From Alteromonadaceae bacterium (GTDB lineage Bacteria; Pseudomonadota; Gammaproteobacteria; Enterobacterales; Alteromonadaceae), in contig JAESPQ010000114.1 in NCBI GenBank assembly GCA_016765535.1, positions 1 through 48,907 on the forward strand: a DNA stretch of 48,907 nucleotides. Reading direction: 5' to 3'. Positions 1 through 48,907 of this stretch are shown piece by piece. The translations under genes were made by a program, and so were the position numbers. The notes beneath the pieces were generated by a model. That model ran no database searches, was not told the origin of the DNA, and saw only the letters and a list, made by a program, of their open reading frames with translations. The number at the start of each line of letters is the position of its first letter. The stretch's first letter is position 1.

Positions 1-171
1 CGCCAATTATCTAGGTTGTTTTATGATTTAAATAGTGGCAGATCATTATTTTTCCCCACTATGTGCGTTACTAAAAATAATAGCTTAGTCTATCATTCTC
101 ATTTTTAATAACGGTTTTAACTGAACATAGACCTTCTAAAGATATATATACTGACCTTCATCACATGACAA

Positions 172-2874
172 TTATTTCTTATTTCGGGTATAACCAGGTA
201 ACGCATCTAACGCACCTTGTAGGGATTGACTAGTTCCACTTAATTGCGAAACAATTAAATCCATGGCATTAAACTGTTTAAATAAACGTTTTTCATATGC
301 GGCCATACGACGATTTATATCGGCCTCACGACGATCAACATCTAATAACTTTTTAAAAAGAGAATCAGTTTTACTATCAATAACACCATTTGACACATCA
401 ATATCACCTTGTACTTTAGATATATTATTATCAATAATAGCACCTAAAAAAGTATCCATTTTAGAAGTAATACCTTCAGAGAAATTAATTGTACTGTCAA
501 TAGTTGCCGATGCTATTGAAAGTCCAAAATCAGCAGTAGCTCCTGCACCTGCTGCTGTCACGCTCAACTGCGAGGATGCACTACTAGAAGTAAATTGTAA
601 TTTACCACTCACCATACTTACGGTAACAGATTCACCAGCCGCAGATAAATTAGCGTCAGCATTTAATAACGTTTGAATGGCCGTAGTTACATCACTGTCG
701 GAAGTAAATGATTGCCCACTTAAATCTAATGATGCCGATAACGTACCATCAACACTTAGCTGAAATGTGCTACTTGCTGCTGCCGTAAATGTATAAGTTT
801 TGACTGCATTGGTAGCATTATAAATAAAGTTACCACCTTTGGCTTCAACCTTAATGCCATTAGCATTACCACTGGCACTTTGCGCTAATAAAAATTGACC
901 ATCGCCAAAAGCGGCCGCACCATTTATTGTTCCTTCAGCATTTACACCCGATGTACCACCAGCAATTGACAGGCCTAAATTAGAGGCATTAGAGGTATCA
1001 CTTAACCCTAATTCAGCTAACGTTGTAGCTCCTAAATTGCTAATAGCAACATTGCCGCCAGTAGCAGACTTAATAGATAATTGATTATTAGCGATAGAAA
1101 CGGTAGCACTTTTACCTGTTTGTGTAAGAATAGCGGCTTGTAATGCGGTGATCAAATCAGCTTCAGCATTATAACTACCCGCTAAATTAATACTACCAAG
1201 AGAACCATCAACACTTACATCAAAAGTACTGGTAGCCGAAATAGCTAAAGGAGGAGTCGAAAAGTTAAGGTTAGCCGCACCAGTTACACTATCATCTAAA
1301 GACAAAACAGCAATTAAAGAACTACTACCATAACGATTAGAATTAAGTGTTAATTGTTGGTTTTTAATACCAACATTCACAGCAACACCCTTACCTTTTA
1401 AAGTAGCATCAGAGTTTATTTGTGATTGTATTTCAGCAAGTAATGAAGCTTCAGAAGAATAACTACCCTTCGTTAATTTAATTTCATTTGATAATATCCC
1501 ATCAACACGCATTATAAAGCTATTATTACTTTCATTAATAATAAATGGTGTGACAGAAAAATCAGCGGGAAGTGTTGCCCCGCCAGTTAATGTGGCTTGC
1601 GTTGCAACTTGGCTAACATTAACATTGTAAGTACCTTCTTTAGTTAACGAACTAGAACTAACATAACTGATACTTGAATTAGAAGGAGTGCCAGATTTTG
1701 CAAAAAACTGAGCGACATCAGCAATATTATTAGCAAGCACATCCGAAAAAACAGCAAGCCCCGTAGAGCTATCTTCATTAATATTTAAGGTACCATCACG
1801 CTTAGTGGTAATACCTAAATCACTCATGCTTTTAACTGAGCCGCTAATATTAGTTAATCGGGTATTTAAAATAGAACGCATAAAACTTTCAATACTGCGA
1901 ATAGAGGCATCACCAATAAGTACCCCTTTATCTGTAGGCGAATTAAACGCGGTAAATTCACCTATTTTTGTCGCAACATTATTATAGTTATCAACGAAGG
2001 CTCTAATTTCTGATTCTATAGTCGAAGTATCAGGGGTAACGGTAACCTTAACGTTCGTACCTATTTGGGCATTCTTTAAATCAAACGTTACCCCGTCAAT
2101 TAACTTATCTACTTTGTTACTGTCTCGTGTAACAACTAAACCATTAAAAACCACTTTAGCGTCTTGTGCCGCCAAAGATTGATCCATATTATTCGACGTT
2201 CCATCATACGCTAATACCGACAAACCTGATGCGTCGGTATTATTGCCATCATTATCAGTGGTTGTTATTTCCATTGCAGCATTAGCGCCAGACTTATCAT
2301 TTTGCAGTGATAATCTATAGCTGGTACCGTCATATAAAATACTTGCGCTAACACCATAACTGCCATTATTAATAGTATCGCGTATATCACTGAGGCTAGC
2401 ATTTGCTGCAATAGTTATATTTTGGTTGGTTGAATTTGCATCGGGGGTAAACGTTGCGCCACTATAAGAGCCAAAACGAATTTGTATACTGCCGCCGCCC
2501 ACCACATCATTAACCGTATTATAAACATTAGTCGCTTTAGTAATAAGCGTGTGTTGCTGTGCTAACGCCTGTACCTCTAAATTATAAGTACCAGGTTTAG
2601 AACCAAAACCCGTTGTTGCAGTAACAATACTACTGTCACTGCTTGTCGCGGTAGCTGCATTATAAGTGGAATTTTTATTTAACGATGTATAAGAAGATTT
2701 AAGTGATGACAACAAGCTATTAACTTGTCCTAATGCAGATATTTGTGCAGTAGCTTTTTCTGCTTCTTTAGTTATAGCGTTAATTTGAGGATCTTTTTCT
2801 GCCGCAACTAAGCCTGTAACAATACTATTAATATCAAGACCTGTGCCCAATCCTGTTGATGTTAGTGCTGGCAT
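172..2874 (-). CDS. fliD: Flagellar hook-associated protein 2 (filament cap), oversized
   Basis: FliD forms the cap at the filament tip under which flagellin subunits fold. The N-terminus (residues ~1-115, with a GLGTGLDINSIV motif) and the C-terminal coiled-coil region (last ~100 residues, rich in K/R/D/E) are typical FliD ends. The protein is 900 residues, about twice the usual 450. The excess lies between roughly residues 400 and 800. It contains about three related ~80-residue blocks, each starting with a pattern like STFxxSVDGxL (near residues 450, 548 and 700), resembling flagellin hook-IN-type repeats. The ATG at 2874 has a strong AGGAGA ribosome binding site. It lies downstream of flaG on the same strand, as in Vibrio and Shewanella. 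The family is certain; the role of the enlarged, probably surface-exposed, middle is unknown. Confidence 0.95.
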   Translation of the reverse strand: MPALTSTGLGTGLDINSIVTGLVAAEKDPQINAITKEAEKATAQISALGQVNSLLSSLKSSYTSLNKNSTYNAATATSSDSSIVTATTGFGSKPGTYNLEVQALAQQHTLITKATNVYNTVNDVVGGGSIQIRFGSYSGATFTPDANSTNQNITIAANASLSDIRDTINNGSYGVSASILYDGTSYRLSLQNDKSGANAAMEITTTDNDGNNTDASGLSVLAYDGTSNNMDQSLAAQDAKVVFNGLVVTRDSNKVDKLIDGVTFDLKNAQIGTNVKVTVTPDTSTIESEIRAFVDNYNNVATKIGEFTAFNSPTDKGVLIGDASIRSIESFMRSILNTRLTNISGSVKSMSDLGITTKRDGTLNINEDSSTGLAVFSDVLANNIADVAQFFAKSGTPSNSSISYVSSSSLTKEGTYNVNVSQVATQATLTGGATLPADFSVTPFIINESNNSFIMRVDGILSNEIKLTKGSYSSEASLLAEIQSQINSDATLKGKGVAVNVGIKNQQLTLNSNRYGSSSLIAVLSLDDSVTGAANLNFSTPPLAISATSTFDVSVDGSLGSINLAGSYNAEADLITALQAAILTQTGKSATVSIANNQLSIKSATGGNVAISNLGATTLAELGLSDTSNASNLGLSIAGGTSGVNAEGTINGAAAFGDGQFLLAQSASGNANGIKVEAKGGNFIYNATNAVKTYTFTAAASSTFQLSVDGTLSASLDLSGQSFTSDSDVTTAIQTLLNADANLSAAGESVTVSMVSGKLQFTSSSASSQLSVTAAGAGATADFGLSIASATIDSTINFSEGITSKMDTFLGAIIDNNISKVQGDIDVSNGVIDSKTDSLFKKLLDVDRREADINRRMAAYEKRLFKQFNAMDLIVSQLSGTSQSLQGALDALPGYTRNKK

Positions 2875-2976
2875 AGTTTTCTCCTCAAATTTTAGTTTTT
2901 AATTAACTATAAATATTAACTAAAATTTATTTTAACCTTACAAAATTATAACTATTTATAACCTTTAATAAAAAAT

Positions 2977-3048
2977 AGATACTGAAACAAGTTCAGCATG
3001 ACATATAGTAAAATATAATACTGTCATTCTGATGAGGGTCAGGATATT
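2977..3048. repeat. Inverted pair of 27-bp palindromic intergenic elements
   Basis: Two 27-bp elements face each other at 2977-3003 and 3022-3048. Each carries a CTGA...TCAG core and ends in ATGACA (or its complement TGTCAT). They match each other imperfectly as inverted copies across an 18-bp AT spacer. This resembles the widespread intergenic repeat of the form ATxCTGAA...TTCAGxATGACA known from many bacterial genomes. It lies in the 338-bp gap between fliD and flaG, which otherwise contains only a BIME-like element and AT-rich DNA. Confidence 0.6.
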
Positions 3049-3134
3049 TACTTTAAACACCTATTCCCCCAAAGAAAGCAAAATACACACCATTCTGTTG
3101 CGCTTGTTACATAAACGAATATATTCAACAAAAT

Positions 3135-3183
3135 GTAGATTGGTATTTATGCCATTAACTTGATGGGCTAAAGCCCAACCTAC
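3135..3183 (-). repeat. Solitary degenerate BIME (REP pair) between fliD and flaG
   Basis: Read on the minus strand this is GTAG, a hairpin with GGGCTTTAGCCC, a short spacer, a second hairpin (GGCATAAATACC) and CTAC. It has the same architecture as the REP pairs flanking the transposase gene at 6109-6555. Its first stem is extended to GGGCT/AGCCC and its second stem is mismatched, so it is a diverged copy in inverted orientation. It lies about 30 bp downstream of the flaG stop codon and could act as a 3' mRNA hairpin. Confidence 0.75.
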
Positions 3184-3212
3184 TATAATACTACAACGTT
3201 ACAGCCAAGAAT

Positions 3213-3587
3213 CTAAACTTTTGAATTAAACAAAAGCCCTTTCAGTTGTTCTAAGTTATCCAACAATTTCAATGCATCTTCAGATGGTAATTGACGAATT
3301 AATTTATCAGAGCCTTTTTCGTATACCGAAATAACTTTCCTGCCACTATTTTCGTCAATAGAAAAATTAATATTTTTAGGTACTGATGTTAGTGCCTTAT
3401 TAATCTTATTCACAACTTCATCTAAATTTATCGCTTTCGTTGCTTTTGTTTCAGTAACTGTTGTATTAGTGTCTTGGACTCGTTTGTTTTGATCAACAAT
3501 ATTATTAACCTTATTAGTGTTAACAACAGTATTACTCGCCGTAGCAGCTATATTCGTAGCTGTTGATGTTGCTTCAATATTACTCAT
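3213..3587 (-). CDS. flaG: FlaG family flagellar protein
   Basis: This 124-residue protein has the FlaG pattern. A low-complexity Asn/Thr/Ala-rich N-terminal half is followed by a compact C-terminal domain, here with a FSIDENSGRKVISVYEKGS stretch and a RQLPSED motif near residues 75-115. FlaG affects filament length in several polar flagellates, but its biochemical action is poorly known. The ATG at 3587 is preceded by GAGGTG. It sits between flagellin 1 and fliD on the same strand, its usual place. No clear own promoter was seen in the 100 bp upstream, where the flagellin terminator hairpin lies, so it may be transcribed by readthrough or from an unrecognised promoter. Confidence 0.9.
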   Translation of the reverse strand: MSNIEATSTATNIAATASNTVVNTNKVNNIVDQNKRVQDTNTTVTETKATKAINLDEVVNKINKALTSVPKNINFSIDENSGRKVISVYEKGSDKLIRQLPSEDALKLLDNLEQLKGLLFNSKV

Positions 3588-3638
3588 AACTCACCTCAAG
3601 AACAACAATTTATTAATAACACACTTTACAAAAAACTA

Positions 3639-3664
3639 AAGGCTCTCTATAAATAGAGAGCCTT
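3639..3664 (-). terminator. Rho-independent terminator after flagellin 1
   Basis: A perfect 12-bp inverted repeat (AAGGCTCTCTAT / ATAGAGAGCCTT) with a 2-nt loop lies 25 bp beyond the flagellin stop codon. On the minus strand it is followed by a T-rich tract. Confidence 0.8.
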
Positions 3665-3688
3665 ACTTTCATTACTTAAAGTCTCTAT

Positions 3689-5761
3689 TTATCCCAATAA
3701 TGATAGTACACTTTGCGATGCCGCGTTAGCTTGCGACAACATTGCAGTACCTGCTTGTTGCAATATTTGCGCTTTACTCATTTTAGACGTTTCTGCGGCA
3801 AAATCAGCGTCTTTAATTTGCGAATTTGCTGCTGAAATATTCTGCGAAACATTCGCTAAATTAGAAACGGTAGATGCTAAACGGTTTTGTATTGCACCTA
3901 ACTGACCTCGTGATTTAGTAATTTGAGCTAAAGCATCATCAATACGACTAATGGAGTTTTCTGCATTACCTACACTAGTAACACTCAAACCAATACCTAT
4001 TGCAGTTGAATTACCACCAGTATCTGATAAACCCAATTTATCTAACGCGGCAGTTTTTAATGCTTCAGTGCTAGCGCCACTGGTAACTATAACATCTTTA
4101 CCATCTTTACCTGTTAAGGTAAGATCGCCACGGTTAACGTCGTTAGCTTGCGCCGAACCAACTGCCTTACTGGCAGCATCATCATAAACACCAACTACTG
4201 ATGCAGCACCACCTGCTGATAATAATGTTCCATCAGAACCTTGTGTTACGGTTAAAGCTATATCTTGACCAGAAACAGACGTTAATTGCAATTTACCATC
4301 AGCTGTAGCACTTGCAACGACACCTTGTAAGCCCGCATTATTTATTTGTGTTACCACTGAATCCATAGATGATGCAGTTGCCAATCCAGTAATAGCAACA
4401 CCATTAATTTTTAAAGTATCTGCAGCACCATCAGTTTGCCCAACACCAGACAAGCCATCTACACCAGCAACACCTGTAGTTAACACACCACCAGAAGCAT
4501 CTGCTTGCGCACCAAAAGTAATGGTATACTCTTTGGTTGTATTCGCTTGCGCGCTAACACCAGAAGTTGTACTTACTGCATTAATAGCAAAAGCTTTATC
4601 TGCTGCCGAGGTACCCGTAACAGCACCGATTTCAACACCATTAATAGTGACTTTTTCTGTCGCTGTAATACTAGCACTACTAACCGCTTGCCCTGTTACT
4701 TTGTCTGAACCTGCTTGCACATTAAAACCAAAGGTTTTCAAATCAGCAACAGTACCCGCAACTGAACCTGCGGTACCAACCGTAAGACTAATAGCATCAC
4801 CAGCAGCACTGGTTAGTGATACATAACCTTCAAATGCCCCAGTCGACAAACCAGTATTAGTTAACGTACCACCCATCGTAATAGTATTACCTGTATCGTT
4901 TGATAATACTATTGCACCCTTATTATTTAAGGTTGCCGTTACTCCTGCAACATCACGATTAATATTATCGGTTAACTCTTGCATAGTGGCAGAGGCACCA
5001 ACAGTATCACCATTAATTGTTAAGGTACCACTAGTAACACCTGTTGCGCCAGAAACCCCTTCTACTACATTATATGCAGTAGCTGTAACCCCCGTTGCTC
5101 CTGTATTAGCATTTATAGCAGTAATAATGTTATTTGCACCAGTTGAACCGCCACTAATAGCAACACCATTGATCATCATAGCATCTGACGCTGTTGCACT
5201 ATTTTCTACACGACCACCATTAAGTTCACCTAAGCCAGAAACCGCATTTAGGTTTAAATCTTTAGTGGTAACAGCGTCAATTGAGAAACCTAATGTTTCG
5301 CCCTTATTAGCACCAATTTGTAAGTTAGTTGATTTATTAGAACCGTCTAATAAATTAATACCATTAAATTGCGTAACCGAAGCGATGCGGTCTAATTCAC
5401 TATAAAGTTGATTAACTTCTTCTTGAATAGACGCTCTGTTAGATGCTGAGTTGGTATCATTTGCAGCTTGAACTGATAGTTCACGCATACGTTGTAAGAT
5501 ATTAGTCATCTCACTCATTGAACCTTCAGCGGTTTGTGCCATTGAAATACCATCGTTGGCATTACGAATACCCTGATTCAAACCACGAATTTGCGATTCC
5601 ATACCGGTTGAAATTGCTAAACCAGCAGCATCATCTTTAGCACTGTTGATTCTTAAACCAGAAGACAAACGTTCCATAGCTTGATTTTGGGTCGCTTGAG
5701 ATTTGTTTAATTGACGTTGCGCATTTAGCGACATCACATTGGTGTTTACTACTGCAGCCAT
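3689..5761 (-). CDS. fliC: Flagellin 1 (690 aa, large variable domain)
   Basis: This is a structural subunit of the flagellar filament, exported by the flagellar type III system. The first ~140 residues ([17 protein letters not shown]..., [20 protein letters not shown]) and last ~90 residues ([20 protein letters not shown], ending SVLSLLG) are canonical D0/D1 domains. The centre (~450 residues) is far larger than in ordinary 270-500-residue flagellins. It contains several hook-IN-like motifs of the type INGVxI, plus Thr/Ala/Gly-rich beta segments. The ATG at 5761 has an AGGAGC site. A sigma28-type promoter lies ~80 bp upstream and a terminator follows the gene. It is paralogous to the flagellin at 7045-9177, and the two are separated by a RAYT/BIME element. 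Confidence 0.96.
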
Positions 5762-5841
5762 AATATATGCTCCTACGATTTAGCTTATTTCAACAGATAA
5801 GTCTGAAGAATTTGATTATGTCAATTACTTGACTTACCTCT

Positions 5842-5868
5842 ATATCGGGAGCTTTTAAATTTACTTTA
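5842..5868 (-). promoter_or_regulatory. Sigma28 (FliA) promoter of flagellin 1
   Basis: On the minus strand the sequence reads TAAA (5868-5865), a 15-nt spacer, then CCCGATAT (5849-5842). The FliA consensus is TAAA-N15-GCCGATAA; the -35 and spacing are exact and the -10 matches at 6 of 8 positions. The repeat array begins only about 10 bp further upstream, at ~5878. Confidence 0.75.
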
Positions 5869-5877
5869 GAATTATTT

Positions 5878-6112
5878 TGCTTTTTTATTATATATTTGTC
5901 GTTGTACTCATTTATGGCAACAACAGACAACACCTGTAGGTTAGGCTTCAGCCTATCGCTCACTATTGATGGCATAAATGCCAACCTACAACATTTCCAT
6001 ACTATTGCTTTTATTATATATTTGTTGTACTCATTTATGGCAACAACAGACAACACCTGTAGGTTAGGCTTCAGCCTATCGCTCACTATTGATGGCATAA
6101 ATGCCAACCTAC
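5878..6112 (+). repeat. Left BIME array (two REP pairs in a 123-bp tandem unit)
   Basis: Two identical 54-bp REP pairs lie at 5936-5989 and 6059-6112. Each reads GTAG, a hairpin TAGGCT-TC-AGCCTA, a ~10-bp spacer, a hairpin TGGCAT-AA-ATGCCA and CTAC. The pairs repeat with a period of exactly 123 bp because a ~69-bp unique spacer is repeated as well. The GTAG tetranucleotide 5' of an imperfect hairpin, paired with its inverted partner, is the signature of REP/BIME elements mobilised by RAYT transposases. The array lies between the flagellin 1 promoter and the RAYT gene. Confidence 0.9.
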
Positions 6113-6555
6113 AAATATACTGAATTCCAATATGGATAATCACCTATATTTTTAACCAATTTTTTTCTCAAAGGGTTGGCGACGATATATCGAGCAATTT
6201 TTATTCTGTTTTCTTCTTTACGTAATGCATGATCATAAAAAGATGGTTGCCAAACTTTACTATTACAATTTAACTTCTCATTAATACCTTTAGCACTAGC
6301 TCCTTTTAAAGTACCAATAACCTTTGATAATTCAGAACAACCAAGTTGCAATATCCCATGAAAGTGTTCAGGCATTAAGACCCAAACTAACCAACAATAA
6401 TCATATTTACGTTCATTCATGCACAATTGATGACAAAATATTTGAGCTAATTCAAAGTTAGTAAATAATCTTCGTCTATTTTGACAATTAAACGTTATAA
6501 AATATTCTCTGTGTGGTTGGGAGAAACGTCCTTTTCTTAAATCATCCCATGACAT
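6109..6555 (-). mobile_element. REP-associated tyrosine transposase (RAYT, Y1/HUH family)
   Basis: The 148-residue protein is a single-domain Y1 transposase of the IS200/IS605-related RAYT group. It has the HUH motif in MPEHFHGIL (residues ~82-90) and the catalytic tyrosine in IARYIVANPLRKKL (~residues 125-138), with the trailing NP-R/K-x-L block typical of RAYTs. Such enzymes nick REP hairpins next to GTAG tetranucleotides. The gene is flanked on both sides by matching BIMEs with GTAG/CTAC ends. The stop codon TAG is itself part of the GTAG of the nearest inverted REP. The ATG at 6555 has an AAAGGA site about 10 nt upstream. The reading frame is intact, so it may be active. It separates the two flagellin genes. 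Confidence 0.92.
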
Positions 6556-6609
6556 AAATTGTATTTCCTTTGATATATTTCCTTTATTCTGCCTAAGTAT
6601 AGCTAATAT

Positions 6610-6656
6610 ATAAATACCATTAACATTTATTTCAAGACATATTTGATGGTATTTAT
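6610..6656. repeat. Inverted repeat upstream of the RAYT gene
   Basis: ATAAATACCAT at 6610-6620 and its exact complement ATGGTATTTAT at 6646-6656 form an 11-bp stem with a 25-nt loop. The right arm is part of a variant single REP. It covers the region where the RAYT promoter would be expected. Confidence 0.5.
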
Positions 6657-6937
6657 GCCAACCTACAACATTTCCATACTATTGCTTTTATTATATATTT
6701 GTTGTACTCATTTATGGCAACAACAGCCAACACCTGTAGGTTAGGCTTTAGCCTATCGCTCACTATTGATGGCATAAATGCCAACCTACAACATTTCCAT
6801 ACTATTGCTTTTATTATATATTTGTTGTACTCATTTATGGCAACAACAGACAACACCTGTAGGTTAGGCTTTAGCCTATCGCTCACTATTGATGGCATAA
6901 ATGCCAACCTACAACGATGGCATAAATGCCAACCTAC
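6645..6937 (+). repeat. Right BIME array (two full REP pairs and two single REPs)
   Basis: The array contains a variant single inverted REP at 6645-6666, full 54-bp REP pairs at 6736-6789 and 6859-6912 (again spaced 123 bp), and a single inverted REP at 6916-6937. The first hairpin here is TAGGCT-TT-AGCCTA, one base different from the left array (TC loop); the second hairpin and the intervening ~69-bp spacers are essentially identical to the left array and in the same orientation. The RAYT gene is therefore bracketed by direct repeats of well over 100 bp. Nothing else was seen in the 489-bp gap 6556-7044 apart from the flagellin 2 terminator. Confidence 0.9.
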
Positions 6938-6973
6938 AGATAACATTTAGACGGATCTATTAATAAACAATAA

Positions 6974-6995
6974 AAAACGGCATAAATGCCGTTTT
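6974..6995 (-). terminator. Terminator after flagellin 2, REP-like stem
   Basis: The palindrome AAAACGGCAT-AA-ATGCCGTTTT, followed on the minus strand by a run of six T, lies ~50 bp past the flagellin 2 stop. Its core GGCATAAATGCC is identical to the hairpin core of the adjacent inverted REPs. Confidence 0.75.
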
Positions 6996-7044
6996 ATTCA
7001 TTGCTATATTTCGACGATTATAAATAAATATCGACTGACCTCAA

Positions 7045-9177
7045 TTAACCTTGTAGTAACGATAGTACGTTTTGAGTAGCAGCGTTAGCTTGCGATAACA
7101 TTGCTGTACCCGCTTGTTGTAATATTTGTGCTTTACTTAATTTTGACGTTTCTACAGCAAAATCAGCATCTTTAATTTGTGAATTTGCGGCACTTAAATT
7201 TTGCGATACATTCGCTAAATTAGAAATAGTAGAACTTAATCGATTTTGCACTGCACCTAAAGAACCACGCGAGCTTGATATTTTTTGTAATGCGTCATCT
7301 ATACGCTGAATGGTATTTTCAGCACTCGCTACAGAAGTAACACTTAACCCTATGCCTATTGCGGTACTACTGCCGCCAGCATCACTTAACCCTAATTTAT
7401 CCAATGCGGTTGTTTGTGCCGCCTGAGAGCCTGCTTTGGTTGAAACAGTAACATCTTTACCATTTGCACCCGTTAAGGTTATTGCCCCTCTATTTGTATC
7501 TGCTGCTGCTGCTGATGCTGATACCGTTCTAGCGGCGGCATCATCATAAAAACCATACCCAGCAACACCTGATTGTGAAGAACTATCTGATCCAGCAACA
7601 ATTGTTAAAGCTATATCTTGCCCAGATACGGAGCTTAACTGCAGTTTACCATCGGTTGTCGATGAAGCAACTACGCCTTGTAAACCTGCACCATTGATTG
7701 CTGCAACCACTTCGTCCATTGATGATGCAACAGCTAATGCTGAAATACCAACACCATTAATTTTAAGCACATCACGATATTGAGTATTTCCACTACCGTT
7801 AACCTGACCAACTAAACCATCAATACCAACTTGAGGATCTATTGTGCCTGCGCTTCCTATAGTGCCATTACCAAAAGTTATCGTGTACTCTTTAGTAGTA
7901 CTGGCTTGCGCCGCTACTCCGGTTTGAGAACTAATGGCATTAATCGCAAAAGCCTTGTCGGCTGCCGAAGTTCCTGTTACTGCACCTAATTCTATTCCAT
8001 TAATGGTGATTTTATCGGTTGCAGTAATGGCTGCATTATTAACTTTACCACCAGTAATTTTGTCGGAGCCCAACTGAGAATTAAAACCCATTATTTTTAA
8101 ATCAGCAAATACGCCAGCTCCCCCAGGTCCCGTACCTGTGGTTAAAGCCGCATTTTCCTGAATGGTTATAGGACTACCATCTGAGCTATTTAAAGAAACA
8201 AAACCTTGATAAGTATCTGCAATTAAACCCGTATTACCTGCATCAGTACCCGCAATAGTAATAGTTTTACCGGTATCATTCGTTAATACTAATGCACCAC
8301 TATTATTAATAGTTGCTATAACCCCTGCCGCATCTCGATTAATATTGGTCGCTAGTTCAGCCATACTACCTGATGCGCCAATACTTACCGCTGTACCACC
8401 ATCAACAGCAATGGTTAAGCCACCTGCTGAAATAACCCCTGAACCACCTGCAACGCCTTCAACCACATTATAAGCGGTCGCAGTAACACCAGACAAACCC
8501 GTGTTAGCATTAATTGCTGCAACCAAATTATCTGCACCATTGCTAGCACCAGCAGCTAAACCACTAATAGTAACCCCATTGATCATTACCGCGTCAGATT
8601 GTGTGCCACCAGTAATTGATTCTATACGACCGCCGTTTAATTCACCCGTGCCCGTTACCGCATTTAAATTTAGATCTTTAGTGGTAACCGCAGCAATATT
8701 AAAAGAGATAGACTCACCAGCATTAGCACCAATTTGAAAATTAGTTGCCCCTGCAGAGCCATCAAGCAAATTAACACCATTAAATTGAGTTACAGAAGCG
8801 ATACGGTCTAATTCACTATAAAGTTGATCAACTTCATCTTGAATTGAGGCTCTATTCGAAGCTGAGTTAGTGTCATTAGCTGCTTGAATAGAAAGCTCAC
8901 GCATACGTTGCAGTATGTTTGTCATTTCATCCATAGCGCCTTCAGCGGTTTGTGCCATAGAAATACCGTCATTAGCATTTCGAATGGCCTGATTTAAACC
9001 ACGAATTTGTGATTCCATACCGGTCGATATAGCAAGACCAGCGGCATCATCTTTAGCACTATTAATACGAAGACCTGAGGATAAGCGTGCCATAGCCTCA
9101 TTTTGCATTAACTGCGATTTATTTAATTGACGCTGTGAATTTAGCGACATTACATTAGTATTAATAATCTGTGGCAT
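7045..9177 (-). CDS. fliC: Flagellin 2 (710 aa, large variable domain)
   Basis: This is the second filament subunit, paralogous to the flagellin at 3689-5761. The N-terminal ~140 residues ([40 protein letters not shown]) and C-terminal ~90 residues (ending NVLSLLQG) are standard D0/D1. The middle shares long blocks with flagellin 1, for example [20 protein letters not shown] and a [17 protein letters not shown] segment, but differs elsewhere. This indicates gene duplication with domain-level divergence or conversion. The ATG at 9177 has AGGAGC 6 nt upstream. The promoter carries a GCCGATAG -10-like box. The 177-bp gap to flgL holds this promoter and nothing else recognised. Confidence 0.96.
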
Positions 9178-9222
9178 GGTTAGCTCCTATGATCTTCTTT
9201 TATCTTTATTGCCGTTTTTTGG

Positions 9223-9230
9223 CTATCGGC
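9223..9230 (-). promoter_or_regulatory. Probable sigma28 -10 box of flagellin 2
   Basis: On the minus strand GCCGATAG matches the FliA -10 consensus GCCGATAA at 7 of 8 positions, 46 bp upstream of the ATG. No TAAA is present at the expected -35 spacing; TTGACA lies about 17 bp upstream instead. Promoter identity is therefore only probable. Confidence 0.5.
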
Positions 9231-9354
9231 AATCAGTTGCCGCTAAGTGTCAAAAAACCGTACTGTTCAATAGTTAATCAGGCTTTTTGTTATGTGTACT
9301 GTGTTTATGCGAATTGTGTGCCAATTAATCATTTTACTTTAAAGGGCATAAAAA

Positions 9355-10866
9355 TTAGCGGAGAAGATCAAACAAATTTAAACGTTGCAGCTGCACAAAT
9401 GTTTGTTGTGCAACTTCTAATGCAGTTTGTTGTATTTTTAAATCGCTGATCGCTTTTGCCATATCTAAATCTTCTAATCGAGACATAGAGGTCTGTGCAA
9501 CTAATTTAAAATCTTGACCAATTTCTTTTTGATTACTGAGAGTATTCATGCGTGCGCCCACTTTTGAACGCGTATTGACGATATTATTAAGTGCGTTATC
9601 TAACTCTATTTGTGCCATATTCATTTGGGTTAAACGTACCGCTTCTTCTACATCAGTAGTTCCAGGTATCCTTAAAGTGTCTATAGCACCTTGAATAGTG
9701 GCAAAAATATCTTTATTCGCACTAGGCGATAATGTAAAATAATCTTTATCAATAGGTTGGCCTTTAATTTGCGTACGCAAACCATTAAGCTCTATTGATT
9801 GATTTTCAGAATATTGTGTGGGAGCAATATATTTATTAATTTTATAGGTATCAGTTGCAACCGGTACGCCTTCAACTTCAAGACTCATTCCATCAATAGT
9901 GATTGTTTGAGTAGTGGCTATATTGGCATCATAGATAGTCGGTAACGAAGACTGACCATTTATTTGTATTTCAAATTCACCTGCCGTGGCGGTGGCAAAA
10001 AACTGCACATTAACGGAATTACCCGCAGTAGGAAAAACATTAGCAGGATTTACATTACCAATATTTACATCATTTAAATCAACTCCTGTTAATTTAACTT
10101 TTGCTGAACCCGTAACGGTAGCTTGCTCAATACTATAAACACTGTATTGCACAGGTAAACCAACGCCAGGCTTGGTAAAGTGAACACTATATTCTTCACC
10201 CGTAAAATTTTTCGATGTATTCGGATCAAATATAACCGCTTGATCAATAACGCCAGTACCTTTATTACTACTACCTACCGTTGAAACGAATGAACTATTG
10301 CCATTTTTCAAATTCATCAGTAAATCAAAACCGTTATCGTTAATACCCGCTTCAACTCCTGGGCCGACCTGTACTTCACGTAGACCTCTATCACCTAGAT
10401 ATTTTACTGAGCCAAATTCATTCACTTGAAAAGGTTTAGTATCAACATCATAGCCCGAAAAGATATATTCACTGTTACCATCTTTAGTATTGGCTAAACC
10501 GACTAATTCGCCTTTTAATTGTTCTAGTTCAGTAGCTATGGTTTCATAATTTTGTAAGTTGTAAGAGCCATCTCCAGTAGAGACTAATAGCTCTCTTGTT
10601 CGTTGTAATAAGTTAACCATTTGCGCTAATGTGCTTTCTTCTTGAGAATTAGCCGCATCAGCAACGTCAATATTTTGTAAGTATTGAGTATTAACGGCAA
10701 CACTTTTTTGTAAGCGTTGAATAGAAGCCGCAGCCACAGGATCATCCGCAGCATGAATAACACGCTTACCTTCGGTAAGATGAACATTTAATTCACTCGT
10801 TTTAGCCTGAGCATTTAAAATACCGCTAGTGCTTCGCTGATAAAATGTTTGTGTTGAAATGCGCAC
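9355..10866 (-). CDS. flgL: Flagellar hook-filament junction protein FlgL
   Basis: FlgL (HAP3) joins hook and filament together with FlgK. The N-terminus (MRISTQTFYQRS, then a helix with LTEGKRVIHAADDPVAAASI) and C-terminus (LNTLSNQKEI..., ending ETFVQLQRLNLF-type helix) match the FlgL/flagellin D0-D1 fold. At 503 residues it is about 100 longer than the common form because of an extended beta-rich middle. The start is GTG at 10866 with GAGG upstream; no in-frame ATG fits the conserved N-terminus better. It follows flgK, separated by a 163-bp gap containing a 64-bp inverted repeat. Confidence 0.94.
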   Translation of the reverse strand: MRISTQTFYQRSTSGILNAQAKTSELNVHLTEGKRVIHAADDPVAAASIQRLQKSVAVNTQYLQNIDVADAANSQEESTLAQMVNLLQRTRELLVSTGDGSYNLQNYETIATELEQLKGELVGLANTKDGNSEYIFSGYDVDTKPFQVNEFGSVKYLGDRGLREVQVGPGVEAGINDNGFDLLMNLKNGNSSFVSTVGSSNKGTGVIDQAVIFDPNTSKNFTGEEYSVHFTKPGVGLPVQYSVYSIEQATVTGSAKVKLTGVDLNDVNIGNVNPANVFPTAGNSVNVQFFATATAGEFEIQINGQSSLPTIYDANIATTQTITIDGMSLEVEGVPVATDTYKINKYIAPTQYSENQSIELNGLRTQIKGQPIDKDYFTLSPSANKDIFATIQGAIDTLRIPGTTDVEEAVRLTQMNMAQIELDNALNNIVNTRSKVGARMNTLSNQKEIGQDFKLVAQTSMSRLEDLDMAKAISDLKIQQTALEVAQQTFVQLQRLNLFDLLR

Positions 10867-10945
10867 GACACACCTCTATTAATGAAAAACAAGAACTTAA
10901 TCAATAGAAAGCAATAAGTACGCCAAAAAAGATAAATTCGAAAAA

Positions 10946-11009
10946 GGGGTCAGTGACAAGTTTATGAGCAGACTAATTTAACTCTACACCTTGAATTGTC
11001 ACTGACCCC
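10946..11009. repeat. 64-bp element with perfect 14-bp inverted ends
   Basis: GGGGTCAGTGACAA at 10946-10959 is exactly complementary to TTGTCACTGACCCC at 10996-11009, with a 36-nt interior. It lies between flgL and flgK. It carries no ORF and has the form of a short palindrome-bounded intergenic repeat (MITE- or REP-like). Similar GGGGTCAG...CTGACCCC ends are, from memory, common around RAYT-type transposases in marine gammaproteobacteria. Without a T-run it is not a standard terminator. Confidence 0.7.
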
Positions 11010-11029
11010 AAGAAGAAAATGGTGACTGT

Positions 11030-13105
11030 TTACCTAACTGCATCAAGCAACGTTTGCATTAATTCATCTGCAATTTTTATCACTCGAGCAGAAGCATTAT
11101 AGGCGGCTTGATACTGCAATAGTTGCGAGGCTTCTTCATCCAAATTAACCCCCGACTTAGAGGTCATTCGAGATTTAGATTGGTTAAATAAAACCTCAGA
11201 CGATTGTAAGCGTACTTCGGAGGAACTGGTTATCGAACCAATTGTTGCCGTTAATAGTGCGTAATTATCTTGAAAAGTTGAGCGTCCATTATTCAATTTT
11301 TTATCGGTTTGAAATGAAGCCATAGTCAGTGCATTAATATTGTTACCCACACCCGTTTCATTAAAATCAATAGTAAACTTATAACTGTCTACTGCTGCAG
11401 TGTCTTGAATTTGTATTTCAATATCAAATCCTGCATGGCTAATAGTTTGCTTAGGTGGTGTAAAAGCTAAACCGGTTAATGGTGTTCCCGCAGGTTCTTC
11501 AATAGGTACTCCAGTATTTGCATTAACTATTTGATACTGAAATGTGCCCGCAACGGGCTCTGTTATTTCTATTCTCAAACCTCTTGCAGCCGTTACAGGA
11601 TTCGTGGTTAAGTCTTCAACCGTTGGGTAATTAACATCACTGGTATTATTTAATTGAGTAATTCGAGTTTTACTAGCACCCGTATTGGCAGTATCATTAG
11701 TGATCAACAGTTGATTTGCCGCAGCGGCAATTAATTCCCCCTGTTTCATTGCCACCGAAATATCATTAGCACCAAGTCTGGTTGGTCTTAATTCAAAACG
11801 CTTGCCTACTTGCAGTGGATCAGTGGCACTAATTGAGTCAATATTAATGCTAAAACCATATTTTGCAACATCAATATTTTTAGAAACAGATAAATCTTGT
11901 GCGCCGGCAGCGGGCAAGGTTAATTGCGACCCATCAGTTAAATTAGTTAACTTAAATTGTACCGTTTGTGGCGGACCAGCAGCAAAACTTGTTACTTTTA
12001 ATTCAAAATCATCGGCAGTTAATTTACCTACATCTTCAATTTGTACGCCTAATTGCGCCGTACCTAAATTATCACTGGTTGGTAGTACTCGTCGCCATGT
12101 GGTTTGTTGATCATTAAAATCATTGAAAAAATTAGTACCCACTTGCATATTCAAATCAAGTCCTAATTTTTGTTGCTCATTCATTAAATGGCCAATACCA
12201 ATGGCGGTTTGTCCTAATTGATTAAAGGCAGGTTCTAATACATTATCTCTAAATTCATAAATAGCTTGAATTTTACCGCCCATGCGATCACCACGTAAGC
12301 GCTCAACAGAACCATTAGTATTTAATGCTAGTTCCATTTTTGCATTATCGGTACGACCAACTATCGCTTCCATCTTTAAAGCTTGTTGCCCTAAAACTAA
12401 GGGCTGGCCTGTACCTATAAATAAATTGATCATGCCATTACTAAGCTTAACCGTAGAAACATTGGTGTACTCACTAATATCTAAGACTAATTTATCACGT
12501 TGATCGAGTAAATCATTCGGTAAATTTTTACTACCATTGCCACTAGATAATTGTATTTGATTATTCACCTCGGCTAAATTTTTCGCTAAGGCCGTCATTT
12601 CTTTGGCGATATTTTCGACATCATCATTGGTGGCTCGGTATTGAATATCTAATTGATCATATAAACGATTAAACGTAGACGTCATATTGTTAGATACTTG
12701 AATTAAATTATTGCGTGACTCTAAGGAATTAGGATTATTAGCAACGATATTTAATCCAGAAAAATATTTGGCAAGTGAATTACTAATTGAGGTATCTTTA
12801 TCAGATATGACTTGATCGACTCGATCAACACTATTAAAAAAAGCTTGGTTAAAGCTATTGCTAGTGGTGTTTCCTTGCAGATCAAGATAAGCGAATTGAT
12901 CAAAAACTCGCGTAACATCGTTAACTCGAACCCCTAAACCAACAAAAGCATCACCAAAAGTCTGCCCGCCTGCTGAAATAATTTCAGTGCGCTGGCGAGA
13001 ATAGCCATCAGTATTTACATTAGAAATATTATGAGCAATAGTATCAAGTGCTTGTTTTGAAGCTAATAGCCCCGAAACACCTACACCGTATAGGCTAATA
13101 GCCAT
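11030..13105 (-). CDS. flgK: Flagellar hook-filament junction protein FlgK
   Basis: FlgK (HAP1) is the first hook-filament adaptor. The N-terminus (LYGVGVSGLLASKQALDTIA, HNISNVNTDGYSRQR) and C-terminus (NLDEEASQLLQYQAAYNASA, then ARVIKIADELMQTLLDAVR) are diagnostic. At 691 residues it is in the upper range for the family, with a large central region between residues ~350 and 600. The ATG at 13105 has an AGGGGA site. It lies 76 bp downstream of flgJ and belongs to the flgF-to-flgL transcription group. Confidence 0.96.
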   Translation of the reverse strand: MAISLYGVGVSGLLASKQALDTIAHNISNVNTDGYSRQRTEIISAGGQTFGDAFVGLGVRVNDVTRVFDQFAYLDLQGNTTSNSFNQAFFNSVDRVDQVISDKDTSISNSLAKYFSGLNIVANNPNSLESRNNLIQVSNNMTSTFNRLYDQLDIQYRATNDDVENIAKEMTALAKNLAEVNNQIQLSSGNGSKNLPNDLLDQRDKLVLDISEYTNVSTVKLSNGMINLFIGTGQPLVLGQQALKMEAIVGRTDNAKMELALNTNGSVERLRGDRMGGKIQAIYEFRDNVLEPAFNQLGQTAIGIGHLMNEQQKLGLDLNMQVGTNFFNDFNDQQTTWRRVLPTSDNLGTAQLGVQIEDVGKLTADDFELKVTSFAAGPPQTVQFKLTNLTDGSQLTLPAAGAQDLSVSKNIDVAKYGFSINIDSISATDPLQVGKRFELRPTRLGANDISVAMKQGELIAAAANQLLITNDTANTGASKTRITQLNNTSDVNYPTVEDLTTNPVTAARGLRIEITEPVAGTFQYQIVNANTGVPIEEPAGTPLTGLAFTPPKQTISHAGFDIEIQIQDTAAVDSYKFTIDFNETGVGNNINALTMASFQTDKKLNNGRSTFQDNYALLTATIGSITSSSEVRLQSSEVLFNQSKSRMTSKSGVNLDEEASQLLQYQAAYNASARVIKIADELMQTLLDAVR

Positions 13106-13181
13106 AATAGTTCCCCTTAAACCGTAAAGTAATACTGATCATTTAATAAACCAATCTTTTGACAAATTTGCCTTTTATGAA

Positions 13182-14165
13182 TCAGTCTTTTAATAAATCG
13201 GTTACACGTCCTAAGGTTGATAATATTTTATTCGCATAATTAGGATCAGTCGCATAACCTGCTGTTTCTAATCCATGCAAAAATTGCTCCACATCATTAA
13301 CTTTATTCAAAGCTTCTTGATATCTGTCGTTAGTTGAAAGAAAATCAACAAAGTCATTTACACTATCGTTTATTGATTGATAAACACGAAATGGTGCTTT
13401 AACTTTTACCATAGCTCCTTGTTGAAACTCTAAGGTTTCTTTAGTCGTTTTATCGCCTTGCCAGCGATCATCAGCCTTAATGTTAAATAAATTATTAGAA
13501 CTTTGCCCTTGCGCTGTTTTAATTATTTTTTGTCCCCAACCAGTTTCTAATGCCGCCTGTGCAATAACAACAGCAAATGGCACACCTAATTTTTGCTCAA
13601 CTTGTTTAGCGGGTTCAATTAATGCATTTACAAAATCTTTGGGTTGAGAAAAACTAGGAGTAGATATGAAATAGTTCTGTTTTATCGATGATGAGCTATT
13701 ATTATCTTCACTGCTAACGGTAGCTATTTTAGGTTGATTTATAATATTGGTAATACGCTTCAAATCATAAGCATGAGGTGATTTTTTTGTCCCATTTAAG
13801 GTAGCATCATTACGTAATACACTACTCGGTTTATAGTTTTCATCTCCGCCACCAAGTTGACGTACAATTAAAGGCGCTAACCCCAAAGAACCGTTATTCG
13901 ATAATTCAAGAGCAAGCTGTTGATCATGCATATCACGATAAAATTTAACAGATTGCGAATTAAAAGGGCTGTCTGACGCTAAAACATCTTGCGCTTTACG
14001 CATACTTTTTAATAACATTTGCGTAAATAGCGATTCAAATTGTTTAGCTACTTCCCCTAACGCCGCTTTTTTATCTTTTGGATCAGTCGACTTAGATAAC
14101 AATTTAATGTCATTTAAGCCATGAAGATCTAAAAAATTACTAGCGTCAGTGATACGAGCAGACAT
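13182..14165 (-). CDS. flgJ: Flagellar rod cap and peptidoglycan hydrolase FlgJ
   Basis: This is a two-domain protein of 327 residues. The N-terminal rod-binding domain (~residues 25-110) has AKQFESLFTQMLLKSMR and FYRDMHDQQLALELS. The C-terminal glucosaminidase/muramidase domain (~residues 175-325) has the catalytic glutamate in QAALETGWGQ, plus NLFNIKAD and a final TDPNYANKILS motif. It assembles the rod and opens a hole in the peptidoglycan in the periplasm. It lies 13 bp downstream of flgI and 76 bp upstream of flgK, so it is co-transcribed. The ATG at 14165 matches the conserved start. Confidence 0.95.
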   Translation of the reverse strand: MSARITDASNFLDLHGLNDIKLLSKSTDPKDKKAALGEVAKQFESLFTQMLLKSMRKAQDVLASDSPFNSQSVKFYRDMHDQQLALELSNNGSLGLAPLIVRQLGGGDENYKPSSVLRNDATLNGTKKSPHAYDLKRITNIINQPKIATVSSEDNNSSSSIKQNYFISTPSFSQPKDFVNALIEPAKQVEQKLGVPFAVVIAQAALETGWGQKIIKTAQGQSSNNLFNIKADDRWQGDKTTKETLEFQQGAMVKVKAPFRVYQSINDSVNDFVDFLSTNDRYQEALNKVNDVEQFLHGLETAGYATDPNYANKILSTLGRVTDLLKD

Positions 14166-14178
14166 AATAGTATTTCCA

Positions 14179-15297
14179 TTAAATAATGATTAATTGACCA
14201 CGTAAAGCGCCTGCTTGCTCAAGCGCTTCAAGAATCGCCATCACATCACCTGGGCCTGCGCCTACATCATTAATGGCTTTTACTAACGTATCAAGCGTCA
14301 CCCCAGGATTAAAAACAAACATTCTGGAATCACTTTTATTGACGTCAATAATAGATTGTTGTGTAACCACAGTATTGCCATCTGAAAAGGCATTTGGTTG
14401 ATTAACCTCTGGAGATTCATTTATCGTCACGGTAATACCACCATGGGTAATAGCCGCAGGTAACAAACGAACATCAGAGCCAATAACAATAGTACCCGTA
14501 CGTGAATTAACTACTACTTTTGCTGACGGTCTATCGGGGACAAACTCTAAATTTTCTAACATTGCTAAAAAACTTACTCTGTCAGCAGAGTCTCGTGGTG
14601 CAGTGACTCTTACCGACGTAGCATCTAACGCTTTTGCAGAGCCTGCAATAAAATCATTAATGGTGTCCGATAAGCGTTTAGCGTTGCTAAAATCAGAATT
14701 TCTTAAATTAAACGTAATATAATCACCTAACATAAAGGGTGATAGCACTTCTCTTTCAACCATAGCACCATTCGCTATTCGTCCAACGGTAGGGGTATTC
14801 ATTAATACTTTAGAACCATCTAAACCATCGGCACCTAAACCACTAACTACTACGCTACCTTGAGCGACCGCGTAAGCCTTACCATCCATTCCCTTTAAAA
14901 TAGTTTGCATTAACGTACCACCACGCAAGCTTTTAGCGCTACCAATTGAGGACACGGTAATATCAATTGTTTGCCCTGCTTTAATAAAAGCGGGTAGCTC
15001 TGCAATAACGGAGACAACGGCAACATTTTTAACTTTTGGACGAATATTGTCCGCAATGTTAATGCCAAAATTTCTTAACATAGTCTTAAATGTTTGTTCA
15101 GTATAACGGCTTTTTTCACCCGTGCCTGGTAAACCAACCACTAAACCATAACCTAACAATTGGTTACTTCTCACCCCTGCAATATCAGCTAAATCTTTGA
15201 TCCTTTGGGAGTAAGCATTAGATTGCAGGCATAAAGCCATTAAAATTAACGTTATAAACAATGGATAATTAGGTATTTTATCAATAGATATTTTCAT
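14179..15297 (-). CDS. flgI: Flagellar P-ring protein FlgI
   Basis: FlgI polymerises in the periplasm to form the P-ring bushing. An N-terminal signal peptide (hydrophobic [16 protein letters not shown]) is followed by the conserved [20 protein letters not shown] and [11 protein letters not shown] motifs; the C-terminus ([20 protein letters not shown]) is also standard. The length of 372 residues is typical. The start is placed at the ATG at 15297, because AGAGG sits 7-8 nt before it. The TTG two codons upstream would directly abut that site. flgH lies 37 bp upstream and flgJ 13 bp downstream. Confidence 0.95.
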
Positions 15298-15334
15298 CGC
15301 CAACCTCTCGCTAAATTTCTAACTACATTAACCA

Positions 15335-16018
15335 TTACAACGGCCACCAACCACTATTGAAAAACTTTGATAACCAACCTTGCTCCTGCACATCGGCAAA
15401 TGAACCTGTACCTGAATATTGAATGCGCGCATTGGCAATTTTATTAGAAGTGATCGTGTTATTAGCGCTAATGTCTAATGAGCGAATAATACCGGTTAAG
15501 CGAATATATTCATCACCATTATTTAACGTCATCCATTTTTCACCACGAATAATCAAATTACCATTTGATAACACTTTTAATACATTCACTGAAATATTAC
15601 CGTTTAAGCTATTACCTTGATCTGCTTTTGAATCGCCTTTAAAATTTGACTTTTGATCGGCACCAAAACCAATAGAATTCCCCTGAAAATTAACGGTTTT
15701 ACCGCCAAAACCAATAATAGGTTTTAACGTGGTTGTATTTTCTTTTTTAAGCTCTGTTTTAGAACTTTTATTAGCTTGGGTACTTTCATTTAAAATAACA
15801 GATATAATGTCACCAACACGGCGAGCTTTTGAATCAGAATAGATATTATTCATAAAGTTGGTATTGAATAAAGAGCCCGTTGGCACTATATTTACCGCAT
15901 CATCTTCAGGTAGAATGGGAGCAAAATTAGGATCATCAGGTAATACTTTTGCTTCTTGTACAGAAGCACAGCCAGATAAAAAAACGAAACATATCGCTAT
16001 ACTCATTACATATTTCAT
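15335..16018 (-). CDS. flgH: Flagellar L-ring lipoprotein FlgH
   Basis: FlgH forms the outer-membrane L-ring. The 227-residue product begins with a lipoprotein signal ending in the lipobox LSGC (Cys ~17). It contains the conserved ARRVGDIISVILNESTQA and GEKWMTLNNGDEYIRLTGII regions. The ATG at 16018 is chosen because it has an AAGGAG site 7 nt upstream and puts the lipobox at the right distance; a longer frame reaches 16051 without such support. It lies between flgG and flgI. Confidence 0.95.
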   Translation of the reverse strand: MKYVMSIAICFVFLSGCASVQEAKVLPDDPNFAPILPEDDAVNIVPTGSLFNTNFMNNIYSDSKARRVGDIISVILNESTQANKSSKTELKKENTTTLKPIIGFGGKTVNFQGNSIGFGADQKSNFKGDSKADQGNSLNGNISVNVLKVLSNGNLIIRGEKWMTLNNGDEYIRLTGIIRSLDISANNTITSNKIANARIQYSGTGSFADVQEQGWLSKFFNSGWWPL

Positions 16019-16065
16019 TATATTTCTCCTTACCATTAGGCTTACTAACACTCAACAACCATCAT

Positions 16066-16854
16066 TTATAGTTGTTGAGTAATGTTTTGTAACATTTGAT
16101 CAACCGCTGAAATAACTTTTGAGTTCATTTCATACACGCGTTGCGTTTCAATTAAATTCACTAACTCTTCAGTGGTATTTACGTTCGATGTTTCTAAAGC
16201 GCCTTGCACTAACATACCAAAACCAGCTAGCCCTGGAACACCTGTTTGTGGCGTACCACTTACGGCCGTTTCTGTATATAAATTTTGCCCTATTGATTCT
16301 AATCCTGCGGGATTAACAAAACTAAGTGTATTAATTTGACCAATAATAGAATTATCTGCTTGTCCTTGAATACGTACCGATACTTCTCCGTCTTGCGAGA
16401 TAATAATTTCTTGTGCGTCATTTGGCACCGTCACTTGTGGCTGTAATAAATAACCTGCACCTGAGGTAACAAAATCACCATTAGCATTAAGGCTAAATTG
16501 ACCATTACGGCTATATGACGAGCTACCATCAGGCATTAGTATTTCAAAAAAACCTTCGCCTTGTATCATTATATCCATTGCATTATCGGTAGTTAACATA
16601 TCACCTTGAGTATGAATCTTTTGTGTGGCAACTACTTTAGAGCCGGCACCTATGGTTAAACCAGAAGGCATTTCAGTGTCTTGTGCCGATCGTCCACCAG
16701 GCTGATTCACCGTTTGATAAAGTAAATCTTCAAAAACAACACGACTTTTTTTAAACCCTACCGTACTTGAGTTAGCTAAGTTATTAGAAATAACAGATAT
16801 TTGTTTTGTTTGGGCATCTAGGCCAGTTTTACTTATCCATAATGCAGGGATCAT
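16066..16854 (-). CDS. flgG: Flagellar distal rod protein FlgG
   Basis: This is a distal rod subunit of standard length (262 residues). The N-terminus (MIPALWISKTGLDAQTKQIS, NNLANSSTVGFKKSR) and C-terminus (NVNTTEELVNLIETQRVYEM, ending MLQNITQQL) are characteristic. The ATG at 16854 is preceded by GAGGTG. It lies 31 bp after flgF and 47 bp before flgH, in the operon driven from the promoter upstream of flgF. Confidence 0.96.
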   Translation of the reverse strand: MIPALWISKTGLDAQTKQISVISNNLANSSTVGFKKSRVVFEDLLYQTVNQPGGRSAQDTEMPSGLTIGAGSKVVATQKIHTQGDMLTTDNAMDIMIQGEGFFEILMPDGSSSYSRNGQFSLNANGDFVTSGAGYLLQPQVTVPNDAQEIIISQDGEVSVRIQGQADNSIIGQINTLSFVNPAGLESIGQNLYTETAVSGTPQTGVPGLAGFGMLVQGALETSNVNTTEELVNLIETQRVYEMNSKVISAVDQMLQNITQQL

Positions 16855-16885
16855 AAATCACCTCGATAGTTATTTGTAAAATACA

Positions 16886-17680
16886 TTAGAATGACCTCAA
16901 TAAGGCAGAAGCACTTGTGTCGTTTTCTTCAGCAGTTTTCATTAGTTTCAATTGCATTTCAAATTGACGCTGTAGATTAATCATTTGCGTCATTTCGTAA
17001 ACGGGATTAACATTGCTTGATTCAAGCGCTCCACTTTGGATCACAACGTTAACATCAGCGTCGGTTGTTTTACCGTCTTTGCGACGAAAAAAGCCATCGG
17101 CTCCTTTTTCTAAATCTCTAACATCAGGATTCACTAATTTTATGCGGGCAACTTCTTCTTGTATTGTATTTGGCGCACCTTCGGGCTGCACCATAATGGC
17201 GCCGTCTTTAGAGATATGAATATTACCCACAGGCAAAGGGATTGTAATAGGACCATTTTCACCTAATACGACACCGCCTTTAGCCGTTTCTAATTGACCT
17301 TCTTCATTTAAACGTAATTCGCCTTGTCGTGTGTAAACTTCTTCTGCAACATTTGAGCTAACCGCCGCTAAACCAACTTGTGTACTCGCTCTACCAACGG
17401 CAAGCGGCTGTACAGCAATCCAACCATCACCCTCTATCGCTACATCTAAAGCTCGGCCGGTAGTTAATTGCGCACCGCTGTCAAAATTTTGGCTGGGGTT
17501 TTCTGTCATTGCAAAAACACGACTAGGTAAACCTTCACCAAAGGCTTGCATACTACGTGCTTGTGCTAAATCAGCTTTAAAGCCAGTCGTGTTACTATTT
17601 GCCAAATTATTTGCAATAATGGATAAGGCGTTCATATTTTGTTTTGCGCCACTCATTGCAATATAAAGCATCTTATCCAT
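16886..17680 (-). CDS. flgF: Flagellar proximal rod protein FlgF
   Basis: This is a proximal rod subunit. Conserved features are MDKMLYIAMSGAKQNMNALS, IIANNLANSNTTGFKAD and the C-terminal SNVNPVYEMTQMINLQRQFE. The start is taken at the ATG at 17680 (264 residues), which gives the family's usual N-terminus; an upstream in-frame GTG at 17692 overlaps the likely Shine-Dalgarno region. It is the first gene after a strong terminator that ends the flgBCDE unit, and it has its own near-consensus sigma54 promoter 47 bp upstream. Confidence 0.95.
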   Translation of the reverse strand: MDKMLYIAMSGAKQNMNALSIIANNLANSNTTGFKADLAQARSMQAFGEGLPSRVFAMTENPSQNFDSGAQLTTGRALDVAIEGDGWIAVQPLAVGRASTQVGLAAVSSNVAEEVYTRQGELRLNEEGQLETAKGGVVLGENGPITIPLPVGNIHISKDGAIMVQPEGAPNTIQEEVARIKLVNPDVRDLEKGADGFFRRKDGKTTDADVNVVIQSGALESSNVNPVYEMTQMINLQRQFEMQLKLMKTAEENDTSASALLRSF

Positions 17681-17726
17681 AGTAAATCTCACTATTATTC
17701 TAATTAATCTAACTCAATTAAAATAA

Positions 17727-17742
17727 TGCAATAAAAGTGCCA
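17727..17742 (-). promoter_or_regulatory. Sigma54 promoter of the flgF-flgL group
   Basis: On the minus strand the site reads TGGCACTTTTATTGCA, matching the sigma54 -24/-12 consensus TGGCAC-N5-TTGCA at every conserved base. It lies 47 bp upstream of the flgF ATG and 50 bp downstream of the flgE terminator. Confidence 0.85.
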
Positions 17743-17791
17743 AATAAAACAACAATTAACATTAAACGAATAATAAAGTACGAGGTAAAAA

Positions 17792-17823
17792 AATTGCCAT
17801 TGGGTATTCACTCAATGGCAATT
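17792..17823 (-). terminator. Rho-independent terminator after flgE
   Basis: Perfect 11-bp arms (AATTGCCATTG / CAATGGCAATT) with a 10-nt loop are followed on the minus strand by a T7 run. It lies 24 bp past the flgE stop. Confidence 0.88.
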
Positions 17824-17846
17824 CTATTCAAAAGATAGGTTGATAA

Positions 17847-19235
17847 TTATCGTATTTGTAAGATATTTTGATTTAAGGTGTTTTCAACTTCTAAAGCTCT
17901 AGAATTAGCTTGAAAATTACGCTGAGCTGAAATTAGATCAATTAATTCTGAGGTTAAATTAACATTAGACTGCTCAAGTGCCGATGAGTTAATCGTGCCA
18001 TAAGTTCCCGAACCTGCCTCACCAGCTAAAGGTTCACCTGATAAAATACTGGCTTTCCATGACGAACCTCCAACTTGTGTTAACCCTTGGTTATTAGCAA
18101 AATTAACTAAAGCAATACGCGATAATGGTTGTGATGTACCATTACTAAAACTAGCTAATACTAAACCATCTGGACCAATATCAATCCCTGTTAACCTACC
18201 TACTGGTAAACCATCTTGCTCTAGTGAGGTTACTTCAAAATTTGAAGCAAACTGGGTTGGTTCATTGGGGTTGGGCCCTGCGGGATCTAAATTAAAATCA
18301 ATAATAATTTTTTGCGTTTGATCTGAACCATTAGTTAACACACCAGCACCAGGGGAGCCTAATGCAACAGTAGTAATACCTGCGGCAGGCTGAATTGATG
18401 TGAAATCGCCAGAAGAGTCAAAGACTAAACGCGCACCTTGAATACCCGCAGGTGCCAGTGGTGAGCCAGCCGTTGTACCAACAGTATTACCAGAATTATT
18501 AGCAGGTGTCGCAAGATCACCAGCCACAGCCACCATTTTATTATCTATCGCGCTAGCAATGATCCATTCATTAGGGTTTGTTGTGGGGTTTGCTTTAATA
18601 AAATAATAAGTCATCACATGACTTTCGCCTAGAGAATCAAAAACGGTTACTGATGTTGAACTGTTATATGTTAAGGGATCTTTCTGATCAAAAGTGCCTG
18701 GTGCACCAGTAATATAACTATCGCCTGCAGGTAAATTCATGCGGATATCAACCGTTGAAGTTTTTTGTGGCGCCCCTGACGAAGTAGGTATACGTATAGG
18801 TTTAGCGGTACTTAAACTAACAGAGGAAGAGGAGCCATCAATATTAACATCAAAACCCAACAGATGCTCTCCTTGTGAATTAACAATAAAGTTATTACTA
18901 TTTAGTTTAAATTCACCCGCGCGAGTAAAAGACGTTTCTAATGAGGTGATATCTGGACGTGTGGCAAAAAAACCATTGCCCGTAATCGCTAAATCAAGTG
19001 AGTTATTAGTAAATTTAATACTTCCCTGATGAAATTGCTGAGCAACATCTGAGGTTAATGCCCCATCACCTACCTTAGTTTTTCCTGATGATAATAATGA
19101 TGATGCATACACATCAACAAATTCAGCACGAGATTCTTTAAACCCCGTGGTATTAACGTTAGCTATATTATTTGACGTAACGTCTAAATCTTTTTGAGCT
19201 GCATTTAGCCCACTTAACGCGACATTAAAAGACAT
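17847..19235 (-). CDS. flgE: Flagellar hook protein FlgE
   Basis: This is the hook subunit, 462 residues. The N-terminal MSFNVALSGLNAAQKDLDVT, NNIANVNTTGFKESRAEF and C-terminal NVNLTSELIDLISAQRNFQA motifs are diagnostic of FlgE. The middle contains the D1/D2 beta domains. The ATG at 19235 has AGGGG upstream. It lies 18 bp downstream of flgD and is followed by a strong terminator, so the flgBCDE unit appears to end here. Confidence 0.96.
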   Translation of the reverse strand: MSFNVALSGLNAAQKDLDVTSNNIANVNTTGFKESRAEFVDVYASSLLSSGKTKVGDGALTSDVAQQFHQGSIKFTNNSLDLAITGNGFFATRPDITSLETSFTRAGEFKLNSNNFIVNSQGEHLLGFDVNIDGSSSSVSLSTAKPIRIPTSSGAPQKTSTVDIRMNLPAGDSYITGAPGTFDQKDPLTYNSSTSVTVFDSLGESHVMTYYFIKANPTTNPNEWIIASAIDNKMVAVAGDLATPANNSGNTVGTTAGSPLAPAGIQGARLVFDSSGDFTSIQPAAGITTVALGSPGAGVLTNGSDQTQKIIIDFNLDPAGPNPNEPTQFASNFEVTSLEQDGLPVGRLTGIDIGPDGLVLASFSNGTSQPLSRIALVNFANNQGLTQVGGSSWKASILSGEPLAGEAGSGTYGTINSSALEQSNVNLTSELIDLISAQRNFQANSRALEVENTLNQNILQIR

Positions 19236-19253
19236 ATGTGTACCCCTACCTTT

Positions 19254-19940
19254 TTAACCTTGTGAAATTTCAACAACGTCTGATAACGCCATAGAATTTC
19301 CACCTTGAAGATTTAATTGAACTTGCCCACCCGCACCACTTAAGGTTACGCTGTCGACATTTCGATATGTTAATGCTTGTAATTCTGAAGCTTGACCATC
19401 AACTAAGGCGGCAACGCGAAAACGATAAAAACCTGCACCGGCTTGCTGACCGTTAGCTAGCTTTCCATCCCATTCAAAGCCAAACTCACCACGAGATACA
19501 TCTCCTAACGGTACTTGTTGTACAACAGCACCCGATGAATCTTCAACAAACACCATGACGTTACTCGCTGGTTGATCAAGTTTAAGTTTACCTTTAGTGG
19601 TATCACCATCAATCATTTCAAAACGATTATCGTCAACCAATACACTACGCCCCACTAATGACGATGCTTGTAATGCTTGGCTTGATCCCATCATGCTAGC
19701 AAAACCTTCAAATTTATCATTTAATTTGCTTATACCATCAGTGGTCGAAAAACCGGTCATTTGAGAAATCATTTCATTATTATCAACGGGTTTTGTTGGA
19801 TCTTGATAAGAAAGTTCTTGTGTTAACAAAGCAAAAAAATCAGCTTGAGTTAACATATCATTACGTTCTTTAGCAACAGGTTTCGTATCTTTTTGCCAAC
19901 GCAAGCCATCTAAGGCTCCACCACTTTTTACTGATTCCAT
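19254..19940 (-). CDS. flgD: Flagellar hook cap / scaffolding protein FlgD
   Basis: FlgD caps the growing hook. The 228-residue protein has the conserved N-terminal motif (DMLTQADFFALLTQELSYQD, PTKPVDNNEMISQMTGFS). The C-terminal part holds the FlgD Ig-like/Tudor-like domain, with a FEWDGKLANGQQAGAGFYRF signature near residues 150-170. The ATG at 19940 has AGGAGA upstream. flgC is 50 bp upstream and flgE 18 bp downstream. Confidence 0.95.
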   Translation of the reverse strand: MESVKSGGALDGLRWQKDTKPVAKERNDMLTQADFFALLTQELSYQDPTKPVDNNEMISQMTGFSTTDGISKLNDKFEGFASMMGSSQALQASSLVGRSVLVDDNRFEMIDGDTTKGKLKLDQPASNVMVFVEDSSGAVVQQVPLGDVSRGEFGFEWDGKLANGQQAGAGFYRFRVAALVDGQASELQALTYRNVDSVTLSGAGGQVQLNLQGGNSMALSDVVEISQG

Positions 19941-19990
19941 TTTGCTCTCCTAAATAAAAACATATTCAAACTAACACCCATTAAATCAAT

Positions 19991-20410
19991 TTATCTTTGA
20001 CCTAATAACAAGGTTTTATTAACCATACTCTTAGCTGATTCGGCTAACTGTACATTAGTTTGATACGAACGTGATGCCGAAATCATATTCGTCATTTCTT
20101 CAATAATATTAACATTCGGTTTAAAAATATAACCATCTTTATTGGCCATAGGATGATTAGGTGAATATTGCATTATTAGCGGCTTATTACTTTCGACAAT
20201 ACCTAATACATCAACACCTACCGACTGCTCTTGCCCTGTGGCAGCTTTTTGCAATTGAGCGGCAAAAACTGGCTGTCTAGCACGATAAGTTTTATCCACA
20301 CTACTACTTACGCTGTCGGCATTGGCAATATTACTCGCCGTAGTATTTAATCTGACCGATTGCGCGCTCATGCCCGTAGCACTAATATCAAAAACGTTAA
20401 ATAAACTCAT
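19991..20410 (-). CDS. flgC: Flagellar proximal rod protein FlgC
   Basis: This rod subunit of 139 residues is typical in size. It starts MSLFNVFDISATGMSAQSVR, has NTTASNIANADSVSS, and ends with the conserved IEEMTNMISASRSYQTNVQL region. The ATG at 20410 has a GGAGGG site lying within the last codons of flgB. The 5-bp gap to flgB suggests translational coupling. Confidence 0.96.
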   Translation of the reverse strand: MSLFNVFDISATGMSAQSVRLNTTASNIANADSVSSSVDKTYRARQPVFAAQLQKAATGQEQSVGVDVLGIVESNKPLIMQYSPNHPMANKDGYIFKPNVNIIEEMTNMISASRSYQTNVQLAESAKSMVNKTLLLGQR

Positions 20411-20415
20411 AATTA

Positions 20416-20811
20416 CTACCCTCCAGTGATGGCTTTACGTATTCCTTTAATCTTGCCATTAACAAATTGTAAACTTGCCTGATACTCTAATGAGTTTTTT
20501 AGATACAAGTTTCGTTCCACTTGTACATCAACCGTATTACCATCACCTGTATCCGGCTGATTTGGCACACGATATTCAGTATTATTATTTAATGCCATAC
20601 GAACATCTAAATGCTTACTGTTAGTTTGTGACATTGCCATATTTTGATTTTGCATCGATTGCGTAAGTAACTTTTGAAAATCCAACCCTTTGGCTTTATA
20701 ACCAGGCGTATCAGCATTAGCAATGTTACTAGAAATTAACTCTGCCCTTTTACCTCTGAGTATTAGGGCATTAGTATTTAATGCGAAAATTTTGTCAAGA
20801 TTAATAGCCAT
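20416..20811 (-). CDS. flgB: Flagellar proximal rod protein FlgB
   Basis: This rod subunit of 131 residues begins MAINLDKIFALNTNALILRG and has ISSNIANADTPGYKAKGLDF. The ATG at 20811 is chosen because a perfect GGAGGT lies 7 nt before it; the in-frame ATG at 20826 precedes that Shine-Dalgarno sequence and is not credible. It is the first gene of flgBCDE. Its upstream region carries a degenerate sigma54-like site and a heptamer repeat array. Confidence 0.95.
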   Translation of the reverse strand: MAINLDKIFALNTNALILRGKRAELISSNIANADTPGYKAKGLDFQKLLTQSMQNQNMAMSQTNSKHLDVRMALNNNTEYRVPNQPDTGDGNTVDVQVERNLYLKNSLEYQASLQFVNGKIKGIRKAITGG

Positions 20812-20844
20812 AAATGCTACCTCCATATGATTAAAGGGATAACA

Positions 20845-20860
20845 TTCAAGTTCTATACCA
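20845..20860 (-). promoter_or_regulatory. Degenerate sigma54-like site upstream of flgB
   Basis: On the minus strand TGGTATAGAACTTGAA has the -24 GG and a TTG at -12 with correct spacing, but GA instead of the nearly invariant GC. It lies 34 bp before the flgB ATG. In related bacteria flgB is sigma54-dependent. The call is weak. Confidence 0.3.
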
Positions 20861-20900
20861 AGTATTTGGTTATATGAAAAAAGTGATGATTTTATCTGAG

Positions 20901-20935
20901 GTCTAGGGTCTAGGGTCTAGGGTCTAGGGTCTAGG
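20901..20935 (+). repeat. GTCTAGG heptamer tandem repeat (5 copies)
   Basis: Five perfect head-to-tail copies of GTCTAGG, followed by GGGAA, lie between cheR and flgB. The tract is 41 bp upstream of the candidate flgB -24 element. Pure heptamer tracts of this kind change copy number by strand slippage. Confidence 0.95.
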
Positions 20936-20973
20936 GGGAAGAATATCGTGCTGAATAATAATCTATGCCTTTA

Positions 20974-21804
20974 TTATTTTTTTTGGTAGATAATACCTGG
21001 ATTACAACGGATCATATTAAAATCTTGGCTTAATCCAGATAAAGACTCAGAAGCACCTAAAAACAAATAACCATGAGGATTTAACAAGTCATGTATTTGC
21101 GCAATAATTTTACGTTTTATATCAGGCGAAAAATAAATTAACACATTGCGACAAAAAACAATATCAAAACGTCCCATTAAGCTATAACTATTTAATAAAT
21201 TTAAATGCCTAAAATTTACCATGCGTTTAACATTGTCTTTAAGTTTTAGCATGCCATTATCACCCGCTTCAAAAAACTGTTGCTTACGTGCAGCAGATAA
21301 TCCGCGCGCAATAGCTAAGCCATCGTAATGTCCATACTTACAATGTTCTAACATGGTTTCTGAGATATCAGTGCCAACAATTTGTGCTCCCGAGACTAAT
21401 TTTCTTGGGTTTTTTTGTTGATACTCTAATACTGACATAGCAATAGAATAAGGCTCTTGTCCTGATGAACTAGCTGCCGACCAAATTTTGATCGGAGAAC
21501 GTTTTTCAGCTAGCTCTGGCAATAATTTATTTTGTAATAAAGTAAAAGGGTATTCATCACGAAACCACAAGGTTTCATTTGTAGTCATGGCATCAATAAC
21601 AGCGGCACGTAACTGCCGCTCAATAGGGCTCAGAGTGCGAGCGACCAAATCCCCTAATGAGTTAACATCAAATTTAGACATTAAAGGCGCTAAGCGACTT
21701 TTCACTAAATACTGTTTATTTTCACCTAATACAATGCCGCATTGCTGTTCTAAAAAAGTGCGAAACTGCTGGTAACTGCTATCGTCTAGTTGTCTTGGTG
21801 ACAC
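20974..21804 (-). CDS. cheR: Chemotaxis protein methyltransferase CheR
   Basis: CheR transfers methyl groups from S-adenosylmethionine to glutamates of chemoreceptors. The 276-residue protein has the N-terminal all-alpha domain (~1-75) and the SAM-binding domain, with IWSAASSSGQEPYSIAM (~residues 103-119) and FDIVFCRNVLIYFS (~210-223). There is no C-terminal pentapeptide-binding extension beyond the standard fold. The start is GTG at 21804, giving SPRQLDDSSYQQFRTFLEQQ, with AAGGT upstream. It sits between cheV and flgB as in Vibrio and Shewanella polar flagellar loci. Confidence 0.94.
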   Translation of the reverse strand: MSPRQLDDSSYQQFRTFLEQQCGIVLGENKQYLVKSRLAPLMSKFDVNSLGDLVARTLSPIERQLRAAVIDAMTTNETLWFRDEYPFTLLQNKLLPELAEKRSPIKIWSAASSSGQEPYSIAMSVLEYQQKNPRKLVSGAQIVGTDISETMLEHCKYGHYDGLAIARGLSAARKQQFFEAGDNGMLKLKDNVKRMVNFRHLNLLNSYSLMGRFDIVFCRNVLIYFSPDIKRKIIAQIHDLLNPHGYLFLGASESLSGLSQDFNMIRCNPGIIYQKK

Positions 21805-21901
21805 TAATTATTACCTTTATACATGCTGTTTAAATAGTTGCTTATTAGAAACTAATTAAGTTACTTAAGCGTTAACTCATTAATAAAAATATTTGCTAAA
21901 T

Positions 21902-22831
21902 TTAGCTATCCATTTTCAACCATTTTTTGACTGCAGTAGCGAGTTCATCTGGATGAAATTTAGGAATAAAATCTTCAGCTCCTACTTTTTCAACCATAGC
22001 ATTATTAAATACACCACTTAATGAAGTATGTAATATAACCGGCACTTGCCGCATACGTTCATTCGCTTTGACTTCAGCGGTTAATGTATAGCCATCCATT
22101 TCTGGCATTTCAATATCTGAAATCAATAAAGCAACTTTTTCATACAAGCTATTTTCACACTCAGCGTCAATTGCGGTTAGTTGATCTAAAGCATCTTGAC
22201 CATTTTTAGCCAAGATCATTTTTATCCCTAACGGCTCTAATGCTCGTCTGACTTGATTACGCGCAACAGTTGAGTCATCAGCAATCATTACGACTTTATC
22301 ACCCAAATCTTCACCGACATGGATGTCGATAACATCTTCACTTAGCTCAGTTGACACCGGGTTAATTTCATTTAATATTTTTTCTACATCTAAAATAGAG
22401 ACCATATCACCATCTATTTCGGTGACAGCAGTTAAATAACTCGATTTCCCCGCCCCTTCTGGCGGCGGCATCATATCTTTCCAACTTAACGTAACTATAC
22501 GCTCAACACCAGCAACTAAAAACCCTTGTACACTGCGATTATACTCAGCAATGATAATAAATGAGTCTTCTGTTTGTTGTATTGCAGGAGCACCAATAGC
22601 TTTGCTCATATCAATAACAGAAATAGTTTGCCCGCGAATATGCGCAACACCTTTAATATAACTGTTCTGTTTAGGTAAAACGGTAAGCTTAGGACATTGT
22701 AAAACTTCCCTTACTTTAAATACATTAATACCGAAACGTTGACGACCTATTAATTTAAATAACAATAACTCAAGTCTGTTTTGCCCTACCAACTGGGTTC
22801 GTTGATTAACAGCATCTAAAATACCGGCCAT
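21902..22831 (-). CDS. cheV: Chemotaxis coupling protein CheV (CheW-REC fusion)
   Basis: CheV couples receptors to CheA and has its own phosphorylatable receiver. The 309-residue protein has an N-terminal CheW domain (~residues 15-160, with FGINVFKVREVLQCPKLTVL and GVAHIRGQTISVIDMS). A C-terminal receiver domain (~175-305) contains VVMIADDSTVARNQ, the phospho-acceptor Asp in ALLISDIEMPEMDGY, and a later conserved Lys. The ATG at 22831 has GAGGTT upstream. It is divergent from flgA; the 272-bp gap between them holds AT-rich promoter DNA. Confidence 0.95.
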   Translation of the reverse strand: MAGILDAVNQRTQLVGQNRLELLLFKLIGRQRFGINVFKVREVLQCPKLTVLPKQNSYIKGVAHIRGQTISVIDMSKAIGAPAIQQTEDSFIIIAEYNRSVQGFLVAGVERIVTLSWKDMMPPPEGAGKSSYLTAVTEIDGDMVSILDVEKILNEINPVSTELSEDVIDIHVGEDLGDKVVMIADDSTVARNQVRRALEPLGIKMILAKNGQDALDQLTAIDAECENSLYEKVALLISDIEMPEMDGYTLTAEVKANERMRQVPVILHTSLSGVFNNAMVEKVGAEDFIPKFHPDELATAVKKWLKMDS

Positions 22832-22965
22832 AGCAACCTCATAAAAATTTATTGTGCACTTATATACTGTAACTCTCTTCTTTACATAAATAGATTCATC
22901 AATAAGTTCATAAAAAGAGTATATAAACTTAAAATAAAAAATTATGATATATTTTATTTTAAAAG

Positions 22966-22981
22966 AGGTACAATTCTTGAT
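22966..22981 (+). promoter_or_regulatory. Degenerate sigma54-like site upstream of flgA
   Basis: AGGTACAATTCTTGAT shows the -24 GG and TTG at -12 spacing but GA instead of GC, the same deviation seen upstream of flgB. It lies 122 bp before the flgA ATG. This is a weak candidate. Confidence 0.25.
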
Positions 22982-23103
22982 TATTAACTATTACAACTCA
23001 ACTTAACGTTTAAATTTTGACACTATTCGTTAAGCTACTTTCGTCTACTATATCTAAGCATAGACGAGTATTTAAATTAACTTAATAAATTAATCACAAA
23101 ATT

Positions 23104-23796
23104 ATGAGCAAGTTAAAGATATTACTGTTATTTTCGTGTTTTTCAACCTTATTTTCACCTTATACGCTTTCGCAAGAATTTGATAGTGTTTACCTTGAAA
23201 ATTTAGCAAAAACATATTTAGAACAACAATTAACCGTTCCGAAACAAGGGAAGCTACAAATAGAGATCAGTACAATAGATCCAAGGATTGTTATTAAACC
23301 CTGTGATCAACCGTTAAAAATAACCCCCCCAAAAACCTATAAAAGCCGTAATATAAATATTAAAATCAGTTGTGAGTCTATTGAATCTTGGCGGGTTTTT
23401 GTCACCGCTAAAATAAGCAAAGTTGTTCCTGTTGTGGTTGCCCAACGTTACATCGCTAAAGGCTCTCCTCTTAGTGGTGAAAATTTAACTGTTATTTTAA
23501 AAGAAACCTATACAATAAGAAGTGAGTATTTCACAACACTAACCGAATTAATGAGTGTAAAAGCAACTAGATCAATTTCTAAAGGGAAAACGATCACCCG
23601 TAAAAATATTTGTTTGGTTTGTAAAGGAGAACAAGTTATCATCAAAGCTAGTGCTAATAATTTTAATATACAAACATCAGGTATCGCCCTAATGAACGGT
23701 ATTAAAAATCAAACAATTAAAGTTAAAAATAGCCGTTCAGGAAGAGTTATTTCCGCTAAAATAAAGACATCAACACAGGTTGAAATAAATTTGTAA
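23104..23796 (+). CDS. flgA: P-ring assembly chaperone FlgA
   Basis: FlgA is a periplasmic chaperone for FlgI polymerisation. The 230-residue product has an N-terminal signal peptide (KILLLFSCFSTLFSPYTLS, cleavage near residue 23). It has the two-part FlgA architecture, including a SAF-like segment RYIAKGSPLSGENLTVI (~residues 117-133). The C-terminus ends in the conserved pattern of repeated basic residues (IKVKNSRSGRVISAKI). It is the first gene of a plus-strand flgA-flgM-flgN group, divergent from cheV. Confidence 0.92.
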   Translation: MSKLKILLLFSCFSTLFSPYTLSQEFDSVYLENLAKTYLEQQLTVPKQGKLQIEISTIDPRIVIKPCDQPLKITPPKTYKSRNINIKISCESIESWRVFVTAKISKVVPVVVAQRYIAKGSPLSGENLTVILKETYTIRSEYFTTLTELMSVKATRSISKGKTITRKNICLVCKGEQVIIKASANNFNIQTSGIALMNGIKNQTIKVKNSRSGRVISAKIKTSTQVEINL

Positions 23797-23802
23797 TTTT
23801 AG

Positions 23803-23829
23803 TTAAGTTATTAGTTCTTTTGCCGATAA
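23803..23829 (+). promoter_or_regulatory. Sigma28 (FliA) promoter of flgM
   Basis: TTAA at 23803-23806, a 15-nt spacer and a perfect GCCGATAA -10 at 23822-23829 fit the FliA consensus (TAAA-N15-GCCGATAA). It lies ~40 bp upstream of flgM. A sigma28 promoter driving its own anti-sigma factor is the expected autoregulatory arrangement. Confidence 0.85.
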
Positions 23830-23869
23830 CAAGGTAGGTAATAAGGTAAGTTGCCAGTAGGTAAATATT

Positions 23870-24190
23870 ATGTCTATAAATATCAATAATTTAAATAGTA
23901 GCACACCTCAAGTAAAACAAAAACTTGAGCAACAGCAAATAGCAACAAAACAGCAAGCAAATCAAGCTGCGTTGAAATCTGACCAAGTAAAACATTCAGG
24001 TCAAGATTCTGTGTCACTCACGCCGCAAGCTAAACAGCTACGTGAGTTACAAAAGAAAGCTAATGATGCTCCAGAAATAGATCAGAAAAAAATTGCTAAA
24101 TTAAAAAAAGCGATCATGTCGGGTGAATATAAGATTGACGCAGAAAAATTAGCACAAAACATGTCTAATTTTGAATTTTCGTTATCTTAA
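23870..24190 (+). CDS. flgM: Anti-sigma28 factor FlgM
   Basis: FlgM binds and inhibits FliA until the hook is complete and FlgM is exported. The 106-residue product has a disordered Gln/Asn-rich N-terminal half. The conserved C-terminal sigma28-binding half has VSLTPQAKQLRELQKKAND, then IDQKKIAKLKKAIMSGEYKI and a final amphipathic helix. It lies 73 bp after flgA with its own sigma28 promoter in the gap, and 40 bp before flgN. Confidence 0.93.
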   Translation: MSININNLNSSTPQVKQKLEQQQIATKQQANQAALKSDQVKHSGQDSVSLTPQAKQLRELQKKANDAPEIDQKKIAKLKKAIMSGEYKIDAEKLAQNMSNFEFSLS

Positions 24191-24230
24191 CCCTATTAAA
24201 ATTTTTTTTAAGCAAAGAGAGCGTAAATGA

Positions 24231-24659
24231 ATGAACGTTGATAACATTAACAAATTACTAGATTTACAGTTAACTGAATTAACTAATTTACAAAAATTGT
24301 TAATTAATGAATTAAACGTTTTAAAAAATAGAGAACTAGAGAGTTTAGAAGTACAAACACAAGCAAAAGAAAAAGTATTAGCAAATATAAATCAATTAGA
24401 TCAAACAATTAACCAACATGCTAAGCTAAAAGATTTACACGAAAACCCTCTATTCACTAAAAAAACAGAACAAATTATTGAATTATTTAGTGATTGTAAA
24501 CAGCAAAATGAAATTAATGGGCAAATAATTAATAATACTCAGATATCAATAAACCGTTTCAAAACTATGCTACAAAAAAGTATAACTAATAATTCAATGA
24601 CTTATGATGAAAAAGGGAAAACAAATATTAACATTCGTTCTATTGGTATTAAAGCCTAA
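24231..24659 (+). CDS. flgN: FlgN-type export chaperone
   Basis: FlgN is the cytoplasmic chaperone of FlgK and FlgL. The 142-residue protein is almost entirely alpha-helical and rich in Leu, Asn, Gln and Lys, with heptad patterns in residues 1-60 (LLDLQLTELTNLQKLLINEL), matching the FlgN coiled-coil family in length and composition. Direct adjacency to flgM supports the call. There are two overlapping ATGs: the one at 24227 opens a frame that stops after four codons, so 24231 is the start. Confidence 0.85.
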   Translation: MNVDNINKLLDLQLTELTNLQKLLINELNVLKNRELESLEVQTQAKEKVLANINQLDQTINQHAKLKDLHENPLFTKKTEQIIELFSDCKQQNEINGQIINNTQISINRFKTMLQKSITNNSMTYDEKGKTNINIRSIGIKA

Positions 24660-24689
24660 GTTTAAGTAATGCTCAAGCTTATTAGCTAA

Positions 24690-25157
24690 TCAAAAGTAAT
24701 CTATTGATTTGATTTCTTTTCTTCTTTGCTGTGTTTCATATAACGCAAATACATCTTCAAAATTCAAACTCAATTCGGTTGTGTAAGTGTCACCTACAGG
24801 ATAACTAGCAACAACTTTTGCTCCTCGAATAACGCCTTGCACTGAAGATTTAAGCGATTGATTTTCAATTAATAGATTAGCCATCCGTGTTGAACCAATA
24901 ATTTGCTGGCCATATACTTGCTCAGCAAGTTCAGCATACGCTGATAATTTTGACGCATTCATTGCCATTAGCATACGTTGTGTTTTGTTAGCCGATTTTT
25001 GTAAGCTAATGGGTGCCGTACCGATAGCAGTAAGTACAGGAAAAGTATTTGGTTTTATTGTTTGCCATTGCACATGTTTATCATAAACAGAAGAACAAGC
25101 AGTCATAAATAGAAAACTGATTGCTAAAATTAAAATTTTCAATAATGGCTTTAACAT
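24690..25157 (-). CDS. flgP: Flagellar outer-membrane lipoprotein FlgP
   Basis: FlgP is a lipoprotein that forms an outer-membrane-associated basal disk/H-ring component in polar sheathed flagella and is needed for motility. The 155-residue product has a lipoprotein signal peptide ending in MTAC (Cys ~21). It has an LPP20-type domain with MAMNASKLSAYAELAEQVYG and GVIRGAKVVASYPVGD. It lies 31 bp downstream of flgO and is convergent with flgN. Confidence 0.9.
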   Translation of the reverse strand: MLKPLLKILILAISFLFMTACSSVYDKHVQWQTIKPNTFPVLTAIGTAPISLQKSANKTQRMLMAMNASKLSAYAELAEQVYGQQIIGSTRMANLLIENQSLKSSVQGVIRGAKVVASYPVGDTYTTELSLNFEDVFALYETQQRRKEIKSIDYF

Positions 25158-25188
25158 AATTCACATCTCATGTGTTTAATATATAAAA

Positions 25189-25845
25189 TTAAGGATGGAT
25201 TTTAATTGCACGGGCATCTTTAGTTAAGTCCGCTTGTTCGCGAATGATCATACCATCAACCATTTTTACACCTTTAGTATTAATAACTTCATCACTAAAA
25301 ACCCAAGATGGAATAAAAGATTGCGCGGTAGCAACAACAACATGTGATTGCATACCAATCATACGAGCATTAATCATCACCCCTGTTTCTTGTTTCATCA
25401 TGGTCCCCGTAACCACGTAGTCAATTATCTGGCGTTCAGGTAATTCTTTCCAGTCTCTACTAAAAACATAATCACCTTTTTTAGTGACTCGTATATAACC
25501 AGTTGTTTTATAGTCAACCACGACAAAACCATGACGTTGTAATTCATGAATAAAACTTTCAGCTATTTCTTGCCCCAACCAATTTGTCGATTCAAGATCC
25601 TCTAAATTAACAAAAGAGGCAACAGCTATCGGTGTTTTAGGATTAACAAACGAGCTACTTTCGATCATTTGATAAGCCAAGCCCTTCACCACATCATTAA
25701 TGGCATGAGTAGGCAACTTATAACTATCTATCTTGCCTTTTTTTGCCATGCGATCATAATAAAAATCATCACTATGCATAGTTGAATTAATCATAGAACA
25801 TGAAAACAACGTAGGTATACATAATGGAACAAGCCACTTTTTCAT
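25189..25845 (-). CDS. flgO: Flagellar outer-membrane-associated protein FlgO
   Basis: This is a 218-residue protein of the FlgO family. It has a short lipoprotein-like signal (PLCIPTLFSC, Cys ~16) and the FlgO domain with PIAVASFVNLEDLESTNWLG and FIHELQRHGFVVVDYKTTGY. In Vibrio, FlgO and FlgP work together at the outer ring of the basal body. It is the first gene of the flgO-flgP pair, divergent from flgT, with a sigma54-like site 95 bp upstream. Confidence 0.9.
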   Translation of the reverse strand: MKKWLVPLCIPTLFSCSMINSTMHSDDFYYDRMAKKGKIDSYKLPTHAINDVVKGLAYQMIESSSFVNPKTPIAVASFVNLEDLESTNWLGQEIAESFIHELQRHGFVVVDYKTTGYIRVTKKGDYVFSRDWKELPERQIIDYVVTGTMMKQETGVMINARMIGMQSHVVVATAQSFIPSWVFSDEVINTKGVKMVDGMIIREQADLTKDARAIKIHP

Positions 25846-25939
25846 TGAGTACTCCTCAATTAACGATTCATTTACCGATACATCATTCTTGTGATTAAGT
25901 TTGCTGCTCAGTCGGTTTAATTATTTATAGTAAATTTAA

Positions 25940-25955
25940 TGCACATTTCAAGCCA
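25940..25955 (-). promoter_or_regulatory. Sigma54-like promoter of flgO-flgP
   Basis: On the minus strand TGGCTTGAAATGTGCA has GG-N10-GC with TGGC and TGCA at the two elements, 95 bp upstream of flgO. Dependence of flgO/flgP on sigma54-class regulation in Vibrio agrees with this. Confidence 0.6.
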
Positions 25956-25975
25956 ATATCTAAAAATTTAAAATC

Positions 25976-25991
25976 AGGCATAAATACTGCA
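25976..25991 (+). promoter_or_regulatory. Sigma54-like promoter of flgT
   Basis: AGGCATAAATACTGCA on the plus strand has GG-N10-GC with GGCA and TGCA. It lies 90 bp upstream of the preferred flgT ATG and only 20 bp from the divergent flgO site. Confidence 0.55.
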
Positions 25992-26080
25992 TATTCAATA
26001 ATAATCATAAAGACGCACAATTATATTTTTACTTATACAAGGTTAAGGTGATAAGTAAAATACAAAGGCATAAGTACATT

Positions 26081-27241
26081 ATGAAAATTATTTTATTTTT
26101 CCTCATGCTCACCCCTAGTTGGTTAGCAATGGGTCAATGGTTTGAAGCTCAAGGTAGTGCAGTTGTTCGTAATAACGATAAACAAGCCGCTAAATCCCAA
26201 GCGACTCAAAATGCATTAAAAAAGGCATTGTTAGTTGCTGGTGCCTCTGTATCAAGTGTACAGCAAGTCGTTAATGGTTTACTCACTCAAAATGAATTAA
26301 ATATACGTGCCAGTGGTAATGTTAAATCTGTTGAAATAGTTGATGAAACCTATCAAGGAAATAACATTAGTGTCACCATAAGAGCCGATGTAATTTCACA
26401 GCAAACACAATGTTTTTCAGCCGATTATCGCAAAGGTTTATTGCTCACTAAAAGTCGTATAATACATAGAGAGCAGGCAAATATAGGCGAACTATATAAT
26501 TTAGATAAAAAAGTAATTGATAGATTATCGAATCATATCAAACAAAGCAGTCGCTTTGCCGATGTACGTTTAGCCGTAAAAAACCAGACAAAATTTTCAC
26601 TTTTTAGCCAGGGACTCTATAACCGCCAACTAAAAGATTTATCTATTTCACTCGCAAACTTAACGGATAGTCAATATATTTTATTTTCAGAAATTAATGA
26701 TTTATCATTTGATAATGTAGTACAAAACAGCTGGCAGTTTTGGCAAACTGATGAATTTGAACGAAATTTTGCTATAACGATATATATATATAGCGGTACC
26801 AACGGTGAGCTTGTTTTCGAAAAAGGCTATCATGATTTTGCCAATTGGTCGTATGATAAACGCAAAAAGGTAGATGTAAATAGTGCCACATTTTGGCGTA
26901 GTGAATACGGTAGTATGTTAGATAAAACACTGAATAATATTATGACCGATATCGATGATAATATTATGTGCTTACCCACACGAGGAAAAATACTTAATGT
27001 TGCTGGTAACAAAATACTGATTAATTTAGGCTCCCACCAAGGGGTAAAAATAGGTGATGAATTTTCATTATTACATTTAAACAATTTTATTGATCAAAAT
27101 GGGCAAACTTATGCAGGTTTTAACATTAGTGACTATAAAGTAAAAGTAACGCAAGTATCACAGCAAACAGCTAAAGCGATAACTGTAGATGACACCTTGC
27201 TCGGTAACATTCAAATTAACGACTTGGTCGTACGCTACTAA
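26081..27241 (+). CDS. flgT: Flagellar H-ring protein FlgT
   Basis: FlgT forms the H-ring around the L/P rings in Vibrio-type polar flagella and supports T-ring (MotX/MotY) assembly. From the ATG at 26081 the protein is 386 residues. It has a signal peptide (IILFFLMLTPSWLAMG) directly before the conserved mature start QWFEAQGSAVVRNNDKQAAK. The C-terminal domain (residues ~300-386) is small and beta-rich, with NLGSHQGVKIGDEFSLLH. An in-frame GTG at 26048 with AGGTTAAG upstream is possible but would put 11 polar residues ahead of the signal peptide. Confidence 0.9.
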   Translation: MKIILFFLMLTPSWLAMGQWFEAQGSAVVRNNDKQAAKSQATQNALKKALLVAGASVSSVQQVVNGLLTQNELNIRASGNVKSVEIVDETYQGNNISVTIRADVISQQTQCFSADYRKGLLLTKSRIIHREQANIGELYNLDKKVIDRLSNHIKQSSRFADVRLAVKNQTKFSLFSQGLYNRQLKDLSISLANLTDSQYILFSEINDLSFDNVVQNSWQFWQTDEFERNFAITIYIYSGTNGELVFEKGYHDFANWSYDKRKKVDVNSATFWRSEYGSMLDKTLNNIMTDIDDNIMCLPTRGKILNVAGNKILINLGSHQGVKIGDEFSLLHLNNFIDQNGQTYAGFNISDYKVKVTQVSQQTAKAITVDDTLLGNIQINDLVVRY

Positions 27242-27249
27242 AAAATAAC

Positions 27250-27291
27250 AGACTATTTTATTAAATATTACAAATAGTGATAAAATAGTCT
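27250..27291 (+). terminator. Probable terminator after flgT
   Basis: Perfect 12-bp arms (AGACTATTTTAT / ATAAAATAGTCT) with an 18-nt loop lie 9 bp after flgT. The following T-tract is short and the stem AT-rich, so termination efficiency is uncertain. Confidence 0.5.
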
Positions 27292-27368
27292 TTACTGTAT
27301 AAAAAAAGTTGGTACTATTTGCCGCTTGTAATTCAAAGTAACATCCCTCTGGCTATTCCATAACTAAT

Positions 27369-27444
27369 GTCCCCATAGTTTAACAGGATAAAACTGCCGC
27401 CTCCTAAGCGGCTGCTCCAGGTTCGAGTCCTGGTGGGGACGCCA
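27369..27444 (+). tRNA. tRNA-Arg (anticodon CCU)
   Basis: A complete cloverleaf is present. The acceptor stem is GTCCCCA/TGGGGAC with a G discriminator and encoded CCA. The anticodon stem-loop TGCCGC-CTCCTAA-GCGGC(T) gives anticodon CCU, reading AGG codons. The T arm has GGTTCGAGTCC. It lies between flgT and the small ORF. No direct repeat of its 3' end was noticed that would mark an integrated element. Confidence 0.96.
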
Positions 27445-27626
27445 CAAGCCAGCTTTTAATTTACATTTAACAAAGCAAAATTAGCGATACCATATAAAAC
27501 CAAGTGGAAATATATTTCCTATCTAACTTTTTACATCAGCTAATAATTACCAATAAACAAGACTACAAAAATAAAAATACAAAATATAACAACTAATAAT
27601 CAACAACTTAAAAATATAATAAATAT

Positions 27627-27642
27627 TGGTCTGATATTCGCT
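27627..27642 (+). promoter_or_regulatory. Sigma54-like site upstream of the small ORF
   Basis: TGGTCTGATATTCGCT has GG-N10-GC and a TCGCT -12 element like the candidates upstream of the carboxypeptidase and TonB receptor genes. It lies 50 bp before the ATG at 27692. The remainder of 27445-27691 is AT-rich with nothing else recognised. Confidence 0.4.
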
Positions 27643-27691
27643 ATATAAAGTTTATCTCTTGAACATTCTGCACATGCGTAAGGAAATAATC

Positions 27692-27898
27692 ATGAAAACT
27701 CAAATAAATAATAGCAATTTATCCGCAAGCTATATTGAAGAAAAATTAAGCTCTCAAAATATAACTCAACCACAAGTTAATATAAATAAACAACCAACAT
27801 CGCAGTTAACTGCTTTTAAAAAACAATTAACGAATTATGCCACCAAAACACCGAAGATTGATGGTGATAATACTTTATGTGTATTAGGATACAACTAA
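27692..27898 (+). CDS. Small hypothetical protein (68 aa)
   Basis: I do not recognise this protein. The ATG at 27692 has AAGGAA about 7 nt upstream, a better start than the upstream in-frame ATGs at 27659 and 27674. The product begins MKTQINNSNLSASYIEEKLS, is rich in Asn, Gln, Thr and Ser, has a basic FKKQL segment, and ends in IDGDNTLCVLGYN with one cysteine. There is no signal peptide or membrane segment, so it is probably a small cytoplasmic protein. It stands alone between the tRNA and the DctD-like gene, and a sigma54-like site precedes it. Confidence 0.45.
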   Translation: MKTQINNSNLSASYIEEKLSSQNITQPQVNINKQPTSQLTAFKKQLTNYATKTPKIDGDNTLCVLGYN

Positions 27899-27964
27899 AT
27901 CGATAAAAGTTAGCTAGTTAGTTAAAGACTACAGGCTAAAGTATTTAAAGCTCTCAAGTAAAAA

Positions 27965-29344
27965 TTAAAGATAATCACTGCGATTTATATTATAGCGCTG
28001 CATTTTTAAATTAAGGTTACGACGACTTACCTGTAGTAAGTCGATAACATCTTTAATGCGACCTCTAGATTCACGCATAGCATTACGTAGCAAATATTCT
28101 TCAAAGCGCCCTACTTGCTCAGCTAAACTGCGTAAACTTGCTGTTGGCAAGCTACCATCAAGTACATCCGTTTGATAACCGTCTTTCGTGAGTAATGAAG
28201 CTAAGGTAACTTCTTGGCTAACATTGCTAATAACGTATTGTTGTGCCAAGTTTTTTAGCTCTCGAATGTTACCCGGCCATGATCGTGTAGTGAGCAATAC
28301 GATGTCTTCCATCGATGGCGTTGGTTTTTTTACTTTATATTTATGACACGCCTGCTCTAAAAAGTGCTGAAATAATATGGGGATATCATCCAAACGTTGC
28401 TCTAATTTAGGAATATTTAAGTTGGCTATTTTTAATCGATAATATAAATCTAATCTAAAATCACCTTGCTCAGACAATTTTTTTAAATCAACTTTAGTCG
28501 CACAAATAACTCGAGGGTTAATCGTAATGCTTTTATTAGAACCTACCCGTTCAATGGTGTTTTCTTGTAATGCACGTAATAATTTCACCTGAAAAGACAT
28601 TGGCATCGATTCTATTTCATCTAAAAATAATGTACCTTTACTCGCATACTCTAATTTACCAATTCGAGTTTGACTTGCGCCTGTAAAAGCTCCTTTTTCA
28701 TGACCAAAAAGCTCTGACTCTAATAAATTTTCAGGTATCGCGCCACAATTTATTGCCACAAAAGGATGATCACTACGATGACTATAATCATGTAAACAAT
28801 TAGCAACCAGCTCTTTACCTGTCCCTGTATCGCCATGGATCACCACGCTAGCATCGAAACTTGCTAATGATAAAACTTGTTTTCTTAACGACATCATCGG
28901 TAAAGAAGTGCCAATTAAGCGCGAATCTATGCCACTAATATAAGATAATTGATTTTGCAGACGTCTGTTATCTACTTCCAACTGACGCTTGTTAGCGGCT
29001 CTTTTTATAATTTGACTTAAATGTTCTGGCTCAAAAGGTTTTTCAATAAAATAATAAGCCCCTTGTTCCATCGCATTAACCGCCATGGCTATATCACCAT
29101 GCCCGGTCATTAAAATAACAGGGAGTTGTGCATCTAAAAAATTGATTTTTTGTTGTAGTTCTAAACCACTAATATGAGGCATTTTTACATCGCTAAGCAC
29201 CACATCAATATCATGTTCATTTAATATCGACATTACTTTGTTGGCATCGTGGCAAGTAAGTACTTTAAAACCGTTCATGGTTAACCAACGTTCAGTACTG
29301 GTCGCTACGGTTAAATCATCTTCAATAATAAGTACTTGCGTCAT
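27965..29344 (-). CDS. DctD-like sigma54-dependent response regulator
   Basis: This is a 459-residue NtrC-family activator. The receiver domain (~1-120) has phospho-acceptor D52 in VLSDVKMPHISG, the acidic pair D9/D10 and K102. The AAA+ domain (~140-380) has Walker A GDTGTGKE (171-178), the sigma54-contact loop GAFTGA (218-223) and Walker B LFLDEI (239-244). A Fis-type helix-turn-helix (~425-455) follows. Closest in type to DctD, the regulator of C4-dicarboxylate transport, but no dct transporter is nearby. It is the last gene of a Cache protein-kinase-regulator set downstream of ggt. A sigma54-like promoter ahead of ggt makes that gene its best candidate target. The ATG at 29344 has AGGA upstream. 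Confidence 0.9.
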   Translation of the reverse strand: MTQVLIIEDDLTVATSTERWLTMNGFKVLTCHDANKVMSILNEHDIDVVLSDVKMPHISGLELQQKINFLDAQLPVILMTGHGDIAMAVNAMEQGAYYFIEKPFEPEHLSQIIKRAANKRQLEVDNRRLQNQLSYISGIDSRLIGTSLPMMSLRKQVLSLASFDASVVIHGDTGTGKELVANCLHDYSHRSDHPFVAINCGAIPENLLESELFGHEKGAFTGASQTRIGKLEYASKGTLFLDEIESMPMSFQVKLLRALQENTIERVGSNKSITINPRVICATKVDLKKLSEQGDFRLDLYYRLKIANLNIPKLEQRLDDIPILFQHFLEQACHKYKVKKPTPSMEDIVLLTTRSWPGNIRELKNLAQQYVISNVSQEVTLASLLTKDGYQTDVLDGSLPTASLRSLAEQVGRFEEYLLRNAMRESRGRIKDVIDLLQVSRRNLNLKMQRYNINRSDYL

Positions 29345-29353
29345 TCTGTTTTC

Positions 29354-31135
29354 CTAATTTTTTGTCGTAACCTGTAATAGGCTAATTTTAAAGGAGGTTG
29401 AAAAACCTTCATTTATCGGTTGTGCAAGCAGTTCGATACTACCGCCTACTTTACTGAGGATATCTTGGCATATGGCTAAACCTAAACCGAGTGAACTAGC
29501 ATTTTCTTTACTACTAATAAAAGGTGAAAAAATATCATCTTTAATTTCTTGCTTAACACCTGAGCCATTATCACTAATAAAAACAATCACAGTTATTGCA
29601 TCAAAAGAGACCTTTATCTCAATCTTTTTATCTGCGTTAGCACACAGGGCATCGCAAGCATTTTGCAATAAATTATTCATGACTTGTTGTAATTGATTAT
29701 GATCAATCACTACCGCAAGATTATGATCAAACTCATTTAGGGCACAATGTATATGCTCACTAATAAAACGTGCTTTAAATAAAGATAATGAATAATTAAT
29801 GGCTTGATAAAGGTTAGTACTATTATGCTGACTAGGGCTACGCTTACAGGCAAAGCCTTTTAATTGAGAACTAATTGCTGCGAGTAATGCCGTAGCATTA
29901 ATAATATGAGATAAGCTATGAGCAACTTCTTGGTAATTTTCTCTTGCTAAGTACTTATTGGCAATACTTGCTTCTGTTTTGATGCTGGTTATCGGTTGAT
30001 TAATATCATGAGCGATGGTCGTTGCCATCATCCCCAGTGAAGCTAACTTTTGTTGTTGTTTTAATTCAATATCTAAATCTTTTAATACTCGTTGATGTTG
30101 TTGCTGTTTAAATTTTGCTTGTCGTTTTTCTTTAATAAAAAGCCAAAACAAACTCAGTAAAATTATACAGATCAAAATAAAAGCAACATTAAAGCGACTT
30201 TGCTTAATTAATGGCATAATGTTGGTAAGATGATGCACTCGAAGTGGGTGATCGCTTAATATACTTGAGCGAACTAAAAATTGTTGTCCCTGAGGATTTT
30301 TTTTATTTATTGCCGTTGTCAAAATATCATTATCAATATTAACAATGCCTAACTGATTAAAAAGTTTTTTCTCAACAAAGTTTTTATCTAACTGTTTTTT
30401 TAAAGCATAAGGTAAATTAGAAAACGTTTGATACAGCCAATCAGGCTCACTAGATAACATCACAATACCGCGAGGATCACTCACTAAAACAACTGTTTGC
30501 TTGTTAAACAGCGATTGGCTTAACTCCGTTTGTAATGCTGATAAGTCAATTAACAAACCAATATAACCGCATATTTTTTTATTTTGTTTTTTATCAATAT
30601 TTAGCGTATTAAAAACAGGTAATGCAATTAAATACTTAGCGGTTATTTGCGCTTGAGAAAATATTAATTGTTCGGTTTTTTTATTTTTAAATGCTCTACT
30701 ACTAATACGTTGTCGAATTGAGTCTATCATTGCGAAATCATTATTCGAGTCTTTGGCAGCTATTAACAATTGTTTAGTATTACCAATAAACAAGGTGCGA
30801 TTAACCATTGTGGCCTGTAACTGGTTTAAATAATGCTGTGCTCGTTGCTGAGTAACAGGGGTATTTAATAATAAAAATTTTTTGAGAATTGGATGGTTAG
30901 CGATAAGTGGTAATAAATCAGGTTGTACATTATCTAATTCATTTTGAATTTTTCGTTGATAGAGTGCCAAATCGCTTTGCGCACTTTGTTTTAGCAGTTG
31001 TAATTGCTGATGATTATAAATTCGCCATACCGCTAATGATACTAAGCTTAAAAAGAGAAGAAACAAACCACTGCGCAATAAATAAACACTTGTGCTAACC
31101 GCAGAATTACGCGTATTAATTAGTTGTATACTCAT
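29354..31135 (-). CDS. DctB-like membrane sensor histidine kinase
   Basis: This is a 593-residue kinase. TM1 is at ~22-40 and TM2 at ~316-334, bracketing a ~275-residue periplasmic sensor region of dCache type, with no PAS or HAMP domain seen afterwards. The HisKA motif TIAHDINQPITSIK has H376. The ATPase region has the N-box NNLLQNACDAL and G-boxes DNGSGV and SSLGLGLAIC. This is the DctB layout. The start ATG overlaps the stop of the upstream Cache gene by 4 bp (ATGA), indicating translational coupling. The regulator gene follows 9 bp downstream. Its ligand is unknown; gene context (glutamyltransferase, glutaminase) suggests an amino acid or gamma-glutamyl compound, which is inference. Confidence 0.9.
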   Translation of the reverse strand: MSIQLINTRNSAVSTSVYLLRSGLFLLFLSLVSLAVWRIYNHQQLQLLKQSAQSDLALYQRKIQNELDNVQPDLLPLIANHPILKKFLLLNTPVTQQRAQHYLNQLQATMVNRTLFIGNTKQLLIAAKDSNNDFAMIDSIRQRISSRAFKNKKTEQLIFSQAQITAKYLIALPVFNTLNIDKKQNKKICGYIGLLIDLSALQTELSQSLFNKQTVVLVSDPRGIVMLSSEPDWLYQTFSNLPYALKKQLDKNFVEKKLFNQLGIVNIDNDILTTAINKKNPQGQQFLVRSSILSDHPLRVHHLTNIMPLIKQSRFNVAFILICIILLSLFWLFIKEKRQAKFKQQQHQRVLKDLDIELKQQQKLASLGMMATTIAHDINQPITSIKTEASIANKYLARENYQEVAHSLSHIINATALLAAISSQLKGFACKRSPSQHNSTNLYQAINYSLSLFKARFISEHIHCALNEFDHNLAVVIDHNQLQQVMNNLLQNACDALCANADKKIEIKVSFDAITVIVFISDNGSGVKQEIKDDIFSPFISSKENASSLGLGLAICQDILSKVGGSIELLAQPINEGFSTSFKISLLQVTTKN

Positions 31136-32280
31136 TCATCAACCGATGTATTAGTAGCTGTTTTTTTCATGATCTTATCTTTATCAACAAGGTTTTTAGC
31201 CGATAGTTTTTGCACTGAAATAGATAAAGGTTGACGTAATAAATAGACAAATCGTAGTAATGATATTATTAGCACAAATACAGCAAATAACGCGGTTAAA
31301 TATAAATCATTACCCATATTTTGACTTAATTGACTTTCAGGAACCACTAATAATAAATGCCATTCTTGCTCATCACTAAAAAGTAATGACGAATAAGAGA
31401 CCAAATATCGAATACCTTGCTCACTAAAGTAAAATTCATTAAAACCATGTTCTTGATAGCTAGTTAGCGCTTTTTTAATGGTATTCTTTTTTAAGTCCTT
31501 TAAAGTAATTAAGCGTTGCTTTATTTCAACATTTTTAAAGCCAGAATAAGCAATCACTTTTTCTTGCTCATTAAAAATAACTAAATCAGTTGCTCTTGAA
31601 GACCCCGCATCAAATAAAAAATTAGACAGTTCACTCAAAACAATATCAACACCCCATACTCCCATTAATTGTTGATTTTTATATATTGGATAAGAAGCAG
31701 TTACACCCGGGATCAAATGTTCACGATCAGAATCAAATGAATAGACATCGCTCCAATAAAAGCCACCTATCGCTGTTGCTCCTTTATACCAAAGACGAGT
31801 AGTCGGATCATATTCAGGCGATAATGGTGTTGATTTACGTAAGCTATTACGATCTTTATCAAGAAAATTTTTTTGTTCTACTAATTGCTTTTCGATATTA
31901 CGAGTAATAGTTTGAATTCGATACACATAATTTTTAGCATAAGTGTTATGCCAAAACCAAAACTCTTTATTTTGATCTCCAACAAAATAGCCATTAAATT
32001 GCGGATAAGTTTCAATAAAAGGATAAACAAATGCTTTTAAACTCTCGGGTTTGTCTAACGAGATAAGGTCTTGCTCTATTAGATACGCACCTAATTTAAC
32101 AATATTTTTTGCTGGCATTAAAAAATTACGGGTCGCATTTTTAATGCTGGTTTTTAATTGCCATATATAATCATCGGAAAACTGATCTAAATGTTTTCTT
32201 TGTTCTACGCTAGTATATATTACCCAGCTTGATGAAAATATTAATAGCAGTAAAATGCTACGTAAAAAATTATTAAACAA
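31132..32280 (-). CDS. Stand-alone membrane-anchored double-Cache sensor protein
   Basis: The 382-residue protein has TM1 (~5-23), a periplasmic dCache domain of ~300 residues with motifs DPTTRLWYKGA, FYWSDVYSFDS and GVTASYPIYKNQQLMGVWGV, TM2 (~330-352) and only a ~30-residue cytoplasmic tail. It has no kinase, GGDEF, HAMP or methyl-accepting domain, so it cannot signal by itself. It overlaps the kinase gene by 4 bp, which suggests an accessory ligand-sensing partner of that kinase. The start is TTG at 32280, with AGAGG 6 nt upstream; no ATG precedes the first membrane segment. It begins 77 bp after the ggt stop. Confidence 0.8.
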   Translation of the reverse strand: MFNNFLRSILLLLIFSSSWVIYTSVEQRKHLDQFSDDYIWQLKTSIKNATRNFLMPAKNIVKLGAYLIEQDLISLDKPESLKAFVYPFIETYPQFNGYFVGDQNKEFWFWHNTYAKNYVYRIQTITRNIEKQLVEQKNFLDKDRNSLRKSTPLSPEYDPTTRLWYKGATAIGGFYWSDVYSFDSDREHLIPGVTASYPIYKNQQLMGVWGVDIVLSELSNFLFDAGSSRATDLVIFNEQEKVIAYSGFKNVEIKQRLITLKDLKKNTIKKALTSYQEHGFNEFYFSEQGIRYLVSYSSLLFSDEQEWHLLLVVPESQLSQNMGNDLYLTALFAVFVLIISLLRFVYLLRQPLSISVQKLSAKNLVDKDKIMKKTATNTSVDE

Positions 32281-32357
32281 ATTAAACCTCTATTTAGTTT
32301 TAATTTAGTATCTTACACAACAACACAAGGTACTAAAATAAACTTTATCTATTCATC

Positions 32358-34166
32358 TTACTGAGTTAGAACAAGCCCTTCTCGTCGAGGATCTGCCCCA
32401 CCAACAAGTCCTTGTTTCGTGACTTCAATGGCATGTATTCCTGAATTTAAATCACGTATTTGTACGTGATGCCCTTTCGCTTCTAACGCAGATTTTAACA
32501 GTTCAACACTAGTACCTTTTTCTAACGTAGTGATGTAGTTACGGTTCGTCACTTTAGGTAAGTTAATGGCTTCTTGCGGATCTAAATGCCAATCAAGTAC
32601 ACCAATAATAGTTTGCGCAACATAATCAATAATTCGACTTCCTCCAGGGGACCCCACTAATAACTTTAATGTATTATCAGCATTAAACACCATCATTGGT
32701 GCCATAGAGCTACGTGGTCGTTTATTAGCTTCCACTCGATTAGCGACCCATTTACCATTTCGTTTAGGATCTAAAGAAAAGTCAGTCAGTTGATTATTTA
32801 AAATAAAACCTTCAACCATAAGCGCAGAGCCAAAACCATTTTCAATACTGCTAGTCATCGAAACGGCATTACCTTGTGCATCAATAATAGAAATATGGCT
32901 TGTTGACGGTCTTTCTATCGCATTATCATCCGCTTGTACTAATGCCCCCTGTGGTGTACCAGCAAATGCTTTGCCCATATCTACATTAATATTAATCAAT
33001 TTTGCTCGTTTTGCTAAATAATCATCAGCAACAAGCCCGTTCATAGGAACTGAGACAAAATCAGTATCTGCCAAGTAACGATCTCTATCAGCAAAAGCCA
33101 AACGCGAACTTTGCGTAAACAAGTGTACCGCCTCTAATGAATTAGGCTGATATTGCGATAAATTAAACGCTTCTAATTGTTTTAATATTTGAATAACCGC
33201 AATACCACCAGAGCTTGATGGCGGCATACCACAGAGGTTATAGCCATGATAATGTGCACAAATAGGCTTTCGCTGAGGCACACTATATGCCGCCATATCT
33301 TGCATACTTAACAGGCCTGGGGCAATAGCGGAATGTTGCACTTTAGCAACAATTTTTTTCGCTAGCCAACCTTTATAGAAAACATCTATCCCCTCTTTGG
33401 CAATACTACGATAAGCATTAGCTAACTTTTTATTCACTAAAATATCGCCCGCTTTAAGCGGCTTACCGTTAGGAAACAAATAATGCTTAATTTCAGGTAG
33501 TTTATGAATACCAGGGTTAAAATTCATACCCAATAATTTCTCTAAACGCGGAGAGACTACAAAACCATTTTCAGCTAACTTTATTGCAGGTTCAAATAGT
33601 GTTGCCCACGGTAGTTTACCGTATTGATCGTGCGCTTTTTTAAACGTTGCCAATAACCCCGGAACGCCAACAGAACGACCGCCAACAACAGCATCGATCC
33701 ATTTTAATGGTTTACCATTTGCTTTTAAAAACAAACTACTGGTTGCTTTTGCTGGTGCAGTTTCTCGACCATCAAAAGCAACCATTTTATGATGTTGATT
33801 ATCCCAATGCAGCACAAAGGTACCACCACCAATGCCTGATGATTGTAACTCTACTAAGTTAAGCACTAATTCAGTCGCAATAGCCGCATCAACAGCACTA
33901 CCACCTTGTTTTAAAATACTATAACCTGCTTTACTCGCATAAGGATTAGCTGCGACAACCATAAATTTTTTACCGTAGACGGCTTTATTTTTAGCAAGTC
34001 CTGTTGCGGCCTCTGGTTCTCGCGCTTCTCGATGCACTGTTGTCGTTATTGTAGTAATCGATGCTTCATTTACAATAGCATGTGATGAGGTAGCAACTAA
34101 TGTAGTAGATAAAAGTGCGGTTGACAAAAGTACCTTGGTAAATAATTGTTTTTTATAAAAAGTCAT
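32358..34166 (-). CDS. ggt: Gamma-glutamyltransferase
   Basis: This periplasmic enzyme cleaves gamma-glutamyl bonds of glutathione and glutamine-like compounds, releasing glutamate. The 602-residue precursor has a signal peptide ending near residue 30 (ATSSHA). The autoprocessing nucleophile is Thr422 in STSHISIID, dividing large and small subunits. Substrate-binding Arg in FDGRETAP (~R134), the SSSGG segment (~317-321) and GSPGGSRI complete the family signature. The ATG at 34166 has AGGA upstream. A sigma54-like promoter lies 83 bp upstream. It is the first gene before the Cache-kinase-regulator set and is divergent from glutaminase. Confidence 0.95.
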   Translation of the reverse strand: MTFYKKQLFTKVLLSTALLSTTLVATSSHAIVNEASITTITTTVHREAREPEAATGLAKNKAVYGKKFMVVAANPYASKAGYSILKQGGSAVDAAIATELVLNLVELQSSGIGGGTFVLHWDNQHHKMVAFDGRETAPAKATSSLFLKANGKPLKWIDAVVGGRSVGVPGLLATFKKAHDQYGKLPWATLFEPAIKLAENGFVVSPRLEKLLGMNFNPGIHKLPEIKHYLFPNGKPLKAGDILVNKKLANAYRSIAKEGIDVFYKGWLAKKIVAKVQHSAIAPGLLSMQDMAAYSVPQRKPICAHYHGYNLCGMPPSSSGGIAVIQILKQLEAFNLSQYQPNSLEAVHLFTQSSRLAFADRDRYLADTDFVSVPMNGLVADDYLAKRAKLININVDMGKAFAGTPQGALVQADDNAIERPSTSHISIIDAQGNAVSMTSSIENGFGSALMVEGFILNNQLTDFSLDPKRNGKWVANRVEANKRPRSSMAPMMVFNADNTLKLLVGSPGGSRIIDYVAQTIIGVLDWHLDPQEAINLPKVTNRNYITTLEKGTSVELLKSALEAKGHHVQIRDLNSGIHAIEVTKQGLVGGADPRREGLVLTQ

Positions 34167-34248
34167 TCATATTCCTATACGACTGCTGATACATAATATT
34201 TTTTAATTAAAAATTCATGATAAGTATAATTTAGCTAACGTTACTTTA

Positions 34249-34264
34249 TGCTAATAACAAGCCA
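34249..34264 (-). promoter_or_regulatory. Sigma54-like promoter of ggt
   Basis: On the minus strand TGGCTTGTTATTAGCA has GG-N10-GC with TGGC and T-GCA. It lies in the 372-bp gap between ggt and the divergent glutaminase gene. Confidence 0.6.
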
Positions 34265-34272
34265 ACTTTAAA

Positions 34273-34357
34273 TTACCTATAATACATTGAAAAACAATAA
34301 AATAATAAAACAAAACAAAGTGATTGCATTATTTATAGGTATTATATTTCTTACCTA
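34273..34357. promoter_or_regulatory. Candidate activator sites between ggt and glutaminase gene
   Basis: TTACCTA occurs at 34273-34279 and 34351-34357, and the complement TAGGTA at 34336-34341. The last two form a dyad ~72-93 bp upstream of the ggt -24 element, a usual distance for a sigma54 activator site. This is pattern-based inference. The rest of the gap is AT-rich with nothing recognised. Confidence 0.35.
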
Positions 34358-34538
34358 AAAATATAGACAGGAAAATTATTGCCTACTAATATATTTAGCC
34401 CCTAATATTCATTAAACATTTAAACAGAATTTAGTTGTCAAGTAAGTAACTTATGTATATAACTAGCGAACATATTTTGTCTCAATTTCATTTCAATTAG
34501 CTTTTAAATTAAATTGTTTACTACATTCGGTTACTTTT

Positions 34539-35465
34539 ATGGATTTTTTAACGGTTTTAAACGACATACAGACGCAAATACAACCTTTACTTGGTCAAGG
34601 AAAAGTAGCGGATTACATTCCTGCACTCGCAGCAGTAGATAGCAAACATTTTGGTATGGCTGTTACTTTAAATACAGGTGAGTTTTATGGCGTAGGTAAC
34701 TACCAGCAACCCTTTTCTATACAAAGTATTTCTAAGGTTTTTAGCTTCACTTTAGCGCTGCGAGCTTACCGAGAAGAATTATATAAAAGAGTGGGGCGAG
34801 AGCCATCAGGCAATCCTTTCAATTCTTTAGTTCAGTTGGAATATGAACAAGGCATTCCGCGTAATCCTTTCATTAACGCTGGTGCTATTGTGGTATGTGA
34901 TAGTTTAATTTCACACTTTGCTGATCATAACAGCAATACGGTAGAGCAAATTCTACATTTTATACGTGCTTGTAGTCATGATGAATCGATAAATTGTGAT
35001 CGAAATGTTTTTTCATCCGAAATGCAGTATGGATATTTAAATATTGCTTTAGCTAATTTAATGAAAAGCTTTGATAATTTAGAAAACAATGTTGATGAGG
35101 TGATCAAAACTTATTTTCGGCAATGCTCTATCGTGATGAACTGCCAACAATTATCACGCGCGATGTTATATTTAGCGGATCATGGTAGCGATCCTATCAC
35201 CGGACGAGCGTTTATTAACGAATCACAAGCTAAACGTATTAATTCATTAATGCTAACGTGTGGGCATTATGATGCCAGTGGTGACTTTGCTTTTCATGTA
35301 GGCTTACCAGGAAAAAGCGGTGTCGGCGGTGGTATTGTTGCTGTTATTCCCGGCAAAATGGCGGTTGCCGTTTATTCACCCGCATTAAATAAAAGCGGCA
35401 ACTCATTAGTCGGTACTAAAGCATTAGAACTATTTACCACCATGACGGGGTTGTCTATTTTTTAA
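34539..35465 (+). CDS. glsB: Glutaminase
   Basis: The enzyme hydrolyses L-glutamine to glutamate and ammonia in the cytoplasm. The 308-residue length and sequence (QPLLGQGKVADYIPALA, PSGNPFNSLVQLEYEQGIPR, NPFINAGAIVVCDSLI) closely resemble the E. coli YneH/GlsB type. The serine-dependent beta-lactamase-like active site SISK supplies Ser63 and Lys66, with downstream GKSGVGGGIVA. There are no extra STAS or ankyrin domains. The ATG at 34539 gives the family's normal N-terminus. It is divergent from ggt, so both glutamate-releasing enzymes share one intergenic control region. Confidence 0.94.
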   Translation: MDFLTVLNDIQTQIQPLLGQGKVADYIPALAAVDSKHFGMAVTLNTGEFYGVGNYQQPFSIQSISKVFSFTLALRAYREELYKRVGREPSGNPFNSLVQLEYEQGIPRNPFINAGAIVVCDSLISHFADHNSNTVEQILHFIRACSHDESINCDRNVFSSEMQYGYLNIALANLMKSFDNLENNVDEVIKTYFRQCSIVMNCQQLSRAMLYLADHGSDPITGRAFINESQAKRINSLMLTCGHYDASGDFAFHVGLPGKSGVGGGIVAVIPGKMAVAVYSPALNKSGNSLVGTKALELFTTMTGLSIF

Positions 35466-35511
35466 TAGTTATTTAATATCATCATGTAATGACAATTAAA
35501 TTAAGGTTGTA

Positions 35512-35706
35512 TTAGTTTTTACTGCTCGCTTCAACATTACTTTTAAGTTCTGTATCCTGAAGCTTTTGATCTTCGCCTAATGCTTTTTTAAAGCCTTTTA
35601 TTGCTCCGCCTAAATCGCCTCCTAAACCACGCAATTTTTTGGTACCAAATAATAAAATTACAATAACGGCAACAATAATCAGTTGCCAAATGCTAATACC
35701 AGCCAT
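35512..35706 (-). CDS. tatA: TatA-family translocase subunit (orphan)
   Basis: This 64-residue protein has a single N-terminal membrane helix ([19 protein letters not shown]), the hinge [20 protein letters not shown], an amphipathic helix and an acidic/polar tail, the standard TatA form. It would build the pore of the twin-arginine export system. The ATG at 35706 has GGAGA 6-7 nt upstream; an upstream in-frame extension to 35793 has no such support. No tatB or tatC follows. Instead it lies 110 bp downstream of a gene whose product has a twin-arginine signal, suggesting a dedicated or auxiliary TatA. Confidence 0.88.
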
Positions 35707-35816
35707 ATATTTCTCCAAAAGTAAGATAAAAATTATAATAAAAATCACCTGCCAAAATAAAAAACTATTAAAGCAGGTGTGTACAAAGTACAAAAAGGTA
35801 CAAGGGAATTAAAAAA

Positions 35817-37277
35817 TCACACCTCTTTAGTGGTTATGCTTAAATTTAAAGTATGACCATTTAACGGTAATACAACATTGTTTGCTGATAACATGCCACT
35901 GTTACAGTTTTGCGCAATATAAACACCACGATAACCAAGGCCTTGCTCACAATTAATTGAATTATGATTTATCATAAAACCAGTACTGTTGTGAATATTA
36001 ATTGCAGCAATAGCGTTTTTATCGCCACCAAAACGGATCATATTATTGTTAATTGATAAGTCAGTTAATAAATAATGCGTTGGAGTAATATTAATGGCTG
36101 CCCCTGATATAGTAGCGGCATTTAGGCTATTTTGGCTGATAATTAATTGTGATTTATTTTCACCTAAAATATCAATATCGCTCTTAAAACCAATCGCATG
36201 TAAACTCTGTTGTTCAATAGTATTTTTGCTAATTATTGCTACAACAGGAACGTACGCGGGAGAAATTTCAATACCTATTTCACCGCCACTGATCTTATTA
36301 TGCGAAATATTAGTATAACCGCCTTGATAAGCTATCCCTTTAGCAAAAGGCTGTTTGGTGATTAATGTGTTATAAGTAATTGTATTATGATGTTCATTCA
36401 TAATATTGCTGTTATTCTCAATTAAAATACCAACACTAGTATAATCAGCAATAAAACAATCTTTGATACAATAAGAAACTTCATTATTAACATAAATACT
36501 CGTTGGAATATTCTTAATACTAAGTTGACTTAATTGCGCGTTATAATTATTTTTTGTTGTATTAGCCGCCAATTTTAAACCAGCCCCTCCTTCTTTATTT
36601 ACATTGTCATTAACGGTTAATAAAAAGTTTTTAAAGGTTCCATCCGTATTATTGTCACTTTTAAAGGCTGTTTTAGCCAAACCTTGATAAGTAATAATAT
36701 TTTTAGCTGAATGATCAGCCGACATTAAGACCGTTTTGTCACCTTGACCAATAATACCGCCAGCCGCAATTGTTAAAGTTAAAAAATGATAATACTTAGC
36801 GCCATAGTGAATAACACGACCAGTTTGATGCGCTTGAGTCATAGCCAGAGTATTAGCATCCGCTAAGTTAGTTTCATTCGCATTATTAACGCCAATGATC
36901 CCAAATTGTTCAGCCCGAATAATGCCATCAGAAAATATTGCTTTCGCCGTTAAGCCTGTTTTGGTTAAATGAATGTAACTACCACCGTCATCACTATGCA
37001 TATTGTTAGCAACTATTTGATAAATATTATCACCTTCATCACCAGCATGGTGATAACCTAAAGTATGTACCGTATCACCAATCTTTAATAACTGATCTGT
37101 TTTCATTTCGTCAATATTAATATGGGTGATCGCATTTTCATTGGTTAGTGCTGGTTTTAGTGTTTTAACCGCATGAGCAGATGAAGATAATGCAGCACCA
37201 CCGAATAAAACGGCTGCCGATGAAGCGCCCATTACCATAAATTTACGACGCGAAGATGTTTTTTCTATATTTTTCAT
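35817..37277 (-). CDS. Tat-exported right-handed beta-helix protein (pectate lyase-like fold)
   Basis: The 486-residue protein starts with a twin-arginine signal, SSRRKFMVMG (R10, R11), a hydrophobic stretch and an AHA cleavage site near residue 36. The mature part has an N-terminal segment with GDTVHTLGYHHAGDEGDNIY, as in pectate-lyase/tail-spike-type proteins. Short beta rungs follow, rich in Asn and Ile (HNTITYN, ISHNKISGGEIGIEI, ISQNSLNAA), diagnostic of a parallel beta-helix. The substrate cannot be assigned; it could be a polysaccharide lyase/epimerase-like or binding protein. It lies between a leaderless M14 peptidase gene (76 bp upstream) and tatA. Confidence 0.82.
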   Translation of the reverse strand: MKNIEKTSSRRKFMVMGASSAAVLFGGAALSSSAHAVKTLKPALTNENAITHINIDEMKTDQLLKIGDTVHTLGYHHAGDEGDNIYQIVANNMHSDDGGSYIHLTKTGLTAKAIFSDGIIRAEQFGIIGVNNANETNLADANTLAMTQAHQTGRVIHYGAKYYHFLTLTIAAGGIIGQGDKTVLMSADHSAKNIITYQGLAKTAFKSDNNTDGTFKNFLLTVNDNVNKEGGAGLKLAANTTKNNYNAQLSQLSIKNIPTSIYVNNEVSYCIKDCFIADYTSVGILIENNSNIMNEHHNTITYNTLITKQPFAKGIAYQGGYTNISHNKISGGEIGIEISPAYVPVVAIISKNTIEQQSLHAIGFKSDIDILGENKSQLIISQNSLNAATISGAAINITPTHYLLTDLSINNNMIRFGGDKNAIAAINIHNSTGFMINHNSINCEQGLGYRGVYIAQNCNSGMLSANNVVLPLNGHTLNLSITTKEV

Positions 37278-37353
37278 AGGATTGATTCCTTCTAAATTTT
37301 ATTTTCATATTTGTTTTATATTAATTTACATCTCTTTTTTACTTTTATTAATA

Positions 37354-39882
37354 TTAAACAATTTGCACTCTATCAATATAAACATCGCTCGTTGCTGATG
37401 CCATAGCGCCTTCAAAAGCAATTTTGAACGTAGCAATATGATTATAAGCAGATAAATCTAACGAGAATGAATGATAGTAATCATCACCATCGGCTGAAGT
37501 TAACGTTTTTATCACGACCCAACCAGCACCATCATCTATTTTAATATTAAATTGATCACTACTCGTAAATGTCGAATTAACTCGGGCAACAAACTCTAAT
37601 TTTTTACCTGAATAACCATTTAAATCAACGGTACGTTCAATACTTTCAATTAGGTTAAATTGTGCAGCAGCACAACCTGAAAATTGTTGCTGTTGATTAA
37701 TCGAGGCACCATTAACTGCCCACGCATAACTAAAGCCATCGCCGCCATTAAAATCGCAGGAATCAAAGTTATCAGTTGCGATAACTTTATCACCTAAAAT
37801 TCTCACTCTGTCGATATACCAATAATCACTAGCTTCATCCATAGCACCTGCAAAAATCACTTTAAAATTAGCACTGCGAGTAAAAGGAGAAAGATCAATA
37901 ACATGTTGATGATAAACTTTATCACTGTGATCTATCGTAATAGTCGCGACAGTTTGAACACCCGTGCCATCATCAATTTTTACATAAGCAACATCACCCA
38001 CCTCAAAATAAACTGAGCGAGAATCAAACACCAATTTAGGATTAATAACCCCCGTTAAATCAACGCTTCTTGTCAGCTTTCCGCCTTGAGTTATTTTTGC
38101 GCAATAACCGCCTTCTAATGGATAACTACTATCAATTGCTGCAGTCGTGCCAGTTATCGTCCAATTGCCTAACCAGCCTTGCCCCCCGGTAAAACTATTC
38201 GTACTAAAGTTGTCATAAGCAATACCGTCTAATGCTAATACGCGAATATGATCTAAATAAAACCAATCAGAAGTGCTGCTCATCGCGCCTTCAAAGGAAA
38301 TTTTAAAATCACTGACATGACTAAAGGCGGATAAATCAATTTCAGTTTCATGATAGTAATAATCATCTGCGCCGTTAACAAAGGTCTTGACCGTAGTCCA
38401 ACCTGAACCATCATTAACTTTAATATAGACTTTATCTGATGTTTCCCAAGAGGCTGCTCGCCATGAAAACTTTAATTTTGCCGCCATACGTCCACTTAAA
38501 TTAACACTACGCTCAATGCGACCTTTATTTAATAAACGTACTGTATGATCACCATTGTGTACATATTTTTTCGTCAGCATTTCGACATCGCCAGAGAGTA
38601 ACCAGTCACTTGCCCAGCCACGAGCTTTATCTTTATTAGTGTAATCACCAGAGATCCAATCTTCACTCGCAACAGGATCATAACCAAAGACATCTTCTTT
38701 TGATAAATCGCGTGTTGAAGCAACTAGTTCTAAAATACCATTTGCCCACTCCATAATTAATTGATCGGCTTCTGACCAAGCTGGTCGTTGACCAACCGCA
38801 GACATTTCAAAGGTATATTGATAAACTTTATGTGGATGTTCAAACCACTGCTCAGCTTTAACGGTGCGCGACCTTGATGTTAAAGGGTTATCGGTATGAT
38901 TAAAATACATTTCATAGGTACTAATACCGCTACCATAAGGATAACCAGGAGTAGGCCCTGGCGTTAATCCAGCTTGATCTAGCACGGTAGAACGGTGATC
39001 ATAAATTGCAGCTCTAACCCGCTGTGCCATATAATTGAAATAACCTGAACGTTGTAATGTTGTACCACCTAAAATTTCATCGGGGCTTTGGGTTTTACCA
39101 TTGGCAGAATCTAATTGGGGGATTTCGCCATCTGGGGCTACTGGCCAAAAAATCACATTACCAGCACTATGACAAACGGCACTCACCCAAATTTTAGGGT
39201 ATTGCTTAAACACCCAACTAATATTCATTGCTTCGGGTTCTGAATGTGAACCGATACCGTGATAGGCCTCATTTGAACAAGTGTTTGACGAACTACCGCC
39301 GCCAAAACCCACTGAGTAATTACGATTAATATCAACAGTACAAGTGCTATCGGTACTATAATGCCAAATTTCAGGAGCGCCACCTTTTACATGGCGATTT
39401 TTTCTAAAATTTGCCAAATCATGAAATGAATACATGCTGCCATCGGGATTACAGTCGGGCAAATAAAAAATATCTACTTCATCAAGTAGTTGAGTGATAT
39501 AAGCATCATTGCCATAATTTTGTAAAATACGATACATCGCTTCAACTAACGCATGTTTTGGGATCCACTCTCTTGAATGTGGTGAGCCATAAACAAATAC
39601 CCCATGGCGAGCACTATCTTTAGCACCATGAAGTCGATAAAGCTTCAATTCTGCTCTATTCGCATCAATAGGCTGACCATCCATTGCCGTAGTAACTGCA
39701 CCGTTATATCCGTATGTTTTATTCGGTAAATTAATCGTTTCAACTAATTCAGGGTGGGCATCAATAAAGCCTTGTACAATACGACTTATTGATTGCGCAT
39801 CATGATATAAGCCTTTGCTACCATTAAAATAATGATTTAACGTCGGCGGTGTTGCTGGGTTAGTATGTTTATATACGTACAT
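37354..39882 (-). CDS. M14-family zinc carboxypeptidase with three C-terminal beta-sandwich repeats
   Basis: The catalytic domain covers ~residues 20-390. Zinc ligands are H102 and E105 in PHSREW and H238 in VCHSAGN. Substrate-binding N186/R187 lie in DINRNY, and the catalytic Glu (~E359) in YQYTFEMSAVG. The rest holds three related ~140-residue MAM/jelly-roll-like repeats, each with a KIDDGxGWxxxKT-type strand and ending in a YIDRVRI-like motif, probably for binding polymer or surface. The ATG at 39882 is preferred (842 residues, GAGG 10-11 nt upstream) over an in-frame start at 39903. No signal peptide is visible at either start, odd for an enzyme of this architecture. It is followed by the Tat substrate and tatA genes. 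Confidence 0.88.
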   Translation of the reverse strand: MYVYKHTNPATPPTLNHYFNGSKGLYHDAQSISRIVQGFIDAHPELVETINLPNKTYGYNGAVTTAMDGQPIDANRAELKLYRLHGAKDSARHGVFVYGSPHSREWIPKHALVEAMYRILQNYGNDAYITQLLDEVDIFYLPDCNPDGSMYSFHDLANFRKNRHVKGGAPEIWHYSTDSTCTVDINRNYSVGFGGGSSSNTCSNEAYHGIGSHSEPEAMNISWVFKQYPKIWVSAVCHSAGNVIFWPVAPDGEIPQLDSANGKTQSPDEILGGTTLQRSGYFNYMAQRVRAAIYDHRSTVLDQAGLTPGPTPGYPYGSGISTYEMYFNHTDNPLTSRSRTVKAEQWFEHPHKVYQYTFEMSAVGQRPAWSEADQLIMEWANGILELVASTRDLSKEDVFGYDPVASEDWISGDYTNKDKARGWASDWLLSGDVEMLTKKYVHNGDHTVRLLNKGRIERSVNLSGRMAAKLKFSWRAASWETSDKVYIKVNDGSGWTTVKTFVNGADDYYYHETEIDLSAFSHVSDFKISFEGAMSSTSDWFYLDHIRVLALDGIAYDNFSTNSFTGGQGWLGNWTITGTTAAIDSSYPLEGGYCAKITQGGKLTRSVDLTGVINPKLVFDSRSVYFEVGDVAYVKIDDGTGVQTVATITIDHSDKVYHQHVIDLSPFTRSANFKVIFAGAMDEASDYWYIDRVRILGDKVIATDNFDSCDFNGGDGFSYAWAVNGASINQQQQFSGCAAAQFNLIESIERTVDLNGYSGKKLEFVARVNSTFTSSDQFNIKIDDGAGWVVIKTLTSADGDDYYHSFSLDLSAYNHIATFKIAFEGAMASATSDVYIDRVQIV

Positions 39883-40053
39883 ATAGTTTACTTCCTCTAT
39901 CATTGTTAACGATAAATGTTTGGGGCGATAAAATTATATCTATTTAATTTACATTCCCTGAAGTTCTAAGCCCCTGTTTATTTTTAAGTTATATTTTATT
40001 ATTTTTGTTATAACTGATTTTGCTCAAGATAAAACATTGAACATTTACTATAC

Positions 40054-40069
40054 AGCGAATAGTATGCCA
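40054..40069 (-). promoter_or_regulatory. Sigma54-like promoter of the carboxypeptidase-tatA operon
   Basis: On the minus strand TGGCATACTATTCGCT has GG-N10-GC with TGGCA and TCGCT, 172 bp upstream of the carboxypeptidase ATG. It is the only structured signal noticed in the AT-rich 381-bp gap 39883-40263. Confidence 0.5.
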
Positions 40070-40263
40070 ATCACTTTGAATTATTTATACCTTTGATATT
40101 TAACAAAAAAAAATAAAACAAAATTTAAATACCTCCCTAAACAAGCAAATAACTACTCACTCACATCGCCACTTAGGAAATATACTTCTCAAGAAAAGCA
40201 ATTAAAAAGCTAACTAAAACGAAGCAAACTGTTTTTGCATTGAAAAATTTATTATTCAATGAC

Positions 40264-41025
40264 TCAAAACCTATTTAGATAAAAATAAGATTTCATCACC
40301 TTTTTATAAGCTTGCCTCATTTTAGTTACGATACGTTTATCAGTATCTAAGCTAAAAGCCAAATAGAGAGAAGTAGATGTTTGCTCTAAACGATACACTG
40401 GCACAATTTCTCGACAATTCAACATTAAATGTAAGCAAGTAAGCTGAAACGTGGGGAAATCGGTAGGAAACAAATCAATTCTCCCTAATTTTAACATTTT
40501 AACGGTTTGTTCAGGGCTCGTTAATAAGTGTAGTGACTTAAAACCTTCAGTTAATAAGTAGTGATGATTGGCACTCTTTCGAATAGTGCCAATATCCAAG
40601 TGTTTTAATGACTGAATAGAAACTGGCGGTGTAAATTTTGCAGAATTTAAGGCGACTAAATAGTAGTTTAGTTGGGTTAAATAACCTACCCAATGAAAAT
40701 CATGTTCTCGCTCAGCGGTTCTCGCAATAGAATAGATAAGCGTGTTTGATTTGGTTTTTGCGTAGTGATAAGCACGAGCCCAAGGTAAAATATGTTGCCG
40801 GTATTTAAAACCTGCTTCTTCCAAGACACGCTTTACCAATTCAGATGCGGGTCCTTTTATCGTCGCGTTCTCAAGATATTGATAGGGATATGCATCTTCA
40901 GTGACAACATTAATAATAACATTATCAAAATCATTTTTTTCATCAGCATTACAAACTTGCCCGCAACACAAACAAATTATAAAAAAATAAAGTAAATTAT
41001 TACTCATCAATAAATTCAATCGCAT
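40264..41025 (-). CDS. Periplasmic solute-binding-like protein (SBP family 3 type)
   Basis: The 253-residue product has an N-terminal signal peptide (LLYFFIICLCCGQVCNA). A two-lobed amino-acid-binding-like fold follows, with VVTEDAYPYQYLENATIKGP, SELVKRVLEEAGFKYRQHIL, PWARAYHYAK and LGRIDLFPTD. These are typical of family 3 periplasmic proteins that lack a cognate ABC transporter in marine gammaproteobacteria. No permease or ATPase gene is adjacent, so it may be an orphan sensor or binding protein. The ATG at 41025 is chosen because AAGGAGAAGG lies before it; an ATG at 41043 would place that site inside the coding region. Confidence 0.8.
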   Translation of the reverse strand: MRLNLLMSNNLLYFFIICLCCGQVCNADEKNDFDNVIINVVTEDAYPYQYLENATIKGPASELVKRVLEEAGFKYRQHILPWARAYHYAKTKSNTLIYSIARTAEREHDFHWVGYLTQLNYYLVALNSAKFTPPVSIQSLKHLDIGTIRKSANHHYLLTEGFKSLHLLTSPEQTVKMLKLGRIDLFPTDFPTFQLTCLHLMLNCREIVPVYRLEQTSTSLYLAFSLDTDKRIVTKMRQAYKKVMKSYFYLNRF

Positions 41026-41059
41026 CGATACCTTCTCCTTCATAAAAATAAAAATAAAA

Positions 41060-41089
41060 AGGCAGTTTACCCGCTAAAGTAAACTGCTT
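41060..41089 (-). terminator. Terminator after the TonB receptor gene
   Basis: Arms AGGCAGTTTAC / GTAAACTGCTT with an 8-nt loop are followed on the minus strand by a T-rich tract. It lies ~50 bp past the receptor stop and just upstream of the solute-binding gene. Confidence 0.75.
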
Positions 41090-41141
41090 TTGAATTAATC
41101 GCATAAAGCGAAGTTTTACAGGGAAGTTGTCAATAATAAGT

Positions 41142-43682
41142 TTAAAAATTAATACTTACACGACCATAAATAAAGCGTCCATCAGTACTATAAGGCGAGA
41201 ATGATGAGAACGGAATGATACGGTTAAAAGTGCTAATACGACGACTGCCATCGTCATTAATAAATTGATCTGCCGCTTTTGGATAAGCATCAAATAAATT
41301 ATTGGCGCCAATGCTTAACTTAATATTGTCTGTTAATTGATAGCTAACATCTAAATCAGCAATCCATTTAGCAGCAAATGTTTCTACATAACCTAGTTTA
41401 GATTTATCACTACTATATTGAGCATCAGACCATTCACCAAAGCGATTTGCACGTAAACTTACATTTAATTTATCGAGACTCCATGTTGCTGCTAAGTTTA
41501 GTTTAGAGTCTGGTGTTCCTTTTTCAAAACGATTAATTTCACGGGCGCTAAAAGTTATATAGTTATCGCCTAACGCATCTAATTCGGGAGGATTAGCTTT
41601 TAAATTAGTGACCTCGGTATCGTTAAGGTTAAGCGCAGCACTTAAACGTAAACTACCCATGTTGTTTAAATCTTGATCATAAGTGGCAACAATATCAATA
41701 CCTTGAGTTGTAGTATCAATAGCATTGGTAAAGTAGGTTGCACCACTTACTGCATTAACACCCGCATTTTCTAAAATAGCCGTCACCGCTGAACCGCTAA
41801 TATTTTCAGATAATACAATACGGTCATCAATGGTGATTTTATAAGCATCAACAGTAAAGTTGAAATTGTTAATTTCATAAATAAAACCAAAAGTCATATT
41901 AATAGATTCTTCTGGTGTTAATTGCTTAGCACCTAATGCTTGTGCCACATCGCTTGCCACTGGAAACAGACCTTTTTCAACAGGAAGGTCGTTAACAAAT
42001 ACGGTAGAAACGGTAGTGTATGATGTTTGTGCTAAAGAAGGCGCTCTAAAACCTGAGCTGATAGCACCACGAAAGGCAAAGTGTTCATTAACTTCTAATC
42101 GTGCTGCAGCCTTAGCCGTGAAGTTTGTGCCAAAATCACTATAATCTTCATAACGAGCAGCAAAAGTAGTGTTTAAGTTGTCCGTTAAATCAGTATCTAA
42201 CTCAGCAAACAAACTAAGGTTATGACGACTTTCATCAGCACTACTTGGCAAACCTGGGAAACCTTGTGCGCCACCATTAATATATGAGGCTTCCTCACCT
42301 TGAGTTATTTTATAGTTTTCGCTGCGATATTCTGCGCCAACAGCAACAAATACATCATCATACAAACCAAAATCAAGTGAACTGTCAGTGGTGTAGTTTA
42401 AAATAGTTTGGCTATAAACAAGGGCGCCATTATCAAATTTTGTTGGCGTCGCATTGCCTAATGACGCATTGGCACTATTTTTAACCCCTAAACCAAAATC
42501 ATTTTTACCATAATCTACGCTTGCATCCCAATTCCAATCGCCCATTTCTCCCATTATACCAAAAATAAAAGACAAGTCAGTTACATCACTAATAATATGC
42601 GGTAAAAAACCATCTGGATATATTTCAGATGCAATACCTCGTTTTGGTTGACGATAAAATGCGGCTGAATCACCATCACGTAGGCCGTAAGTACCAAAAG
42701 AGTATAAGTCGGTAGTATCATTCAAGCTATAACCAAGATTATACACAAAGGTAGTATCTTGAATATCGGCACGACCTACACGAAAGTTATTTGCATGATC
42801 AAAAGTTAGCTCTTTGGGATCTAAATTACCATTATCATCTAAAGCATAGACACGACGACCTTCATAACCATTACGAGAAGTAGGTGCGCGATCACGCGAT
42901 TCAAATGATAAATTTAAAAAGCCATCTTCACCTAAGGCAAAACCAATATTACCCGCAATAGTCGTTGTTTCACCATCGCTGCGCGTTATATCTCCACCTT
43001 CATTAAATATTAACTCATTGTTAATTATTTCTTTACTCTTTAGCTGCTTAACACCATCAACGGTAGTGTTGTATTGACCATAAGTGACATCAAAACTGCC
43101 ACCTTCGCTACCATCTTTTAAAATGATATTAATCACCCCAGCTATCGCATCAGAGCCGTATTGTGCTGCAGCACCGTCGCGTAAAACTTGAATGCTTTTA
43201 ATCGCCGATGTTGGGATCATATTTAAGTCAACTGCCGTTGAACCACGACCAACACTACCACCTAAATTAAGTAGCGCCCCACTATGGCGACGTTTGCCAT
43301 TAATTAATACTAAGGTATGATCAGGTGCTAAACCACGTAAAGTCGCGGGAGCAGAATGATCTGTACCATCATTAAGGGTTGCTTTAGGATAATTAAAGCT
43401 TGGTAAAAGGTTTGATAAAACTTGACTCACTTCAAGTTGACCTGTGGCATTCATATCTTCAACACTGATCACATCAATAGGAGAAGTACTTTCAGCAACA
43501 GTACGATCATTACGGCGAGTACCTGTAACTATAATACGTTCAACACTTTCTTCATTTTTAACTTTTGCTTCTTCAGCTTTAACCATCATCGATGGTGCTG
43601 CAAATAATGACATGGCTATCGCTAAAGCAACGGGCTTAGCGATAAAATTTTGATTAATACGACAACGAGAGTTTAACAACAT
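41142..43682 (-). CDS. TonB-dependent outer-membrane receptor
   Basis: This is a TonB-dependent transporter of 846 residues. It has a signal peptide (ALAIAMSLFAAPSMMVKA). A TonB-box-like segment (ESVERIIVTGTRR) leads into the plug domain (~55-190), with TLRGLAPDHTLVLINGKRRH and AAQYGSDAIAGVINIILKDG. A 22-strand barrel ends in aromatic RVSINF. The substrate is unknown. This plug type is common among receptors of marine Alteromonadales, and the neighbours (solute-binding protein, peptidase, amino-acid regulators) hint at peptides or amino acids; that is inference. The ATG at 43682 has AAGG upstream. A sigma54-like site lies ~108 bp upstream. Confidence 0.93.
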   Translation of the reverse strand: MLLNSRCRINQNFIAKPVALAIAMSLFAAPSMMVKAEEAKVKNEESVERIIVTGTRRNDRTVAESTSPIDVISVEDMNATGQLEVSQVLSNLLPSFNYPKATLNDGTDHSAPATLRGLAPDHTLVLINGKRRHSGALLNLGGSVGRGSTAVDLNMIPTSAIKSIQVLRDGAAAQYGSDAIAGVINIILKDGSEGGSFDVTYGQYNTTVDGVKQLKSKEIINNELIFNEGGDITRSDGETTTIAGNIGFALGEDGFLNLSFESRDRAPTSRNGYEGRRVYALDDNGNLDPKELTFDHANNFRVGRADIQDTTFVYNLGYSLNDTTDLYSFGTYGLRDGDSAAFYRQPKRGIASEIYPDGFLPHIISDVTDLSFIFGIMGEMGDWNWDASVDYGKNDFGLGVKNSANASLGNATPTKFDNGALVYSQTILNYTTDSSLDFGLYDDVFVAVGAEYRSENYKITQGEEASYINGGAQGFPGLPSSADESRHNLSLFAELDTDLTDNLNTTFAARYEDYSDFGTNFTAKAAARLEVNEHFAFRGAISSGFRAPSLAQTSYTTVSTVFVNDLPVEKGLFPVASDVAQALGAKQLTPEESINMTFGFIYEINNFNFTVDAYKITIDDRIVLSENISGSAVTAILENAGVNAVSGATYFTNAIDTTTQGIDIVATYDQDLNNMGSLRLSAALNLNDTEVTNLKANPPELDALGDNYITFSAREINRFEKGTPDSKLNLAATWSLDKLNVSLRANRFGEWSDAQYSSDKSKLGYVETFAAKWIADLDVSYQLTDNIKLSIGANNLFDAYPKAADQFINDDGSRRISTFNRIIPFSSFSPYSTDGRFIYGRVSINF

Positions 43683-43779
43683 GTTTGTTAGCCTTTTATA
43701 ATAATATATTGGTTTTTTATTTGAATTTAATTTATATAGTTTTTAACTTCGACTATCTGTACTAAAAAACAAGATAGCG

Positions 43780-43806
43780 TATTGGCTATAGCGAAGGCTA
43801 TGCCAA
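43780..43806 (-). promoter_or_regulatory. Sigma54-like promoter overlapping an inverted repeat, TonB receptor gene
   Basis: On the minus strand TGGCATAGCCTTCGCT (43805-43790) has GG-N10-GC and shares TGGCATA...TTCGCT with the carboxypeptidase candidate. The site also forms one arm of an imperfect palindrome (GGCATAGC / GCTATAGCC). It might therefore instead be a REP-like repeat. Confidence 0.4.
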
Positions 43807-43938
43807 CATAGTAACCATATGATATAGTTACTATTTATTTGTTTTATTGATTTTAAAAAGACAATGATGAGTAATATGATGCTTATATTGTTTAGCTTGT
43901 AGAGAAGATTCATACCTAGTTTTTATAGTTATAGGAAA

Positions 43939-45477
43939 TTAATTTGCAGCAGTATTTAAACCATACAATTTTAATTTCATCGCTATTTTATTATGAGAAA
44001 CATTTAAGCGAGCAGCTAGTTTTCGTGTCGTTGGATACAAAGGATAAAGTTGTGCTAATAAGTTTATTTCAAACTCCGCTTGTGCTGATGACCAATCAGT
44101 AACTTTATTTAATGGGCTATCTAGCACATTATTCGTTGCTAATGATTGCTGTGATAAGGCTATTTTAATTTCTTTCCCCGTTATAATTAATTGTGATGCG
44201 AGAGCAACTACACTAAAAAGTATATTTTGTAATTGTCGAATATTGCCAGGCCAATTATAGCTTTGTAAAACTAACAAGGCTTCTTCGGAGAGTTTAATAC
44301 CTTGTTGATTTGTTTGTAAACAAGCATCTTGTATAAAGTCTTGCGCTAATAAACTAATATCTTCATAACGATCTTTTAAAGGGGGTAATTTTAAATTCAA
44401 TACATTAATACGATAAAAAAGATCTTCTCGAAAAAATTTCTTTTCCACTAACTCTAATAAATTTTGATGACTAGCACACACAATACGGACATTAGCTTTT
44501 AACTCTTTAGTACCACCAACTCGACGATAACTATAATCTTGTAAAAAACGTAATAATTTAGCCTGTAAATATACTGACATTTCAGCAATTTCATCCAAAA
44601 AAACAGTACCGCCACTGGCTAACTCAAACAACCCTGGTTTACCGCCACGTTTGGCACCAGAAAAAGCACCTACTGCATAACCAAACAATTCACTTTCGAG
44701 TAAGTTTTCGGGTAATGCAGCACAATTAATAGCAAGAAATGGTGCTTTAGATCTAGGGCTTTTTTCATGCAATGCACGCGCAAAAAGCTCTTTACCCGTA
44801 CCAGTTTCTCCCGTGATCAAAACCGATAATTCTAATTCTGCAAAACGAAGTGCTTGCTCTTTCAATGTTTTAATTTGTGCCGATTGACCCAAAATATTAT
44901 CAATACTTTGATTGTTGGTATTTTGCAATAGGGCAACCTGACGACCTAACGTATTCATAGAATGTAAAACTAAAACAGCACCACTTATGCGATTTTCATT
45001 CAGAACAGGAGTTATATCGGCAATATAGGCTATTCCCATAAAATTAATTTCGATACTTTTAGCATCTAGCGATAACAGGCTGACAATATCTTGTTCTACA
45101 TAATCTACAATATTGGTATCTATAAAATTGATATGACTATCTACGCACAAATTATTTACGGCGTGATTAACCGCTAATATATTACCAAAGTGATCAATAT
45201 CTACAATAGGATCAGGAATACGTGCAAGCAAAGCAGTTAAATGTTTAGCATTACGCTCAGCGGGTAATAAATCAATTAGGTCACAATTTTTAACACCTTT
45301 TATCGATGAAAGTGCTTCAACAGTCGTTGCCAATAACAAATTTTTCTCGGTAATATGCACATAAGTTAAACAAGGCTCAACTTCAACGGCTTTAATATTC
45401 CACAACCGCTGTGCAAAGACAGAAAGAATTTCTTGGCTGATCCCTATTCTATCGGTTGAATGGATAGCTAATCTCAT
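43939..45477 (-). CDS. tyrR: TyrR-family transcriptional regulator with a retained sigma54 loop
   Basis: The 512-residue protein has the TyrR layout. An N-terminal ACT domain (~1-75) starts MRLAIHSTDRIGISQEIL; a PAS domain spans ~78-180; the AAA+ domain spans ~195-430, with Walker A GETGTGKE (223-230) and Walker B TVFLDEI (291-297). The C-terminal helix-turn-helix has YPTTRKLAARLNVSHNKIAM. Unlike E. coli TyrR, which as I recall lacks it, this protein keeps a GAFTGA-type loop (GAFSGA, 270-275), so it may activate sigma54 promoters. It is divergent from methionine gamma-lyase across a region with two TyrR-box palindromes. The ATG at 45477 has AGAG upstream. Confidence 0.9.
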   Translation of the reverse strand: MRLAIHSTDRIGISQEILSVFAQRLWNIKAVEVEPCLTYVHITEKNLLLATTVEALSSIKGVKNCDLIDLLPAERNAKHLTALLARIPDPIVDIDHFGNILAVNHAVNNLCVDSHINFIDTNIVDYVEQDIVSLLSLDAKSIEINFMGIAYIADITPVLNENRISGAVLVLHSMNTLGRQVALLQNTNNQSIDNILGQSAQIKTLKEQALRFAELELSVLITGETGTGKELFARALHEKSPRSKAPFLAINCAALPENLLESELFGYAVGAFSGAKRGGKPGLFELASGGTVFLDEIAEMSVYLQAKLLRFLQDYSYRRVGGTKELKANVRIVCASHQNLLELVEKKFFREDLFYRINVLNLKLPPLKDRYEDISLLAQDFIQDACLQTNQQGIKLSEEALLVLQSYNWPGNIRQLQNILFSVVALASQLIITGKEIKIALSQQSLATNNVLDSPLNKVTDWSSAQAEFEINLLAQLYPLYPTTRKLAARLNVSHNKIAMKLKLYGLNTAAN

Positions 45478-45542
45478 TTTGCTCTCTTAGTACATCGAAT
45501 TTAAATATTTTAATATTCTATACTTGTCATAAAAAAAATACA

Positions 45543-45560
45543 TGTAATATTTTTATTACA
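45543..45560. promoter_or_regulatory. TyrR-box palindrome 1
   Basis: TGTAAT-N6-ATTACA is a perfect dyad; the TyrR box consensus is TGTAAA-N6-TTTACA. It lies 65 bp upstream of the regulator ATG and 174 bp upstream of the megL -24 candidate, so it could serve autoregulation as well as activation. Confidence 0.75.
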
Positions 45561-45653
45561 CCACATATTGGTATCACCTTAAGCGCTAACTATATAATTT
45601 AATAACCATTATATATTATAGTTATTAATTGTATATTTTTTCAAATAACTATA

Positions 45654-45671
45654 TGTAATAATTTTATTACA
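45654..45671. promoter_or_regulatory. TyrR-box palindrome 2
   Basis: This is a second perfect TGTAAT-N6-ATTACA dyad, 111 bp from the first (close to a whole number of helical turns). It lies 63 bp upstream of the megL -24 candidate. A further half site TGTAAT occurs at 45719-45724. Confidence 0.78.
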
Positions 45672-45733
45672 CATATAATTATTAATAATCAATTAAAATA
45701 CTAAACCCATGATTTAAATGTAATTTATAATAT

Positions 45734-45749
45734 TGGAGTGAATATTGCT
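45734..45749 (+). promoter_or_regulatory. Sigma54-like promoter of megL
   Basis: TGGAGTGAATATTGCT has GG-N10-GC and a perfect TTGCT -12 element, 51 bp before the megL ATG. The two TyrR boxes are at enhancer-like distances upstream. Confidence 0.55.
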
Positions 45750-45799
45750 TTATTACCATTAATATTCAAAGCAAATAACTATAATTATAGAGAAAATTA

Positions 45800-46981
45800 A
45801 TGAGCCACAGCAAAAATATAGAAACTCAAGCCATTCATGCCGGTCGAATTAATGACGAACAATTTGGTTCATTAGCGACACCTTTATATCAAACTTCTAC
45901 TTTTATTTTTAAAGATGCCGCACAAGGTGCTGCTCGTTTTGCTGGTGAAGAAGAAGGTTATATTTATAGTCGTTTAGGTAACCCTACAACCCGCCAATTA
46001 GAACAACGAGTAGCTGCGATGGAAGGTACAGAAGATGCGGCAGCCACTGCCACTGGCATGGGAGCTGTTTCGGGTGCTTTACTGGCAAATTTACAAGCAG
46101 GTGATCATTTAATTTCATCTAAAGCAGTATACGGTTGTTCATTTGCGCTAATGAATCACATGTTGAAAAAATTTGGTATTGAAGTTTCTTTTGTTGATAT
46201 GACCGAGCCAGAAAATATTGAACAGGCGATCCAAGAAAACACTAAAATAATCTTTTTAGAAACACCAATCAATCCAAACCTTGTGGTATTAGATCTAGAA
46301 AAAATAGCTAACATAGCAAAAAAACATCAACTAATTTCCATTGTTGATAATACCTTTTTAACGCCTGTTTTACAGCAACCTGCAAAATATGGCATTGATA
46401 TCATTATTCACAGTGCGACTAAATATTTAAATGGTCATGGTGATGTGGTTGCAGGGATCATTTGTGGCACAAAAGAAATGATCGGCGAAATAAAAATGAC
46501 CGCATTAAAAGACATTGGCGCAACTATGAGCCCGCATGATGCTTGGTTAATTTTACGCGGTATAAAAACACTACCGATCAGAATGGAACGTCATTGTAAT
46601 AACGCTCAACGCGTTGCTGAATTTTTAGAAAAGCACCCGAAAATAGATAAGGTTTATTATCCTGGTTTAGCGAGTCATGACGGTTATAAATTTATTGGCA
46701 GCCAAATGAAAGCTGCTGGCGGTGTTATTGCCTTCGAAATCAAAGGTGACATAAAAGATGGTGAAAATTTTATTAATAAAACTGAGTTATTTTCATTAGC
46801 GGTAAGCCTAGGCGATGCAGAATCACTTATTCAGCATCCTGCTTCAATGACTCATTCTCCTTACTCCCCTGAAGAGCGTTTAGCTGCAGGCATTAGCGAT
46901 AGTTTAATTCGTGTTTCTATTGGTTTAGAAAATGTCGAAGACATTATTGCTGATTTAGAACAGTCGCTTACTGCTTTTTAA
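45800..46981 (+). CDS. megL: Methionine gamma-lyase
   Basis: This PLP enzyme splits L-methionine into methanethiol, 2-oxobutyrate and ammonia. The 393-residue protein belongs to the Cys/Met metabolism family. PLP-binding Lys209 is in HSATKYLNGHGD, Asp184 in SIVDNTF, and Tyr/Arg in YSRLGNPTTRQLE. The cysteine characteristic of methionine gamma-lyase is present as Cys113 in YGCSFAL, with Tyr111, favouring this over cystathionine gamma-lyase or O-acetylhomoserine sulfhydrylase. It is divergent from the TyrR-family gene, with TyrR boxes and a sigma54-like promoter between them, and is followed by a strong terminator. Confidence 0.92.
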   Translation: MSHSKNIETQAIHAGRINDEQFGSLATPLYQTSTFIFKDAAQGAARFAGEEEGYIYSRLGNPTTRQLEQRVAAMEGTEDAAATATGMGAVSGALLANLQAGDHLISSKAVYGCSFALMNHMLKKFGIEVSFVDMTEPENIEQAIQENTKIIFLETPINPNLVVLDLEKIANIAKKHQLISIVDNTFLTPVLQQPAKYGIDIIIHSATKYLNGHGDVVAGIICGTKEMIGEIKMTALKDIGATMSPHDAWLILRGIKTLPIRMERHCNNAQRVAEFLEKHPKIDKVYYPGLASHDGYKFIGSQMKAAGGVIAFEIKGDIKDGENFINKTELFSLAVSLGDAESLIQHPASMTHSPYSPEERLAAGISDSLIRVSIGLENVEDIIADLEQSLTAF

Positions 46982-47023
46982 TAAATAGCTTCATTTGCTA
47001 TTTTTATTCAAATATTTTGAACG

Positions 47024-47049
47024 AAAAAGCCGCAAATTGCGGCTTTTTT
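47024..47049. terminator. Bidirectional terminator between megL and the HIT gene
   Basis: GCCGC-AAATT-GCGGC flanked by A5 on the left and T6 on the right can terminate transcription from both sides. The stop codon of the frameshift-corrected HIT frame (47048-47050) overlaps its right edge. Confidence 0.88.
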
Positions 47050-47466
47050 ACGATATAATTTCAGTGATTATAGGTAATAATTTTGCTTTAAGTTTAACAA
47101 GCTCATTATCAGTATAAGGTAACGCTGTTTGTTTACCCCAAACAGGTTCAGGCCAACAACTATCGGTTTTAAACGGACAACATGATGAATATGTAACTGC
47201 GGCACCCTATTACCTAATGCTGCAATATTCATTTTATCTCCCTTAAAAATCTGCAATAATATTTCACTTAATAAACTGGACTCATTAAGAAATTGCTGCT
47301 GATCTTGCCAAGACAATTGAAATAATTCAGATACTTCAGCAACTTTAGGCACTAAAATAAACCACGGATAATGACTATCATTAACTAATAATAATTTACG
47401 CAAAGGAAGCTCAGTAAGCTCAATACAGTCTTTTTGTAATTGTGCATGTAATTTAAATTTTTCCAT
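47048..47466 (-). CDS. HIT-domain hydrolase gene, frameshifted in its C-terminal part
   Basis: The N-terminal ~98 residues from the ATG at 47466 read as a HIT-family protein ending in the motif QLHIHHVVR. In the same frame the next 40 residues are unrelated (LKPIVVGLNLFG...) and stop at 47068. In the -1 frame, beginning at the same place, the expected family ending appears: KTDSCWPEPVWGKQ and ~25 further residues, stopping with TAA at 47048-47050. The switch point is T TTA AAA (47173-47167, minus strand), a canonical slippery heptamer; a one-base loss from a T4 run would give the same result. A pseudogene, a sequencing error or real -1 frameshifting are all possible. It lies 7 bp downstream of the GTPase gene. 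Confidence 0.8.
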
Positions 47467-47473
47467 AACAAAC

Positions 47474-48406
47474 TTACCTTTTATTCTTACGTCCACGACC
47501 ACGTTTTAATTTCCGTGCTTCCCGTTCAGCAACTTTTTCAGCTTCTAACTTTATAAAATATTCTGTTTCTTCAGCAATTAAAGTTGGTGTTTCAAAGCTA
47601 ATTCTTCCTAACGTTTTATCCCTGATCTCATTAATCAAAATAGCAGAGGCTTTATGAAAATCAACCACACCACCACTACGTACACAACCACGCAAACGAC
47701 CAATAGCTTCTATCACTTCAATTTCGGTTTCTGGCAATGGTTCCAATTTATAACGTTTTACTAAACATTCAGGATAATTTTTAAGTAAGTATTGGGCAGC
47801 AAAAAAAGCAATATCATCATGATCATAAGCCGTATCTTTAACAGCACTGGTTACCGCTAAACGGTAACCGCTATTTTCATTTATAATTTTAGGCCACAAC
47901 ATACCCGGCGTATCATAAAGATATAAATCATCTTCTAATCGTATACGTTGTTGACCTTTAGTAACCGCAGGCTCATTACCAACTTTTGCCTTTGCCTTAC
48001 CCACTAAGGTATTAATTAAAGTTGATTTTCCCACATTAGGGATCCCCATGATCATCGCATTAATTTGTTTACCTTGTTGGTCTTTATGCGGAACCATTTT
48101 ACGTATTAATGCAGGTATAGACTTTGCAATACTTGGGTTATCGGTAGTTAGAGCAATAGCATCTACTTTTTGCTGAGACTTTAAATAACTGATCCATAAT
48201 TCCGTCACATCAGCATCAGCTAAATCACTTTTGTTCAAAATTTTAATCAAAGGTTTATCACCTCTGATCTCTGTGATCATTGGATTTTCACTACTAAATG
48301 GCAAGCGCGCATCACAAACCTCAATTACCACATCAATTTGAGGGAGGATCTCTTTTATTTCTTTTTGAGCTTTATGCATATGCCCAGGGTACCAATTAAT
48401 AGCCAT
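47474..48406 (-). CDS. ylqF: Ribosome biogenesis GTPase YlqF/RbgA
   Basis: This is a circularly permuted GTPase that acts in 50S subunit assembly. The motif order is permuted: G4 NKSD (~residues 59-62) precedes G1 GIPNVGKST (~120-128) and G3 DTPG (~162-165). The early WYPGHMHKAQKEIKEILPQI and DVVIEVCDARLPFSSENP segments are typical. The C-terminal helical domain ends in a basic tail (REARKLKRGRGRKNKR). The ATG at 48406 gives the normal MAINWYPGHM start (310 residues); an in-frame extension to 48448 has no support. Confidence 0.93.
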   Translation of the reverse strand: MAINWYPGHMHKAQKEIKEILPQIDVVIEVCDARLPFSSENPMITEIRGDKPLIKILNKSDLADADVTELWISYLKSQQKVDAIALTTDNPSIAKSIPALIRKMVPHKDQQGKQINAMIMGIPNVGKSTLINTLVGKAKAKVGNEPAVTKGQQRIRLEDDLYLYDTPGMLWPKIINENSGYRLAVTSAVKDTAYDHDDIAFFAAQYLLKNYPECLVKRYKLEPLPETEIEVIEAIGRLRGCVRSGGVVDFHKASAILINEIRDKTLGRISFETPTLIAEETEYFIKLEAEKVAEREARKLKRGRGRKNKR

Positions 48407-48512
48407 TAAACTTTCTAAATCAATCAAATATTGAAGTGATTTTAGCAAGTTAATAAGGAAGTTACATTGCTTAATAGCATTTATTTACTATCTGTTTTTA
48501 TTGCGGACAGCA

Positions 48513-48542
48513 AAAAGCCGTAACATTTCTGCTACGGCTTTT
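48513..48542 (-). terminator. Distal terminator hairpin of the rrn operon end
   Basis: AAAAGCCGTA / TACGGCTTTT form 10-bp arms with a 10-nt loop, followed on the minus strand by a T-rich tract. It follows the degenerate 5S copy and shares its AAAAGCCGT stem base with the terminator after the intact 5S gene. Confidence 0.7.
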
Positions 48543-48549
48543 CTAAATA

Positions 48550-48729
48550 GGCGTCTAGCGATGTCCCGCTACGCTCTCACATGGGCTTCTCGTTCTCTTC
48601 ATAAAAAAAGAGTCACACTACCATCGGCGCTATTGCATTTGACGTGCATAGATGCACAGGAGCGACCACTTCTGAGCGTCTGCGACTAAAAAAGCGCATG
48701 GTTTCAGGTGGTACTACAATGCTATTGCT
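48550..48729 (-). pseudogene. Degenerate 5S rRNA copy with insertions
   Basis: Segments of the neighbouring 5S gene recur in order (plus-strand view): GCGATGTCC, CTCTCACATGGG, CACACTACCATCGGCGCTA, TGCATTT, CACTTCTGAG, CATGG-TTCAGGTGGTACTACA and GCTATTGC. They are interrupted by extra DNA at ~48566-48573, 48586-48613, 48641-48666 and 48677-48696. The third insert contains the perfect palindrome GTGCATAGATGCAC. The 5' strand of helix I is missing, so a functional 5S rRNA is unlikely. Layout and terminator indicate tandem duplication of 5S plus terminator, followed by insertion. Confidence 0.85.
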
Positions 48730-48752
48730 ATTTGTTTTTAACACATAGCAAA

Positions 48753-48778
48753 AAGCCGTTATCTTTCGATAACGGCTT
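48753..48778 (-). terminator. Terminator after the intact 5S rRNA gene
   Basis: Arms AAGCCGTTATC / GATAACGGCTT with a TTTC loop (GAAA in the transcript) are followed on the minus strand by T5. It lies ~11 bp past the 5S 3' end. Confidence 0.9.
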
Positions 48779-48789
48779 CTCTTAATAGG

Positions 48790-48907
48790 CGCTTGGCGAT
48801 GTCCTACTCTCACATGGGAACTCCCACACTACCATCGGCGCTACTGCATTTCACTTCTGAGTTCGGCATGGATTCAGGTGGTACTACAGTGCTATTGCCG
48901 CCAAGCA
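48790..48907 (-). rRNA. rrf: 5S ribosomal RNA
   Basis: On the minus strand the sequence starts TGCTTGGCGGCAATAGC and ends GACATCGCCAAGCG, so the ends pair as helix I (TGCTTGGCG / CGCCAAGC). Hallmarks ACCACCTGAATCCATGCCGA and GGGAGTTCCCATGTGAGAGT are present. The length is ~118 nt and the 5' end lies at or within a base or two of the window edge. Direction and position show it is the distal gene of an rrn operon lying to the right. Confidence 0.96.

Follow-up and report, generated by a model that had tools for sequence, protein, structure and literature searches.

A carboxypeptidase of family M14 with no visible signal peptide, encoded beside a Tat-signal protein and an extra TatA: possible hitchhiker export in an Alteromonadaceae genome

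Three consecutive minus-strand genes in an Alteromonadaceae genome encode a zinc carboxypeptidase of the M14 family, a 486-aa protein with a twin-arginine signal and a lone, extra TatA. An export-type carboxypeptidase that lacks its own signal and sits beside a TatA and a Tat substrate is an unusual combination. The best single reading, a tentative one that falls short of an even chance, is that the peptidase leaves by Tat hitchhiking on the 486-aa protein. What is new here is the absence of the surrounding gene block from a sister genome, the possession by the peptidase of cysteines on both sides of its D-x-NRN motif, as in export-type relatives, and the recurrence in the family of extra tatA genes beside Tat substrates. 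The window (the whole stretch of 48,907 nts analysed) is contig C114 of a 3.6 Mb assembly in 128 contigs, 85.8% complete and with 4.1% contamination. Within it the order and coordinates of the three genes are as the first-pass annotation had them.

The peptidase gene (37354..39882, minus strand) gives 842 aa from ATG 39882. An earlier ATG at 39903 is in frame, and its use would extend the ORF to 37354-39903 and the product to 849 aa. Read closely, the seven codons so added (39883..39903, minus strand) hold the likely ribosome-binding site for the shorter form: GAGGAAG, 8 nts upstream of ATG 39882, is a good one, which makes 39882, the end coordinate originally proposed, the likelier start. Signal peptides were assessed through hydropathy, a simple signal-start rule and inspection by eye. 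Neither start yields a visible signal: hydropathy averaged over 12 residues reaches at most 0.73 close to the N-terminus. Upstream of ATG 39903 the peptidase frame is open for 10 codons only, and in the preceding 360 bp the hydrophobic runs, in any of the three frames, meet a stop codon before they reach that ATG. The original description of an M14 peptidase without a visible signal peptide is therefore borne out for both starts, by hydropathy, the rule and the upstream frames.

Membership of the M14 family is clear from Pfam (Peptidase_M14, 6.5e-34, 118.3 bits against a cut-off of 21.6). The catalytic domain runs to about residue 402, and behind it come three repeats, each a beta-sandwich of about 140 aa, in agreement with the C-terminal repeats first described. 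H109, E112, R194, H245 and E366 are invariant across 16 aligned sequences; we take them to be the zinc ligands and catalytic residues of M14 enzymes (HxxE ... H, NR and the catalytic Glu), and by this alignment the catalytic residues are intact. The best sequence relative with a solved structure is CPA2 (2e-21). The structure model of the peptidase has a mean pLDDT of 55.5 and a clear catalytic fold, and it aligns with procarboxypeptidase A4 (2boa_A) over 267 residues with Z 24.5 and rmsd 3.4. Foldseek searches with the repeats returned reelin entries (5b4x_C, E 4.2e-14, TM 0.13) together with other proteins, and the repeats are taken only as a presumptive ‘extracellular-type beta-sandwich’. 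Five other family proteins (L189, L190, L193, L194 and L195) also have the C-terminal repeat of the peptidase, placed there close after what the eye recognises as a Sec-type signal. The peptidase frame begins a short way ahead of the catalytic domain, with neither a visible signal nor a pro-region, and for that reason the protein is classed as M14 only and not as a secreted CPA/CPB pro-carboxypeptidase.

Domain-level matches to the peptidase occur in 66 of 395 family genomes, counting its own, and among the matches listed none from another genome spans most of the protein. In 369 genomes of the class, a threshold of 1e-15 leaves its own genome as the single hit. A single-protein scan of a contig collection from 84,980 species gave no relatives. 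A scan of the same collection with a two-sequence alignment gave 451, and the 80 of the 451 that were kept are 27-33% identical and cover query residues 15 to 424 only. The nearest relatives found, from Nonomuraea and other actinobacteria, are about 30% identical and extend further at the N-terminal end, in Nonomuraea by approximately 215 residues with a Sec-type signal; the peptidase simply begins at its catalytic domain. Searching plasmids with the peptidase gave 17 records of distant M14 proteins, searching phages gave none, and viral contigs held no relative either of the peptidase or of the 486-aa protein.

The cysteines around the D-x-NRN motif were compared in two sets of M14 proteins. 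The export-type set was drawn from 88 loci (the 80 kept relatives and 8 from the family) and gave 87 rows with 85 distinct cores, L196 having yielded no row and been left out; L034 and L197 are one gene. The leaderless set has 28 rows, 27 from family loci and one from a Caballeronia protein, with 26 distinct cores. Cysteines flank D-x-NRN on both sides in all 87 export-type rows, a count to be read with the caution that these rows are mostly actinobacterial, mutually related and so not independent, and a downstream cysteine is present in 0 of the 28 leaderless rows. The upstream cysteine does not discriminate, since 27 of the 28 leaderless rows also show one no more than 45 residues from the motif. 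The spacing between it and the motif is 16-17 residues for most export-type rows and 3 for the peptidase. C188 and C209 of the peptidase flank the motif and align with cysteines of CPA2. By the simple rule a signal-like start is present in 86 of 87 export-type rows as against none of 28 leaderless ones, and the single export-type row that the rule misses, L068, is signal-bearing to the eye. The possession of both cysteines without a signal is, apart from L068 by the rule, unique to the peptidase in this comparison. On the best explanation it would be an export-type enzyme, as judged by the cysteines of secreted carboxypeptidases and the three extracellular-type repeats. It resembles secreted M14 enzymes (CPA/CPB and the actinobacterial proteins) in catalytic residues, cysteines and fold, and differs from them in having no signal or pro-region and in carrying the three C-terminal beta-sandwich repeats.

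Some of the leaderless M14 genes stand in recognisable settings of their own. In three family genomes, at L038, L040 and L041 (e.g. L040:4558-10961), the same gene pair is followed by a gene for a leaderless M14 protein of about 890 aa, with an M20-like peptidase gene near. In L040 the pair consists of two RimK-like ATP-grasp genes by Pfam, and such a cluster looks like a peptide-tailing or amino-acid-ligase operon. On plasmid p1 of Caballeronia insecticola (L037:989-6886) the gene for a leaderless M14-VWA protein (VWA by Pfam) is divergent from a 706-aa ORF, in which a zinc-protease-like motif, HEIGHAMGLVH, can be seen by eye.

The putative carrier is the 486-aa product of the ORF at 35817..37277 (minus strand), in which sequence reading points to a clear twin-arginine signal (SRRKF ... 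AHA) and a probable right-handed beta-helix. The signal, KTSSRRKFMVMGASSAAVLFGGAALSSSAHA, fits the Tat consensus. Searches of NCBIfam, PHROGs and PDB sequences matched nothing to this protein, and Pfam gave no match above cut-off. Between residues 43 and 129 it contains stretches that share 45-51% identity with the tail spikes or tail fibres of three phages, a module that we take to occur at the N-terminus of pectate-lyase-like beta-helices. Of the earlier description as a beta-helix protein with a Tat signal, then, the signal stands, and the beta-helix, unbacked by a Pfam or NCBIfam match or by a usable fold, is probable from the tail-spike and tail-fibre resemblance and the general appearance of the sequence. 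(A structure model with pLDDT 31.7 was unusable and was set aside.) No relatives were found in 3 other genomes of the genus, 394 others of the family and 311 others of the class (the samples of 4, 395 and 312 each include the genome itself and partly overlap), and a plasmid search gave none.

The third gene (35512..35706, minus strand), with GGAG before its ATG, encodes a 64-aa protein that matches TatA_B_E (6e-14) and TIGR01411 (68.5 bits against a cut-off of 53.9). PMC5777986 assigns Lys8 to TatE-type proteins and Gln8 or His8 to TatA, and PMC4148689 names Gln8 and Phe39 as essential in E. coli TatA. The extra protein has Gln8 and Phe39 and no Lys8, and these residues together with the family score identify it, at the level of sequence, as a full-length TatA of the TatA type and not the TatE type, as befits the lone TatA first annotated beside the Tat-signal gene. 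A complete host tatABC, which the first-pass annotation wanted confirmed, is on contig C1 of the same genome, so that the extra TatA would be a supplement. In C. jejuni two TatA paralogues with differing substrate dependence are described (PMC4148689). A fresh duplication of the host tatA is not favoured as the source of the extra copy: over the first 52 residues host TatA shares 47 with the TatA of the sister genome and 37 with the extra TatA.

The three genes share a strand and are separated by gaps of 76 and 110 bp, in which a simple terminator scan found no terminator-like site. As to the single operon first proposed, strand and spacing agree with it, and co-transcription of the peptidase gene, the Tat-signal gene and tatA is likely from just these features. 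The 110-bp gap does, however, hold a stable intercistronic hairpin before tatA with a U-rich tail (35707..35816, minus strand; z -3.34, with 0 of 200 shuffles as stable). It is of long-loop type, such as the loop limit of the simple scan would miss, and is possibly an attenuator or processing site that sets the level of TatA. A promoter scan gave 40 sites against 38.1 expected and is given no weight.

Upstream is a gene for an SBP_bac_3-like binding protein (40264..41043, minus strand; 3.7e-06, 27.2 bits against a cut-off of 26.4), preceded by that for a TonB-dependent receptor identified by Pfam (41142..43682, minus strand), after which there is a terminator-like hairpin at 41087-41062. With the receptor gene first, these five genes make up a block of 8473 bp (35466..43938) between glutaminase and tyrR-like genes. 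In the sister genome G003 the order is glutaminase, 48 bp, tyrR-like gene and methionine gamma-lyase, with the 48 bp in place of the block, and six flanking genes are 80-98% identical to those of the window; given these matching flanks, the block is not stray assembly contamination. In this comparison with one sister, it may have been either gained in the present genome or lost in G003. In G001 (78% complete) glutaminase adjoins a different gene on that side, in G002 there is no glutaminase match, and G001, G002 and G003 have one match each to the extra TatA. The ends of the block have only short repeats at chance level, the best of 12 bases. In 14 TonB-receptor loci searched by tblastn at 1e-3, no match to the peptidase, the Tat-signal protein or the extra TatA was found.

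The wider family offers a context for the extra TatA. It was used to search 196 family genomes, and 32 besides its own had more than one match. Three of these (G111, G156 and G191), in which the second match was a neighbouring TatB-like gene, were left out, and 32 loci were taken from the other 29; the best match of most genomes was assumed, unseen, to be the ordinary copy. One locus, L203, proved to be an ordinary tatABC and its omission leaves 31 extra tatA loci. A gene with an RR signal lies within about three genes at 25 of the 31 (a raw count). Fifteen have a PhoX-like gene with tatC beside tatA, by position and sequence and, for four (L207, L218, L220 and L227), by Pfam; eight have a multicopper-oxidase-like gene with a lone tatA (by Pfam for one, L210); the remaining RR-signal loci are L202 and L212. 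Four extra tatA genes (L205, L206, L208 and L209) are in nos-type clusters, L206 having NosZ domains by Pfam, and L204 and L223 have no Tat substrate in view. Service of a TatA to a neighbouring Tat substrate would on these gene neighbourhoods be ordinary in the family, and the earlier suggestion that TatA here helps the adjacent substrate is supported as an arrangement.

(The eight oxidase loci, L210, L211, L213-L217 and L219, are near-alike clusters of lone tatA and Tat-signal multicopper oxidase from eight genomes in three genera. Their recurrence suggests a mobile copper-resistance unit.)

The nearest parallel is L202 (G176:C1:28000-42000), which has a TonB receptor, three tandem Tat-signal beta-helix proteins, two tatA genes and tatC. 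Its three beta-helix proteins all match Pfam Beta_helix above cut-off, with Pfam TAT_signal below its cut-off, and it would seem to be a Tat locus devoted to beta-helix proteins. The clustering of TonB receptor, Tat-signal protein (beta-helix there, probable beta-helix here) and extra tatA is shared with the present block; unlike that block, L202 has tatC and no M14 gene was seen in it, and its beta-helix proteins have no significant similarity to the 486-aa protein (best E 0.31). The block is likewise comparable to the PhoX, multicopper oxidase and nos loci in having additional tatA (or tatABC there) beside an RR-signal gene. It differs in that the PhoX loci also have tatC and that phosphatases or metal enzymes stand there in place of the beta-helix-type protein. 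At L212 an extra tatA accompanies genes for a Tat-signal isomerase, for a signal-less GMC oxidoreductase and for gluconate-dehydrogenase subunit 3, in which the eye recognises an RR signal. The last two would be the type of pair in which redox-enzyme hitchhiking is expected, and the literature searched gave no paper joining gluconate 2-dehydrogenase with twin-arginine hitchhiking.

Encoding of a Tat-signal partner together with a signal-less one, as in Tat hitchhiking, is what the three genes present. On the hitchhiking reading, the five genes would be an export-and-scavenging block, gained or lost as one unit; the 486-aa beta-helix-type protein would be exported folded via the Tat pathway, with the extra TatA supplementing host TatABC for this substrate, and the signal-less peptidase would cross the inner membrane as its folded partner. 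Outside the cytoplasm the peptidase would digest peptides, and the TonB receptor and binding protein would deal with its products. We infer co-transcription, complex formation, hitchhiking, the service of this TatA to this substrate and the scavenging role. Precedent comes from HybOC and PaoABC of E. coli, whose signal-less subunits are shown to be co-exported (PMC4273604; also PMC10924467). The similarity is in the encoding of a signal-less protein beside a twin-arginine partner; the difference is that those are redox cofactor enzymes in known complexes (PMC4273604), and here a peptidase would pair with a beta-helix-type protein. No paper joining zinc carboxypeptidase or peptidase M14 with Tat hitchhiking was found in the literature searched. 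Hitchhiking is favoured by the HybOC and PaoABC precedent, by the export-type cysteines of a peptidase that has no signal, which it reconciles most simply, by the occurrence of the peptidase repeats behind Sec-type signals elsewhere, by the frequency with which extra tatA adjoins RR-signal genes and by the joint absence of the three genes from G003. Against it, the set is known from one genome among those sampled, the proven Tat hitchhikers known to us are cofactor enzymes with no peptidase among them, the upstream cysteine fails to tell the two M14 sets apart, leaderless M14 proteins with long C-terminal parts, apparently cytoplasmic, occur in the family, and the Tat substrate by itself accounts for a neighbouring extra TatA. 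Moreover, a disulfide protein must pass Tat before its bond forms, or form the bond in the cytoplasm.

It is somewhat unlikely, though it deserves serious consideration, that the peptidase stays in the cytoplasm and merely shares a transcript with the Tat substrate and TatA. Leaderless M14 proteins are normal in the family (the 27 loci without a signal-like start), those of L038, L040 and L041 are preceded by a similar gene pair with an M20 peptidase near, and the M14-VWA protein of Caballeronia is leaderless too; but the downstream cysteine of the peptidase is in none of the 28 leaderless rows, and its repeats follow Sec-type signals in other family proteins. Descent from a secreted enzyme whose signal region was lost, leaving a protein now mislocalised or decaying, would suit the longer N-termini of the nearest relatives, with the signal-bearing extension of about 215 residues in Nonomuraea. 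We consider this improbable in view of a frame open over 849 codons, intact catalytic residues and the good ribosome-binding site before ATG 39882. Equally poor prospects attach to export by a signal-free route unrelated to Tat, such as type I secretion, vesicles or lysis. Large repeat-bearing exoenzymes without an N-terminal signal do use type I secretion in other bacteria, but neither an RTX-type repeat nor a C-terminal sorting domain was found in the peptidase by Pfam, NCBIfam or eye, and Pfam identified no exporter among the five genes of the block.

In its fullest form Tat hitchhiking would make the locus a ‘bring your own exporter’ block: a hydrolase free of redox cofactor would travel as passenger of a Tat-exported beta-helix protein, and the block's own TatA would widen the path. 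We are doubtful of so complete a picture. If hitchhiking is true, there are exported hydrolases that signal-peptide predictors overlook as a class, and looking for an extra tatA would be a practical way to find Tat substrates with their passengers. The adjacency of most inspected extra tatA loci in the family to Tat substrates holds even if the peptidase is cytoplasmic, and it makes the dedication of a TatA to a particular substrate testable.
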